A stretch of DNA of 64,000 nucleotides from Notolepis coatsorum (Eukaryota; Chordata; Actinopteri; Aulopiformes; Paralepididae): contig OZ020587.1 of the NCBI GenBank assembly GCA_963971535.1, positions 158,637,328-158,701,327 on the forward strand, given 5' to 3'. The translations under genes were made by a program, and so were the position numbers. Under the pieces are notes generated by a model. It saw only the letters and a list, made by a program, of their open reading frames with translations. It was not told the DNA's origin and made no database searches. Each line of letters begins with the position of its first letter. The first letter of the stretch is position 1. This document shows positions 1 to 64,000 of this stretch, piece by piece.

Positions 1-53
1 AAAGTTTAAAAAAAAGTTTCAGATGTGATATTTGTCTAGTGATGATGATGATG

Positions 54-1625
54 ATGGCGCCGCTCCGACCGGCTGCCTCTCTGTTCGCTCCGTCGAGACT
101 GTGTTTACTTTTGTTAATATTTATAGTTTTTAGAGTTTTGTGCGTACCAACTGTTGGTGCATTTAATGTATATGACCGTCAGTCACTCATAGACATTGGA
201 TTACGGGAAACTTACCAACTGGATTACTCGCTGGATCAGCTTTCCGAACCGCATCAATGGCCTGAAGAAATTCTCCGGAGATTAGGACCAGATCCTTTGT
301 TCCCAGAGCCCAGGAAAAGACGACGAGGAAAGAGGGCTGGGATCCGTAACAGGCTGAGATCCAGACGCCACCGTACACCACTGCCCAGTATATTGCTAGC
401 CAATGTACAATCAATTGACAATAAACTGGATGACATCCGAGCAAGGATTCAATATCAAAGAGACGTTAGGGACTGCAATGTCCTCTGCTTCACCGAAACA
501 TGGCTCACACCGGAGGTTCCAGATCACGCAATTCAACCAGCGGATCACTTCTTTATCCATCGCAAGGATCGGCATTCAGAGTCCGGTAAACAACGTGGAG
601 GAGGTATTGCCTTCATGTTTAACAAAAATTGGAGCGATCCAACGAACGTGAAGGAATTATCCAACCACTGCTCCCCAGAACTGGAATATATAACCATCAA
701 GTGTCGTCCTTTCTTCCTCCCGAGGGAGTTAACGGCGATCGTCCTGATCGGAGTGTATATTCCACCGCAAGCCAGCAACAAGGTTGCGCTCTCCAGACTA
801 CACGACGAGGTAAATAGAATACAAGTGGCTAACGTTAACGCCGCCATTTTAGTACTGGGAGATTTCAATAGCGCCAATCTGAGAAAGGTATTGCCTGACT
901 TCTATCAGCATGTGACTTGCAACACCAGAGGCGGTAACATCCTAGATCACTGTTACACGCAATTTAAAGGTGGCTACAAGGCTCATTCTGATAGTGGCTT
1001 TGGTAAATCAGATCACGCGTAAATTTTTCTTTCACCAAAGTACAAACAGAGAATTAAAAGTACTCCCGTAGTCTCGCGAGAGGTGCAGAAATGGGATCCG
1101 ACGTCAGAAGAGACGATCCGGTCAGTGTTTCACTACACAGACTGGAATGTGTTCCGCGACACAGATAACATTAATGTCTACACGGAGACAGTGCTGGACT
1201 ATGTTTGTACTAGGGTGAAAGAAACAATCCCCACTACCAAAATGAAAGTTTACCCAAATCAAAAACCCTGGGTAGACAAATCCGTCCGTGAAGCTCTGAG
1301 AGAGCGCACCAAAGCATACAATGACGGCCTAGTGGCAGGCAACATGAATGACCACAAGGTGGCGCGACACAACGTAAGGAGGACAGTGTCAGAGGCCAAA
1401 CGGCGCTACAGGGATAAAATTGAACTCCAGTTTGAACAAGCTGACTCTAGAGCTATGTGGCAGGGGCTCAAAACGATGACAGACTACAAAGGCGCCTCCC
1501 TCAAACTGAACAGTGACATCTCCTTAGCAAACGACCTCAATACCTTCTATGCGAGGTTTGATGCTGGTAATAACAACACCAGCTCACAAGCCTCGGCAAT
1601 GGGGGGGGGGGGGGTCGGCTGCTGA
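54..1625 (+). pseudogene. LINE copy A endonuclease domain (broken)
   Basis: The frame starts at a run of six ATGs (39-56); the ATG at 54 matches the start of copy B. Residues about 12-35 are strongly hydrophobic, like a signal or anchor segment. An apurinic-type endonuclease follows, with [37 protein letters not shown] and KSDH motifs. A TAA at 1020-1022 interrupts the frame just after the SDH motif, where copy B reads THR-ALA-ILE. The same frame then continues through a linker (about 1083-1600) rich in basic residues and enters the G run at 1601-1614, beyond which the frame is wrong. It nicks target DNA in intact relatives; this copy should be inactive. Confidence 0.85.
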
Positions 1626-2944
1626 TGGAGGCGCAGTGTTCAGGGTAACAGAGCATGAGGTGAGGCGGACCTTTAAAAAAGTGAATATCAGGAAGGCAGC
1701 AGGTCCGGACGGCATCCCCGGCCGCGTCCTAAAAGTCTGTGCCGACCAACTGGCCCCAGTATTCACTGACATATTTAACCTGTCCTTAGAACAGGCTGTC
1801 ATCCCCACCTGCCTGAAGAAGTCCACTATTATCCCTGTACCCAAAAAATCCAAGCCTGCTTGCCTCAACGACTACCGCCCTGTAGCTCTCACCTCCATAG
1901 CCATGAAGTGCTTTGAGAAGCTAGTAAAGGGCTACATCTGCTCCTCCCTCCCCATCAACATGGACCCCCTGCAATTTGCATACCGCCCCAACAGGTCCAC
2001 GGAGGACGCCATATCCCATGTGCTGCACACAGCAGCATCACACCTGGACAAGAGGCAGGGGAACTATGTGAGAATGCTATTCATCGACTACAGCTCGGCA
2101 TTCAATACCATAGTCCCCTCCATACTCATAGCCAAGCTCAGGGACCTGGGCTTGGGCTATGACCTCTGCCAGTGGGTCTTGGACTTCCTGACTGGCAGAC
2201 CCCAGGTGGTGAGAGCAGGCAACTGCACCTCCTCATCCATCACCCTCAACATAGGGGCCCCCCAGGGCTGTGTTCTGAGTCCCCTCCTCTACTCCCTGTA
2301 CACACACGACTGTGTGGCTCAGCGGAGTAGCAATACAATCGTCAAATTTGCTGACGACACAGTGGTGGTGGGCCTGATCTCTGCCAACGACGAGAGGGCC
2401 TACCTGGAAGAGGTCAAGGTCCTGGCGGGATGGTGCCAGGAAAACAGCCTCTCCCTGAACGTCAGCAAAACAAAGGAGATGATTGTGGACTTCAGGAGGT
2501 CGGGGGTCAAGGACTACAGCCCCCTCAGCATCGACGGGGCACCGGTTGAGAGAGTCAACAGCTTCAAGTACCTCGGAGCCTACATATCCGAGGACTTGAC
2601 ATGGACCACACACATTAACAGTGTGGTGAAGAAGGCACGACAACGCCTCTACTTCCTCAGGCGCCTAAGGAAGTTCCAAGTCAGCCAGAAGATCCTTAAG
2701 AACTTCTACTCATGTACAATAGAGAGCATCTTGACCGGCAACATCACCTCCTGGTTTGGGAATAGCACTGCACAAGACCGAAGCAGACTACAAAGAGTGA
2801 CACGTTCAGCCGAACGCACAATTGGAGGGGGGCTCCCCACCCTCCAGAACATTTACTACAAGCGTTGCAAGGGCAAGGCTAAGAGAATCATTAAAGACTC
2901 CAGTCACCCGAACAACTGCCTCTTTGAACTGCTGCGGTCAGGCA
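1615..2944 (+). pseudogene. LINE copy A reverse transcriptase domain (3' end displaced)
   Basis: The reverse transcriptase frame is open from the G run to 3015. Motifs seen in order are IIPVPKK and [10 protein letters not shown] (fingers), [12 protein letters not shown] (motif A, first catalytic Asp), [13 protein letters not shown] (motif B) and [10 protein letters not shown] (motif C with the Asp pair). The thumb and C-terminal region follow. The true C-terminus, ending LLNEQ in copy B, is cut by the insertion at 2945 and resumes at about 3646. The last 24 residues of the present frame therefore come from the inserted element. The RT frame is +1 relative to the endonuclease frame. Confidence 0.85.
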
Positions 2945-3634
2945 GCCTGTACGTTAATGCCAAGCAAGCAGTGCAAAAATGCTTCCGCATTCGTCACCGC
3001 ACGCTAGTGCGGTAAAGCGCCCTTCTTTTCAGACAAATGCTACCGTGCGTGCACCGGCGGCGGCGTGCTCGCTCAGGTGCGTGCGTGCGCCGGCGTGCTC
3101 GCGCGAGGTGCCCGCGCATGCGACACGAGCGGAGCTCAATATATATAAGTCACCGCCCCTTATTCAGTATCCAACAAATAGCTCAATTGGCAAGGACACA
3201 TGGCTGTGGATCCTATGGCTTGTTTGCTGGCGAGTTCGAATCCCATCGAAAATATTTTTTAACGTGATTTTTTTTTAACGTGTATTCTTTCGCCGATTAA
3301 GGTTAGGCATTGTTTCGGAGTTGGTTAAGGTTAGAACGGTTAAGTTTAGGCGCTGTTAAGGAGCTGGTTAAGGTTAGAGTTTGTCAAAGAGAATGGCAAT
3401 ATAATTTCTATGGTTAAGGTTAGGCATGGTTAAGGTTAAGGTTAAGGTTAGGCATTGTTTCGGAGTTGATTAAGGTTAGAACGGTTAAGTTTAGGCGTTG
3501 TTAAGGAGCTGGTTAAGGTTAGAGTTTGTCAAAGAGAATGGCAATAGACAGCCTATTTCCGCGAAAATGAAAGGCGCATTACTGCATGCCACTACGGTAA
3601 ATTTTTGCACTGCTTGCTTGGCATAAAGCTACAC
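2945..3634 (+). mobile_element. TIR element with tRNA-like core and TTAAGG minisatellite (copy 1)
   Basis: This insertion in LINE copy A is flanked by a 10-11 bp direct repeat, GCGGTCAGGCA, at 2934-2944 and 3635-3645. The ends are inverted repeats sharing TGCCAAGCAAGCAGTGCAA. The interior has a tRNA-like stretch at about 3178-3246, with a box A-like AGCTCAATTGGCAAGG and a box B GTTCGAATCCC. Two imperfect copies of a block rich in GGTTAAGGTTAGGC follow at about 3290-3545. The long target duplication suggests a Mutator-like family, but this is not proven. A related core with different ends lies at 52646-53181. Confidence 0.7.
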
Positions 3635-4461
3635 GCGGTCAGGCAAGCGATACCGGAGTCTCAAGGCGAGCACAGAAAGACTCAGAAGTAGCTTCTATCC
3701 CCAGGCCATCAGGCTGCTAAACGAACAATGAATGAACACTACACAACAACAACCACCAAACGCACATAGCACACACATCCACACGCACACACTCACTTTA
3801 AACAAACACACTGTAGCACCCACTCCACACACTTTATAGCACACACCCACTTTAAACAAACACACTGTAGCACCCACTCCCCACACTTTATATTTATGGA
3901 TGAAGGATTGCACTACAACTCGTACACCTTACTGTAAATTGTACCTAAAATTGTACCTCATCCCATTTCTGCTTTGCACTAGATAGTACTGTACATTAGT
4001 ACACTGCATAGTATTGTGTATTGTATATTATATGGTAACTCAGAACATTGTATATATGTCTATACCGAACACTGTGACCTCATTTTCTTCTTCTAAATTC
4101 ATGCTATATTATGTTATTATGTTATTTGATACTATCTTGTCTAGCACAGTCTCTGGAGCGTAACAGTAAGAAGCATTTTGTATGAAAGTATTCTGTACTT
4201 CTGTATGACAACTATTAAAGAACTTGAACTAGTCTAGTGTGTTCATTAGATGGGTGAAATCCTCTTTCAGTGCCTCTGTGCCTGTTTTCGTAGCCAGTTA
4301 GCCTCTGGTATGCGTGCCATTAGCGTTAGCCACGCTTCTAGGCCTCTTATATTGGAAAAAATTATAATTTTTTTTTTTTTTATATTCGACTAAGAGGTTG
4401 GCCAGTCGACTACGGCTCCTTTGACCGATTAGTCGACTAATCGATTAATAGGGGTCAGCCC

Positions 4462-4829
4462 TACTGAGTTTTATAGTGAAAAGAGCAGCTTTATTGGTCA
4501 AGATTGAAGGCTCTATATTGCAGGAAATTGCATGTACAGGTTCATTAAATAAAATAAAAAATCTGCCGTGGAGTTTTTTTTTGCCAGCCCAAAAAAAATA
4601 GAAAAAAAATCTTGCACCCCCACTTTCAACTATAACTAGGCGGCCATGCAATGATTCAAGTATTAATAAAAAGTGTTCAGTCAAAAGCAAAGCTGGTAGC
4701 AATTCACCTGTAGGGGGCAAATCAGATCGAACCCACCTAGGAACTGATCAGGAACTATCAACTATGACCTGTAGGGGGCAAATCAGATCTAACACACCTA
4801 GGAACTGATCAGGAACTATCAACTAAGCC
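4462..4829. repeat. Unassigned stretch with a 61-bp direct duplication
   Basis: No gene is seen. Positions 4709-4769 and 4770-4829 are two near-identical copies of a 61-bp unit that begins TGTAGGGGGCAAATCAGATC. The rest is AT-rich sequence that I could not assign. The 5' edge of the L2 LINE follows directly. Confidence 0.6.
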
Positions 4830-6689
4830 AACTAAGGACTAACCAAGTCCTCCTTCTACTCTGATGTCATCTCCAAAGGCCAAGGGAATTCCAAAGCCCT
4901 CTTCTCCACCATCACCAAACTCCTCAAGCCCCCCGACAACCCCCTCCAGACCACCTCCTCTGATCTCTGCAACAGATTCACGGAATTCTTCCAAAACAAG
5001 ATCGATGCCATCTACCAGCAGCTCCAGTCTACTCCTGTGTCCCCCACACCTCCGGTTGTTAAACATGACCCTCTGCCCCATCCCACCTACTCCTTTTCAT
5101 CCTTCTCCCTGGTGGACACCGACTCCATTACGAAGCTGGTGTCGGGCTCTAAAACCTCCACCTGCTCTCTGGACCCCATGCCCACCACCCTGGTGAAGGC
5201 TGGCCTGCCTGCCCTCTGTCCTCTCATGGTAGACATCATCAACTCATCCCTGTCCACTGGCTCCGTCCCTGCTGACTTGAAGGTGGCAGCAGTCACCCCA
5301 ACTCTAAAAAAACCCGGTCTGGACCCAGATAACCTCAACAACTTCCGCCCCATTTCAAACCTCCCCTTCCTCGGCAAGGTCCTCGAGCGCGCAGTAGCCA
5401 CCCAGCTACAGAGTCACATGGCCTACCATGACCTGTTTGAACCACTCCAGTCTGGGTTCAGGGCTAAACACAGCACCGAGACCGCCCTGATCAAGGTAAC
5501 AAATGACCTCCTCATGGCTGCTGATGCTGGCAACATCAACATCCTCATCCTCCTGGACCTCTCAGATTCTTTCGACACCATCTCACACTCAATCCTCCTA
5601 GACCGCCTGGAAAGTGTCCTTGGCATCACTGGTACCCCCTTGTCCTGGTTCACATCCTACCTTACCAACAGGTGGCAGTATGTTTCCCTCGGGGGGTCCA
5701 GGTCAGCTCCAGCACTTGTTAAACAGGGTGTTCCCCAGGGTTCGGTGCTAGGTCCGCTCCTTTTTATGATTTACCTCCTCCCACTCGGTGATATCATAAG
5801 GAAACACGGCCTCCACTTCCACTTTTACGCAGACGACACGCATATTTACCTCCACACCAAACCCTCGGCTCCCCTTCCTCACCCCTCCCTCACTGCCTGC
5901 CTCCAGGACATAAAAACATGGATGACCACCAACTTCCTTCAACTCAACAGCAAGAAGACCGAACTAATAGTTGTAGCCTCCCCAGCCCTCCTCTAAAAGA
6001 TCGACCAACTTGTTCTCTCCGTGGATGGCTACTCCATCTGCCCATCCACGGAGGTAAGGAACCTGGGCGTAATACTGGACTCAACCCACTCATTTCACCC
6101 TCACGTCAAGTCTGTCACCAGATCCGCCTTCTTCCACCTCAGAACCATCTCCCGCCTCCGCCCCTCACTCTCCGACACCTCAGCGGAAACACTCATTCAC
6201 GCCTTCATCACTTCCCGCCTCGACTACTGTAACGGAATCCTTCTTGGTGCTTCCAAGAAGGTTCTGGATCACTTACAGTACGTCCAAAACTCTGCTGCGA
6301 GGGTCCTCACGCGCACCAAACCCTGGCAGCACATCACCCCCACCCTGCAAAAACTCCACTGGCTCCCCATCAACTACCGAATCCCCTACAAGATCCTCCT
6401 CCTCACCTACAAATCCCTGCACGGGTTGGCCCCTTCCTACCTGACCAACCTACTCCACCCCTACACTCCAGCACGAGGCCTCCGCTCCTCCAACTCCAAC
6501 CTCCTCACCATCCCCCGCACCAGGCGTTCCACACTGGGAGACCGAGCTTTCGCTGTAGCTGCCCCCAGACTGTGGAACTCCCTCTCCCCCCTCATCCGAG
6601 GCTCTGACACCATCAACCTCTTCAAAACCAAGCTAAAAACCCACCTGTTCACACTTGCCTTCACGCAACACGGCCCCGCTCCCAAGTAG
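4830..6689 (+). pseudogene. L2 reverse transcriptase, one internal stop
   Basis: A single frame runs from about 4830 to the stop at 6687-6689. One TAA at 5994-5996 interrupts it, where the reverse copy near 20740 reads Gln. RT motifs present are FRPISNLPFLGK, LDLSDSFDTI (motif A; the usual Ala-Ala is Asp-Ser), QGVPQGSVLGPLLF (motif B) and YADDTHIYL (motif C). The C-terminal tail ends LAFTQHGPAPK. The endonuclease is missing because of 5' truncation, so the element is not autonomous. Confidence 0.8.
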
Positions 6690-6938
6690 CCCACCCTAGA
6701 CTCTTTTAAGCCACAGATTCCGTTGTTTTGTTTGTTAATTTCAACCACTTCATCCAATTGGACAGCACCTTGCTTCCTTTTATATCTCTTTTATCTTATT
6801 TGTTTTTTCCTGTTGTTACTATACATAAATATTCATAATTTTTTATCTTTTATTTTATTTTTATTTTTTTTAATTCTTCATCCTTTCCTTGTACAGTGTC
6901 CTTGAGTCTGAGAAAGGCGCTTCTCTTAAAATCCAATC

Positions 6939-6962
<24 letters not shown>
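4830..6962 (+). mobile_element. L2-clade LINE, 5'-truncated
   Basis: This is a LINE fragment that carries most of its reverse transcriptase and a complete 3' end. The 3' end is GTCCTTGAGTCTGAGAAAGG followed by an (ATT)n tail at about 6942-6969. The same family in reverse orientation is at 19757-20963. The clade call rests on the RT signature (LLDRLESVLGI, QGVPQGSVLGPLLF) and the ATT tail, both familiar from fish L2 elements. Confidence 0.75.
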
Positions 6963-6967
<5 letters not shown>

Positions 6968-6973
<6 letters not shown>

Positions 6974-7420
6974 ATGAGTTACTGTAGTATTAGTATAGTA
7001 CTATAGTATTAATTATGAGTTACTGTAGTATTAGTATAGTACTATAGTATTAATTATGAGTTACTGTAGTATTAGTATAGTATTAATATATGAGTTACTG
7101 TAATATTAGTATAGTACTATAGTATTAGTTATGAGTTACTGTAGTATTAGAATAGTATTAATCTATGAGTTACTGTAGTATTAGTATAGTACTATAGTAT
7201 TAATTATGAGTTACTGTAGTATTAGTATAGTACTATAGTATTAATTATGAGTTACTGTAGTATCAGTATAGTGCTATAGTATAATTATGAGTTACTGTAA
7301 TATTAGTATAGTACTATAGTATTAATTATGAGTTACTGTAGTATTAGTATAGTACTATAGTATTAATTATGAGTTACTGTAGTATTAGTATAGTACTATA
7401 GTATTACTATTAATAATAGT
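6968..7420. repeat. 41-bp minisatellite, about 11 units
   Basis: This is an AT-rich tandem array with the unit ATTAATTATGAGTTACTGTA continuing GTATTAGTATAGTACTATAGT. Some units are shortened. It begins just after the (ATT)n tail of the L2 element and may have grown from it. Confidence 0.85.
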
Positions 7421-7579
7421 ATCAACTATTAGTTATATTCTTTTCTCATATTTTTATATTCAGATGAAATTGTATTGCCTATATTTATGTTAATTTACTA
7501 TTACCCTGCCCATACCTGTACCCCCCCCCCTCCTCCTCCATGCTGCTATGACGCCCAGATTTACCTCAAGGGGATCAAT
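7421..7579 (+). repeat. LINE-like 3' UTR remnant
   Basis: The stretch holds a pyrimidine-rich region and ends CAAGGGGATCAATAAAGG. This resembles the polyadenylation-type 3' end of fish LINEs, and a reverse example with GATACCCTTGGGGAG is near 32937. No coding part is visible. The SINE at 7592 is inserted at its end. Confidence 0.4.
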
Positions 7580-7591
7580 AAAGGAATATCT

Positions 7592-8053
7592 TTTCTCCTT
7601 ATTTTTCTATTTTTCTCCCATCCCAATTTCGTGTTTCCAATTCTCCCCTCCCCTGTCTTGAACGTTGCTCGCATATGCCACCCAATGGTCGGTTGTAGGG
7701 AGGATAGAAGCCTTGCATCACGTGTCCCCTCCGATACACAAGGAGGCAGCCTGTCACATCTTTTCACCTGCCAGCGCGGACTCTCATTGGCGAGGTGTAA
7801 CGTGTGGGAGGCTCACACTACCCCCGCTACTTCCTGTCTCTGCTGTGCAGGCGTCTCCCAACCGACCTGTAGGAGTCACTGTCCACAACGTCCAGATTAC
7901 CACCCATCGACTTCCACCCGCTAACTCTGCCAATTGAGCCAGTATGACGGCTGGCCCAAGCCAGAGGCAACGCCGACAGCCGGATTCGAACCCGGTGTCT
8001 CTTGCGTTGGTGACGAGCGCAATGTCCGCTGCGCCACCCAGCCGCCCTCAAAA
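7592..8053 (-). mobile_element. tRNA-derived SINE (family 1, copy 1)
   Basis: A 12-bp target duplication, AAAGGAATATCT, flanks the element at 7580-7591 and 8054-8065. On the minus strand it starts GGGCGGCTGGGTGGCGCAGC and has box B-like GGTTCGAATCC at about 7982-7992. A long non-tRNA body and a T/C-rich 3' end follow. A second copy in the same orientation is at 29815-30296. RNA polymerase III would transcribe it from right to left. Confidence 0.8.
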
Positions 8054-8125
8054 AAAGGAATATCTAATATTATTGTATAGTACTGAGGTGATAAGATGAT
8101 TAATGTGGTTGTTATCTAACCAGCA

Positions 8126-8430
8126 CCACTCTGGGTCACTCTGGGTGTGGATGTGTGTTGGTTCTGACCAGCAGCTCTCACTCTGGGTCACTCTGGGTGT
8201 GGATGTGTGTTGGTTCTGACCAGCAGCTCTCACTCTGGGTCACTCTGGCTGTGGATGTGTGTTGGTTCTGATCAGCAGCTCTCACTCTGAGTCACTCTGG
8301 CTGTGGATGTGTGTTGGTTCTGACCAGCAGCTCTCACTCTGGGTCACTCTGGCTGTGGATGTGTGTTGGTTCTGACCAGCAGCTCTCACTCTGGGTCACT
8401 CTGGGTGTGGATGTGTGTTGGTTCTGACCA
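8126..8430. repeat. 52-bp minisatellite, about 6 units, abutting pdk1 exon 9
   Basis: The units contain GTGTTGGTTCTGACCAGCAG and CTCACTCTGGGTCACTCTGG. The array stops a few bases before the splice donor of exon 9 (8436-8441), so on the pdk1 strand it forms the first 300 bp of the next intron. Confidence 0.85.
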
Positions 8431-8441
8431 GACGGACTCAC

Positions 8442-8552
8442 CAGAGGGGCCCCTCTAGCAGGCTCCATGCTGGGCCGGGGGGCTGTGGAGTAGGTGTAGG
8501 TGAACAGCCTGTCAATCTTCCTCAGGGGCACGCCCCCTCCACGGTCACTCAC
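8442..8552 (-). CDS. pdk1: pdk1 exon 9 (residues 287-323)
   Basis: The exon encodes [17 protein letters not shown] and [16 protein letters not shown]. It holds the G1 box (DxGxG type), whose Asp contacts the adenine of ATP in this family. The acceptor is CCTCAG before GTGAGTGAC and the donor is CTG/GTGAGT. The exon is phase 0 at both ends, 111 bp. The first codon is Val where mammalian PDKs have Met or Ile. Confidence 0.9.
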
Positions 8553-11500
8553 CTGAGGTGGAGGAGAGGATACATTACAACACCCATAGATATATATCAG
8601 ATGACTCACCCGCGCTGCTGGCCAACGGAGACAGACGTTGCCACATGGCGGTCATCTTGCATAGGTGGAGCACGCCCACTCATAACATGTCTATGGTGCA
8701 TTTACTATTGAAATAACCATAGCTTGGCTCAATTTTCAATCGTTTGGTTTGTTAAAAACGTCAGAGATGTAGTTATCATACTGCACACTTATAATGGACT
8801 TTCATATGATTTTTTTTATATTTTTTTTAAAGAATTCTTCCAAGCAAGAATCATAGCCACCTTTATAACGTTTGTAATAAACCACGTTTGTAATAAACGC
8901 GGGCGACTCTGCCTTGAGCCATCTAGTGTTTATATATATATATCTATGACAACACCTGCTGTCCTGAACTTACTGTCCTCAAGGTTCCCACAGACATTGG
9001 AACATTTTATTCAAGGACTTTCAAGTACTTTCCTAAGCACTATTTTTCATTTAAAATGATACAATTCACTTTTAAAATAATGCTGTTTTTTTCTAGAAAG
9101 AAATTCGGATCCAATATTTATGGCTTAAAACCATTTTCCGACAATTAGTTACACTTTAAATAAAAATAAATAAAATGTCTTGATTCAGAACAATTTGATC
9201 ATGGATGAACAAAGCTTTCAATGCGAATGGTTGATTTGAATTTCAAGGACTTTTTAAGCACCTTGAACACTTTGAGTGCCGGGACCCGTCTTTAGACGTC
9301 TTTGCTGGCCATGCTAAAGTTGCCGGAGGACGCGTTACGTCGTCCTTATATCAATATTTCAAAAATCTGCGATCGGATTCACATGTCCCTTCCGCTGGCC
9401 TGAGATCCACCAGCCGGACCCACTGAGCTCTCTGGCGGTTCAGGAGCGCCATCTGGTGGCCGATCAGCGCAATCGCTTTAACAGGAAGTGGCATAGAGGT
9501 TGTGCTACGTCCGTAGTACTTCCGGGTGCTCGCTATAGGTCCTGCGACTCTGGCTCGTCACGCTACACAGTGATCGATTGCCAATAACTCGATAAACAAC
9601 ATGATTTGGACGTATATACCATTATACAAGCTGGAGATGGACCGGGTAAATTTACATCCCATAATGATAAGATTTCAACTCTACGATGATCGCCCAACGG
9701 CGCGCGGAGACTGGGGTGAGTTTCAGCGTGTAACGTTACCGTCTTCGATACTAACTGCTATTATCAACATTTGACCCACATTAGATGATTGGTATAACGC
9801 TGCCCACGGAATTATAAACGCCCCCTCGCCCATCCGGTCAACATCAGATGACGTGTAGTAACTTCTAGAAGTACGTCTAGTTGGAATTTTTTATATCGCG
9901 CTGATTGCCATCAAACTGTATTTCATCATCAATATAATGCATTTGGGGCTATATATCACGTTCTGGAGAAAGCTGCAGAAAGAGATGAAAACATACTTAT
10001 ACATTAGACCATACTTTACTATGAATATGTGAATGAAAAAGTTTAACGTTGCTACACAATGAACAATACATATAGGACTTTGAATGGGCCCTAATAATGG
10101 CAATGTAGCAATAGAATTTAAAAAGTTATAGCCCTGCAAAGAAGGGGACTTTCTCCATAGACAAATAGCGCTGGCAATCTATGGTATATCATGAATTTAA
10201 CCTTAGGCAGCCAAAGTGTTAAAAAATGGGCTGTTTTCAAGGAATTCCAGGCCTTGACTTTTTTTTTACAAAAAGCAAGCACTTTAAGCACTTCAAGGAC
10301 CTTGTGTGAACCCTGTGTCCTGTATCTTGTTTTCTTCAAGAACTTCCAGTAGCAAGCTGAGCAATGATGCTAACAGATTATCTCTACTTCCAATATCTGA
10401 AAAACCCCAAACACTGAGGCAAGTGACCTTTGATCTGAAAGAACTCCAAGTTTGCGACAAATCAGATAAGTCTTCTTAAATATGTGGACCTTTAACATCT
10501 AATAAACCAGGCAAATTGCTTTAATCCTCCAATGTACAGTTTCTTCCCCCTCAAATGTATATACTCTCTTTTAGAAACTCTCTAAAGCAGTACTGTATAT
10601 CTGTATATCTTGTATGTCATAAATGTCTGCATGTAACATTACTATCTATCTGTATGTCATAAATGTTATGATGAATTGAAAATGGGGGACCCTGATGTAA
10701 ACAAGACAAAAGTCTTTCTAGTAGTATATACTAGATATTAGGGGTGTAACGATGCGACCCCACAGTAATCAAGATGGCGCCGCTACGTCCGGCTGCCTGT
10801 CTGTGCGCTCCGTCGAGATTGTGCTTACTTTTGTTAATATTTATAGTTTTAAGAGTTTTGTCTGTACCAACAGTAGGTGCATTTAATGTGTATGACCGTC
10901 AGTCACTTATAGAGATCGGATTACGGGAAACTTACCGACTAGATTACTCCCTGGATCAGCTTTCTGAACCGCAGCAATGGCCTGAGGAGATTCTGAGGAC
11001 AATGGGACCAGATCCTGACCCCAGGAACAGAGGAATCATCAGGCGGAGAGGGAAGAGAGCTGGGATCCGTAATAGACTGAGAACCAGACGACACCGAACG
11101 CCACTACCCAGTATATTGCTAGCCAATGTACAATCAATTGACAATAAACTGGACGACATCCGAGCAAGGATTCAATTCCAGAGAGACGTTAGAGACTGCA
11201 ATGTTCTCTGCTTCATTGAAACGTGGCTGGCGCCAGAAGTCCCAGACCACGCCATCCAACCGGCCGATCACTTCTTCATCCACCGCAAGGATAGAACAGC
11301 AGAGTCCGGCAAACAGCGTGGAGGAGGTATCGCCTTCATGTTGAACAACAATTGGAGCGATCCAGCCAACGTGAAGGAATTATCGAACCACTGCTGCCCC
11401 AACCTGGAATATATAACAATCAAGTGTCATCCTTTCTTCCTCCCGAGGGAGTTAACGGCGATCATCCTGGTCGGAGTGTATATTCCACCGCAAGCCAGCA

Positions 11501-14500
11501 ATAGTGTCGCGCTCTCCAAACTCCACGACGAAGTAAATAGAATCCAAGCAGCAAACGTTAACGCCGCCATTGTAGTAGTGGGTGATTTCAATAGCGCCAA
11601 TCTGAGAAGGGTTTTGCCCGACTTCTATCAGCATGTGACTTGTAACACCAGAGGCGGTAACATTTTAGACCACTGTTACACGCAATTCAAGGGTGGCTAC
11701 AAGGCTCATTCTGCTAGTGGCTTTGGTAAGTCTGATCACACGGCCATCTTTCTTTCACCAAAATATAAACAAAGAATCAAGAGCACTCCTGTAGTCTCGC
11801 GAGAGGTGCATAAATGGGATTTGACGTCAGAGGAGACGCTCCAAGCTGCGCTTGAGTGCACAGACTGGAGCGTGTTCCGCGACACAGATAACATTAATGT
11901 CTACACGGAGACAGTGCTGGACTTTGTTCGTACTTGTGGAAGAAACAATCCCCACTACCACAATTAGAGTTTACCCAAATCAAAAACCCTGGGTAGACAA
12001 ATCCGTCCGTGAAGCTCTGAAAGCGCGCACCAAAGCATACAACGACAGCCTGGTGGCAGGCAACATGAATGACCACAAGGTGGCGCGATACAACGTAAGG
12101 AGGACAGTGACAGAGGCAAAACGGCGCTACAGGGATAAAATTGAACTCCAGTTTGAACAGGCTGACTCCAGAGCTATGTGGCAGGGGCTCAAAACGATGA
12201 CAGACTACAAAGGCACCTCCGTCAAACTGAACAGTGACATCTCCTTAGCAAATGACCTCAATACCTTCTATGCGAAGTTTGATGCTGGTAATAACAACAC
12301 CAGCCCACAAGCCACGGCAATGGGGGGGGGGGGGGTCTGCTGCTGATGGAGACTCATGAGGTGAGGCGGACCTTTAAAAAAGTGAATATCAGGAAGGCAG
12401 CAGGACCGGACGGCATCCCCGGCCGCATCCTAAAAGTCTGTGCCGACCAACTGGCCCCGGTATTCACTGACATATTTAACCTGTCCTTAGAACAGGCTGT
12501 CATCCCCACCTGCCTGAAGAAGTCCACTATTATCCCTGTACCCAAGAAATCCAAGCCTGCTTGCCTCAACGACTACCGCCCTGTAGCTCTCACCTCCATA
12601 GCCATGAAGTGCTTTGAGAAGCTAGTAAAGGGCTACATCTGCTCCTCCCTCCCCATAAACATGGACCCCCTGCAATTTGCATACCGCCCCAACAGGTCCA
12701 CGGAGGACGCCATAGCCCATGTGCTGCACACAGCAGCATCACACCTGGACAAGAGGAAGGGGAACTATGTGAGAATGCTATTCATCGACTACAGCTCGGC
12801 ATTCAATACCATAGTCCCCTCCAAACTCATAGCCAAGCTCAGGGACCTGGGCTTGAACTATGACCTCTGCCAGTGGGTCTTGGACTTCCTGACGGGCAGA
12901 CCCCAGGTGGTGAGAGCAGGCAACTGCACCTCCTCATCCATCACCCTCAACATAGGGGCCCCCCAGGGCTGTGTTCTGAGTCCCCTCCTCTACTCCCTGT
13001 ACACACACGACTGTGTGGCTCAGCGGAGTAGCAACACAATCATCAAATTCGCTGACGACAGTGGTGGTGGGCCTGATCTCTGCCAACGACGAGAGGGCCT
13101 ACCTGGAAGAGGTCAAGGTCCTGGCGGGATGGTGCCAGGAAAACAGCCTCTCCCTGAACGTCAGCAAAACAAAGGAGATGATTGTGGACTTCAGGAGGTC
13201 GGGGGTCAAGGACTACAGCCCCCTCAGCATCGACGGGGCACCGGTTGAGAGAGTGAACAGCTTTAAGTACCTCGGAGCCTACATATCCGAGGACTTGACA
13301 TGGACCACACACATTGACAGTGTTGTGAAGAAGGCACGACAACGCCTCTACTTACTCAGGCGCCTAAGGAAGTTCCAAGTCAGTCAGAAGATCCTTAAGA
13401 ACTTCTACTCATGTACAATAGAGAGCATCCTGACTGGCAACATCACCTCCTGGTTTGGGAATAGCACTGCACAAGACCGAAGCAGACTACAAAGAGTGAC
13501 ACGTTCAGCCGAACGCACAATTGGAGGGGGGCTCCCCACCCTCCAGAACATTTACAACAAGCGGTGCAGGGGCAAGGCTAAGAGAATCATTAAAGACTCC
13601 AGCCACCCGAACAACTGCCTCTTTGAACTGCTGCGGTCAGGCAAGCGATACCGGAGTCTCAAGGCGAGCACAGAAAGACTCAGAAGAAGCTTCTATCCCC
13701 AGGCCATCAGGCTGCTCAACGAACAATGAACACTACACAACAACCATCAAACGCACATAGCACACACATCCACACGCACTTTAAACAAACACACTGTAGC
13801 ACCCACTCCCCACACTTTATATTTATTGATGAAGGATTGCACTACAACTCGTACACCTTACTGTAAATTGTACCTAAATTGTACCTCATCCCATTTCTGC
13901 TTTGCACTATATAGTATTGTACATTAGTACACTGCATAGTATTGTATATTATATGGTAACTCAGTTACGTCTACTCTGCATCGAACATTGTACATATGTC
14001 TATACTGAACACTGTGACCTCATTTTCTACTTCTAATTTACATGCTATACTATGTTATTTGATACTATCTTGTCTAGCACAGTCTCTGGAGCGTAACAGT
14101 AAGAAGCATTTTGTATGAAAGTATTCTGTACTTCTGTATGACAACTATTAAAGAAACTTGAAACTTGATTCGATTCGATTACGATTATTCAGGCAACGAT
14201 TCAATGCATCATGAAATCTCTTCATTTGACCACGATTAGATTCGATTCGTTTTCTATCAGTTAATTCCCCAAAAAATTTTGAATACACAAATGTGGCTGG
14301 GGGAACTGATTCACTCAGTGTGAATGGACTATAGGTCAATAAAAACAATACACAAAAAAAAAACATTAAAAAAAAATGGATGCATCGTTACACCCCTACT
14401 AGATATTAGTATCCACCCTGTCCCCTCTCTCTGGCTCCACCCCTCTCTCTGGCTCCACCCCTATCTCTGGCCCCACCCCTCTCTCTGGCTCCACCCCTCT

Positions 14501-17500
14501 CTCTGGCTCCACCCCTCTCTGGCTCCACCCCTCTCTCTAGCTCCACCCCTCTCTCTGGCTCCACCTCTCTCTAGCTCCACCCCTCGCTCTGGCTCCACCC
14601 CTCTCGCTAGCTCCAGCCAGTTAGTCACACACCAATACCATGTCAGCAGGGTGGAGCTGCTCTCTATTACAAGCCGACTGAGATCTGGTCTCTGAGCCCC
14701 GCGGAGCTTCAGGGCAGCCGGTACAGACGGTCCCTTGACCCCGTGACCTTGAGCTTCAGGGCAGCCGGTACAGACGGTCCCTTGACCCCGTGGCCTTGAG
14801 CTTCAGGGCAGCCGGTACAGACGGTCCCTTGACCCCGTGACCTTGAGCTTCAGGGCAGCCGGTACAGACGGTCCCTTGACCCCGTGGCCTTGAGCTTCAG
14901 GGCAGCCGGTACAGACGGTCCCTTGACCCCGTGACCTTGAGCTTCAGGGCAGCCGGTACAGACGGTCCCTTGACCCCGTGACCTTGAGCTTCAGGTCAGC
15001 CGGTACAGACGGTCCCTTGACCCCGTGACCTTGAGCTTCAGGGCAGCCGGTACAGACGGTCCCTTGACCCCGTGACCTTGAGCTTCAGGTCAGCCGGTAC
15101 AGACGGTCCCTTGACCCAGTGACCTTGAGCTTCAGGTCAGCCCTGTGACCTTGCATTTGGTATATGACTAACGATGCCCAGTCGAGCCCTGGATAGACTC
15201 CAGTACGTATTTATTTATTAACACAAAGAGTTAAACAAAAGTACAAAAATATATATATATAATAATTAGGGATGTCCGATATTATCGGCCGATATCGGCA
15301 TTAAAATGTGATATCGGAAAATATCGGTATCGGTTTTCAAAAATGTTTAATAATTTTTTATTTATTTCTATAACCTTTATTTACCCAGGCAAGCAAGTAA
15401 GAACAAATTCTGATTTTATTTATTGTCAAAAGTATGCATAATGTTGTGTTAATTCCACAACAAGACATATGTAATGTTAATTACCTGAAATTATTCCGTT
15501 TTTTGGGGGGGGAAACCCTGCATATATCGGTATCGGTTGGTATCGGTATCGGAAATTAAGAGTTGGACAATATCGGTATATCGGTATCGGTAAAAAAGCC
15601 AATATCGAGCATCCCTAATAATAATACATAATAACCATGTGTAGGAGAAGTTTAGAAGCCTAGAGGCTTATCGAGAACTTCCCCCGTTTTGTAAAATCAA
15701 AAACATACAAAAATATACATATTATCTAAAAAATACCAGTAATACATTCAAAAGATATGTGTTAACACAAACATACATACACACAGTACATACATGCATA
15801 TACTGTATACACATAATAATACATAACCACCCACCTGCCTAAAAACCTACCCACCCACATAACCAAATGCATACCTACACATGTATGACCTATTTATCTA
15901 TCTACTACTTTTGGCTATATGAGCATTTTTTTTGTAGTTTGCTTTAAAAAATAAGCAGAGATGGAGATTTCCTCAGCATAGGATCAGCTGCATTGCAAAG
16001 ATTGGACCCTCTATACCTCACTGAGAACTGCCTAAGGGAAGTACCACAATAAGGTATATGCAGGTCCCTGGACTGACGTGTGACATATGAATGAACATCC
16101 AGACATGCCAGGCTACTCACACACACAGAACCCTCCAGTGTTGTAGTACTCGAGTCAAGAGTCCTGGACGCCTGAATTCTTTCCCCAATACATTTCCAGT
16201 TCCGCATTCGCCTTCTGCGCTCAGATTGGCCACTGACGTTTCTGGTCATGTGACATGTGCGCCCAATCGTGTGACGGCAAGTTCTTTCGATGGTTAAGCT
16301 TAGGCGCTCTTTCGAAGTTGGTTAAGGTTAGAGTTTGTCTTCAAGCAGGGCAATAGAACACCAGCCCTGATTCCAAACTCTAACCTAGTAGTTTGCAGGC
16401 TGTTAGACCCGGAAATGGGCAAAGACACAGCTCGTCACGCGATTGGGCGCACATGTCACATGACCAGAAACCAGATCGCACCAGAAACGTCCGTGGCCAA
16501 ACAGATCGCAGAACGTGGAACTGGAAATGTATTGGGGAAAGAATAGACACGTCCTGGACTGATTTTCACAACTCGTGACTCGACTTGGACTTGAGCACTG
16601 ATGACTCGGACTCGAGCATTGACTGCATTCGGACTGTCATAGGCCCTAATCATTTGGCATGAGATATTGATGGCTAGTGTGTTTGTTTGGCTATCGTGTC
16701 ACAAAATAAATAAACTATTTTTTTTTTGTATGTCAGCTCTTTGACTGAGAGTGGAGTGGACTCGGACTAGGGTAATGGGGATTCGACTCTGGCTCTTCTT
16801 TGGGTGACTCGGACTTGGGACTCGAGCTCGAGATTTTAGCGACTCGACTACAACACTGCCACTCTCTCTCGCTCGCCCTCCAGCAGCCTGCACTGGCTCT
16901 AAATCACAACGACCCCTTTAAAACCGGTAGGCGTTTCTAGTAGGGATGCTCGATATCGGCTTTTTTACCGATACCGATATTGTCCAACTATTAATTTCCG
17001 ATACCGATATCAACCGATACCGATATATGCAGGGTTTCCCCCCCCCAAAAAACGTAATAATTTCAGGTAATTAACATTACATACGGTATCTCTTGTTGTG
17101 GAATTAACACAACATTATGCATACTTTTGACAATAAGTAAAATCAGAATTTGTTCTTACTTGCTTGCCTAGGTAAATAAAGGTTATAGAAATGTAAAAAG
17201 AAAAAAATATATAATTAAATAAAAATGCCAATATCGGCCGATAATATCGGACATCCCTAGTTTCTAGTGAGGAAACCGGGGAGAGAACGCAAGCAGACCA
17301 GGTGAACCATCGTTACCTTGACCGTCAGGTCCTCCGCCCCCAGAGCCACCTGGGCGTGGATGGCAGGGTACTCCAGGGCGTCGCCGCACAGCTCCATGGT
17401 GGCTCTCATAGCATTCTGGAAGAATTTAAATGGTAAATGGTCATTGTTTTTTTCTATGCGTCTATTCATTCTGTTTAAACCAATGGGGTTTTTATTCACA

Positions 17501-20500
17501 GTTGCAGATAAAGATTAGGCTACACTAATATTATACTATTATAGTATATGACTCGTCATACAAATTTAAATAAGACATTTATCATAAATGATGTAGCCCG
17601 TCTGCATCCGCTCGGCGCTCCATCAAGACGTCACTGTCACTTTCGTACAAACCGTGTGCCCTTATTGGATTATTTATTTATGTTGACGAAACTGACAAGT
17701 TATATTCATTAAAGAAAGTTGATTTAATGAAGAAAAAAAAAATACTAATTTAATCCGATTAATCACTTTATTCAAATTGAGGATTTTCTTAATGATTACG
17801 GCATAAAATATGACAACAGGCATTCAAAGCTTCATTCGAAAACTTCCAATAGAAGCTTTGAATGTAAAAAAAAAAAAAAAAATTATTACATTCGGTACAG
17901 CCCTAGTAAATGATGAATTTCTATAGGGAGGTGTAGTGGTTACGTCAGTTGTTGTTTCCGGCCGGTCCATCTCGCTTGAAATTGCAATGCATTTGTTCCT
18001 CACATTCACCCGCTCACTCACACGCTCACACACCGACGGCGGACATGCGAGGCGCCGACCTGCTCATCAGGAGAAGTTAGGGGTTAAGTGTCTTGCTCAA
18101 GGACACTTCGACACGCCGCCCGGGAGGAGCGGGAATCTAGCCGGAACCCCTGGATTACCAGACGACTGCTCTATCTCCTGAGCCACTAGAATAACATCTA
18201 GAATAAGACTCAGTGTGTTTATATATACACACAGTATTAACTAAGATCCTAGTCACTATAAACCATAACACACATCTAATTTATCTGCAGGTTTCAACAA
18301 GTTAATCTAAGACTTTTTAAGACCTTTTTAAAACACTCAGAGCTAAATCTTATACCAATCCCACAACCATACTAGCAAAAGCTCTCGCCAGACGCGCACC
18401 AAGCTCCTGGTAGCCCCGCAAAAAACCAACAACTTTTGAATACAAAAACCTTTGATATATTTATTAATAATAATATGAATATTAATACAAGATTTTATAC
18501 CTGTGCACATTTAATTTACGACTTTAAAAAAAAGTAAGGCCTTTTAATGAATTTAATACTTTTTAATAGCCCACAGATGTACCCTGGATATACCCAGACT
18601 GGTTTCCCAAGTCTGGATGTCCGTTTTCATTGCGTCAAAATGACGTCATCAATAAGAAAACTTAAAAAACGGTTAAAAGGAGGAGGCTGGGAGCCGAGTT
18701 CATCATCATCCGGTTTCAGTTTTCAAAAGTAGGGTTGATACTAGGGATGTCCCGATCAAATTTTTTTGCTCCCGATCCGATCCCGATCATGTGATTTTGA
18801 GTATCTACCGATACCGATCTTTCCCGATCCGATCAAAAAAAATTCAAATTAAATGTTCTCCCATCCCAATTTCTCCCATTACATTCACCCTGAATGTTGA
18901 CGTTAACTTCATTCAAGCGAGGCATTGCAACCGGAGTAATCTAAAAACTCCGCCTCCAACCTGCTGCTTCATGAGAGCAATGGCGCCATCGTCTGTAAAA
19001 ATCAGGTGACTGCAAGTTCTGCAACTAGTGGATGTCCCTCATCCTTGACATAAATCATTTGATGTATAATTAAATCAAAGGAAATGCGTTTGTTTTGGCA
19101 AAATTCTTCTGCTCTGTGTGACAATAAATAAATTAATGATATGAAATTTAAAACCAAAACCAAGGCCTCAGTATGAGTTTAAGACGTGAACATGGTCATG
19201 TTTGTTGAATAAAAAAAAAAAAGTAAAAAAAAATATAATAAAAATCCAGATAAAAAATAAATAAAAATGTCCGATCCCGATCTTCTGAAAATCACGTGAT
19301 CGGCCCCCGATCCCGATCACGTGATCGGATCGGGACATCCCTAGTTGATGGCATCCTTTTGACAGTGAATCCTGAAAGTGACGTCGGAAACGACTTGTTC
19401 TGCGGTTTGGGGAGGGTGGAGTTCTAACCTTGAAGAGCTCAGACACCATGTGATACAGGTTTGGCAGACACCATGTGATACAGGTTTGAGGAGGGTGGAG
19501 TTCTAACCTTGGAGAGCTCAGACACCATGTGATACAGGTTTGGGGAGGGTGGAGTTCTAACCTTGAAGAGCTCAAACACCATGTGGTACAGGTGAGATGG
19601 AACATACACCATGCTGATGGGCTGATCTTTTAACGCCGACACTACAGGAAGAAAAACCATCTATTAGGATGAATACATTCACAGGGTTCCCACAGACATT
19701 GCAAAATGAAATTAAAGTACTTTCAAGTGCTTTTCCAGGCAAAATTTTTTATTTTAAAATAATAATAATAATAAATTGGATTTTAAGAGAGAAGCGCTTT
19801 CTCAGACTCAAGGACACTGTACAAGGAAAGGGTGGAAAAATAATAAATTTGAAAAAATAAAAGATACAAATAAAAATTATGAATATAATTTATGTGTATA
19901 GTAACGACAGGAAAAAAACAAATAAGATAAAAAAAAAGGAAGCAAGGTGCTGTCCAATTTGATGAAGTGGTTGAAATTAACAAAAAAAAAAAACAGGATC
20001 TGTGGCTTAAAAGAAAAAAGTCAGGGGTGGGCTACTTGGGAGCGGGCCGTATTGCATGAAGGCAAGTGTGAACAGGTGGGTTTTTAGGTTGGTTTTGAAG
20101 AGGTTGATGGTGTCAGAGCCTCAGATGGAGGGGAAGAGGGAGTTCCACAGCCTGGGGGCAGCTACAGCGAAAGCTCGGTCTCCCAGTGTGGAACGCCTGG
20201 TGCGGGGGATGGTGAGGAGGTCGGAGTTGGAGGAGCGGAGGCCTCGTGCTGGAGTGTAGGGGTGGAGTAGGTTGGTCAGGTAGGAAGGGGCCAACCCGTG
20301 CAGGGATTTGTAGGTGAGGAGGAGGATCTTGTAGGGGATTCGGTAGTTGATGGGGAGCCAGTAGAGTTTTTGCAGGGTGGGGGTGATGTGCTGCCAGGGT
20401 TTGGTGCGCGTGAGGACCCTCGCAGCAGAGTTTTGGATGTACTGTAAGCGATCCAGAACCTTCTTGGAAGCACCAAGAAGGATTCCGTTACAGTAGTCGA

Positions 20501-23500
20501 GGCGGGAAGTGATGAAGGCGTGAATGAGTGTTTCCGCTGAGGTGTCGGAGAGTGAGGGCTGAGGGGCGGAGGCGGGAAATGGTTCTGAGGTGGAAGAAGG
20601 CGGATCTGGTGACAGACTTGACGTGAGGGTGAAATGAGAGGGTTGAGTCCAGTATTACACCCAGGTTCCTTACCTCCGTGGAGGGGCAGATGGAGTAGCC
20701 ATCCACGGAGAGAACAAGGTGGTCGATCTTTTGGAGGAGGGCTGGGGAGGCTACAACTATTAGTTCGGTCTTCTTCCTGTTGAGTTGAAGGAAGTTGGTG
20801 GTCATCCATGTTTTTATGTCCTGGAGGCAGGCAGTGAGGGAGGGGGGAGGAAGGGGAGCCGAGGGTTTGGTGTGGAGGTAAAGCTGCGTGTCGTCTGCGT
20901 AAGAGTGGAAGTGGAGGCCATGTTTCCTTATGATCTCACAGAGTGGGAGGAGGTAGATCATAAAAAGGGCATTTAAAGGGATACAATTCACTTTTAAATG
21001 CCCTTTCTTTATATAAAAAAATAAATCGGATCCAATATTTATGGCTTAAAATAAATTTCCGACAATTAGTTACTTTAAATAAAAGAAATTAAATTTCTTG
21101 ATTCAGAACAATTTTATCATGGATGAATAAATCTTTCAATGCGAATGGTTGATTTGAATTTCAAGGACTTTTTAATAAGAACCTTGTTAAAAAATGGGCT
21201 GTTTAACTCATTCTGCGCCAATCACAGAAAAAGTCAGGTTAACTCGTTTTTCTTTTATTTTTTTACTTAAATTTGTATCAACAATTATTGACTTACAACA
21301 TTTAGACCAGGGGTGTCAAACTCATTTTCACAGAGGGCCACATCAGCATTATGGTTGCCCTCAAAGGGCCAAAGACCGTATAAATGTTAATGTCAAATAA
21401 ATGTAGCTACTCATTTACATATTGTTAAACATGTTGTTTCTGTATTTATTACTTATTCAAGTTATACATATTGCATATGCATTTGCATAGATGTAAAAAT
21501 ATATGTTAGCTTATGTTATTTTAACAAATAATTTTAGTTTATCAGAACCCCATATTACTCCATCAATCAATGATCAAACCATTCAAGTAAATAACAAAGA
21601 AGAATATCATCAAATACAAGCTATGACATTAAATTTGTTCAAAACCTTTTTGTCACAGTCAAGAGGGGCAGAACTAACAACTGTGAGCTGCAAAGAACGC
21701 GTGGGACAGATGTAGCAGATGTTACAAAAACAAATGGCTGCACACAACCTTGCAGAGGCCATACATCCAACTAATGGAAGATAGTTTAATTAACTTTAAT
21801 TAACAGATTGCAGAATGGGTACAGTACAGTACAGCTCAATACACACAATTGTTAAGGGGATGCAGACCAGAGAAAGACTTTCGACTTGTTTACATCAGGG
21901 TCCCCCATTTTCAATTCGTAATGAAATTGCTATTATGTGTCTGCATGAACACACAACTGTAACTGTACTCAAAAATAACAAAATAAGGGTTGTCTCAGTT
22001 CACAACTATATTGGTCAAGTTTTGGGTGGGACTTGTTTGCGTCCCTACAGCTTCTTATTCAATTGAGCGAGATGCTCGGTTATGTCACACAGCCAGCTTG
22101 CATCTGACAGTTCAGACAATATTTCTTCAACACTTTGTTACCTATTCCGCCTGGATCTTTTTTGTATTTTGGGCTGTAAAATTGTCAAAGAATGTCTGAG
22201 GAGTAAGTGCTTTTGGCTTTTTTCCTTTGTTACTTCATCAATACCTCAGATGTTCAACACACATGTATGTGTAAGAATGTGTAATAACTAAGGCTGTCAA
22301 AGCTTTATTAACGCATTAACCCACAATTATTTTAACGCCGCTATTTTTTAACCCAAGATTAATGTTCAAAAAAAAAATATATATATATTTTTTTTTTAAC
22401 CAGAGCTCTTGGGGGGCCACATCAAATGACGTGGCGGGCCGCATTTGGCCCGCGGGCCATGAGTTTGACACCTATGATTTAGACAATACTTTAAACAACA
22501 CCAAACATATTACAATATAGTGACATGGGTCCCTTGAATTGTTAGGCCAGGCTCAGTAGAGGAGAGGGGAGGCACTCCCCACCGAGCCAAGCCTGTTACC
22601 TCCCATGTCACAAATGTCAATATGTACATTTAAAGTAACTACTATTCTAACATGACTCAAAGAAAAGGAAAAAGAAAGACTAAAGACAGTTGGCACTTCC
22701 CAGGTTTCTACCCCCGTTGGCGGGCTGGAGGGATAAGGCTCTCCTGGAGAGGGCCCTCCTATAACGACGGAGATATCCCCAACGGGGATTCTCCAATGCC
22801 CCTATTATTGTCCAACATTTTATTTTAACACTTTGATTGCCGGAAAGCGTTTTTTCACGTCATTCAGAGCCATGCTAAAGGTGCCGAGGACGCCGTAACT
22901 CGTCTTTGATATCAATATTTCAAAAATCTGTGATCGAAATCATATTTTCTTTCCGGAGCCCTGAGATGTGCTGGTGGGCTCCCACCAACTGTCTAACGGT
23001 TCGAGAGCGCCATCTGGTGGCCGATCGGCCAAGAGGGAGGGGCGCCCCAAACAGGAAGTGCTCATCCATATGAGCTCCGGGCACTTGCGTCCGGTAGCCG
23101 GACTCCATCTCAACACACTGGATGATCAATCGCTCGCCCTAACTCAATAAACAACGTTATTTGGACGTATATAGTATTATACAAGCTGGAAATGGTTCAT
23201 CAGGATAAACATCCCATAATCGAAAACGGTCTACACCACGCTGATCGTCCAACGGCGCGAGGAAGATACGGTAAGATTCAGCGTTATTTTTGAACGTGTT
23301 CCATATAAACTGTTATGATGAACATATGACCCACACTAGATGAATGATATAACGCTGCCCACGGAATTATAAACGATCCCCCGCCCATCCGGTCATCATC
23401 AGATCATACGTAGATCATTCTAGAAGTACGTCCAATTGAAATTTTTTATATCGCCCCGATTGCCATCAAACTGTATTTCATCATCAATATAATGCATTTG

Positions 23501-25887
23501 GGGCTATAGATCACGTTCTGGAGAAAGCTGCAGAAAGAGATGAAAACATACTTATACATTAGACCATACTTTACTATGAATATGTGAATGAAAAAGTTTA
23601 ACGTTGCTACACAATGAACAATACATATAGGACTTTGAATGGGCCCTAATAATGGCAATGTAGCAATAGAATTTAAAAAGTTATAGCCATGCAAAGAAGG
23701 GGTACTTCTCCATAGACAAATAGAGCTGGCAATCTATGGTATATCATGAATTTAACCCATGGCAATCAAAGTGTTAATTGTTATCTTTCATATGATGGTA
23801 CAGTTCCAGAGCTCCCGGTCAGGTCTCCGAATGTGTTTCCCCATGTTCCCCGTCGTCTTAGTTGTGCGTCATGTGTGTTAGTGTCTACAGTTTAGTCTAG
23901 TACGTGTTATTTATATTATTATGTCCCGAATCAAGACCCAATTTTCCCAACTAATGTGTTTACCTTGTCTGTATTCCCAGTGGACTGTGTGTTATCTGCA
24001 GTGCGTCTCGAGTCATAACCTCCATTCACTCTCAAATAATATGTATATGGTATTGAATCTTGGTCGGTGTGTGTGACCTCAGTGCTCGAGTCCTGTTTGG
24101 TGTGTGGGATCTCGTTATTTGAATCCTGGCTGGTCTGGTTGATCTCGGTGCTCAGCACCCGGTTGGTGTGTGTGGCCTCAATGTTCGCATCTTGGCCGGT
24201 CCGGGCGATCTCCGTGCTTGCATCTCGGATTGGTCCGGTTGATGTCGGTGCCCGAGTCCTGGTTGGTCCGGTTGTACCTTTCCCTTTGTTGTATTTTCTT
24301 TGTCGGGGGTCATTCTTCTCTCACTTCTCCTCGAGTTTTGTGCACTGGGTCTTGTCATCGTTCTTTTATCTTCGAGTTGTTACTTTTTATCGTGTTTTAT
24401 AACTTTTTATTACCTTTCTTGAATTTTGGACCGGGAGCTCTGTTCTGCAGCTGCTTACCTGCTCCTCGCCAAACCGGAAGTCGAAAAGTCGGGTTTTAAT
24501 TAGGGATGCTCGATATTGGCTTTTTTACCGATACCGATATTCCGATATTGTCCAACTCTTAATTTCCGATACTGATACCGATATCAACCGATACCGATAT
24601 ATGCAGGGTTTCTCCCCAAAAAAACAGAATAATTTCAGGTAACTAATAATTTCACTGGATGCATTCAAAAGGCTTTCTAAATGTAAGCATTATCTGTGCA
24701 AAATATGATAATTAAAAAAGTAAAAATTAACATTACATATCTCTTGTTGAATTAAACCAACATGCATACTTTTGACAATAAATAAAATAAGAATTGGTTC
24801 TTACTTGCTTGCCTGGGTAAATAAAGGTTAAATAAATGTAAAAAAAATATATATATATTGTTATTGTTTTTATAATTTTTTTTACCGATACCGATATTTT
24901 CCGATATCACATTTTACTGCCGATATCGGCCGATAATATCGGTCGGCCGATAATATCGGACATCCCTAGTTTTAATCGTTATTTCTTTTATTACCTATAT
25001 CCATTCATTTTCATCCATCCAGCCTGATGTTATCATTGAGAATGGGTCTGAGCTCGCAAAAGGGCAAATACCGCCGCCTACGCCTTCCAGCTGGTATTGC
25101 ACTTCATTGGAAATGGTGTGGTTTATTTTCTGGGACGATCCGAGCCGTGCGGGCGGTTTAGGTGATCAGGCAAGGTAGGCCTTTGCAACGATGGTATGGA
25201 ACAGTAACCCCGCCCGCCCGTTTGTGTGTAACGCTCTGTAATGTGGGACAGACCTCCACGAGCAGTATTTGGAATGGCGATCAGATCATTGGATTATTTC
25301 TTTTCATCAGATACCAGGTAAGAACACTATCTATAAAATCTTGCGTTGATCTGATATTTCTTTCTACCCCGATCGAAGCTGTCTCTGTGTGTGTGTGTGT
25401 GGCTGTGTGCCGTTGGGTGGGAGGAGGGGACTGGGGGAGCCCCGCGGTCCAGGGCTCTTTTCATTCTTGCATGAGGAAGGATAATAATGACGAAAAATGA
25501 CAACGTGTTTAGTGTATTCCACTAAAGGGCTATTATCGTGTATTTTCCTGGAATTACTCAGAAGCACCCAAACTATATTCATATTCAAAACGGTATAAAA
25601 CGGAAATGTACAGATGAAAAAACAATCTGTTTTGTGGATGTTGACTGGAAGCAACTCACTGACAGTCGACGGGTGTATTAGACCCATAGATATAATATAA
25701 GATATATTTTAAGCACTCGCAAGTGAACAAAACGGCCCATTGACTTACAGCGCTGGCGTAATAGCGCCCTCTGGGGCCCCGACCCGTGGCGCAGAATGAG
25801 TTAAGGAATTCCAGGCCTTGACTTTTTTTGGTAAAAAAAATCAAGCACTTTAAGCACTTCAATGACCTTGTGCGAACCCAGTCGGAC

Positions 25888-25942
<55 letters not shown>

Positions 25943-28900
25943 GGTAACAAAAAAACATTATTTGTTAGCACCTTTCATACAAGAATTGCAGTCCAAAGTG
26001 CTTCACAGCAGTGATGTGGACACAAAATAGACATAGGCATAAAATTAGCATAAAATTGGTATAATTATAGACAGGCGTAAAGTTAGCATGAGAATTGATA
26101 TTAATTAAAAACTCTGGGGAGAAAAATCATATATTTCTAGGTAATAGGTTTCTGACAACATGAAAAGCGCACTTTCGCCTTTCCACACACATCGTTTTAT
26201 AATAGATTTCTGACATTTAAAAAGACTATTAGCGGGTTTCATACAGACAGATGGACAGACGGTAAATGGAAAGACAGTTGTTGTCAAATATCAAAAGAAA
26301 GTACCATTGAATTCTTCCAGTATCAAGTCGGGGGAGTTCATGTAATACCGATCACAAAGGTTTCTTGCATTTTCATAGGCGTCTGTGGAGAAAAGAGAAG
26401 AGTTTCATGAACGCCAGACAGATAAACACTCGCTTTGAACAATAAGAACAATATTCTAATGCTCTGTTACGGTGTGTTATGTTATAGAAAATATTATATG
26501 TTTTCCACCCATTACATCACTTGTACAGCTACTGGGCCTATTAGTGTGTACAGTGTACATACAGCATGTTCATAGCTCTGTTAAATACATATTCTCTGTA
26601 CAGCCTTGACTAGTTAATATGGCAGGGGGTTAACCTGCTTCTGGGTTAACCTTCTGTAGTGTGGCAGTGAAAGGGTTAACTAGCTACAACTCAGACACTA
26701 GGGCGACAGTCTTAAAGGAAAACGCCAACATTTTGGGAAATTAGCTTATTTAACATCTTCCCTGGAGTTAGACAAGAAGATACATACCTTTTTTGTCTCT
26801 GTGCGTGCATTTAGCTTTGGGAACAGACGCTCCGTTAGCATAGCTTAGCTTCATCACTGGAAGTGAGTAGGGGCCGGAGCCCGACGTTCCCTTACTGTGT
26901 ATAGTTTGATTGATTGATTGAAAAGTTTATTAACAGATTGCAGAATACACTCCAAATACAACTCCAAAACGTTCATGTAAACATGTTGTGACCTGTGTAT
27001 TCACCACGTGGAGAAATAAAAAATAATTGAATTAGACAATTACGTTTTATAAGCAAATATACTTGCCCAACCACTACTGTATGAGCGCAGCCAGTGATTT
27101 CAACGTGACGGCGTGTTTGTTTACATTCTCATTCATTCAAAAGATCCGAACCGATTGAAGTTTATAGATACCATGACTTGAAATCCTCTTACCTTGACGA
27201 TTAAAAGCCTCCCCAATTTAGAAAACAGTAATCCAATGGCTGGTATTGATAATAATACTACTAACGCTCGGAGCTAACCAGCAACCGGACAATCAAGCAG
27301 ATAACGAGAGCAATGACTTCCTTTCTGGGGGGTTTCAAAATAAAAGAGCGACGTCTATAGCAGCGGAAAACGTTTATTTTGTACATTATCTAACGTTAAC
27401 ACGAACCTAAACTAACTTTAGGTTAGTTGTAACGTTAGTTTAGGTTCGTGTTAACGTTAGATAATGTACAAAATAAACGTTTTCCGCTGCTATAGACGTC
27501 GCTCTTTTATTTTGAAACCCCCCAGAAAGGAAGTCATTGCTCTCGTTATCTGCTTGATTGTCCGGTTGCTGGTTAGCTCCGAGCGTTAGTAGTATTATTA
27601 TCAATACCAGCCATTGGATTACTGTTTTCTAAATTGGGGAGGCTTTTAATCGTCAAGGTAAGAGGATTTCAAGTCATGGTATCTATAAACTTCAATCGGT
27701 TCGGATCTTTTGAATGAATGAGAATGTAAACAAACACGCCGTCACGTTGAAATCACTGGCTGCGCTCATACAGTAGTGGTTGGGCAAGTATATTTGCTTA
27801 TAAAACGTAATTGTCTAATTCAATTATTTTTTATTTCTCCACGTGGTGAATACACAGGTCACAACATGTTTACATGAACGTTTTGGAGTTGTATTTGGAG
27901 TGTATTCTGCAATCTGTTAATAAACTTTTCAATCAATCAATCAAACTATACACAGTAAGGGAACGTCGGGCTCCGGCCCCTACTCACTTCCAGTGATGAA
28001 GCTAAGCTATGCTAACGAAGCGTCTGTTCCCAAAGCTAAATGCACGCACAGAGACAAAAAAGGTATGTATCTTCTTGTCTAACTCCAGGGAAGATGTTAA
28101 ATAAGCTAATTTCCCAAAATGTTGGCGTTTTCCTTTAACAGTGTTCTCATAACAACGGCCAAGGTTTAGGAGATATGACATTTGGCCTGGACTCCACTCC
28201 AGTTCTAATGTGAAGACATAACAAAGCCCCTAGAGGCCATATTTTGTTGACATTTTCTCACTAGGGCATTTTTGTTTACCTTTCTTGTCATATCTGGGCA
28301 TCTTATGTAAGTCATGTCAATTATGTATTTATTGTAAGTCTGATCAGAGCTCTTTCTCACTTTCTGGTCAGACGTTTGTGTGTCTGATTGTAAACTGAGC
28401 GCTGTGGCCACAGAAATAAACTATGTTCTATATTTTCTTATATACAAATGGACTCGTCTGAATTTCTACAGTTTCACTGTTTGGCTCATTTAAAATATTC
28501 CACAACATATCGTATACAGATCTTCTGATCAAAATAGGTTTAATAGTAAAATGTAGGTTAAATTAGCTTTGGCTAAAAGAGGAGCGCTCTCATCGTGGCC
28601 AGCTAGGAGACACACTGAGGAAGAGAAGACAATTGGGGGCCCGTGAACTTAGCTATTGTTTTGGGGCAACCAGGAGGATCCCTCTACAACCAGGAGGATC
28701 CCTCTACAACCAGGAGGAATCCTCTACAACCAGGAGGAATCCTCTACATTGGCAAAAGTGATCGTCTTTGTCACTGAAACAGGAATCTCCTGCAAGGGTT
28801 TTACTCGCTGTGGGGAACCCCTCTCTACCACACAGCTCTCATTCAAACGCTCTGTGAGGGAAGAATGAGGCTTTTAGATTATTCTGCGATCATTTCTATT

Positions 28901-31900
28901 GAAGCCCTAAAAAAATTATCTAATTTTAATCTTGAAGAATTACACTGAGGGGCAAGCCCTCCTTTCCAATGTTGTGGAACATTACCTTCACATAATAAAT
29001 CTGTCAAGCGATTAAAATATTTAATCTGATTCATTGCATGATTTTCCATAGTTAACTGGCGATTAATCGCATCATTTTTCATCTGTTCTAAATCTACCTT
29101 AAACGGATCTTTTTCAAGTTTTAATACTCTTATCAACATGAGTCAACAAATGCTTGCTTTATGCAGCCATTTAACACAAAAGGATGACCCTCATGCATTG
29201 CAAATTTGCATCAAATTCAAAACGGAGTGATGCACAAAATAACTTAAAAGAAAATAATAATTTAAAACAATGAATAAAGTGTGCATGAAATAATAGGGGA
29301 AAGAAAATCTCTCTCTCTCTCTCCCCGAGTCAGAAACAAACATAGTATCAATGAGAGTATCAATAATACACCAGAGTGAAAAAATAGTGGCGTTAAAAGA
29401 ATTGTGCGTTAAAAATCATAAAAATAAATAAGAATAGGGGCGCGAGGGTGGCGCACCGCATACAGCATTACGATGCAAACACGGCTGACCCGGGTTCGAC
29501 TCCCGGACCCGGCGTTCTTTGCCGAATGTCTTTCCCCGATCTATCTTCCATTCCTCCTCCTCTCTCTCTCTCTCTCTCTATCGGACTGCCCGGTAAGAAT
29601 AAAAAAAAAACGACCAAAAACATAACTTGTCCAAATAGGACAAGTAACATTTAAAAAAATAAAAATAAATAAGAATAAAAACATGCAGAGAGTGCTCACC
29701 CTTGACCACCTCTGTGACGCGACAGTTGGGATCAATGCTGCCGATCTGCTTAGGATGAGCTGGATTCACCTTCACCTTCCCGCCAAACAGGAGCGCTGGA
29801 GGGAAGCAGAAGAACTGTTTTTTTTTTTATCCACTTTTTCTCCTTCTTTTTCTATTTTTCTCCCATCCCAATTTAGCCGTGCCAATTCTCCCCTCCCCTG
29901 TCTTGAACGTTGCTCGCATGTGCCCCCCACTGGCCGGTTGTAGGGAGGATAGAAGCCTTGCATCACATGTCCCCTCCGATACATGTGGAGGCAGCCTGTC
30001 ACATCTTTTCACCTGCCAGCGCGGACTCTCATTTGGCGAGGAGTAACGTGTGGGAGGCTCACACTACCCCCGCCATTTTCCTGTCTCTGCTGTGCAGGCG
30101 TCCCCCAACCGACCTGTAGGACTCGCTGTCCACAATGTCCAGATTACCACCCTTCGACTTCCCACCCGCTAACTCTGCCAATTGAGTTAGTATGACGGCC
30201 GGCCCAAGCCGGAGGCAACGCCGACAGCCGGATTCGAACCCGGTGTCTCTTGCATTGGTGACGAGCGCAATGTCCGCCGCGCCACCCAGCCGCCCTCAGA
30301 ACACACATGTTATAGAGAAATGTCTTTTTCTTTGTCGTCTTTTGTTTCATATCAATCTTGTGTGAGATACGACAAAACCCCTAATCTCATATTTGTTTTC
30401 CTTCCTCGTCATATCTGTTATTAATTTGTAGGGCTGACCCCTATTAGTCGAATAGTCGACTAATCGGTCGAAAGGAGCCATAGTCGACTGCCAACCTCTT
30501 AGTCGAATACAAAAAAATTATAATAATATTTTTTTTTTCTTTTTTTGTATCATTCTTTCCAAAAGAAAAGAGGCCTAGAAGCGTGGCTAACGCTAATGGC
30601 ACGCATACCAGAGGCTAACTGCCTAAGAAAACAGGCACAGAGGCACTGAAAGAGGATTTCACCCATCTAATGAAGACACTAGACTAGACAAATATCAAGA
30701 TGTATCCATCAGTGGAACTGTAATGGGAAATCTCTAAGGATTTAAACGATGAGCCGTTTACAAATCATTCTGAGTCATTATTAATAATAATAGAAAGGTT
30801 TATTAACAAATAATAAAGGTTATTTCAGCGTGGCCACGTTGAAAGGGCAGTCACCAGCCAGAGACAGATATGTTAACACGTCTGGCCGAGGACTGACCTC
30901 GAGCCTTGGTCAGACATACAATTAAATACATGACATGACGTAGAAGAAAACAAAATGGCTGGTTAGAGAAATTAATAATACGACTTATGTTATGGCTATA
31001 GCCTGGAAGGAAAACAGCTCCGTCTTACAGTTCCCATAACCTTGGGTTATGGCTCTATGGCCTATATGGCAGAACATACAGCAGATATGATGACGAAGGC
31101 AAACAAAATAGTTTCTCAGTAACTGGGAGCAACAGCAACTTTGTTATGACTAGTAGAATGTCAGAATGATCTTAAATGAGACATACACACATTAACCAGT
31201 CAATCTGGTCGGACTGAAACTCAAGCTGTATGACATGATAAAACAACACAGATCCATAATGACATAATATATTCCACGACAGGACCAATTGCATGCTTTT
31301 GCAGAGGACAAGAAGCCTTCTGTCGACTCCTTCAGACATTAAGCACCCCCCACAGCCCAAATGGAATGATAAAAAAAAAAACATTATACTATACTTTTTT
31401 GTCGACTAACGGCAAATTTTGGCCAATCATAGTCGACCATCCAAATCCTTGTCGGGGACAGCCCTATTAATTTGTCATCTTTTGTCGTCAGGTCAAACTG
31501 TGTATTTATTGTAAGTCTGACCAGAGCTTTTCAAATTCAAGTTTGTTTTTATTTGTCACGTATAAGGTACATGTACATTACAGTGAAATGCTTGGTTCTG
31601 TATGAGCCCCTGAGAATGTGCTTTATACAGTAAAAAAGTAAGTAAAAGAGGAATAACACTACAATATACAATACACAAACTAAAGTACAACCTAAGTCCA
31701 ATCTAAGTACAATGCAGTAGAAATGCAGACAATGTACAAACACTTTTTTTAGGGCAAGGGGCAAATGCAAATGAGGTATGCATGTAGTGTAAATCTCTTT
31801 AAATAAATAAGGCATGTGTGAGTGTCTGCTGTCAACAAGGCCTGTGTGAATAAAGATTCATACCTTTATTCCAATACAACAGGTCCAGGATCCAAGTCGT

Positions 31901-34900
31901 TATTCCTACAAGTCGGTCTACATGTCAGCAATGACAAGACAAGTCACAACAAGTAACTAAAGCCAGACGCCAGAGAACCACGGCTCTAATCGGCCGTCGT
32001 TAAAGGACCACTTGGCACATTTTCCTATCTGTGAGTTTGTCACAGTATGATGCGTTTATAAAAGCCTTGTAAGCTCGTCAGTACAGTCGTTAACCCTCTG
32101 GGGGGGGGTGTGTTCACCTCTCTGTCTTTTCCTGGTGACAAGGGCCTTCAGATGCAAATGTGCAATTAACTGTTATGTTAATTCTGTTTCAAGGGGAGAA
32201 AATGTATGAATGTGGATGAGAGCCATGACATTACGTGGTTGTAGCTACGGCTGTGGGGGCGCTGGAGACATGATCCAATAGACTTTTATATACGCCCGAG
32301 TCTCCTGAACACGGCTCGGCCAATCCCAAGTCAATCGGAACTTTCCCGGCCGAGCTATGGTCACTTTTTCCGCACCTACTTCCCGCATGCGCAGATTGAT
32401 AAACCTAGATCTCTGGACAATCGAGAGAGACTCTGTGGGCAATCTGCGCATGCGCATGGGGAGTAGGTGCTGAAAAAGTGACTATAGCTCGGCCGAGAAA
32501 GTTCCGATTGACTTGGGATTGGTCTCTCCGTGTTCAGGAGACTCAGGCGTATAAGAGTCTATTGGATCATGTATCCAGCGGCCCCACAGCCGTAGCTACA
32601 ACCACTTAATGTCATGGCTCTCATCCACATTCATTCATTTTCTCCCCCGGCTCTCTCTCCCGTGAGCTCAATGTAACGTGGAAGTGCAGTGGTCTATGGC
32701 TTAATGGGGCATCCTGGTTGGCTGGCAATGTTTGAATGTTTGACTCCAGCCTACATGTCACCCCCTTCTCCCTCCCCCTTCTCCCTGTCACTCAAAAGAT
32801 AATGATTAGAGCAGTCAGTCAGGCAACACACTGCTGTAGCTGCAATCATTTATTTATGGCGTTTCAACAGCTTCCTTCAGTGTTAATCTCCTCACCACCA
32901 CCTCACTGTATGAGCACAATATTAAGAATAGGTTTCCCTTTATTGATACCCTTGGGGAGAAATTCAGGCATCATAGGAGCATGGGGGAGGGGAGGTACAG
33001 GTATGGGCAGGGTAATAGTAGAAGACATAAATACAGGTAGAAGTACAGTAGAAAAGTAAAAATAGGCAGTGTAAACAATATAATTAAGGTAGAAGTACAG
33101 TAGAAAAGTAAAAATAGACAGTGTAAACAATATAATTAAGGTAGAAGTACAGTAGAAAAGTAAAAATAGGCAGTGTAAACAATTAACTCTGAATATACGC
33201 ATCTTTTGTGCAAGGCAACATCAGGCTTGACTTAAAACATTACTTTCCTAACTCAGTGAAACTAAATGTAACAAATTAACACAGATATAAATGTACTGAA
33301 TTGTCATTTATTATTTTATTTATTATTATACAAATAAATATATAATAAAATAAAAAAGAAATCTGATTATTTTTATTCGATACCCGATATCAATATCAGA
33401 ACATCCCTAGTCCTAAACGTTCAGTATCAGCCGATACCGACTACCCATCCAATCCACTGCTTTTATTGAACAGTGTAAAGGGTTTGTGTCCACAGCGGAC
33501 GTTTTATGAGTTGTCAGCTCCTTTCTGTCATTCATTTCTATGCTACAGACGCGACAGGAGCGCTCCTTTTCCCAGCGCCGCGCCGCGCGTTTTAGCGCTC
33601 TCGGCGGCAGCGTTTTTGGGCTTAGCGCTCCCAGCGCCTAAAGTTGAAACTAGTTCAACTTTTGGAGAGGAGCGCCGCTCATCAAGGTAACTTTTTTCGA
33701 CCGACCAAATCAACATCGAGGAAGTGGCGGACATCGAGGAACGGCAGTCGCGAGACTCAGGAAAACGCTGAGCTTTTTTTTTTTGCTTTTCAAAGCGGTC
33801 CGTCTTGAAAAAAACGTCCGCTGTGGACACAAGCCCTAAGACTTCAGAATATAGACCATCTGTTTGGGGTCATTGGACACAAATGTCAGAGATACGATCC
33901 AATTGCTTCTACGTGTCAACAAGTCACTTTACTACATCATGTCAACAAGTCACAAAGGTCGAATCGGTGTGTCCGTACACGTTTTAGCCTGGTATCAGAC
34001 CGATATCCTGTACCAGCATCGGTACATAAGGAAAGTGGTCCTGATGGGAGTGTTCTCAGACATGACCCTGACGTTCCTGGCCAAATTCCCAATCAGGTCT
34101 CTGACATCAACGCCACCTAATCATCCCTTCCATTTAGACCTGATGCTGCGTGTGTATTTATACCTTTATACCGGCCTTGTTTTCCTTTTTACCCCCATTG
34201 AATGCCATCATCCACTTCAATGTTAGCGTTAAAAACGCCTAATCTATGTTTTAAATTATGTGTCTAATCTGCCCGTCGCTTATCAATGACTTGTTTGCAG
34301 TCAACATTGTCGAAACAGATTTTTTTTTTAATAAATCGGTTCATATCCTTTTTATAGCATTTCGAAAAGCTATCGTTCTCTCGAAAATTTCAGGAAAATA
34401 GAAAAATTCCCCCATAAACGGCATTTATTGGAATATTCTCGAATACACTAGACACTTTGATTTGTCGGCCTATTTATGAATTGTTTTCAAATAAACGCTA
34501 GATTATCGATAGTATGTGTATATGCACGCTATAGAAGCGAGCTGAAAAATCTATTCTCTCATTTCCTCATCACACACACGGCACATGCTGATATCTCAGT
34601 GAAAACAGCTGATTATCCTAAAACTGGTAACATAGACCCCTTACCTTAGATCAGATGTTCTCCAAAAAGATTATTCCAATTCCTGATCACCATTCCAAAT
34701 ATCGATCGCGTTTATTGATTGATTATTGGCTGCTGTCAATATATATTCCACGCTGCTTTCCAACTCGCGATCAGATCCCTCTTCATCAGATCCCTCGCCA
34801 GCACAATGCAGCCAGTTGGCTCCACCTCTACAGATCCAGCAGTATAATCGACTGGCCTGCAGTTACACAGGGATAGACGATAGGGGGGCGTTTTTTTTCC

Positions 34901-36878
34901 CATCGGGGCTCCTAGAGGGGCTGCTGTACCAACGGGAGACTCGGTTGATGAAATATGAATTCAGAACGCTAATAAAAAAATAAAACGACAAATCGCGTCA
35001 TCGGCACTCAACGGGGGGGCATGATAAGACGACAATACACGTCGTCGGCATTCAAAGTGTTAAGGCTGGATGCTACATGTGCGTGTAGTTAGCTTTAAGA
35101 CCTGATGCAACGTTTAGGTCATTTCAGACAGTGTCGCCATTTTCAAGTTTCAAGTTTCTTTAATAGTTGTCATACAGAAGTACAGAATACTTTTATACAA
35201 AATGCTTCCTACTGTTACGCTCCAGAGACTGTGCTAGACAAGATAAGTATCAATAAAATAGTATAGCATGTAAAATAGAAGTAGAAAATGAGGTCACAGT
35301 GTTCAGTATAGACGTATGTACAATGTTCGATGCAGAATAGACGTAACTGAGTTACCATATAATATACAATACTATGCAGTGTACTAATATACAATACTAT
35401 ATAGTGCAAAGCAGAAATGGGATGAGGTACAATTTATGTACAATTTACAGTAAGGTGTACGAGTTGTAGTGCAATCCTTTATCAATAAATATAAAGTGTG
35501 GGGAGTGGGTGCTACAGTGTGTTTGTTTAAAGTGAGTGTGTGCTATAAAGTGTGGGGAGTGGGTGCTACAGTGTGTTTGTTTAAAGGGAGTGTGTGCGTG
35601 TGGATGTGTGTGCTATGTGCGTTTGATGGTTGTTGTGTAGTGTTCATTGTTCGTTGAGCAGCCTGATGGCCTGGGGATAGAAGCTTCTTCTGAGTCTTTC
35701 TGTGCTCGCCTTGAGACTCCGGTATCGCTTGCCTGACCGCAGCAGTTCAAAGAGGCAGTTGTTCGGGTGACTGGAGTCCTTAATGATTCTCTTAGCCTTG
35801 CCCCTGCACCGCTTGTTGTAAATGTTCTGGAGGGTGGGGAGCCCCCCTCCAATTGTGCGTTCGGCTGAACGCGTCACTCTTTGTAGTCTGCTTCGGTCTT
35901 GTGCAGTGCTATTCCCAAACCAGGAGGTGATGTTGCCAGTCAGGATGCTCTCTATTGTACATGAGTAGAAGTTCTTAAGGATCTTCTGACTGACTTGGAA
36001 CTTCCTTAGGCGCCTGAGGAAGTAGAGGCGTTGTCGTGCCTTCTTCACAACACTGTCAATGTGTGTGGTCCATGTCAAGTCCTCGGATATGTAGGCTCCG
36101 AGGTACTTAAAGCCGAATAACCTATCTCGAACAATTCTACGGTAGTTTTAAGTTATTTCTCCGGCAGCGTGCGCTAATATGGATTCCGGCGGCACGTGCT
36201 CTTTGCACATCACAAATATGGATACCAGTAGCATGCTCGTGTAGTACCGCTGTTGAAATTCTTTTCAGGGGAAACACTGCATTGTGTAGTGTGATGTGTG
36301 CCTGGTGCCAGTGTATGGCAGCCATTGAGCCTGCATAGCCCAAGGTTGGGTGCTACACAGTGGTGGTGAAGGAGGCCATTTCTAGGGGTGGGAATCACCA
36401 GAGGCCTCACGATACGATATTAGCACAATACTTACAGTAAGTCACGATGAATTGAAAATGGGGGACCGTGATGTAAACAAGACAAACGTCTTTCTCTGGT
36501 CTGCATCCCCTTAACAATTGTGTGTATTGAGCCATACTGTATTGTACCCATTCTGCAATCTGTTAAATAAAGTTTATTCATTCATTCATTCACGATAGTA
36601 TTGCGATTCAAAAAATATTTTGCGATATGCTGAGTATTGCGATATTAATATTGCGATATAGTAGGTTTTATTACCTTTTTTCAACTGCAAAGTAAAACTT
36701 TGTCAACATGTTTTATCTAATAAAATAAAGTTTTCAGTCTGTTCATCTCACTTCAATAATTTTTATTGCAGCAAATGGGATTTTCTCAAGCAGACAGATG
36801 TAAACACTGTAATCTGTGTTGCATGTACCTGACAATCTGAACTGTTTGTATTACAGTCATATTCCAACTTAACTGAAT

Positions 36879-36922
<44 letters not shown>

Positions 36923-39900
36923 ACTACTGTACTATTACAGGTATTGAAATGAACAATGCAACTTCCTTATAAAAAGAATTTAATAAGAAAATTGCATATT
37001 AAAATATCGATACTTGCCGTCCTTGTAGATACAGTATTGCCATGCAAAGTATCGCGATAATGTACTGTATCGATATTTTCCCCCACCACTAGCAATTTCC
37101 CACCCTACATTTTGGGGAGCGCTTTGAGGAGTCTAGAAAAGCGCTATATAAATGTAATGATCATTCATTCATTGATTCAAGTGGTGTCATCTACTCACTG
37201 TGCTGGTTGAGGAGCATCCTGATAGATATCCTGCTCATGTAGAACCGGTCCAGGAAGTACTGGACGTTCTGGCTGGCGATGGGGTCGGTGCCGTGGGTCT
37301 CCTTGTACTCCACCACCCCCTGGGCCATGGTGGGGATGACGTTGTTGTGGCGGTTCCTGATCTTTATGACAGCATCTGTGAAGCTGGTCAAGAACAGGGG
37401 TCAGAAAAAGATGGGCGTACTCACACCACCAGACAAGAGCTGAGAAATTGTATTGGGGGGGGGGGGTTAATACAGCTTATTACATGGTGTTTTCACATTC
37501 GCCGAAATGCTTGCTTGTGATTGGTCAATAGCGCGCGTCAGAGGTCAGTTATCAGACAATAATGACCGCTGTGGGACAATAATGACCGCTGTGCGCAGCT
37601 GTTCGCAATCAAGCCCACTGACATCAGTGCAATCAGACACTGCCGGTGTTCTGCTGCCGGGGAAGCTGCCGGCGATGACAGGGGGCGGAGCGATGAGCGG
37701 AGCCAGAACCAGTGTTGCGAGTCGATGTAAAATGAATTAGGTATATTGTTAGTAAGTTACCATGTAATAAGCGGGATAATGTATAGCTATACTCGATCAT
37801 TGTCGCAAAATAATTGACCTTCACTGACGTTTAAAACACCTCGCCGAGGCGGCTCGGTATTTTAAACTCCGTGTCGGTCAATTATTTTGCAACAATGACC
37901 TCGTAGCTATACATTATCCCTTACATAGCTATTGTGCTAATATATTTAGATTTTCTTTTTTGCTACAATAAAAATTTAAGTGGGATGACCAGACTGAAAC
38001 CGTATATCTTACTAAATAAAACAGATATGTATATTTATTTTTATAGCAGATGTTGACAAGGTTTTCCATTGGGGACATCATTTGCAGTTGAAAAGTAATT
38101 AATCGCAATATACCGCAACATTGCAATATATAGCAAAATTGTACGTAATACTATTGCACCGTGACTTAAAGGAACACGCCAACATTTGGGGAAATTAGCT
38201 TATCGTCTTCTTCTCCAGAGAGAGACAAGAAGATAGATACCAGTTTCCTCTCTGTGCGTTCAGTAGAAAGCTATCTGGCTGCACGTTAGCCTAGCTTAGC
38301 ACAATGAATGGAAGCGGACATGGCCGGTTAGCCTTTGGGAGAGGTGTTCGTTGGATAATGCCTAGTAAAAAGTAAAATGAGGATTCACCTCAGTAAAACT
38401 GAATCCAGGAAAAGGAAGATTGTTAGAAGCCTTCATTTGACACACAACCCTGACAGACTCCCCTGAAATGGTGCAGTGTGTTCCTTTAACTCATTCAGTG
38501 CCAGACCCGATATTTCTCTGGTTATCTCGCCAGCGGTTGAGTGCCATACCCGAGATTTCTCGGGTTTTGATCCTTTGATCTTTTTCCTCTGATCCCCGTT
38601 CTAAAACATCCTCCGGATCATTGTGTGTCCCTGGCCCGTTTGCCTACGTTGGAATTGCAATGCCGATCGAATATCACCAGGTGGCAGTATCGCCTACCTT
38701 TTGAACTCTGATAGAAAGGGAACAGGAGAGTCAATGAATGAACCGGACTATCGAGGCTCGCTCTGTGGGGGAGGAGCTCTTCCAAAGCAATCGCTGGCAG
38801 ATCTGCTCGCCTCAAAACCTATAATAGTGTCCCGTAAACACATGTAATTACATATAAGCAAGTAATCGCGATCGCCGATGGGATCATTGGAATTATTCTT
38901 TTTGGATTACCTTCTGGCTAAGGTAAGGACTATGTCTATTTTACCAAACCTGAAACATGTTTATGTAACGATCACAGTTCTGCGTTTTACCGGACGTAAA
39001 ACATGCTCAACAAACACGATCACGGTTGAGTTCCAACGACCCTTGATAATCTTGTGAAGGCACATGCGTACATGGTATATACCTTTGATTTGGGAGTATT
39101 TGGGGTTTCAGGCGGGCAACCAGAACGGTTTGGGCTTATTGCATAGAACACGTTTTATCTCGCGATCTATGGAAAAATTATTATCTTGGAAATGTGCGAT
39201 GTTTAGCGTGTAATAAACTACAGTGTGTAGAAACAAACTGTTTTTTTCCATGTTGGACTACAAGTAGTGTCTGTCAAATGAGCCACACCATTGTCTCCAC
39301 AGCTATAATACAGAACACACACACAGCTCTGCAAACATTGTGAAACAGTGAAAATTACCATTTTAAGCTGGCGTGAAGCGGCAGAGATGGGGACAGCCTA
39401 TGGCGCTGAATGAGTTAATAAAACCTGGACCAGACAGAACTGGAATAAAATGTTTGAATCAACTCACTCATAAGTCACTTTCTCATCATCTGCGTTCTTC
39501 TCTCTGAACTCGAGGATCTCCTCAAGACTCTGCACATACCTGGAGGAGAGAAACGTCAACAATCAAGACCTCGACAAGTTCTCCTCTCCCACAGAAGTGT
39601 GTCTGGAGTAGGGATGCACCGAGCCAATATTGATATCGGCCCCGATATCACTAAAATAGCTGGATCGGGTATCGGTTTAAAAAAAAATATATATATCGGA
39701 TTTATTTTTATATATAATAAGAAATAAAATAAGAAATAACAATTTAGTACATTTATATGTGTTAATTTGTTACATTTAGTTTCACTAAGTTAGGAAAGTA
39801 ATGTTTTAAGTCAAGCCTGATGTTGCCTTGCACAAAATAATTATCCCAGTCTCTTCCACACAGTGAGGCATACAGTTTATTAATTGAACAATGGGTATTG

Positions 39901-42900
39901 ACATTTAGATTGAGTCATTTAGCTGATGCTTTTACTAAATACGATGAAAACGAAAAAGGAGCACTTGACACATGACTAAGACTAAAACTAAAATGAAAAT
40001 AGCTGCCAAAATTAACACTGCTCTACAGGCACGTGCAAAGCAAACAAACACACACACACTGGGGATGAGGCCAAACGTTTGAACGTTCGGACCTTCGTTC
40101 CTTACGTTGGCATTAGAATTCTAAATCAAGATTCAAATTTTTAATTTTTAATAAAAATTTTTTTATATATAATATATATATCTTTTTTGTGTGTTTTATT
40201 CATTCTGTTTAAACCAATGGGGGTTTTCTTCACAGTTGCAGATAAAGATTAGGCTACACTAATATTATAATATTAAAACTGATGAGTTATATTCATTAAA
40301 GAAAGTTGATTTAATAAAAAAAAAATACTAATTTGATCAGATTAATCACTTTATTCAAATTGAGGATTTAGTTTGAGGATATTTATAAAATTAAATGTAC
40401 TAATTTGCAAAACGCTGAACTGGAATCAAGAAAGGTCAGAGAAATCTAGTTTGTGCTGGTCGACCGATTCCACTCCGGCGTCGCTCCCTCCTCCATGCGG
40501 CGAGCAGAATGCGTTGGGGAGTGTGTGCGCGTGACCCCTCGACCTCGCAGACGATGTCCTAACACCGCTTTGATCTCTCTCTCTCTCTCTTACACGTAGT
40601 CGAGCAAAAAAAAATCTTCTTTTAATCTATATATTTATTTCTTCTTCTAATTACTAGCATGTGGTTATCTATCTATCTTTATGATACCCTGTGTGTGCAA
40701 CAGGGTTTTATACAAACACACACAAACAGACTGTCATGACTATATCACAGAGAGAGAGACACCTCTGATTGGCAGATGTTTATATCAGGGTGTTTGGCAT
40801 CACCAGCCTCTCCTATACTGAAGTATGGGTAGAGTTTCTCAGTGAAGGTGTAGATGTGAGTCATGTCTTCAGGGTCGTAGAAGGACAGCTTCCCCCCGTC
40901 ATAGTCCAGCTGTACTCTGATCCTCTGGAGGCTCCTCTTCACTGTGAGGATCTGACCCAGACCATTAGTGTACTTACCACTCCTATAATCTAGAGCCCAG
41001 ATACCATGTTGTGATGATGTCTGTAGCCCCTCTCTCTTGTTGTCAAATGACTCTTTAGCTACACTTATAGCCCAGAGAGGATGGTCTCCCACCTCCACCT
41101 CCCAGCTGTGTTCTCTTGAGCTGAAGCTCTCAGAACCCAGAACAATGGCACACACCATGTTCCTCTCTGGGTTGTCAGGGAGCTGCTGCCATGTGTCTGT
41201 GAGTCTCACACTGGTCAGATCATCAGATATAGAGAACCAGGGTCCTGCAGTGTTTGGGTCCAGAGTGACAGGAGTGAACTTGACCCTTTCCTTCATCTTC
41301 TCCCAGACTCTGAAGGCCAGGTTGCCCAGGTGTTTGGCCTCGTCTATCAGCGCTCCTGAGACCAGCTGTGGATGAGGCAGGTTGCACTGAGCTCTGTTCA
41401 GTGTGGTCTTGTAGTTCTGCAGGAAGGAGACGTCTTCAGCTCTCAGCTCCCGCTCTACGACTCCGATCGTGTCTGAAAGGGTTGACATCTCTCTCTCCAG
41501 CCCCTCAATCTTCTCCTTCATCGGCTGACCCTTCTGCTCCTCTTCCTCCTCCAGTGCAGCTACCCTGGCCTCCTCTTCCTCGTGGAGAAACTGGTGAAGC
41601 TTCTTAAACTCCTCCTTAATCTGCTTCTCTGTGCGCAGGGTCTGGACCTTCAAGTGTTCTGCTGTGCGGTCGCATGTTAGTTTGATTTTATTAAAGACCT
41701 TTAGCTTGTCACGCAAGGTCTTCAGTGGAGCCTGGAGCTCCTTCTTGTGATCCTCCGAAGCTTCATCTATGGGGCAGAAGTTGTGGCTCTTGTGTTCTCT
41801 GGAGGACTGACACAGCACACAGATGAGCTGGAGGTCATCCAGACAGAAGAGCTTGAATTTCTCACCGTGCAGACTGCAGAGCACCTCTGGACCTGCTGGA
41901 GCTCCATGGCTTCACTCCCTGAAGGCCTCGCACAGGTTCTTCAAAGTAAAGTTACGAGGAGGATCTGAACTTGAAGAGACTTTCCTACAACATGGACAGT
42001 CCTTGTCTTCTTTGTCTCTCCAGTATTCCTGCAGACAGGCTTTACAGAAGCTGTGGCCACACGACAAGACGACAGGATCGTTATAGATCTCACGGCACAC
42101 GATACAAGACAGATCCTCTTCACAATGAGACAAAGCCATTTTGTCTCTCAGTAACACTCCCTCATCTGGAATGCTCCCTGAAGTTTACTTTCACTTTGAA
42201 TGACAATTGTTATAAACTTACTTAGATTCAGTCAGCAGCTGGTTGAAGTCACTGTTTGATCACTATTCCTTCCTGTGTTTGTCTAAAGCTAGTCCTTCAG
42301 TACGAGCTGTGGGTTTTATCTGGAGTCTTTTACAGCAGGCGTGTGTATCTCAGTGTCGGTCGAAGAGGAGAAAGTGAAGAATCGGCAGTTTGGTGAATTA
42401 TGTGCTCTCTGGATTTACTGTCACAACTACAGAGCAACCACAGCCAATGTGTTTCCTCTTCCTCTTCCTCTTTTTTTTTTAAACAAGTTCAGAGGAAAGA
42501 GACATTCACATCAGCATTTCATATTAATTCCCACAGTGGCATAAAAAGTGTCTTTTCAGTATATAGATTGTCCGTCAGTATAGTCATATACTGTGTAGCC
42601 TGCCTGCTTGCAGTTGCGATTTTTAGAGATGAATCATCGTTTAATAATAAAATGTGTGGCAAACAAGGTATGTTTATCTCCGTTATATTAGTGAGAAATA
42701 ATGCAACCAAAGCGACTTACAAGTTCTGTATGACAAGTCATCAGGAAGGGTACAAACAACTCTATATATAAAATTGCCTAAGAATAAGGAATGAAATAAG
42801 CCTAAGAATAACATAATAATAATAAAATACGGTCCGGGATTCACATGTTATGTATGTACAATCTAATATAAAATATACAGTAAGAAATACAGAGATCTAC

Positions 42901-43643
42901 ATTAAGTGTACAGTAGGTGTAATATTGACAATGTTGTTTTAAATGTAAAAGTCCAGGAAGATGGTACCGCCACTCTGTCACTCTGTGCTCAGTGATGCAG
43001 TGAGGCACAGTGATGCGTTGTGTAAAGTCTGATGGCTGTCGGAATGAAGGACTTCCTGTGCCGTTCAGTGCTACATTTAGTGTAGCACTTCAGTGTTAGC
43101 CTAGCACTAAACATGCTCCTCCCGTCAGCCAAGTCTGTGTATAGTGGGTGGGAGGGGTTGTCCCTGATGGCATGGAGCTTAACAAGGCTCCTCCTCTCCG
43201 CCACCACCGCTAGAGAGTCCAGCTCCACCCAAACCACGCTACTGGCCTTCCTGACCAGCTTATCCAGCCTGTTTGCGTCCCCCGCTCTCAGTCGGCTGCC
43301 CCAGCAGTAAAACACGACTGAGACCAAGCAGCAGTAAAACACTGAGACCAGTGGCGGCTGCTGGATGCTTCGCCACTAGGGGCGCTATACCAAACATTTT
43401 GCAAACATGTACAAGGCACGCATTGGCGAATATTATCACCATTGCCATCGATCAATATATGATCACAGTCAGTCAAATGCAACCACGTTTCCAATAGCCC
43501 AACACAAACACGCACAGCTCTCTCTCTCTCTCTCTCCCTCTCTCTCTCAGATCGAGTCAATAAGAAACACATATGTATATATTGTCATTTTAAACAAGTT
43601 ACCATTCATTGTCTGAGTGGTTATGCTCTACCCGCAGCGAAAT

Positions 43644-43702
<59 letters not shown>

Positions 43703-46700
43703 CGAGAGAGCGAGAGAGAGCGAGAGAGAGAGAGAGCGAGAGAGAGAGCGAGAGAGAGACCGAATTAACTCACTGTTTACGTGGTCCACTCACTGTTGTC
43801 CCGACTCCCCAGACTGTTGATGTATATCAAGCCGGAGGGCTTGATAAAGTGTATAATCCGCTGTTGATGATGTATATCCAGTCCACTGTCCAGACTGCCA
43901 TATAGCTTGTTAGCTGTTAGCAGTTAGCACCACACAACAAGTAGTTTGATTTCTTTGTCCATTTCCGCATCGAACAGACTGCAAACTACCTGGCGTTCTA
44001 TCGCCATGCTCTAAGACAAACTCTAACCTTAACCAACTTTGAAAGAGTGCCTAAGCTTAACCGTCGAAAGAACTTGCAGTCACGCTCTAAGACAAATAGC
44101 TCGCATCTCAGTCACAACAACACAACTATGATCTCTATCACCAAGCTAGAATTGGAACATATAAATTGGATTCGGCCAATCAGAGATCGTCTCCGCGAAA
44201 TGCTGCTACGGAAAAAAAAACTGACGTCGGCCAATCAGAGAGCGTCTCCGCGAAATGCGGCTACAGAAATTCTTGACGCTGCTGCCTAGACCGCTTCAAA
44301 TCGCGCCCGGATTCCAACATAATAGTCATATTTCAACGCACAACGCGTTACGCACTGATTGGCTGCTACGGATACAGCGATCACACAGTGACGCGCACTC
44401 AGAGCGCTATCGCGTCTAGCCCGGGCCGAGAAATATATAAAAAAAAAAAAAGTGAGTCACTTCCTGTTCAGGAAAACGAGTATTTATTAACGTTATATTG
44501 TGCATTGGAAACACAAACACTTAAAATGAGTAAATATTATTCATTTTAAACATGTTTATATTATTTATAGGGCTATAAAACTAAAAACTAAAAAATTATT
44601 TTTCTTGTTCTTATCTCATATAACCAGGGCAGGGCCTGAGGGGGGCGGCGCCCTAGCGCCCCCCAGTGGCGGCCGCCACTGACTGAGACCAAGCGTGCGG
44701 CAGCGTGGCGCTACTAGGGGTGTAGCGTACACAAAAACCACGGTACGGTACGTACCTCGGTTTTGAAGTCAAGGTTCGGTACGGGTTTTCGGTACAGTGG
44801 GGGAAAGTTTGGCTTTCCATGTTCCACTCAGGGGTGATGTAGCATGCAGTAACTAATTGTACTTGTAGGGCTGACAACGAATATTCTATCTATATTGAAA
44901 TTAATAATAGACTTGTACACATTTAAAAAAAAAATAAATAAAAAGAAAACAGCCCCCGGTGGGCGGTCGTTAGTGGTTAACATACCGTTGTATTTGTTCG
45001 GTACGGTACGGTACACACTGAAGCGGTTCGGTTCGGTACGGATACGTGTACCTTTACACCCCTAGTGGCTACATGAGTAGAGCTCCGGACTCATGATCGG
45101 AAGATCACCGGTTCGAGCCCCGGTCAAGGCTGCTGTCGGAAAGTGGTGTTGTTGTCCAGCAGGGGGCACTCTGTCCTCTGGACTAGTCAGTAACAATGCT
45201 CCTGTTACGGTGATAGGGACACCGTATAGCTGAGAGTGCCGTCCTTTGGATGAGACGCTAAACCGAGGTCCTGACCGAATCTCGACCGTTAAAGAACCCA
45301 GGAACCCTATCATATAGAGTAGGGGGTTCCCCAATGTTCCTGGCCAAATTCCCAATCAGGTCTCTGACATGAAGGCCACTTAATCATCCCTTCCTCCTTA
45401 ATTGGCTGATATCAATCCCTGTCTCCTGAGCCGTTCAGCCATTGTGTAGTGTGCTGTGTGCCTGGTGTCAGTGTATGGTAGCCATTGTGTAGTGTGCTGT
45501 ATGGCAGCCATTGAGCCTGCATAGCCCAAGGTTGGGTGCTACCAGTGGTGGTGAAGGAGGCTATTTCCACCCTAGATTGTGGGGAGCGCTTTGAGTGTCT
45601 AGAACAGTGATTCCCAACCTGGGGTCCGCGGACCCCTGGGGGTCCGCCAGGGGGCGCAGGGGGTCCGCCAGACCACAGATGATTTGAGGTCTTTTTTTTT
45701 TTCTCTCTCTCTCTCTCCACTACAATAAAAAATAAAGATAAATAAATAAACATCTAGACATGATTTTTGAACGTTAACAGTAGGCTACCGGGTAGCCGCT
45801 AAAACGCGAATCAGTTGACTGTATCACTTTCTGTAGCTAGCCTAGCACGCTAGTTAACTTTCTCGGCTCGTCTGCAGTCAGCCGCCAGAGGCGAAAATGT
45901 GTGACAAACGAAAAGGAGATGACGGCAGCTCACCTGCAAAAAAAGTTAGGACCTACAGCAATCGCGAAAATGACATCACCATGGGCTTCACTGAGGGACC
46001 AGACAAACGACCTGAGTGTGTGATTTGTGGAGAAAAGTTGGCAAACTCGAGCCTGAAGCCCAGCAAGCTGAAGAGACATCAGGCGTCTAAGCACCCAGAA
46101 ACCGTTGGGAAGGATCCAGACTTTTTTCGGAGGAAAGAACAGTCTCTCAAGGCGAACAAGCCTGTTGATGTTAGAGTAGCGTGGAGCAGGGGTGGCAGTG
46201 ATTTACAGAAGGCTACCGAAGCCTCCTTTGAGTGTTCGCTTTTAATTGCAAAAGCAAAGAAACCGCACAATATTGGCGAGCAGCTCATCAAACCAGCCTG
46301 CATCAAAATGGTTTAGAAACTGTGCGGCCCACAGGTGGCGGATAAACTAAAATCAGTACCACTCTCGAACAATGTAGTGAAAGACCGAATTGATAAGATG
46401 TCAAGTGATTGCGAGCAGCAGCTGTCAGAAAAGCTTAGAAAGGGTCCATTTGCCATACAACTTGATGAAACTACAACTGTCGCAGACGAGGCTGTGCTCA
46501 TCGTTTATGTGCAATATATTGAAAATGAGGATCTGAAGCAGGACATTCTCATGTCAGTCAACCTTACTACCACCACTTGAGGTGAGGATATTTTTACTGC
46601 AGTGGATTCTTACTTCATTCAACATAAATGCAAACCGTTCACCATTAGGGCCTGATTTGAGAGGATGAATACAGGATTTGAATATTGGCCAAAATTTTGA

Positions 46701-49700
46701 AATACATATGGTGCAAGATTAGATTTGTTGATTGAAGGCACAAGTCAAAGAAGCATAGTGGGTCTAATTATGATGCATATGCCTGTGTATAAGCAGTTTG
46801 TTATTAAAATGACAAAAAAAAGGTATTAAACCCAGCTAGGACAGATTCTCTCTGCTACTGATTGGAATTTCCTGTCTCATATTTAGTTTAATTTGTTGCA
46901 TTGATTTGTTCCATAAATGCAAACCGTTCACCATTAGGGACTGATTTGAGGGGATGAATACAGGATTTGAATATTGGCCAAACATTTTGAAATGCATATG
47001 GTGCAAGATGAGATTTGTTGATTGAAGGCACAAGTTAAAGAAGCATAGTGGGTCTAATTGTGATGCATATGCCTGTGTATAAGCAGTTTGTTATTAAAAT
47101 GACAAAAAAAAGGTATTAAACCCAGCTAGGACAGATTCTCTCTGCTACTGATTGGAATTTCCTGTCTCATATTTAGTTTAATTTGTTGCATTGATTTGTT
47201 CCATAAATGCAAACCGTTCACCATTAGGGCCTGATTTGAGAGGATGAATACAGGATTTGAATATTGGCCAAACATTTTGAAATGCATATGGTGCAAGATT
47301 AGATTTGTTGATTGAAGGCACAAGTCAAAGAAGCATAGTGGGTCTAATTGTGATGCATATGCCTGTGTATAAGCAGTTTGTTATTAAAATGAAAAAAAAA
47401 AGTATTTTATGGTATCTTATTAGGAGGGGGTCCGCGAATTTCATCAGAGATGTTTGGGGGTCCCTGGGGGGAAAAAAGTTGGGAACCACTGGTCTAGAAA
47501 AGCGCTATATAATAAATGTAATGAATTATTATTATTATTATTATTATAAGCAGCAGACTCACCAGTAGGGCTGTCTTAAATACTTCGTAGCTTCGTTCGA
47601 ATATGAAAATGAAATTCGAATATATATAAATAAAAATTGGGTGCTAAATCAACTCTGCCTCTCTTTGTTATCTACAACAAGCAATGCTGTTTGTTATTTA
47701 AGATGAGGTCGGACTCGGCACTGACAGATTTGTGTTCATTGTGCCGCTTTTATATAAAGCCTCAAATGACGGCTTACAATATTTCATGAAAGCAAAGTGT
47801 TTCGTTTGTCTAAGATTTTAAAAGGTTTAAACTTTACAGCACTGACAAAGTTGAACAAAGTGCTGTACAGTTCCTGCAACATAAAAAAAGAAGAAGAAAA
47901 AATAAAAATAAATGTATTAATATTATTATTATATATATATATTTTTTTATCTCGAAGCTTCGAATTAAAATCGAATCTCAGCCCCGAAGCTTCGAATTCC
48001 AAAAAAGATTCGAAGGTCAGCCCTACTCACCAGCTCTGCACCAGCCGGACAGAAGGAGTGGTCAACAGGTGGTCAGGCAGCAGGTTGATCTCCTTCATGA
48101 TGTTCGCTAACCTCACAGGCAGCTCCTGTCTGAGGAAGGCGAAGGACGTCCGCTCACAGGCATTTTCAGAACCTAGAGGTTGTAAATATTGGATAAACAC
48201 TGAATTTGAATTGTGTCACACATTATTAATTTGAGAGTCTCTCTTTCGACTGTCTTACACTGTACTCATAACTACCTTCATTATGTAAGGGATAATGTAT
48301 AGCTACAAGGTCATTGTCGTAAAATAATTTACCGACACGGAGTTTAGAACACCGAGGCGCAGCCGAGGTGTTTTAAACGTCAGTGAAGGTCAATTATTTT
48401 GCGACAATGACCGAGTATAGGCTATACATTATCCCGCTTATTACATGGCTAACTTACTAACAATATACCTAATTCATCGACAAGACGAGATCAAATGCAG
48501 ACGCAGTTGTTCTGTGGCTCCGTCAGCCCAAATAAAGTGATTATTATTATCGGCAGCCGGCAGGTCTGTGGTCTGATTGCACTGATGACTGAGTGCAGCT
48601 GTGCATATGCTGAGCAGCACTGATACAGTGTGTGTGTAGTGGGCTTGATTGCTACAGCTGCGCACAGCGGTCATCATTGTTCGGCAGAGGTCCGTTATTG
48701 GGTAATAACGGACCTCTGACGAGCGCTATTGACCAATCACAAGCAACCTTTTTCGGCGAATGTGAAAACGCCATGTAATAAACCACTATATTAAATATAT
48801 AGTATATCCATATAACACTGTATGATAGCAATATACAATAACACTGTATATAAATGTGTAACTATACAGTTGTAGTCAAAAGGTTTACATACACTTGTAA
48901 ATAACATGTATGTCATTGTCATGGCAGTCTTGAGTTTCCAATCATTTCTACAACTCTTATTCATGAAGTTTGGTACTTTTATGAATTTATTACGGCTCTA
49001 CTGAAAACGTGACCCATAATAAGCACCAGGTGATAGCTTGCGTTTTCTTTCTATATATAAATATAAAAAGCAGCCATTCTTCCTGATTGACTTTAGACTT
49101 CATACAATTGTTTGCACAGTTGATCTGGGGACCTGTAGCTGCTTTGAAAAGGCTCCAGGTGGCTTTCAGATCCCCTGCTGAGCTCCTCTGACGTCACCAC
49201 TGTAGTGCTTGTAGCAGATTGATTGATTGAAAACTTTATTAACAGATTGCAGAATGGGTACAAATTACAGTACCGCTCAATACAAACAAATGCTAAGAGG
49301 ATGCAGACCAGAAAAAGACTTTCGTCTTAAGGGTCCTCCATTTTCAATTCATCAAGACATACAAATATACGGTACAACACCTATTGTAATCACAAGATGA
49401 TTGTATCAAATGAGCTCTAAATGGGCTCAGACAACAAGTCACCAGCTGTAGTCAATCATCACTCACAAGAGGTTAAAGGAACACGCCAACATTTGGGGAA
49501 ATTAGCTTATTGTCTTCTCCAGAGAGAGATAAGAAGATAGATACAATAATGTGGAACGCCCTACCCACAGCCGTAAAATTATGTGAATCCCTACCCTCTT
49601 TCAAAACCGCTCTCAAGAGCACCTATGGGTGGCTGCAATTAGAAACTGGCCCCGGTAAATGTCCAAATCCAATCCAATGTACAGTTTCTTCCCCTTCGAA

Positions 49701-52346
49701 TGTATATTTTTTTTATGGTCTCTTTTTCTTAAACAGTACTGTATATTTGTATGTCTTGTTGTATGTCATAAATGTCTTGATGAATTGAAAATGAAGGACC
49801 CTAAAGTATTTTTCTGGTCTGCATCCTCTTAGCAGTTGTTTGTATTGAGCGAGCGGTACTGTAATTTAATTTGTACCCATTCTGCAATCTGTTAATACAG
49901 TTTTCAATCAATCAATCAATACCAGTTTCCTCTCTGTGCATTCAGTAGATATCGACCCAGCAGATTTCAGTAGACTCATAATAAAAACATAAAAGAACCA
50001 AACTTCATGAATGTTTTTTGTGACAAAGAAATATGTGCTCAAATCACTATCACAGAAAAATAAGAGTTGTAGAAATTATTGGAAACTCAACTGCCATGAC
50101 ATAGGCCTACATGTTCTTTACAAGTGTATGTCAACTTTTGACTGTATATATCCACACTGTATATAAATTAATCTAAATCTGTGACGTATGTATACCGTCC
50201 TACTCATATTAGTTCAATCACTGGCTAGACTGGTTTATTGTGATAATGTATTCAAACTTGTATCACCGTATATAATAATACTGTACACACATTAGCTTAG
50301 CATAATATACTCCACATATTCATATGTTACACATGTTCCTTTTTGTATCACAAACAGTACTGTATTTGTAGATCTGGTATGTCATAAATGTCTAGATGTA
50401 GCAGTACTGTCTATCTGTATGTCGTGTATGTCATATGATTTGAAAATGGGGGACCCTGATGTAAACAAGACAAAAGTCTTTCTCTGGTCTGCATCCCCTT
50501 AACAATTGTGTGTATTGAGCTGTACTGTATTGTATTGTACCCATTCTGCAATCTGTTAATACAATTTTCAATCAATCAATACACTACAGTACCATGCCAT
50601 GCACTTTAGTGCTATTTTGCACTCTGGTTCGAAATGTCAACTTAATTGCGTTGTACTTACAATGAAATGGAATCTAATCACTATGAATTGAAAATGGGGG
50701 ACCCTGATGTAAATAAGACAAAAGTCTTTCTCTGGTCTGCATCCCCTTAACAATTGTGTGTATTGAGCCGTACTGTATTGTACCCATTCTGCAATCTGTT
50801 AAATAAAGTTTTCATTCATCTAATCAGTGCCTTGTTGGGGCCTCCCTGTCCCAAGTATACGTGTTAGGCGGCTTAGGCCTGTGTGTGAATGAATGAAAAC
50901 TTTATTTAACAGATTGCCGAATGGGTACAATACAGTACGGCTCAATACATACAATTGTTAAGGGGATGCAGACCTGAGAAAGACGTTTGTCTTGTTTCCA
51001 TCAGGGTCCCCCATTTTCAATTCATATAGACATTTATGACATACACAAGTTCACAACATACATGACATTTATGGCATAGGGACATATAGATATAGGTATT
51101 TAGTACTGATACATTTGTGACATAAACGGTATTCAAATATACAGTACTGTTACCCCTAGATCCTGACAGAGTATATACATATGATGGGGAGGGGACTGTA
51201 CATTAGGAGGGGGTGGGTGGGTGGGAGAGAAATATACATACGGCGGGGAGGGAATATATACATGCGGTGGGGAGGAGACTGTCTATTAGGAGGTGGTGGG
51301 GTTTTGGGCATTTACGGTGGCCAGTTTCGAATTGCAGCCTCCCGTAGGTGCTCTTTAAGAGCGGTTTTGAATGTGGGCAGGGATTCACATTCCTTTACAG
51401 CTTTGGGTAGGGCGTTCCACATTGTTGTGGCATAATTGCTAAACGTGTTTAGTCCCTTGTTTGAGCCGAATCTGGGTTTAACATGATTTGTTGAGCTTCC
51501 TCTGGTGTAGTGGTTTTGGTATTCACTGACCTTTGGGAAGTATTTTGACATGTACATGGGCACCCCGGTCGTATAGTGTATCTTGTAGACCAGGCCCATT
51601 GCAAGTTGCTGTACTCTGTCGTCTACTCTAAGCCATCCTAGGTTGTCAAAGTGGGCAGGGGTGAGGTGGGTTCTGGGGTTCAGGTCAAGTAGTAGTCTGA
51701 CCAGTTTGTTTTGTGATGTTTGTAATTTTGTTTTAAGCGCCTTTGAGGTGCTTTGATACCATGAGGTGCATGCATAGTCATAGTACCCTTGAATGAGTGC
51801 TCCTGCCAGAGTCTTCAGGGTATTCTTGTTTACCAGAGAGGAGATCCGGTACAAGAATCTAGTTCGTTGGTTGACTTTTTTTATTACATTGGATGCCATT
51901 TTGTCACAGGAAAGATTTGCCTCTAGGATGGAACCCAGTAATTTCGTCTTTCCTGTGGTGTTTGTTTTTGCTATGTTGTGATTGGTATGTGATTGATTGA
52001 TTGAAAGTTATATTAACAGATTGCAGAATGGGTACAATACAGTACAGCTCAATACACACAATTGTTAAGGGGATGCAGACCAGAGAAAGACTTTACTTCA
52101 GTCTTGTTTACATCAGGGTCCCCCATTTTCAGTGCATATTCTACAAATACAATACTGTTTGTGATACAAAAAGAGTCAAAAAAGAGAGTATTATACATGA
52201 GTGGAATTGTGAGAAGTTGGAAATAAATAATATAACTTACCACCAAAGTCCAAAAACTGCTTAATTGAGAGAGGCGACGGTGAGAATCTGGAGTAATAGT
52301 CGATGTGTTTCCCAATGGAGCCCCGCAGGACCCGCAAGATCCTCAT
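8442..52346 (-). CDS. pdk1: Pyruvate dehydrogenase kinase, PDK1-like (gene span; 9 exons, 3' end outside window)
   Basis: This mitochondrial matrix kinase phosphorylates pyruvate dehydrogenase E1-alpha and shuts the complex down. Nine exons join in frame to 323 codons: 52241-52346, 48031-48172, 39468-39539, 37199-37383, 29700-29795, 26305-26382, 19562-19641, 17317-17415 and 8442-8552. The helical regulatory domain spans about residues 20-190 ([46 protein letters not shown]). The GHKL ATPase begins near 227, with the [18 protein letters not shown]-box (Glu250, Asn254) and the SDRGGGVP G1 box (Asp289). Residues such as NQH-LLFGGK, DLTVK and DFTDAV fit PDK1 better than PDK2, 3 or 4, though [12 protein letters not shown] also occurs in PDK4. 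About 100 C-terminal residues (AGFGYGL onward) are missing and should lie left of position 1. All introns are GT-AG. Introns are 2 to 9 kb and transposon-filled. Confidence 0.85.
8553..8979. other. pdk1 intron 8, unassigned part
   Basis: No gene or named repeat is recognised in this stretch. It contains short AT-rich runs and a (TA)n around 8934. A hAT-like element begins at 8980. Confidence 0.4.
8980..10315. mobile_element. hAT-like element 1, split by a TTAA element
   Basis: The ends are inverted: CAAGGTTCCCACAGACATTG on the left and CCTTGTGTGAACCCTG on the right. The outer parts (8980-9267, 10219-10315) align with the outer parts of hAT-like element 2 at 19682-25881, including GATCATGGATGAA, GCGAATGGTTGATTTGAA and AAGGAATTCCAGGCCTTGAC. 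Candidate 8-bp target repeats (ACTGTCCT / TGTGTCCT) match only partly. No transposase is visible. Confidence 0.6.
9268..10218. mobile_element. TTAA-site element (piggyBac- or Kolobok-like MITE), copy 1
   Basis: The termini are CACTTTGAGTGCC and GGCAGCCAAAGTG. An intact TTAA follows at 10219-10222; the left TTAA is decayed to TGAA. The empty site is visible in the sister hAT element at 21183-21192 (CCTTGTTAAAAAATGGG), which proves a TTAA insertion. Copy 2 is at 22829-23773. No transposase frame is seen. Confidence 0.75.
10530..10720 (+). mobile_element. LINE C 3' UTR fragment
   Basis: The segment matches the 3' UTR of the LINE whose reverse transcriptase is at 61484-64000 (TGAATTGAAAATGGGGGACC, CTGATGTAAACAAGAC). 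It stops before the usual CAATCTGTTAAT tail, shortly before the hAT insertion at 10739. Confidence 0.7.
10774..12346 (+). pseudogene. LINE copy B endonuclease and linker (frameshifted)
   Basis: The protein begins [20 protein letters not shown], with a hydrophobic segment at residues about 15-35. Endonuclease motifs follow: [43 protein letters not shown] and [10 protein letters not shown]. The first frame ends at 11967 after a frameshift near 11935, where copy A reads ACTAGGGTGAAAG and this copy ACTTGTGGAAG. The correct linker frame resumes within 11852-12346 as far as the G14 run at 12322-12335. Unlike copy A, the codon after the SDH motif is intact. Confidence 0.85.
12336..13729 (+). pseudogene. 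LINE copy B reverse transcriptase (2-bp deletion at the active site)
   Basis: The RT frame 12346-13248 contains [55 protein letters not shown] and IKFADD. Two bases are missing right after the FADD codons (13056-13061; copy A has CACAGTGG, this copy CAGTGG). The frame then jumps to 13013-13729, which carries the thumb region and the genuine C-terminus ([18 protein letters not shown], then NEQ and stop). A net 20-bp deletion just after the G run is also specific to this copy. Confidence 0.85.
14424..14612. repeat. 18-bp CT-rich satellite
   Basis: This is a tandem array of CTCTCTGGCTCCACCCCT with variant units (TAGCTCCACCCC). It lies in pdk1 intron 8. Confidence 0.85.
14704..15140. repeat. 47-bp minisatellite, about 9 units
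   Basis: The units begin GAGCTTCAGGGCAGCCGGTA and end GACCCCGTGACCTT. Units are nearly identical, differing at GGGCAG/GGTCAG and GTGACC/GTGGCC, so the array is young or homogenised. It is GC-rich against an AT-rich background. Confidence 0.9.
15267..15617. mobile_element. hAT MITE with ATCGG repeats, copy 1
   Basis: The termini are TAGGGATGTCCGATATTATC and AATATCGAGCATCCCTA, with an 8-bp target duplication ATAATAAT at 15259-15266 and 15618-15625. Subterminal repeats of GATATCGG/CCGATATC are typical binding-site clusters of such MITEs. Copies in the opposite orientation are at 16941-17259 and 24501-24968. Confidence 0.85.
15626..16135. other. pdk1 intron 8, unassigned
   Basis: The stretch is AT- and CA-rich sequence without a recognisable gene or named repeat. 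Confidence 0.4.
16136..16858. mobile_element. hAT-like element with ACTCG repeats
   Basis: The termini are CAGTGTTGTAGTACTCGAGT and GACTCGACTACAACACTG. The interior right half is rich in GACTCGGACT motifs. The flanking 8-mers (GAACCCTC / CCACTCTC) match only partly. A second element is nested at 16170-16550. Confidence 0.7.
16170..16550. mobile_element. Nested palindromic MITE with 9-bp target duplication (Mutator-like)
   Basis: A 9-bp direct repeat GTCCTGGAC lies at 16161-16169 and 16551-16559. The arms are long inverted repeats of about 100 bp sharing TTCTTTCCCCAATACATTTC at the ends and ATGTGACATGTGCGCCCAAT inside. The middle carries GGTTAAGCTTAGGCGC and TTGGTTAAGGTTAGAGTTTG, the same motif as in the elements at 2945 and 52646. 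A related fragment lies in reverse at about 43990-44100. A 9-bp duplication is characteristic of Mutator-like elements. Confidence 0.7.
16941..17259. mobile_element. hAT MITE with ATCGG repeats, copy 2
   Basis: The termini are TAGGGATGCTCGATATCGGC and GCCGATAATATCGGACATCC continuing CTA. The 8-bp target duplication GTTTCTAG is at 16933-16940 and 17260-17267. The element lies about 50 bp beyond the donor of pdk1 exon 8. Confidence 0.88.
17317..17415 (-). CDS. pdk1: pdk1 exon 8 (residues 254-286)
   Basis: The exon encodes [17 protein letters not shown] and [16 protein letters not shown]. Its first residue, Asn254, is the Mg-ATP binding Asn of the N-box. The acceptor is TTCTTCCAG and the donor is AAG/GTAACG. 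It is 99 bp and phase 0 on both sides. Confidence 0.9.
17422..17905. mobile_element. Unclassified repeat shared with 40195-40440
   Basis: CATTCTGTTTAAACCAATGG, TTGCAGATAAAGATTAGGCT and GAAAGTTGATTTAAT occur here and at 40195-40440 in the same order. The right edge CAGCCCTAG resembles a hAT end. No coding region is seen. Confidence 0.5.
18026..18190 (-). mobile_element. tRNA-related SINE fragment
   Basis: On the minus strand the element starts TGGCTCAGGAGATAGAGCAG, a good box A context. It has GGGGTTCCGGCTAGATTCC in the box B position and continues GTCCTTGAGCAAGACACTTA, a block I recall from teleost SINEs. Its limits are approximate. Confidence 0.6.
18191..18741. other. pdk1 intron 7-8 region, unassigned
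   Basis: The stretch is AT-rich. A motif resembling hAT-like element interior (TAAGACTTTTTAAGACC) is near 18308, but I could not define an element. Confidence 0.35.
18742..19343. mobile_element. hAT MITE with CGATC repeats
   Basis: The termini are TAGGGATGTCCCGATC and GATCGGGACATCCCTA, with dense CCCGATC/GATCGGG subterminal repeats. The flanking 8-mers GTTGATAC and GTTGATGG match at six of eight positions, as expected for an old target duplication. Confidence 0.75.
19404..19561 (-). repeat. Tandem duplication of the exon 7 end and its splice donor
   Basis: The last 27 or so coding bases of exon 7 plus the next 30 intronic bases are repeated downstream. The donor AAG/GTTAGA occurs at 19556-19561 (the exon edge), at 19502-19507 and at 19423-19428. 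A partial unit of about 25 bp lies between the last two. The spacing of the first two is exactly 54 bp. Each unit reads through as [16 protein letters not shown]-type peptide. Confidence 0.9.
19562..19641 (-). CDS. pdk1: pdk1 exon 7 (residues 227-253)
   Basis: The exon encodes [18 protein letters not shown] then YHMVFELFK. It carries His246 and Glu250, matching the catalytic His-Glu pair of the N-box helix in PDKs. The acceptor is CTTCCTGTAG and the donor AAG/GTTAGA. The 80-bp exon ends in phase 0. Its 3' end and donor are tandemly duplicated downstream. Confidence 0.9.
19757..20963 (-). mobile_element. L2-clade LINE, 5'-truncated, minus strand
   Basis: The (ATT)n tail reads as AATAATAATAAT at 19757-19772, followed by the complement of the L2 3' end seen at 6900. 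RT remnants on the minus strand run from [18 protein letters not shown] (about 20900) through [21 protein letters not shown] and the C-terminal [16 protein letters not shown] type region. A frameshift near 20570 breaks it. The empty site TTTAAAATGATACAATTC is seen in hAT-like element 1 near 9050. Confidence 0.8.
21308..22476. mobile_element. hAT MITE with CAGGGGTGTCAAACTC ends
   Basis: The 8-bp target duplication ATTTAGAC is perfect at 21300-21307 and 22477-22484. The termini are CAGGGGTGTCAAACTCATTT and ATGAGTTTGACACCTATG. The right subterminal region is GC-rich (GGCGGGCCGCATTTGGCCCG). A reverse LINE C 3' fragment is nested at about 21795-21925. Confidence 0.88.
21795..21925 (-). mobile_element. 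LINE C 3' fragment
   Basis: Complement of the LINE C tail: AACAGATTGCAGAATGGGTA, AAGGGGATGCAGACCAGAG and GGGTCCCCCATTTTCAATTC. Confidence 0.75.
22485..22824. other. Unassigned stretch with a GC-rich hairpin region
   Basis: This part of the TTAA element is not explained by a named repeat. Positions about 22711-22792 are GC-rich, with CCCCGTTGGCGGGC and CCAACGGGG complementary to each other. No gene is visible. Confidence 0.35.
22829..23773. mobile_element. TTAA-site MITE, copy 2
   Basis: TTAA flanks the element at 22825-22828 and 23774-23777. The termini CACTTTGATTGCC and GGCAATCAAAGTG are perfect 13-bp inverted repeats. The body matches copy 1 at 9268-10218 (GGGGCTATA-ATCACGTTCTG, GACCATACTTTACTATGAAT). 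Confidence 0.85.
23931..24290 (-). pseudogene. Remnant encoding 11-residue repeats (function unknown)
   Basis: On the minus strand six or so 33-bp units encode variants of TEIxxTxQDSx, for example [21 protein letters not shown] and [10 protein letters not shown]. The open frame ends at 23931; one single-base shift near 24230 breaks the upstream units. The periodicity is a multiple of three and polar residues are conserved while codons vary, which suggests past protein coding. I do not recognise the protein. It lies inside the 4.6-kb TTAA element. Confidence 0.45.
24501..24968. mobile_element. hAT MITE with ATCGG repeats, copy 3
   Basis: The 8-bp duplication GTTTTAAT is at 24493-24500 and 24969-24976. 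The termini are TAGGGATGCTCGATATTGGC and ATAATATCGGACATCCCTA. It belongs to the family at 15267 and 16941. Confidence 0.88.
24977..25800. other. Right arm of the 4.6-kb TTAA element
   Basis: No gene is recognised. It contains a (GT)n run near 25384 and ends in the inverted terminal repeat. Short open frames here show no family resemblance. Confidence 0.4.
25890..25941. repeat. (ATA)n microsatellite
   Basis: Simple trinucleotide run just outside hAT-like element 2, in pdk1 intron 6. Confidence 0.95.
26305..26382 (-). CDS. pdk1: pdk1 exon 6 (residues 201-226)
   Basis: The exon encodes [20 protein letters not shown] and ILEEFN, which matches the PDK helix with GYENARRLCDLYY in PDK1. The acceptor is TTTTCTCCACAG. 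The donor is AATG/GTACTT, a weak match to the GTRAGT consensus but the only GT that keeps the frame with exon 7. It is 78 bp. Confidence 0.88.
26383..26711. other. pdk1 intron 5, unassigned
   Basis: No gene or clear repeat is seen between the exon 6 acceptor and the palindrome. It is mildly AT-rich, with the direct pair GGTTAACC near 26628 and 26645. Confidence 0.4.
26712..28138. mobile_element. 1.43-kb near-perfect palindrome with TTAA ends
   Basis: Arms 26712-27416 and 27434-28138 are each 705 bp and are reverse complements with one mismatch noticed (CTCCGTTAGC versus CTTCGTTAGC). The spacer is 17 bp (27417-27433). The ends are TTAAAGGAAAACGCC and GGCGTTTTCCTTTAA, like the smaller TTAA MITE at 38166-38489. 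Each arm contains the same LINE C tail fragment (GATTGAAAAGTTTATTAACA at 26916 and its complement at 27917). No open frame of interest is present. Confidence 0.85.
28139..28667. other. pdk1 intron 5, diverged repeat
   Basis: Positions about 28240-28440 share TGTATTTATTGTAAGTCTGA and GTCATATCTG with the sequence that flanks the hAT element at 30300-30428 and 31475-31530. It is a dispersed repeat of unknown class. Confidence 0.4.
28668..28750. repeat. 20-bp tandem repeat, 4 units
   Basis: Unit ACCAGGAGGATCCCTCTACA with GGAATCC variants. Confidence 0.85.
28880..29419. other. AT-rich repeat-like region
   Basis: Inverted GATTAATCGC and GATTAAAATATTTAATC motifs around 28985-29070 look like a diverged hAT MITE. 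No boundaries were found. Confidence 0.35.
29437..29660 (+). mobile_element. tRNA-derived SINE (family 2)
   Basis: A 17-bp target duplication AAAAATAAATAAGAATA lies at 29420-29436 and 29661-29677. The head GGGGCGCGAGGGTGGCGCAC has box A character and GGGTTCGACTCCC at 29491-29503 is box B. A (CT)n stretch and an A-rich tail follow. It ends about 40 bp from the splice donor of pdk1 exon 5. Confidence 0.85.
29700..29795 (-). CDS. pdk1: pdk1 exon 5 (residues 169-200)
   Basis: The exon encodes [20 protein letters not shown] and [15 protein letters not shown] followed by LLFGGK is the strongest PDK1-specific match in the gene. The acceptor is TTCCCTCCAG and the donor AAGG/GTGAGC. It is 96 bp. SINEs lie close on both sides. 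Confidence 0.92.
29815..30296 (-). mobile_element. tRNA-derived SINE (family 1, copy 2)
   Basis: Same family and orientation as 7592-8053, including GGCGGCTGGGTGGCGCGGCG on the minus strand and GGGTTCGAATCCGGC (box B, about 30229-30243). Its T-rich 3' end starts about 20 bp upstream of the exon 5 acceptor on the pdk1 strand. The flanking duplication is not clear. Confidence 0.8.
30429..31466. mobile_element. hAT MITE with TAGTCGACTAATCG repeats, complete copy
   Basis: The 8-bp target duplication TTAATTTG is perfect at 30421-30428 and 31467-31474. The termini are TAGGGCTGACCCCTATTAGT and GTCGGGGACAGCCCTA. The left 260 bp match the split copy at window positions 1-41 and 4240-4461 in reverse. 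No transposase is seen. Confidence 0.85.
31524..31850 (-). mobile_element. LINE-like 3' end fragment
   Basis: TTCAAGTTTGTTTTTATTTG followed by ACATTACAGTGAAATGCTTG is the reverse of a 3' tail common in fish LINEs. No RT coding part remains. Confidence 0.4.
31851..32196. other. pdk1 intron 4, unassigned
   Basis: No gene or named repeat is seen. Confidence 0.35.
32197..32650. mobile_element. Palindromic (foldback) MITE
   Basis: Left arm about 32197-32410 and right arm about 32440-32650 are imperfect inverted repeats. They share GTAGCTACGGCTGTGGGG / CCCCACAGCCGTAGCTAC, CTCGGCCGAG-type motifs and GCGCATGCG near the centre. The outer ends are GGGGAGAAAATG and CATTTTCTCCCC. The arms differ at roughly one base in fifteen. 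Confidence 0.75.
32905..33190 (-). repeat. LINE-like 3' end with 52-bp tandem units
   Basis: TTTATTGATACCCTTGGGGA is the reverse of a LINE-type 3' end. Three units beginning GTAGAAGTACAGTAGAAAAG follow (about 33038-33190). Confidence 0.5.
33195..33409. mobile_element. hAT MITE fragment (ATCGATACC type)
   Basis: The right end is CAATATCAGAACATCCCTA. The body is the reverse of 39609-39840 (AACATCAGGCTTGACTTAAA, ACATTACTTTCCTAACT). The left terminus is missing. Confidence 0.6.
33478..33838. mobile_element. TIR element with GTGTCCACAGCGGACG ends
   Basis: The termini AAGGGTTTGTGTCCACAGCG and CGCTGTGGACACAAGCCCTA are inverted repeats of about 25 bp. The interior is GC-rich (AGCGCCGCGCCGCGCG). No target duplication was found. 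Confidence 0.65.
34065..34135 (+). mobile_element. V-SINE core fragment
   Basis: GTTCCTGGCCAAATTCCCAA and AGGTCTCTGACAT match the core of the V-SINE-like element at 45335-45372. Confidence 0.6.
34230..35059. mobile_element. Probable TTAA-site element, only right end certain
   Basis: GGCATTCAAAGTG followed by TTAA at 35060-35063 matches the end of the 22829 family. The left terminus was not found, so the start is a guess. No gene is seen inside. Confidence 0.4.
35144..36113 (-). mobile_element. Rex1/CR1-L2-like LINE, copy E (5'-truncated)
   Basis: This is the reverse of LINE copies A and B from the RT thumb to the 3' end (TCAAGTTTCAAGTTTCTTTA). On the minus strand 35644-36078 reads [18 protein letters not shown] through [11 protein letters not shown] and stop, with no lesion. 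It shows the intact C-terminus that copy A has lost. Confidence 0.85.
36383..37091. mobile_element. hAT MITE with GCGATA repeats, split by a LINE C tail
   Basis: The flanking 8-mers GCCATTTC (36375-36382) and GCAATTTC (37092-37099) differ at one base. The termini are TAGGGGTGGGAATCACC and TTTTCCCCCACCACTA. A LINE C 3' fragment in plus orientation sits at about 36445-36595, and a (GT)n at 36881-36920. Confidence 0.8.
36445..36595 (+). mobile_element. LINE C 3' fragment
   Basis: TGAATTGAAAATGGGGGACC to CCATTCTGCAATCTGTTAAA, ending in (ATTC)n. Confidence 0.8.
37199..37383 (-). CDS. pdk1: pdk1 exon 4 (residues 107-168)
   Basis: The exon encodes [20 protein letters not shown], then AQGVVEYKE and [19 protein letters not shown]. 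This is the core of the helical regulatory domain, including the RNRH motif. The acceptor is CTTGACCAG and the donor CACA/GTGAGT. It is 185 bp, the longest exon found. Confidence 0.93.
37470..37930 (+). mobile_element. Non-autonomous DNA element with internal hairpin, copy 1
   Basis: From GCTTATTACATGGTGTTTTC to CATTATCCCTTACATAG it is the reverse of 48279-48790. Positions about 37774-37921 fold back on themselves: GATAATGTATAGCTA with TAGCTATACATTATC, and AAAATAATTGACC with GGTCAATTATTTT. No transposase is seen and the class is undetermined. Confidence 0.6.
38170..38485. mobile_element. TTAA-site MITE with AGGAACAC ends
   Basis: TTAA at 38166-38169 and 38486-38489. The termini AGGAACACGCCAACATTTGG and GTGCAGTGTGTTCCT are short imperfect inverted repeats. 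The family recurs at 49475-49560 and, as the palindrome, at 26712-28138. Confidence 0.75.
38490..39414. mobile_element. TTAA-site element with CTCATTCAGTGCC ends
   Basis: It uses the TTAA at 38486-38489, which also closes the element on its left, and TTAA at 39415-39418. The termini CTCATTCAGTGCCA and TGGCGCTGAATGAG are inverted repeats. The ends resemble the 4.6-kb element at 21207-25800. Confidence 0.8.
39468..39539 (-). CDS. pdk1: pdk1 exon 3 (residues 83-106)
   Basis: The exon encodes [18 protein letters not shown] and EKVTY, in the same place as YIQSLQELLDFKDKSAED in PDK1. The acceptor is CTCCTCCAG and the donor TATGA/GTGAGT. It is 72 bp and is the most diverged exon. Confidence 0.88.
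39609..39840. mobile_element. hAT MITE fragment (ATATCGG type)
   Basis: The left end is TAGGGATGCACCGAGCCAAT; the body matches 33195-33409 in reverse. The right end was not found. Confidence 0.55.
39841..40744. other. pdk1 intron 2, mixed repeats
   Basis: Positions 40195-40440 repeat the element at 17422-17905. A (CT)n run lies near 40577. The rest is unassigned. Confidence 0.4.
40745..42139 (-). pseudogene. TRIM35/A33-like E3 ubiquitin ligase, one in-frame TGA
   Basis: A single uninterrupted genomic frame encodes RING, B-box 2, coiled coil and PRY-SPRY, about 460 residues. The start is probably [12 protein letters not shown] (42139); an upstream ATG at 42157 adds six residues. [22 protein letters not shown]-box: [25 protein letters not shown]. 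The coiled coil runs over about residues 130-230 ([20 protein letters not shown]). [48 protein letters not shown] at 41912-41914 separates RING from B-box; in related proteins an Arg-Ser lies there, so CGA or AGA to TGA is likely. The rest of the frame is clean, so the lesion is recent, a polymorphism or an error. It is intronless here and lies in pdk1 intron 2 on the same strand. Confidence 0.82.
42158..42774. other. Upstream region of the TRIM gene
   Basis: No exon or named repeat is recognised. It is the likely 5' flank of the TRIM frame; no clear TATA box at a useful distance was found. Confidence 0.35.
42775..43348 (-). mobile_element. LINE C-terminal coding remnant and 3' UTR (another family)
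   Basis: On the minus strand 42989-43342 reads [38 protein letters not shown] and [20 protein letters not shown]. This is the C-terminal tail typical of fish LINE reverse transcriptases. The remainder continues beyond the hAT at 44690-44712. No catalytic domain remains. Confidence 0.7.
43349..44681. mobile_element. hAT element with CAGTGGCGGC ends
   Basis: The target duplication ACTGAGAC is perfect at 43341-43348 and 44682-44689. The termini are CAGTGGCGGCTGCTGG and AGTGGCGGCCGCCACTG. It carries a (GA)n run at 43646-43760 and, at 43990-44100, a reverse fragment of the GGTTAAGGTTAG cassette. No transposase is recognised. Confidence 0.85.
43646..43760. repeat. (GA)n microsatellite with CGAGAG interruptions
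   Basis: Long purine run on the plus strand inside the hAT element. Confidence 0.95.
44715..45064. mobile_element. hAT MITE with CGGTACGGTAC repeats
   Basis: The termini are TAGGGGTGTAGCGTACAC and GTACCTTTACACCCCTA. Flanking 8-mers GGCGCTAC and GTGGCTAC match at six of eight positions. Subterminal GGTTCGGTACGG repeats are dense. Confidence 0.75.
45897..46580 (+). pseudogene. hAT transposase, ZBED/FAM200-like, truncated
   Basis: The protein begins [22 protein letters not shown]-type zinc finger follows ([20 protein letters not shown] with HQASKH), then [24 protein letters not shown] at 46314-46316 replaces a Lys codon after MV, and the same frame goes on with [11 protein letters not shown] and [20 protein letters not shown], which holds the first catalytic Asp of the hAT RNase H fold. 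It ends at 46580 in a low-similarity junction. The rest of the catalytic domain and the dimerisation region are gone. Confidence 0.8.
46613..47400. repeat. 290-bp tandem repeat, 2.7 units
   Basis: Units start at ATAAATGCAAACCGTTCACC (46624, 46913 and 47203; spacing 289 and 290 bp). They are nearly identical and lie where the transposase C-terminus should be. Confidence 0.9.
47566..48025. mobile_element. hAT MITE with TTCGAA repeats, inserted at the exon 2 donor
   Basis: The target duplication CTCACCAG is perfect at 47558-47565 and 48026-48033. The termini are TAGGGCTGTCTTAAATACTT and TTCGAAGGTCAGCCCTA. The right-hand duplication overlaps the last three bases of pdk1 exon 2 and the first five of its intron. 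Confidence 0.9.
48031..48172 (-). CDS. pdk1: pdk1 exon 2 (residues 36-82)
   Basis: The exon encodes [38 protein letters not shown] and TPSVRLVQS plus two bases of the Trp codon. The acceptor is CCTCTAG. The donor CTG/GTGAGT lies in the target duplication of a hAT MITE; its T at +6 belongs to the transposon. It is 142 bp. It contributes the first helices of the regulatory domain. Confidence 0.93.
48279..48790 (-). mobile_element. Non-autonomous DNA element with internal hairpin, copy 2
   Basis: Reverse of 37470-37930: GGGATAATGTATAGCTAC, the inverted AAAATAATT motifs, GACCAATCACAAGCAACC and CGAATGTGAAAACGCCATGT. The ends are about ATGTAAGGGATAATG and CATGTAATAAACC. Confidence 0.6.
49205..49375 (-). 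mobile_element. LINE C 3' fragment
   Basis: Starts GATTGATTGATTGAAAACTT and continues AACAGATTGCAGAATGGGTA to CCATTTTCAATTCATC. Confidence 0.8.
49475..49975. mobile_element. TTAA-site MITE fragment carrying a LINE C copy
   Basis: TTAAAGGAACACGCCAACAT (49474 onward) and, beyond the LINE, CAGTTTCCTCTCTGTGC match 38166-38270. The LINE C copy at 49548-49920 is in plus orientation, with the C-terminal coding end [18 protein letters not shown] and tail AATCTGTTAATACAGTTTTC. Confidence 0.7.
50330..50580 (+). mobile_element. LINE C 3' fragment
   Basis: 3' UTR ending CTGCAATCTGTTAATACAAT and (TCAA)n. Confidence 0.8.
50680..50825 (+). mobile_element. LINE C 3' fragment
   Basis: TGAATTGAAAATGGGGGACC through CTGCAATCTGTTAAATAAAG. 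Confidence 0.8.
50888..51990 (-). mobile_element. LINE C copy with RT C-terminus (5'-truncated)
   Basis: On the minus strand 51312-51899 reads [20 protein letters not shown] through [15 protein letters not shown] and stop, nearly identical to the C-terminus of the copy at 61484. The 3' end is at about 50888 (GAATGAATGAAAACTTTATT). It shows the natural stop codon position of the family. Confidence 0.85.
51991..52225 (-). mobile_element. LINE C 3' fragment next to pdk1 exon 1
   Basis: GATTGATTGATTGAAAGTTA, then the tail sequence and the GTTTGTGATACAAAA block of the 3' UTR. It ends about 15 bp from the donor of exon 1. Confidence 0.75.
52241..52346 (-). CDS. pdk1: pdk1 exon 1 (coding; residues 1-35)
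   Basis: The exon encodes [20 protein letters not shown] then [15 protein letters not shown] plus one base of the next Gly codon. The Arg-rich amphipathic start fits a mitochondrial targeting sequence, although it is much shorter than in mammalian PDK1. The FSPSPLS motif begins the helical domain. The donor is GGTG/GTAAGT. No other in-frame ATG is close upstream. Confidence 0.9.
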
Positions 52347-52645
52347 GTTGCTCGGTCGTGTGTTGGTTTGTCGCTTGCTGACGAGTAGGTTATATAATTC
52401 AGGAGTAGATGATACTGTTGACCATGACAGCTGGCATCATGATTCGACATCAAATTCGGCAGAAAACTAACTAACGTTAGCTAACAACAACAAGTCCAAA
52501 ACATACCAGAGTAGGGTCGAGCTGCAGACTCGGAGCCTCGGTCCTGGGCGGAAGTTGCCCAATCTGGACGCCTATTGCTTAATAACAGGTCAGTAGTGCT
52601 TCCGCGTTTTCCCTGATTGGCTGCGCCATGCCCCGCGGCAGGCGC
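52347..52645 (-). promoter_or_regulatory. Putative pdk1 5' UTR and promoter region
   Basis: The region upstream of the pdk1 ATG becomes GC-rich from about 52500. On the minus strand a CCAAT box with context CAGCCAATCAGGG lies at about 52611-52623. No TATA box is evident, as in many housekeeping-type promoters. The transcription start cannot be set from sequence alone. Confidence 0.45.
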
Positions 52646-53181
52646 GGCAACCGCAGAGCAGAGCGGCAGAGCGAGCGGAGCGGCAGAGCGAGCGGAGCGG
52701 CAGAGCGCGAGCGGAATTATGTAACCGCCCTAGTAATCCGCCATGATTTTCATTCGGCGCTTCAGCTCACCTGGCAGAGCAGCGGTCCTGCGGTCCGTTG
52801 TTGACGAGTTCGAATCCCATCAATTTTTTTTTTAACGTGATTATTTTTTTAACGTGTATTCTTTCTATGGTTAAGGTTAGGCATGGTTAAGGTTAAGGTT
52901 AAGGTTAGGCATTGTTTCGGAGTTGGTTAAGGTTAGAACGGTTAAGTTTAGGCGCTGTTAAGGAGCTGGTTAAGGTTAGAGTTTGTCTTAGAGAATGGCA
53001 ATATTCTTTCTATGGTTAAGGTTAGGCATGGTTAAGGTTAAGGTTAAGGTTAGGCATTGTTTCGGAGTTGGTTAAGGTTAGAACGGTTAAGTTTAGGCGC
53101 TGTTAAGGAGCTGGTTAAGGTTAGAGTTTGTCTTAGAGACAGCCTATTTCCGCACTGCCGCTCTCCCGCGTTGCCGCGGTC
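52646..53181 (+). mobile_element. TIR element with tRNA-like core and TTAAGG minisatellite (copy 2)
   Basis: The ends GCGCGGCAACCGCAGAGCAG and CTCTCCCGCGTTGCCGCGG are imperfect inverted repeats unlike those of the element at 2945. The core is shared: box A-like AGCTCACCTGGCAGAGC, box B GAGTTCGAATCCC (about 52809-52821), and two blocks of GGTTAAGGTTAGGCATTGTT. It lies within 300 bp of the pdk1 start codon. Repeats of GAGCGGCAGAGCGAGCG sit in the left end. Confidence 0.6.
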
Positions 53182-53232
53182 ACATGGTCAAATTGTCACA
53201 TTCTTGCACTACTGACCTGTTAAAAAGCAACA

Positions 53233-53237
53233 CGCCT

Positions 53238-53269
<32 letters not shown>

Positions 53270-53340
53270 TTCTTCTTCTTCTTCTTCTTCTTCTTCTTCT
53301 TCTTCTTCTTCTTCTTCTTCTTCTTCTTCTTCTTCTTCTT
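53233..53340. repeat. (CTT)n microsatellite
   Basis: About 35 units of a pure trinucleotide repeat. It yields long Ser, Glu and Lys runs in translation, which are not genes. Confidence 0.97.
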
Positions 53341-53557
53341 TGGGTTTATTGGCGGGTCGCAACCACAGAAAGGCGCATACCGCCACCTACTGTACTTGAT
53401 TGATTGATTGAAAAGTTTATTAACAGATTGCAGAATGGGTACAGTACAGTACATCTCAATACATACAATTGTTAAGGGGATGCAGACCAGAGAAAGACTT
53501 TCGTCTTGTTTACACCAGGGTCCCCCATTTTCAATTCATCATAACATATATGACATA

Positions 53558-54992
53558 TGTTGTGAAGGGCCAGATTAAACCGAATATATATATTTATTTA
53601 TATATATATATTTAATTGTATTTGTATATTCTCTAATATTCCCTGATATCCCTTGTATATTCCTTGTACAATATGCATTGAATATCCATTCTAGCCTACT
53701 GAACATCCCATAATAGTCTCCATTCTACTATTGGTCAAGACCTTGGTGCCAGGCTGCCATACCCCTCAGACCCAGTTCAAACGTACCGCTCAACATGTAC
53801 GAACAAGTCCTAGTTCCGCGTAGGAATCTGGCTACCGCACCACTAATGGGACTATTTGTTCATAGTGCGTATATATACTGCGCTACTAAAGTAGGACTTT
53901 CTTTTCAGTCCAGTTTCTTACCCTCCAATAGAGTCACAGACGTAAAGCCTCCCCGCGACGCCACGTGTGGGAGTAAGGCCAAGTTCGCCTACCATCGGTA
54001 TTGAGACATCGTGTATATTAATATTTGAATAGTCATATTTGGCACTATATCGTCGAGTTGGACGTAGTCTATTAAGCTAATAATAGTCTGTTAATATATA
54101 GTGCTTCGTGCGGTGAGAATACTACCGTAGTCAGTACCCCATCGTTTCGGGCAGAGAACTGGCTGCTTATCCAGGGTGGTTGACCCCACGTGAAGCTGCA
54201 CCCGAGGAGCCCCAGAGCCGACGAGCGAGTGGACCTGTATACCGGATTATTCTACCGACGACAGCCCGCCTTCCCAGGCATGGATTATGCTTTGTATACG
54301 TTGATTATTCCATGGATAAAGACCCCCGACACTGCCGTGTGTTGGAACCCCCCCCCCCCTGGAGAGGACGCAAGGTGAGGAGACGCTCTGCAAGACGAGG
54401 TCGCTTCACGTCTCTCCTCCGTGGACCGGAGGACGCCGGCCCACAAAGAGTCCATCTGCCTTCATCTGTGGTCCAAGGATCGCCGGCGCATTGAACGGCA
54501 CTACAGTGGGTTCACCTGGGATACCCTTGGCCGGATGAGGCAGCCGGATTCTACCCCCCCCCTTCCTACTCCTGTCGGCTTACAAGCGACCGGATTAACC
54601 CCCCCCTAGTGTATCCAGTCTATAATCATTAAAGTATCATTGCAGTTATTCCTTAAACTATTCCAGGTCGTATATGTACCACCTGCGCCTTCAGAGATTG
54701 GACATTCTCTATTGATATACCGACGAATACTCTTGCCATAAAAGTGCATACTAATTTCCATTCATAAATGTGATTGATTTGATTAAGTGCTTGCTCTACA
54801 CACCATCGCTGTGTAGAAATAAAGACCTATTTCTAATTCGTACATTTGTGTTGGATCCGTTTCATCTACGTGACAGTGTTCATCATAATATATTTATGCC
54901 GTGTACTGGGTGGCCGAATATTAAGTACAAAGGTAGTGGTAGTAAGTATCATATCTAGTAATACAGTCAGGGAATTGTACCCCTCAGTTACA
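53558..54992 (+). repeat. 5' LTR of the BEL/Pao element
   Basis: Begins TGTTGTGAAGGGCC and ends CCTCAGTTACA. It differs from the 3' LTR by only a few changes, for example A/G at 53735 and the lengths of C runs near 54350 and 54552. Confidence 0.93.
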
Positions 54993-54994
54993 AT

Positions 54995-55011
54995 TGGTCC
55001 TTCGAGCCGGA
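54995..55011 (+). other. Primer binding site, tRNA-Tyr type
   Basis: TGGTCCTTCGAGCCGGA is the complement of TCCGGCTCGAAGGACCA, which I recognise as the 3' end of a eukaryotic tRNA-Tyr with CCA. It starts two bases after the LTR. Confidence 0.8.
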
Positions 55012-55036
55012 GGGTAATCAGTGTAATATTAATATA

Positions 55037-58000
55037 GTGTTATTAATATTGAAATGGCCTATGATGAACACTCCACGAAACGATCCTCCTAACCAACGCC
55101 CGCAGCGCGAACGACGGCTCCCTCAGTACTTAGAGGCTTACGCTGTCAGTCAACAACCTAGTCTTCTACTAACAGTAAACGCGGTAAAACTAGAAAGTAA
55201 AAGTATGTCTAACCCCAACGCCCAGACTACCCCGACCATAGAGGCCCCTACGGGCTCTAATGTAACTGACCAAGTTCACGGTGGGGACCAGTGGGAACCA
55301 GACATGACTTCACACCCCGCCAGTACTGAAGAAGTAGTCCCCGATGAGTCCCGGGAGGAATACAACGCTACCGAGACAGAACTCGGCACGGAAGAAGACG
55401 GGGAGAGCACCGTGGAGATAGAGCTCCAAGGCTCCGCAAGGAGTACCCCGAGGGAAGGCTCCCCTATACAACCGCCTTCCCCCAGCGAGGCAGAGAGGAC
55501 CCTACAGCAGGCCTTCCTCATCAGCCTGAACGCCGCTGCTGAACGCGACCGACTGCAGATCCAGCAGCGGAGCGAAGAAGAGCATATACGTCTAGAAATA
55601 AGACGCATTCAGAGGGAAGAGAATGTGGCCCGAGACCGAGCAGACAGCCAGCGAGCAGCTGCTGGTGCTCTACGGGACGCAGAGCGCGACAGACAGCAAG
55701 CGCAACTAATAGAACAGCTGATCAGACGGACAACACCCTCTCCCTCCGCCAGAGGCTCCAGGAACTCGTCTAGACACACCTCCAGGGCGGCATCCCCTAG
55801 CCGAGTAAACAACCCTGAACTTGACCAACAGACGAGGTCTATACCCCCCACAGACCACCTCCCCCCACCGGTCCAAGCGAGACCTAGCAACCGGGAAGGA
55901 GCAGCATATCCTGTGGAGAGGCTAAACCAGAGACTACAAGCACTGGATGACCTAACTGAAGACGAAGAGGAAGAGGAGGAGAACCACGCCCGACGACAGC
56001 ACAGTACTCTACCGGACCAGGAGGTCCGGTACAGCCCAGGCTATACTCCCGCGGAGCTGCGCTACAGACCCCCGACTCTATACACGGGTGAGCACGACGC
56101 ACGACCCGCACCGAGGAACAGCACCTGGACAAGCGGGCCATGGTACACTGCCGGTACCAGCCCATACCAAGGAGCGGGAGGAGACTCGCCTAGGAGGCCT
56201 CTCCCCCAACGCTCGCCGATGTATCCACAGTCAGCGTCATACATTGGCACGCCTATGGTACCCGACTTCACCCAAGAGAACCGGGCCCAGTATACAGAAC
56301 TCCGCATGTGTCTGGAGACCATGTTGGTGGATGTATTGGATGAACGCCATAAATACGCCATCCTACTGAAGCACTTAAAGGTACCCCGCGCACATAATAT
56401 AGCGCTCGCCTACGCGACTTCCACCACCCCATACACAGCAGCGCTGGTAGCATTGGACCAGAGGTATGGGCGCATATGGGATTACGTGATCCAGGAGATC
56501 CGACACATCGACCGCTTACCCCCAGCAATAGACAATCGAGCACTGGACGACCTGCCCATCAGAGTGCAGTCCCTGGTAGGGATGTTGGGAGCACAGAGAG
56601 AGAAGGGGAGGCATGAACTTTACGCCAACTCAAATGTGGAAAGGATCTTGGAGAAGCTGCCGCCCGCTCGACAGGAGCGTTTTAGGCGGCAGAGAGACCA
56701 CCGAGACCCGAATGGCCCCGAACCGAACCTCCTCGATCTAGCAGACTTCCTGGCGAGAGAAGTCAGCAGCCTACGGCTAGATACATTCGGACGGAGCACC
56801 CCTGGCTCCAGAGAAGGAACCAGACGACTAAATGATGGAAGAAGATCGGTGACTGTGATGCACCAATCGGAGTCAGTACCGAGCAGCAGGAGCCACAGTA
56901 CCCCCTCCAGAACGGAGAAGTGGAAGATAGTGTGCCCCTACTGTGAGAAAGAACACTGGCTAGCGCAATGTGACTCCTTCCCCAAGCTGAACGCGGAGGA
57001 AGCAAGTCAATGGATAAAGTCCAACAAGCGCTGTTTTCGCTGTGCGCGTTCACACATGGCAGCCGAATGCCGCTTAAAGAAATGGTGCACCAAGTGCGAT
57101 GGAGCCCATCTGGACATACTTCACGACAGTAACAGACGGCGCCCTTCACCCGCACCATCCAGCAGCAAAGCGAGCGTCATGTACATCGATCCCGCCAGCA
57201 GCAGTGGAGCCCGAGTACTCCTAAAAGTAGTGCGTGTGACACTAAGCTACCAGAATAAAGTCCTGGACACTTACGCCGTCCTCGATGACGGGTCAGAGAA
57301 GACCCTGCTGCTCGCCTCCGCTGCGGCCCAGCTAGGGCTGCGGGGAAGCGAAACCCAAATGACAATTCGGACAATAAGACGAGATTTGAAGACGATAAAG
57401 GGCGAGAATGTCTCATTCTCTATCGCAGCAAGCGGCCAGCCTGAGCGACGGTACCAGATTACAGACGCTTTCACCAGCCAAGAAATAGGACTGTCGCGGT
57501 ACACATACCCTGTCGCCAAGCTGATGGAGAAATATGTACATCTCCGCAAGTTACCGATCCCGCTCATAGACAATGCTATGCCGACCCTGTTGATAGGCTC
57601 CGACCATGCAGACCTCATTGTCCCGATAGACCGGGTTCATACCGGACCCCGAGGCTGTCCTGCAGCAGTCGAGACCCGTTTGGGATGGACTCTCCAAGGC
57701 CCGCTCGCCAAATCTCTCAACCGAAGTACAGCCACTAGATGTCTCCACTCCCGAGTCACAGAGGGAGAAACCGCACTCCTGCAACACGTAGAGCGGCTAT
57801 GGACCTTGGAACAAATGCCCTTTAAGAACGGAAGGAAAGACATTCGCTCTAAAGATGACATTTACGCCATTCACCTCCTCGAGACAGGGACCAAGAGAGT
57901 CCCGGTCAACGGCGTGTTGAGATACGCCACGCCACTCCTGCGGCGAGAAGGAATGCCTACTTTCCACGCCAAGACAGACGCCACAGAACGGTACCTGCTG

Positions 58001-59491
58001 AACACGGAGCGGCGCTTAGCCAAGAACCCCGCCCAAGAGAGTGTATACCGCGCTGAGATTGAGAAGCTCATCACAGCGGGACACGTCACAAAGATGGACA
58101 TTAAAGAGGCTGACCAGACCACTGAATCGTGGTACGTGCCTCACCACAAGGTCCATCACAACGGTAAAGACCGCATAGTATTTAACTGCAGCTACCAGAT
58201 CGGATCCCAAAATCTGAATAAAGAGTTACTGCCCGGTCCCACACTCGGCCCCTCCCTACTCGGCGTTCTACTCCGCTTCCGCCAGGAAAAGGTGGCCATC
58301 AGCGGGGACATTAAAGGAATGTTCCTGCAGGTGAGATTAGTAGAGGAGGACAAGCCCCTGTTACGGTTCCTATGGAGAGAGAAGCCAGGAGATGAGCACC
58401 CAGCCATCTACCAATGGGAAGTCCTCCCCTTCGGAACGACGTGCAGCCCCTGCTGTGCTACATTTGCACTACAGAAACATGTAGCAGAGGACCCAGCAGC
58501 GGACGAAGAGGTCCGACACAGCGTAAAGAACAGCTTCTACGTAGACAACTGTCTACAAAGCCTTTCAACCCAGGAAGAAGCCGAGGCTCTCCTGATTAAA
58601 CTCCGCGCCTCATTGATCAAAGGCGGCTTTGATCTCAGGCAGTGGGCCAGCAGCGATCCGCAAGTACTGCGCAGCCTCTCCTCCGAGGACAAGGCAGCCA
58701 GCAGCGAGACCTGGATGGCTACAATCCCGGGAGAAGCCCAGGAGATGACCCTGGGATTGGTGTGGCGATTCAAAACAGATTCGCTTCACTACAGACACAA
58801 GCCCCTGACTACGGAGCAGGGAAGGCCGGCGGCGGCGCCGACCACCAGACGGAGTGTGTACACAACACTCGCCCGACAATATGACCCGCTAGGATGTATT
58901 CTACCGTACACCACCAGGGCAAAAATGATTGTACGAGCATTGTGGGACAAGGACCAGGGCTGGGACGACCCCATTCCCGCACACCTTGCATCCACCTGGA
59001 GAGAGTGGGAGATGGAGCTCCACTCACTCCCAGGCGTTCATATGCGCCGAAGCTACTTCCCACCCACAGTGAGGCCAGAGACATGTAAAATGGACTTACA
59101 CGTCTTCAGTGACGCCTCAGAGGTCGCATACGGATCAGTAGCCTACTTGCGGGCCCAAGAAAAGGGGGGAGAGATCTACACAGCATTTGTCCTCGCCCGC
59201 TCGAGAATAGCCCCACGCAAGCAACAATCTATCCCACGCCTAGAGCTCTGCGCAGCCCTAGCCGGAGCGCACCTAGCCACGCTCATCCAACGTGAGCTCA
59301 CCATACCGGTGTCTAGAACAATCCTGTGGTCAGATTCCACGACAGTACTCGCCTGGATCAAATCGGACTCATGCAAGTACAAAGTCTTCGTGGGAGTCAG
59401 AGTCACCGAGATTCAAGACTTAACCGAAGAGTTAACCGGAGAAACAGAGTGGCGCTACGTTGATACAAAACAGACCCCAACACACTCCTGA
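55037..59491 (+). CDS. BEL/Pao gag-pol polyprotein (to RNase H)
   Basis: The open frame has 1484 codons; MNTPRNDPPNQR at 55064 is the more natural start. Gag occupies about residues 1-620, including a charged helical part near 150-235. Zinc knuckles are at about 632-685 (CPYCEKEHWLAQC, CFRCARSHMAAEC). The aspartic protease is near 742 (YAVLDDGSEKTLL). The RT spans about 1000-1250, with ISGDIKGMFLQV (first Asp) and NSFYVDNCLQS, the YVDN form usual in this family. The RNase H is near 1354 (HVFSDASEVAYGS, IPRLELCAAL). The frame ends WRYVDTKQTPTHS, where the integrase should begin, at a deletion junction around 59472. No stop interrupts it before that point. Confidence 0.92.
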   Translation: MLLILKWPMMNTPRNDPPNQRPQRERRLPQYLEAYAVSQQPSLLLTVNAVKLESKSMSNPNAQTTPTIEAPTGSNVTDQVHGGDQWEPDMTSHPASTEEVVPDESREEYNATETELGTEEDGESTVEIELQGSARSTPREGSPIQPPSPSEAERTLQQAFLISLNAAAERDRLQIQQRSEEEHIRLEIRRIQREENVARDRADSQRAAAGALRDAERDRQQAQLIEQLIRRTTPSPSARGSRNSSRHTSRAASPSRVNNPELDQQTRSIPPTDHLPPPVQARPSNREGAAYPVERLNQRLQALDDLTEDEEEEEENHARRQHSTLPDQEVRYSPGYTPAELRYRPPTLYTGEHDARPAPRNSTWTSGPWYTAGTSPYQGAGGDSPRRPLPQRSPMYPQSASYIGTPMVPDFTQENRAQYTELRMCLETMLVDVLDERHKYAILLKHLKVPRAHNIALAYATSTTPYTAALVALDQRYGRIWDYVIQEIRHIDRLPPAIDNRALDDLPIRVQSLVGMLGAQREKGRHELYANSNVERILEKLPPARQERFRRQRDHRDPNGPEPNLLDLADFLAREVSSLRLDTFGRSTPGSREGTRRLNDGRRSVTVMHQSESVPSSRSHSTPSRTEKWKIVCPYCEKEHWLAQCDSFPKLNAEEASQWIKSNKRCFRCARSHMAAECRLKKWCTKCDGAHLDILHDSNRRRPSPAPSSSKASVMYIDPASSSGARVLLKVVRVTLSYQNKVLDTYAVLDDGSEKTLLLASAAAQLGLRGSETQMTIRTIRRDLKTIKGENVSFSIAASGQPERRYQITDAFTSQEIGLSRYTYPVAKLMEKYVHLRKLPIPLIDNAMPTLLIGSDHADLIVPIDRVHTGPRGCPAAVETRLGWTLQGPLAKSLNRSTATRCLHSRVTEGETALLQHVERLWTLEQMPFKNGRKDIRSKDDIYAIHLLETGTKRVPVNGVLRYATPLLRREGMPTFHAKTDATERYLLNTERRLAKNPAQESVYRAEIEKLITAGHVTKMDIKEADQTTESWYVPHHKVHHNGKDRIVFNCSYQIGSQNLNKELLPGPTLGPSLLGVLLRFRQEKVAISGDIKGMFLQVRLVEEDKPLLRFLWREKPGDEHPAIYQWEVLPFGTTCSPCCATFALQKHVAEDPAADEEVRHSVKNSFYVDNCLQSLSTQEEAEALLIKLRASLIKGGFDLRQWASSDPQVLRSLSSEDKAASSETWMATIPGEAQEMTLGLVWRFKTDSLHYRHKPLTTEQGRPAAAPTTRRSVYTTLARQYDPLGCILPYTTRAKMIVRALWDKDQGWDDPIPAHLASTWREWEMELHSLPGVHMRRSYFPPTVRPETCKMDLHVFSDASEVAYGSVAYLRAQEKGGEIYTAFVLARSRIAPRKQQSIPRLELCAALAGAHLATLIQRELTIPVSRTILWSDSTTVLAWIKSDSCKYKVFVGVRVTEIQDLTEELTGETEWRYVDTKQTPTHS

Positions 59492-59886
59492 TGGGGCGGC
59501 TAGATCCCGCATTACCCCAGACAGTGTACCGGCCTGAAGAAGCGAGCGGCCGACGAATGTGGAGGTACAGTCAAGTATTAGCCGACAAGTTTTGGAGCAG
59601 TTTCCTACTGCACTACCTACCGTCTCTACAGACCCGCCAGAAGTGGGTAAAGGAGAGAGACAATTTGACAGAAGGAACAGTCGTCATGATTATTGATCAA
59701 TCACTGCCCAGAGCTATGTGGCCGGCCGGCCGCGTAAGCAAAGTGATCACCGGTGCCGACGGCAAGGTCCGAGCAGCTGAAGTGCTCGTCCAGGGTCGCA
59801 CTTACACCCGTCCCGTGGCGAGGCTCATAGAACTGCCCCGACTCCCAGACACAATCGATGATGACCATGACCCTATAACCCTATGA
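59473..59886 (+). pseudogene. Integrase C-terminal (DUF5641-like) remnant
   Basis: In a different frame from gag-pol, PNTLLMGRLDPALPQTVY starts directly at the junction. SGRRMWRYSQVLADKFWSSF, LPSLQTRQKW and RPVARLIELP follow, ending at 59886. This is the domain that normally comes after the integrase core in BEL/Pao. The HHCC zinc finger and DDE core between RNase H and this domain are absent. Confidence 0.85.
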
Positions 59887-59993
59887 CTTTGTGAAGTTGA
59901 CTGACCCTACAGCAAACCCTTATGTGTAAATAGACAACGCGATTAATCTGTCTCTGTTTAACTGATTAGGTCTGGGACCAATCAGGGGGTGGC

Positions 59994-61429
59994 TGTTGTG
60001 AAGGGCCAGATTAAACCGAATATATATATTTATTTATATATATATATTTAATTGTATTTGTATATTCTCTAATATTCCCTGATATCCCTTGTATATTCCT
60101 TGTACAATATGCATTGAATATCCATTCTAGCCTACTGAACATCCCATAATAGTCTCCATTCTACTATTGGTCGAGACCTTGGTGCCAGGCTGCCATACCC
60201 CTCAGACCCAGTTCAAACGTACCGCTCAACATGTACGAACAAGTCCTAGTTCCGCGTAGGAATCTGGCTACCGCACCACTAATGGGACTATTTGTTCATA
60301 GTGCGTATATATACTGCGCTACTAAAGTAGGACTTTCTTTTCAGTCCAGTTTCTTACCCTCCAATAGAGTCACAGACGTAAAGCCTCCCCGCGACGCCAC
60401 GTGTGGGAGTAAGGCCAAGTTCGCCTACCATCGGTATTGAGACATCGTGTATATTAATATTTGAATAGTCATATTTGGCACTATATCGTCGAGTTGGACG
60501 TAGTCTATTAAGCTAATAATAGTCTGTTAATATATAGTGCTTCGTGCGGTGAGAATACTACCGTAGTCAGTACCCCATCGTTTCGGGCAGAGAACTGGCT
60601 GCTTATCCAGGGTGGTTGACCCCACGTGAAGCTGCACCCGAGGAGCCCCAGAGCCGACGAGCGAGTGGACCTGTATACCGGATTATTCTACCGACGACAG
60701 CCCGCCTTCCCAGGCATGGATTATGCTTTGTATACGTTGATTATTCCATGGATAAAGACCCCCGACACTGCCGTGTGTTGGAACCCCCCCCCCCCCTGGA
60801 GAGGACGCAAGGTGAGGAGACGCTCTGCAAGACGAGGTCGCTTCACGTCTCTCCTCCGTGGACCGGAGGACGCCGGCCCACAAAGAGTCCATCTGCCTTC
60901 ATCTGTGGTCCAAGGATCGCCGGCGCATTGAACGGCACTACAGTGGGTTCACCTGGGATACCCTTGGCCGGATGAGGCAGCCGGATTCTACCCCCCCCCC
61001 TTCCTACTCCTGTCGGCTTACAAGCGACCGGATTAACCCCCCCTAGTGTATCCAGTCTATAATCATTAAAGTATCATTGCAGTTATTCCTTAAACTATTC
61101 CAGGTCGTATATGTACCACCTGCGCCTTCAGAGATTGGACATTCTCTATTGATATACCGACGAATACTCTTGCCATAAAAGTGCATACTAATTTCCATTC
61201 ATAAATGTGATTGATTTGATTAAGTGCTTGCTCTACACACCATCGCTGTGTAGAAATAAAGACCTATTTCTAATTCGTACATTTGTGTTGGATCCGTTTC
61301 ATCTACGTGACAGTGTTCATCATAATATATTTATGCCGTGTACTGGGTGGCCGAATATTAAGTACAAAGGTAGTGGTAGTAAGTATCATATCTAGTAATA
61401 CAGTCAGGGAATTGTACCCCTCAGTTACA
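59994..61429 (+). repeat. 3' LTR of the BEL/Pao element
   Basis: Near-identical to the 5' LTR. It is preceded by the purine-rich AATCAGGGGGTGGC. Confidence 0.93.
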
Positions 61430-61483
61430 ACATACATGACATACAGATAGACAGTACTGCTACATCTATACATTTATGACATA

Positions 61484-61626
61484 TCAGATTTGCAAATACA
61501 GTACTGTTTGTGATACAAAAGTGTCCAGAAAAGGAGTGTATATACATTTGGCGTAGAAACTGTACATTGGAGGAGGTTGGTGGGGTGGGGTTGGGTGGGT
61601 TGGGTGAGGGCTGTACATTGGAGGTG

Positions 61627-61659
<33 letters not shown>

Positions 61660-64000
61660 TTCGAATTGCAGTCTCACGTAGGTGTTTTTTGAGAGTGTTT
61701 TTGAAGGTGGGTAGTGATTCACATTCCTTTACAGCTTTAGGCAGGGCGTTCCACATTGATGTGGCATAATTGCGAAACGTGTTTAGTCCCTTGTTTGAGC
61801 CGAATCTGGGTTTTACATGATTTGTGGAGCTCCCTCTGGTGTTGTGATCGTGGTATTCACTGACCTTTGGGAAGTATTTTGACATGTACATGGGTACCTT
61901 GGTCGCGTAGTGTATCTTGTAGACCAGGCCCATTGCAAGTTGCTGTACTCTGTCGTCTACTCTAAGCCATCCTAGGTTGTCAAAGTGGGCAGGGGTGAGG
62001 TGGGTTCTAGGAGTCAGGTCAAGTAGTAGTCTGACTAGCTTGTTTTGAGATGTTTGTAATTTGTTTTTTAGTGCCTTTGAGGTGCTTTGGTACCATGAGG
62101 TGCAAGCATAGTCGTAGTACCCTTGAATGAGTGCTCCTGCTAGAGTCTTCAGGGTATTCTTGTTTACCAGAGAGGAGATCCGGTACAAGAATCGCGTTCG
62201 TTGGTTGACTTTTTTTATTACATTGGATGCCATTTTGTCACAGGAAAGATTAGCCTCTAGGATGGAACCCAGGTAGGTAATTTCATCTTTCCTTGTGATA
62301 ATATTGTCACCCACTGTAACCGAGAAGCCGTCGGTCTTGCTGAGTTTGTTATTTGAACCGAAGAGAATGGACTCTGTTTTGCCCATGTGTAATGATAGTT
62401 TGTTGTCGGCGAGCCATATGCAGATTTTGCCTAGTTCCGAGCTGAGGGCTTTTTCAACCTGTAACTTGTTCTTGTCAGAGACCAGCAGGGCTGAGTCGTC
62501 CGCAAACAGGAACAAGTTGCAGTCACAAGCTGACGACATGTCATTTGCATAAATTAGGAATAGTAGCGGTCCTAGTATGCTTCCTTGTGGAACACCACAG
62601 CTCACTGTGAGGGGGGGGGATAGGGTACCGTTTACTTCCACCATCTGTTCCCTCCCCTCCAGGTAGGATTGTATCCAGCTCACTGATAAACTATCAAAAC
62701 CAATTGCTTTTAGCTTGTCAATCAGAATGGTGTGATTGACAGTGTCGAAGGCCTTTTGTAGGTCCAGCATGACCATGCCGCAGTATTTGCCCGCGTCCAC
62801 CTCTTGTTTGATGTGGTCGTTCAAGTAGAGAAGGCATGTGTCAGTGGAGTGGGATGTTCTGAAGCCAGATTGGAATTCGTAGATTAGATTTTTTTCCGCG
62901 AGGTACTTTTCGATCTGTTCGTATACTATTTTTTCCATGACTTTCGAGATGGATGTAAGGATAGAAACAGGGCGGTAGTTACCCGGGTCTAATTTGCTGC
63001 CCTTTTTGTGCAGGGGTGTTACTCTCGCAATTTTGAAGTCCTTGGGGACGTGTCCCTGTTTTATGGAGAGGTTTATTATGTGTGTGATGACTGGGGTGAT
63101 GGCTGCTGCTGAGTCTCTGAGGAATTTGGAGGGGATGTTGTCATGGCCAGTGGCCTTGTTTGGTTGGAGGGCGCTCAGTTTTTTGAGTACCTCATCTGTA
63201 GTTACTATTTCCAGTTTGAAGTCGTCTTTGTGGACGCCTAGGTTCATGTAGTATGCTACTATGTGTTCTACCCCATACTGCCCTGAGTGGGAGGGTAGTT
63301 TGTTTACCAGTGTTGTGGCTATGTTTGTGAAGAAAGTGTTTAGGTAATTGGCTACATCCAGCTTGTCTGTGATGAGCGTGTTGTCCGTCTTTATGTTTAT
63401 GTTTGAGAACCTGGTTTTGAGTTTTTTACTGCAGCCTAGTTGATTGTTGAGTAATTTCCAAAGTTCACGTGGTTTATTTTTGTTTTCCTCGGTTTTGTCA
63501 TTGATGAAATTTTTTTTAGCAGTTTTGATCATGGAGTTTACGTCATTTCTTAGTCTGTTTCTTTCTAGTTTGAGTTCAGTCACGTGGTCTTGGAGTTCAC
63601 TGCTCGTGCTTTTGGTAAGCTTTGACTGACTTTTACGAAACTCAGAGCATTTTTTGTCTCTGGCTTTCATAGCGGTCAGTATTTCAGTGTGCATCCATGG
63701 CTCAGCGCGATTTTTTACCCTGGTGGTTCTTAGGGGGGCCATTTTGTTTAGTATTGATGAAAATTTGGTTTTGAAGCCAAGCCAAGTTTCTTCAACCAGT
63801 GTACCATTGAGTTCATCTGACCAGTCCAGACTCTCCAGTTCAAGGTTAAAGGCCTCGCTAGAGTAGGTTTTGAGGTCTCTAGATGTGACTGTTTTGTGAC
63901 AGCCAGCCTTTAGTTTTAGCTTTTTGCGGGTACAGAATATCATGTAATGATCACTTAACCCGCATGCTATAACCCCTTTACTGGAGATCTTGGACTCGGC
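61484..64000 (-). CDS. LINE C endonuclease end and reverse transcriptase (5' end outside window)
   Basis: The frame is open from the right window edge to the stop at 61484. At the edge it reads the end of an endonuclease (GVIACGLSDHYMIF, with the SDH motif). The RT follows: KKGSKLDPGNYRPVSILTSI, MVMLDLQKAFDTVNH (motif A Asp), SCGVPQGSILGPLLFLIY (motif B) and LFLFADDSALLV (motif C). The C-terminal tail [18 protein letters not shown] is as in the other copies. No internal stop or shift is seen, so the enzyme could be functional apart from its last residues. A 30-G run at 61626-61655 has replaced the normal stop after AIRN and adds a polyproline extension. The LTR element lies in its 3' UTR. Confidence 0.88.

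Follow-up and report, generated by a model that had tools for sequence, protein, structure and literature searches.

Why long palindromic transposons remain palindromic is an old question. In Y-chromosome palindromes the arms are held alike by arm-to-arm conversion. Among mobile elements, the portions at hand of a report on Galileo of Drosophila describe inverted repeats that are more than 99% alike within GalileoN-1 and within GalileoN-2 and about 7% apart between them, and a middle segment that runs in opposite directions in two related copies; ectopic recombination is offered there as the cause of the unequal repeats of GalileoN-4 and -5 (PMC2775673). The T2-MITEs, whose transposase is presumed to be Kolobok, are characterised by TTAA and a terminal AGGRR, according to the available sections of two reports (PMC6004289; PMC9587614). 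Template switching at short inverted repeats can both homogenise the arms and invert the spacer; in the yeast study, as far as its available text goes, the arms were about 7-16 nt (PMC8604942).

The window analysed here, a 64,000-nt stretch of DNA from the fish Notolepis coatsorum, contains two 705-nt arms in inverted repeat, with a single mismatch between them (26832 C versus 28018 A). Chance is not the origin of such a structure. The arm length, the near absence of mismatches (about one), the 17-nt spacer and the TTAA tips had all been given in the original prediction and are confirmed, as are its claims of one tail, LINE-like by its reading, in both arms and of a position within an intron of a PDK1-type gene. 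The features are as follows.

26712..27416, plus strand: left arm, 705 nt, including TTAA at 26712-26715 and the tip AGGAAAACGCC; matched at 40 scored loci of the same genome
26906..26946, minus strand: left-arm copy of the LINE-like 3' tail (arm positions 195-235, about 41 nt)
27417..27433, no strand: spacer, 17 nt, TTTAGGTTAGTTGTAAC
27434..28138, minus strand: right arm, complementary to the left arm at all positions but 28018, with TTAA at 28135-28138
27904..27944, plus strand: LINE-like tail in the right arm, mirror of 26906-26946
about 26305..26382, minus strand: PDK1-type exon with a cag acceptor, about 330 nt downstream of the palindrome in the direction of the gene
37194..37391, minus strand: stretch holding an upstream exon of the PDK1-type gene, with PDK1 as its best match (E 3.7e-32)

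Pairing of the arms breaks off within a few bases beyond both ends. The arms account for 1410 of 1427 nt, so that very long terminal inverted repeats form most of the element, and the longest ATG/GTG/TTG open reading frame overlapping it is 59 aa long, with no transposase gene. No internal tandem repeats build the arms; a tandem repeat search gives just a 44-nt centre region (27417-27460). A minisatellite of 4.1 copies of a 20-bp unit lies at 28667-28748, and Rfam has no match anywhere in the window. The stretch of about 41 nt at arm positions 195-235, which we take from the earlier sequence-only reading to be LINE-derived, also matches outside the palindromic element in several of the fetched loci. 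The host gene encodes a PDK1-type kinase and runs along the minus strand. Because PDK1-type exons are found on either side, the palindrome is placed in an intron, about 330 nt ahead of the cag acceptor. Judged by its sequence, the palindrome could plausibly extrude a cruciform, and double-stranded RNA is a plausible product of it as well.

A search of the same 3.42-Gb genome with the left arm as query gave 3831 first-look candidates, of which 40 were scored, and all 40 (the window and L009-L047) were fetched. Two arms of at least 660 nt are present in 16 of them, both tips with one short or odd arm in 11, and a single tip in reach in 5; in the other 8 the centre was unrecognised by the script. 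A 47-nt centre pattern has 1,582 genome matches at up to 3 mismatches (reversed control, 0). Forty of these centres were read, the first 30 and the next 10 listed, every one of them on contig C1 and identical to the pattern: both tips were in reach in 19, one in 14 and none in 7. The 17-nt spacer and the palindrome recur at other sites with other flanks, one spacer base being changed in L040 and L046. The idea that the arm had recently been duplicated in inverted form at this locus is therefore rejected, and the window palindrome is a single copy of a palindromic element that is dispersed in the genome, neither a duplication peculiar to this site nor an artefact. Single-arm and double-arm copies, both envisaged in the original prediction, are found among these loci. 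A pair of half-elements on C49 (L037 and L038) lies in opposite orientation, 46 kb apart, with an identical 29-nt outer flank, for which an inversion, a duplication or an assembly fault are options.

Three copies (L009, L012 and L053) are inserted at the identical TTAA within a very abundant repeat; the empty, single-TTAA form of this site has 36,736 genome matches at up to 3 mismatches. A single TTAA in the empty site, set against the occupied sites, is what duplication of a TTAA target leaves behind. It can be added that, by the flanks of these three and of L056, one TTAA of this repeat has been hit again and again.

The window copy has AGGAA next to TTAA at both ends, in agreement with the terminal AGGRR (5'-RR ... 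YY-3') of T2-MITEs, and the family ends read TTAA-AGGAAMACGCCAAC. Among recognised tips, 125 of 127 start with TTAA and 126 of 127 continue with AGG, counts that are biased upward by a recognition step demanding likeness to a 21-nt tip. A duplicated TTAA target is found in T2-MITE/Kolobok elements, and a TTAA target in piggyBac as well. The TTAAAGGA tip is absent in the 4 piggyBac loci that were read (116 matches scored of 2365 candidates), the true ends of which the script did not locate either, and no transposase with matching ends was found among these four; for the THAP domain, 150 matches were scored of 4181 candidates and the ends of none were read. The ends and the single-TTAA empty site fit a non-autonomous transposon of the Kolobok (T2-MITE) type. 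Many piggyBac transposase copies (PF13843 matches) score identically and have open frames of about 560 aa, which suggests that they spread in a recent burst. Two more T2-type tips (TTAAAGGAACACGCCAAC) lie in the window, at 38166 and 49473. The first belongs to a short TTAA element that had been predicted to be of this family; it does have its tip in common with the palindrome, with a different interior, and it starts at 38166, not at 38170.

Variants were counted in 16 complete copies and 22 single arms, or 38 of the 40 loci, L022 and L036 being left out for a truncated arm. A wider alignment with incomplete arms (23 two-armed loci) gave 23 shared variants that were one-armed in at least one carrier; because it misaligned the edges of deletions in L021, L039 and L011, it was dropped for the counts. 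Fifteen shared substitution variants are present in both arms of every two-armed carrier. Another 5 are mixed, with both two-armed and one-armed loci among their carriers, and 6 are never two-armed, with 2 or 3 carriers each; a CpG context applies to 3 of these 6 and to 6 of the 11 taken together. The eleven may reflect exchange that stayed incomplete or that took place between different elements, or else recurrent mutation. The large indels by which subfamilies are told apart follow the same course: a deletion of arm positions 187-403 is in both arms of 5/5 two-armed B copies (8 B copies fetched later have similarly short arms, 482-499 nt), a deletion of 189-218 is in both arms of 3/3 two-armed copies, and an insertion of 13 or 14 nt at 353 occupies both arms in the 7 two-armed copies with the site covered in each arm. 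L021, in which this insertion aligned to one, rearranged arm, was left out of the last count. One-arm deletions of at least 39 nt are each confined to a single locus in the structural comparison. In amplifying lineages, then, substitutions and indels come to stand in both arms; the two halves evolve as mirror images, and changes in one tend to reach both before spread.

Private variants have a different distribution, with 56 of 63 one-armed and 7 two-armed. Since 56 of the 63 private substitutions in the 16 complete copies are one-armed, the arms of the window copy are near-identical at least partly through youth. The suggestion that conversion keeps the arms alike is supported as a property of amplifying lineages. 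None of the one-arm variants of 5 complete A2 copies is common to another of them or to 6 A2 single arms. When each arm was judged against any other arm in hand, the two arms of a locus were closest to each other in 8/41 loci (L033, L034, L051, L055, L068, L070, L071 and L073) and in 2/4 further loci (L084 and L086). In the remaining loci they were not, as is expected where many young copies differ little from one source; in subfamily B this reflects unequal arms.

The arms of subfamily B differ over their inner ~110 nt. A search with one such arm as query, in which 40 of 2257 candidates were scored and which does not select loci with two arms of the other type (e.g., L063), found a query-like arm of 96-100% in 40/40; the second arm was 86-92% in 38/40, partly covered in some, and in the other 2 it was recovered over no more than 33 nt. 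No locus among the 40 scored had both arms at 96% or more. Thirteen B copies were read, and their arms are unequal in all except L063, which is equal-armed. Relative to the arms, the spacer of the 12 unequal copies stands 6 versus 6 in its two orientations, and relative to the flanks that of the 16 complete copies stands 8 versus 8. At outer-arm sites 94 (in CpG context) and 107 (not in CpG context), both-arm, u-only and d-only states occur in different B copies. L053, L061, L065 and L077 are separate insertions, because their flanks are unrelated. From these data, therefore, unequal arms can be transposed faithfully, arms exchange, and strong inner heterology can persist. A pre-existing inequality of the arms can be passed on, the spacer is found inverted relative to the arms, and subfamily B shows that not every arm difference gets homogenised.

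Outer arms are subject to replacement as well, as illustrated by a copy on C1:

L060, 712-2336: chimeric palindrome; both outer arms foreign, left end TTAACCC

The inner arm of L060 belongs to this palindromic family and its outer ~270 nt to another MITE, namely half of a ~448-bp palindrome that is present elsewhere. Its arms agree at 797/804 positions, the right arm ending in an N stretch. Outer pieces paired at the chimera spacing were found at 5 loci among 40 scored of 1338 candidates; the core was read in L060 only, a second candidate (C1:201466087-201467713) contains a centre match, and the other three are candidates by their spacing. L060 therefore indicates that outer arms, too, can be replaced on both sides.

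The window copy is probably, at roughly two chances in three, a recently inserted, non-autonomous TTAA transposon of palindromic form and T2-MITE/Kolobok type, whose arms are rewritten by template switching or arm conversion. Such an element would be moved in trans by cut-and-paste, as its ends and target duplication suggest. During replication or repair of the palindrome, a nascent strand may fold or jump from arm to arm at the inverted repeat; such a template switch, or else gene conversion between the arms, would rewrite one arm from the other in part or in full. The jump would sometimes flip the spacer, although inner-block exchange could account for the inversion instead. Transposition would then multiply the rewritten element faithfully, and an inserted copy would afterwards gather mainly one-arm changes and one-arm deletions. 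The data fit template switching and ordinary gene conversion alike and cannot separate the two; that the yeast arms are far shorter than 705 nt counts against the former.

It is conceivable, if doubtful, that arm rewriting is coupled to mobilisation, with an excision gap or the excised folded element being repaired and one arm templating the other. An element about to spread would then often be re-mirrored, its mobility ends included (compare the TTAACCC-tipped chimeras), and residents would mostly be untouched. If so, the palindrome would be a self-editing transposon that erases one-arm damage ahead of its spread.

An alternative that dispenses with exchange has the founder of each subfamily arise as a fresh inverted duplication of an older element's arm and later spread as it was. 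This would account for diagnostic variants that are two-armed next to private ones that are one-armed, and for a chimera whose outer ~270 nt differ from the family on both sides. It seems unlikely, in that a separate mirroring would be required for each small step (sites 9, 157/158, 581, 171, 173-185 and 94-116), and it leaves unexplained both the mixed states at sites 94 and 107 in subfamily B and the fact that one and the same arm inequality goes with either spacer orientation.

Gene conversion between arms that proceeds at a single, constant rate in all resident copies is a rather improbable account, despite the 7 private substitutions that stand in both arms of single copies, a 6-nt insertion in both arms of L028, and a divergence of 0.70% between the arms of L055, as against 1.99% from the closest arm of any other copy compared. 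With the 56 one-armed and 7 two-armed private changes, the model predicts about 9.4 one-arm differences standing in any source, yet 0 shared one-arm differences are seen in the A2 copies (P about 8e-5 under the model, a rough figure that ignores unsampled sources and unequal ages). The argument from rates, crude as its model is, favours quicker exchange in amplifying lineages; a founder mirrored just before its burst would give the same rate picture.

Very little likelihood attaches to obligatory re-templating at each jump through a foldback intermediate, one arm always being copied from the other. Shared variants of subfamily A are two-armed, as it would have them, and the available part of a review gives a foldback amplification model proposed from Angel MITEs (PMC12628747). 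In subfamily B, 38 of the 40 scored loci have one query-like and one clearly different arm, and four separate insertions (L053, L061, L065 and L077) are among its copies; re-templating at every jump is refuted there by the faithfully unequal arms. Perfect long palindromes are a familiar class of library or assembly foldback artefact, an explanation raised by the original prediction that can be set aside here, given flanks that differ on the two sides, TTAA at the element ends, the identical spacer at many loci with differing flanks, and other copies in which one arm is shortened.

The family offers, within one genome, many hundreds of copies, subfamilies with equal and with unequal arms, and a spacer whose orientation can be read. 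How fast arms are rewritten before and after insertion, how long the tracts are and how the spacer flips therefore become directly measurable, and template switching, should it be the mechanism, would act here over arms of hundreds of bases.

A literature search, with most subscription papers outside its coverage, returned nothing recognised as the present family from titles and the beginnings of abstracts. Y-chromosome palindromes are single chromosomal palindromes, in contrast to the dispersed mobile family found here. With Foldback-like elements the palindrome has in common its very long inverted repeats, but not arms built of tandem repeats. The T2-MITEs of Xenopus are alike in TTAA target, terminal AGGRR, short non-autonomous form and presumed Kolobok transposase; the available text does not present them as long, nearly perfect palindromes whose arms co-evolve, whereas arms make up nearly the whole of the present element (PMC6004289). 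The Angel MITE of zebrafish resembles it as a teleost MITE that folds on itself and has prompted a foldback amplification model, as given in the accessible part of the review, but foldback copying at each jump is contradicted here by subfamily B (PMC12628747). Template-switch systems, in the portions of the reports at hand, combine arm homogenisation with inversion of the spacer or loop, both of which occur here too, in non-mobile arms of a few to tens of nt as opposed to a mobile element with 500-700-nt arms (PMC8604942; PMC8794818). Galileo and its Foldback-like relatives, from the sections available, are similar in their long inverted repeats, arms alike within copies and reversed middle; Galileo differs in belonging to the P superfamily, in its 7-bp target duplication and in a middle segment of about 350 bp (PMC2775673). 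That arms are alike within copies was thus known already from Galileo, and what is found here is that a TTAA element whose arms measure about 500-700 nt shows both the arm and the spacer signs.
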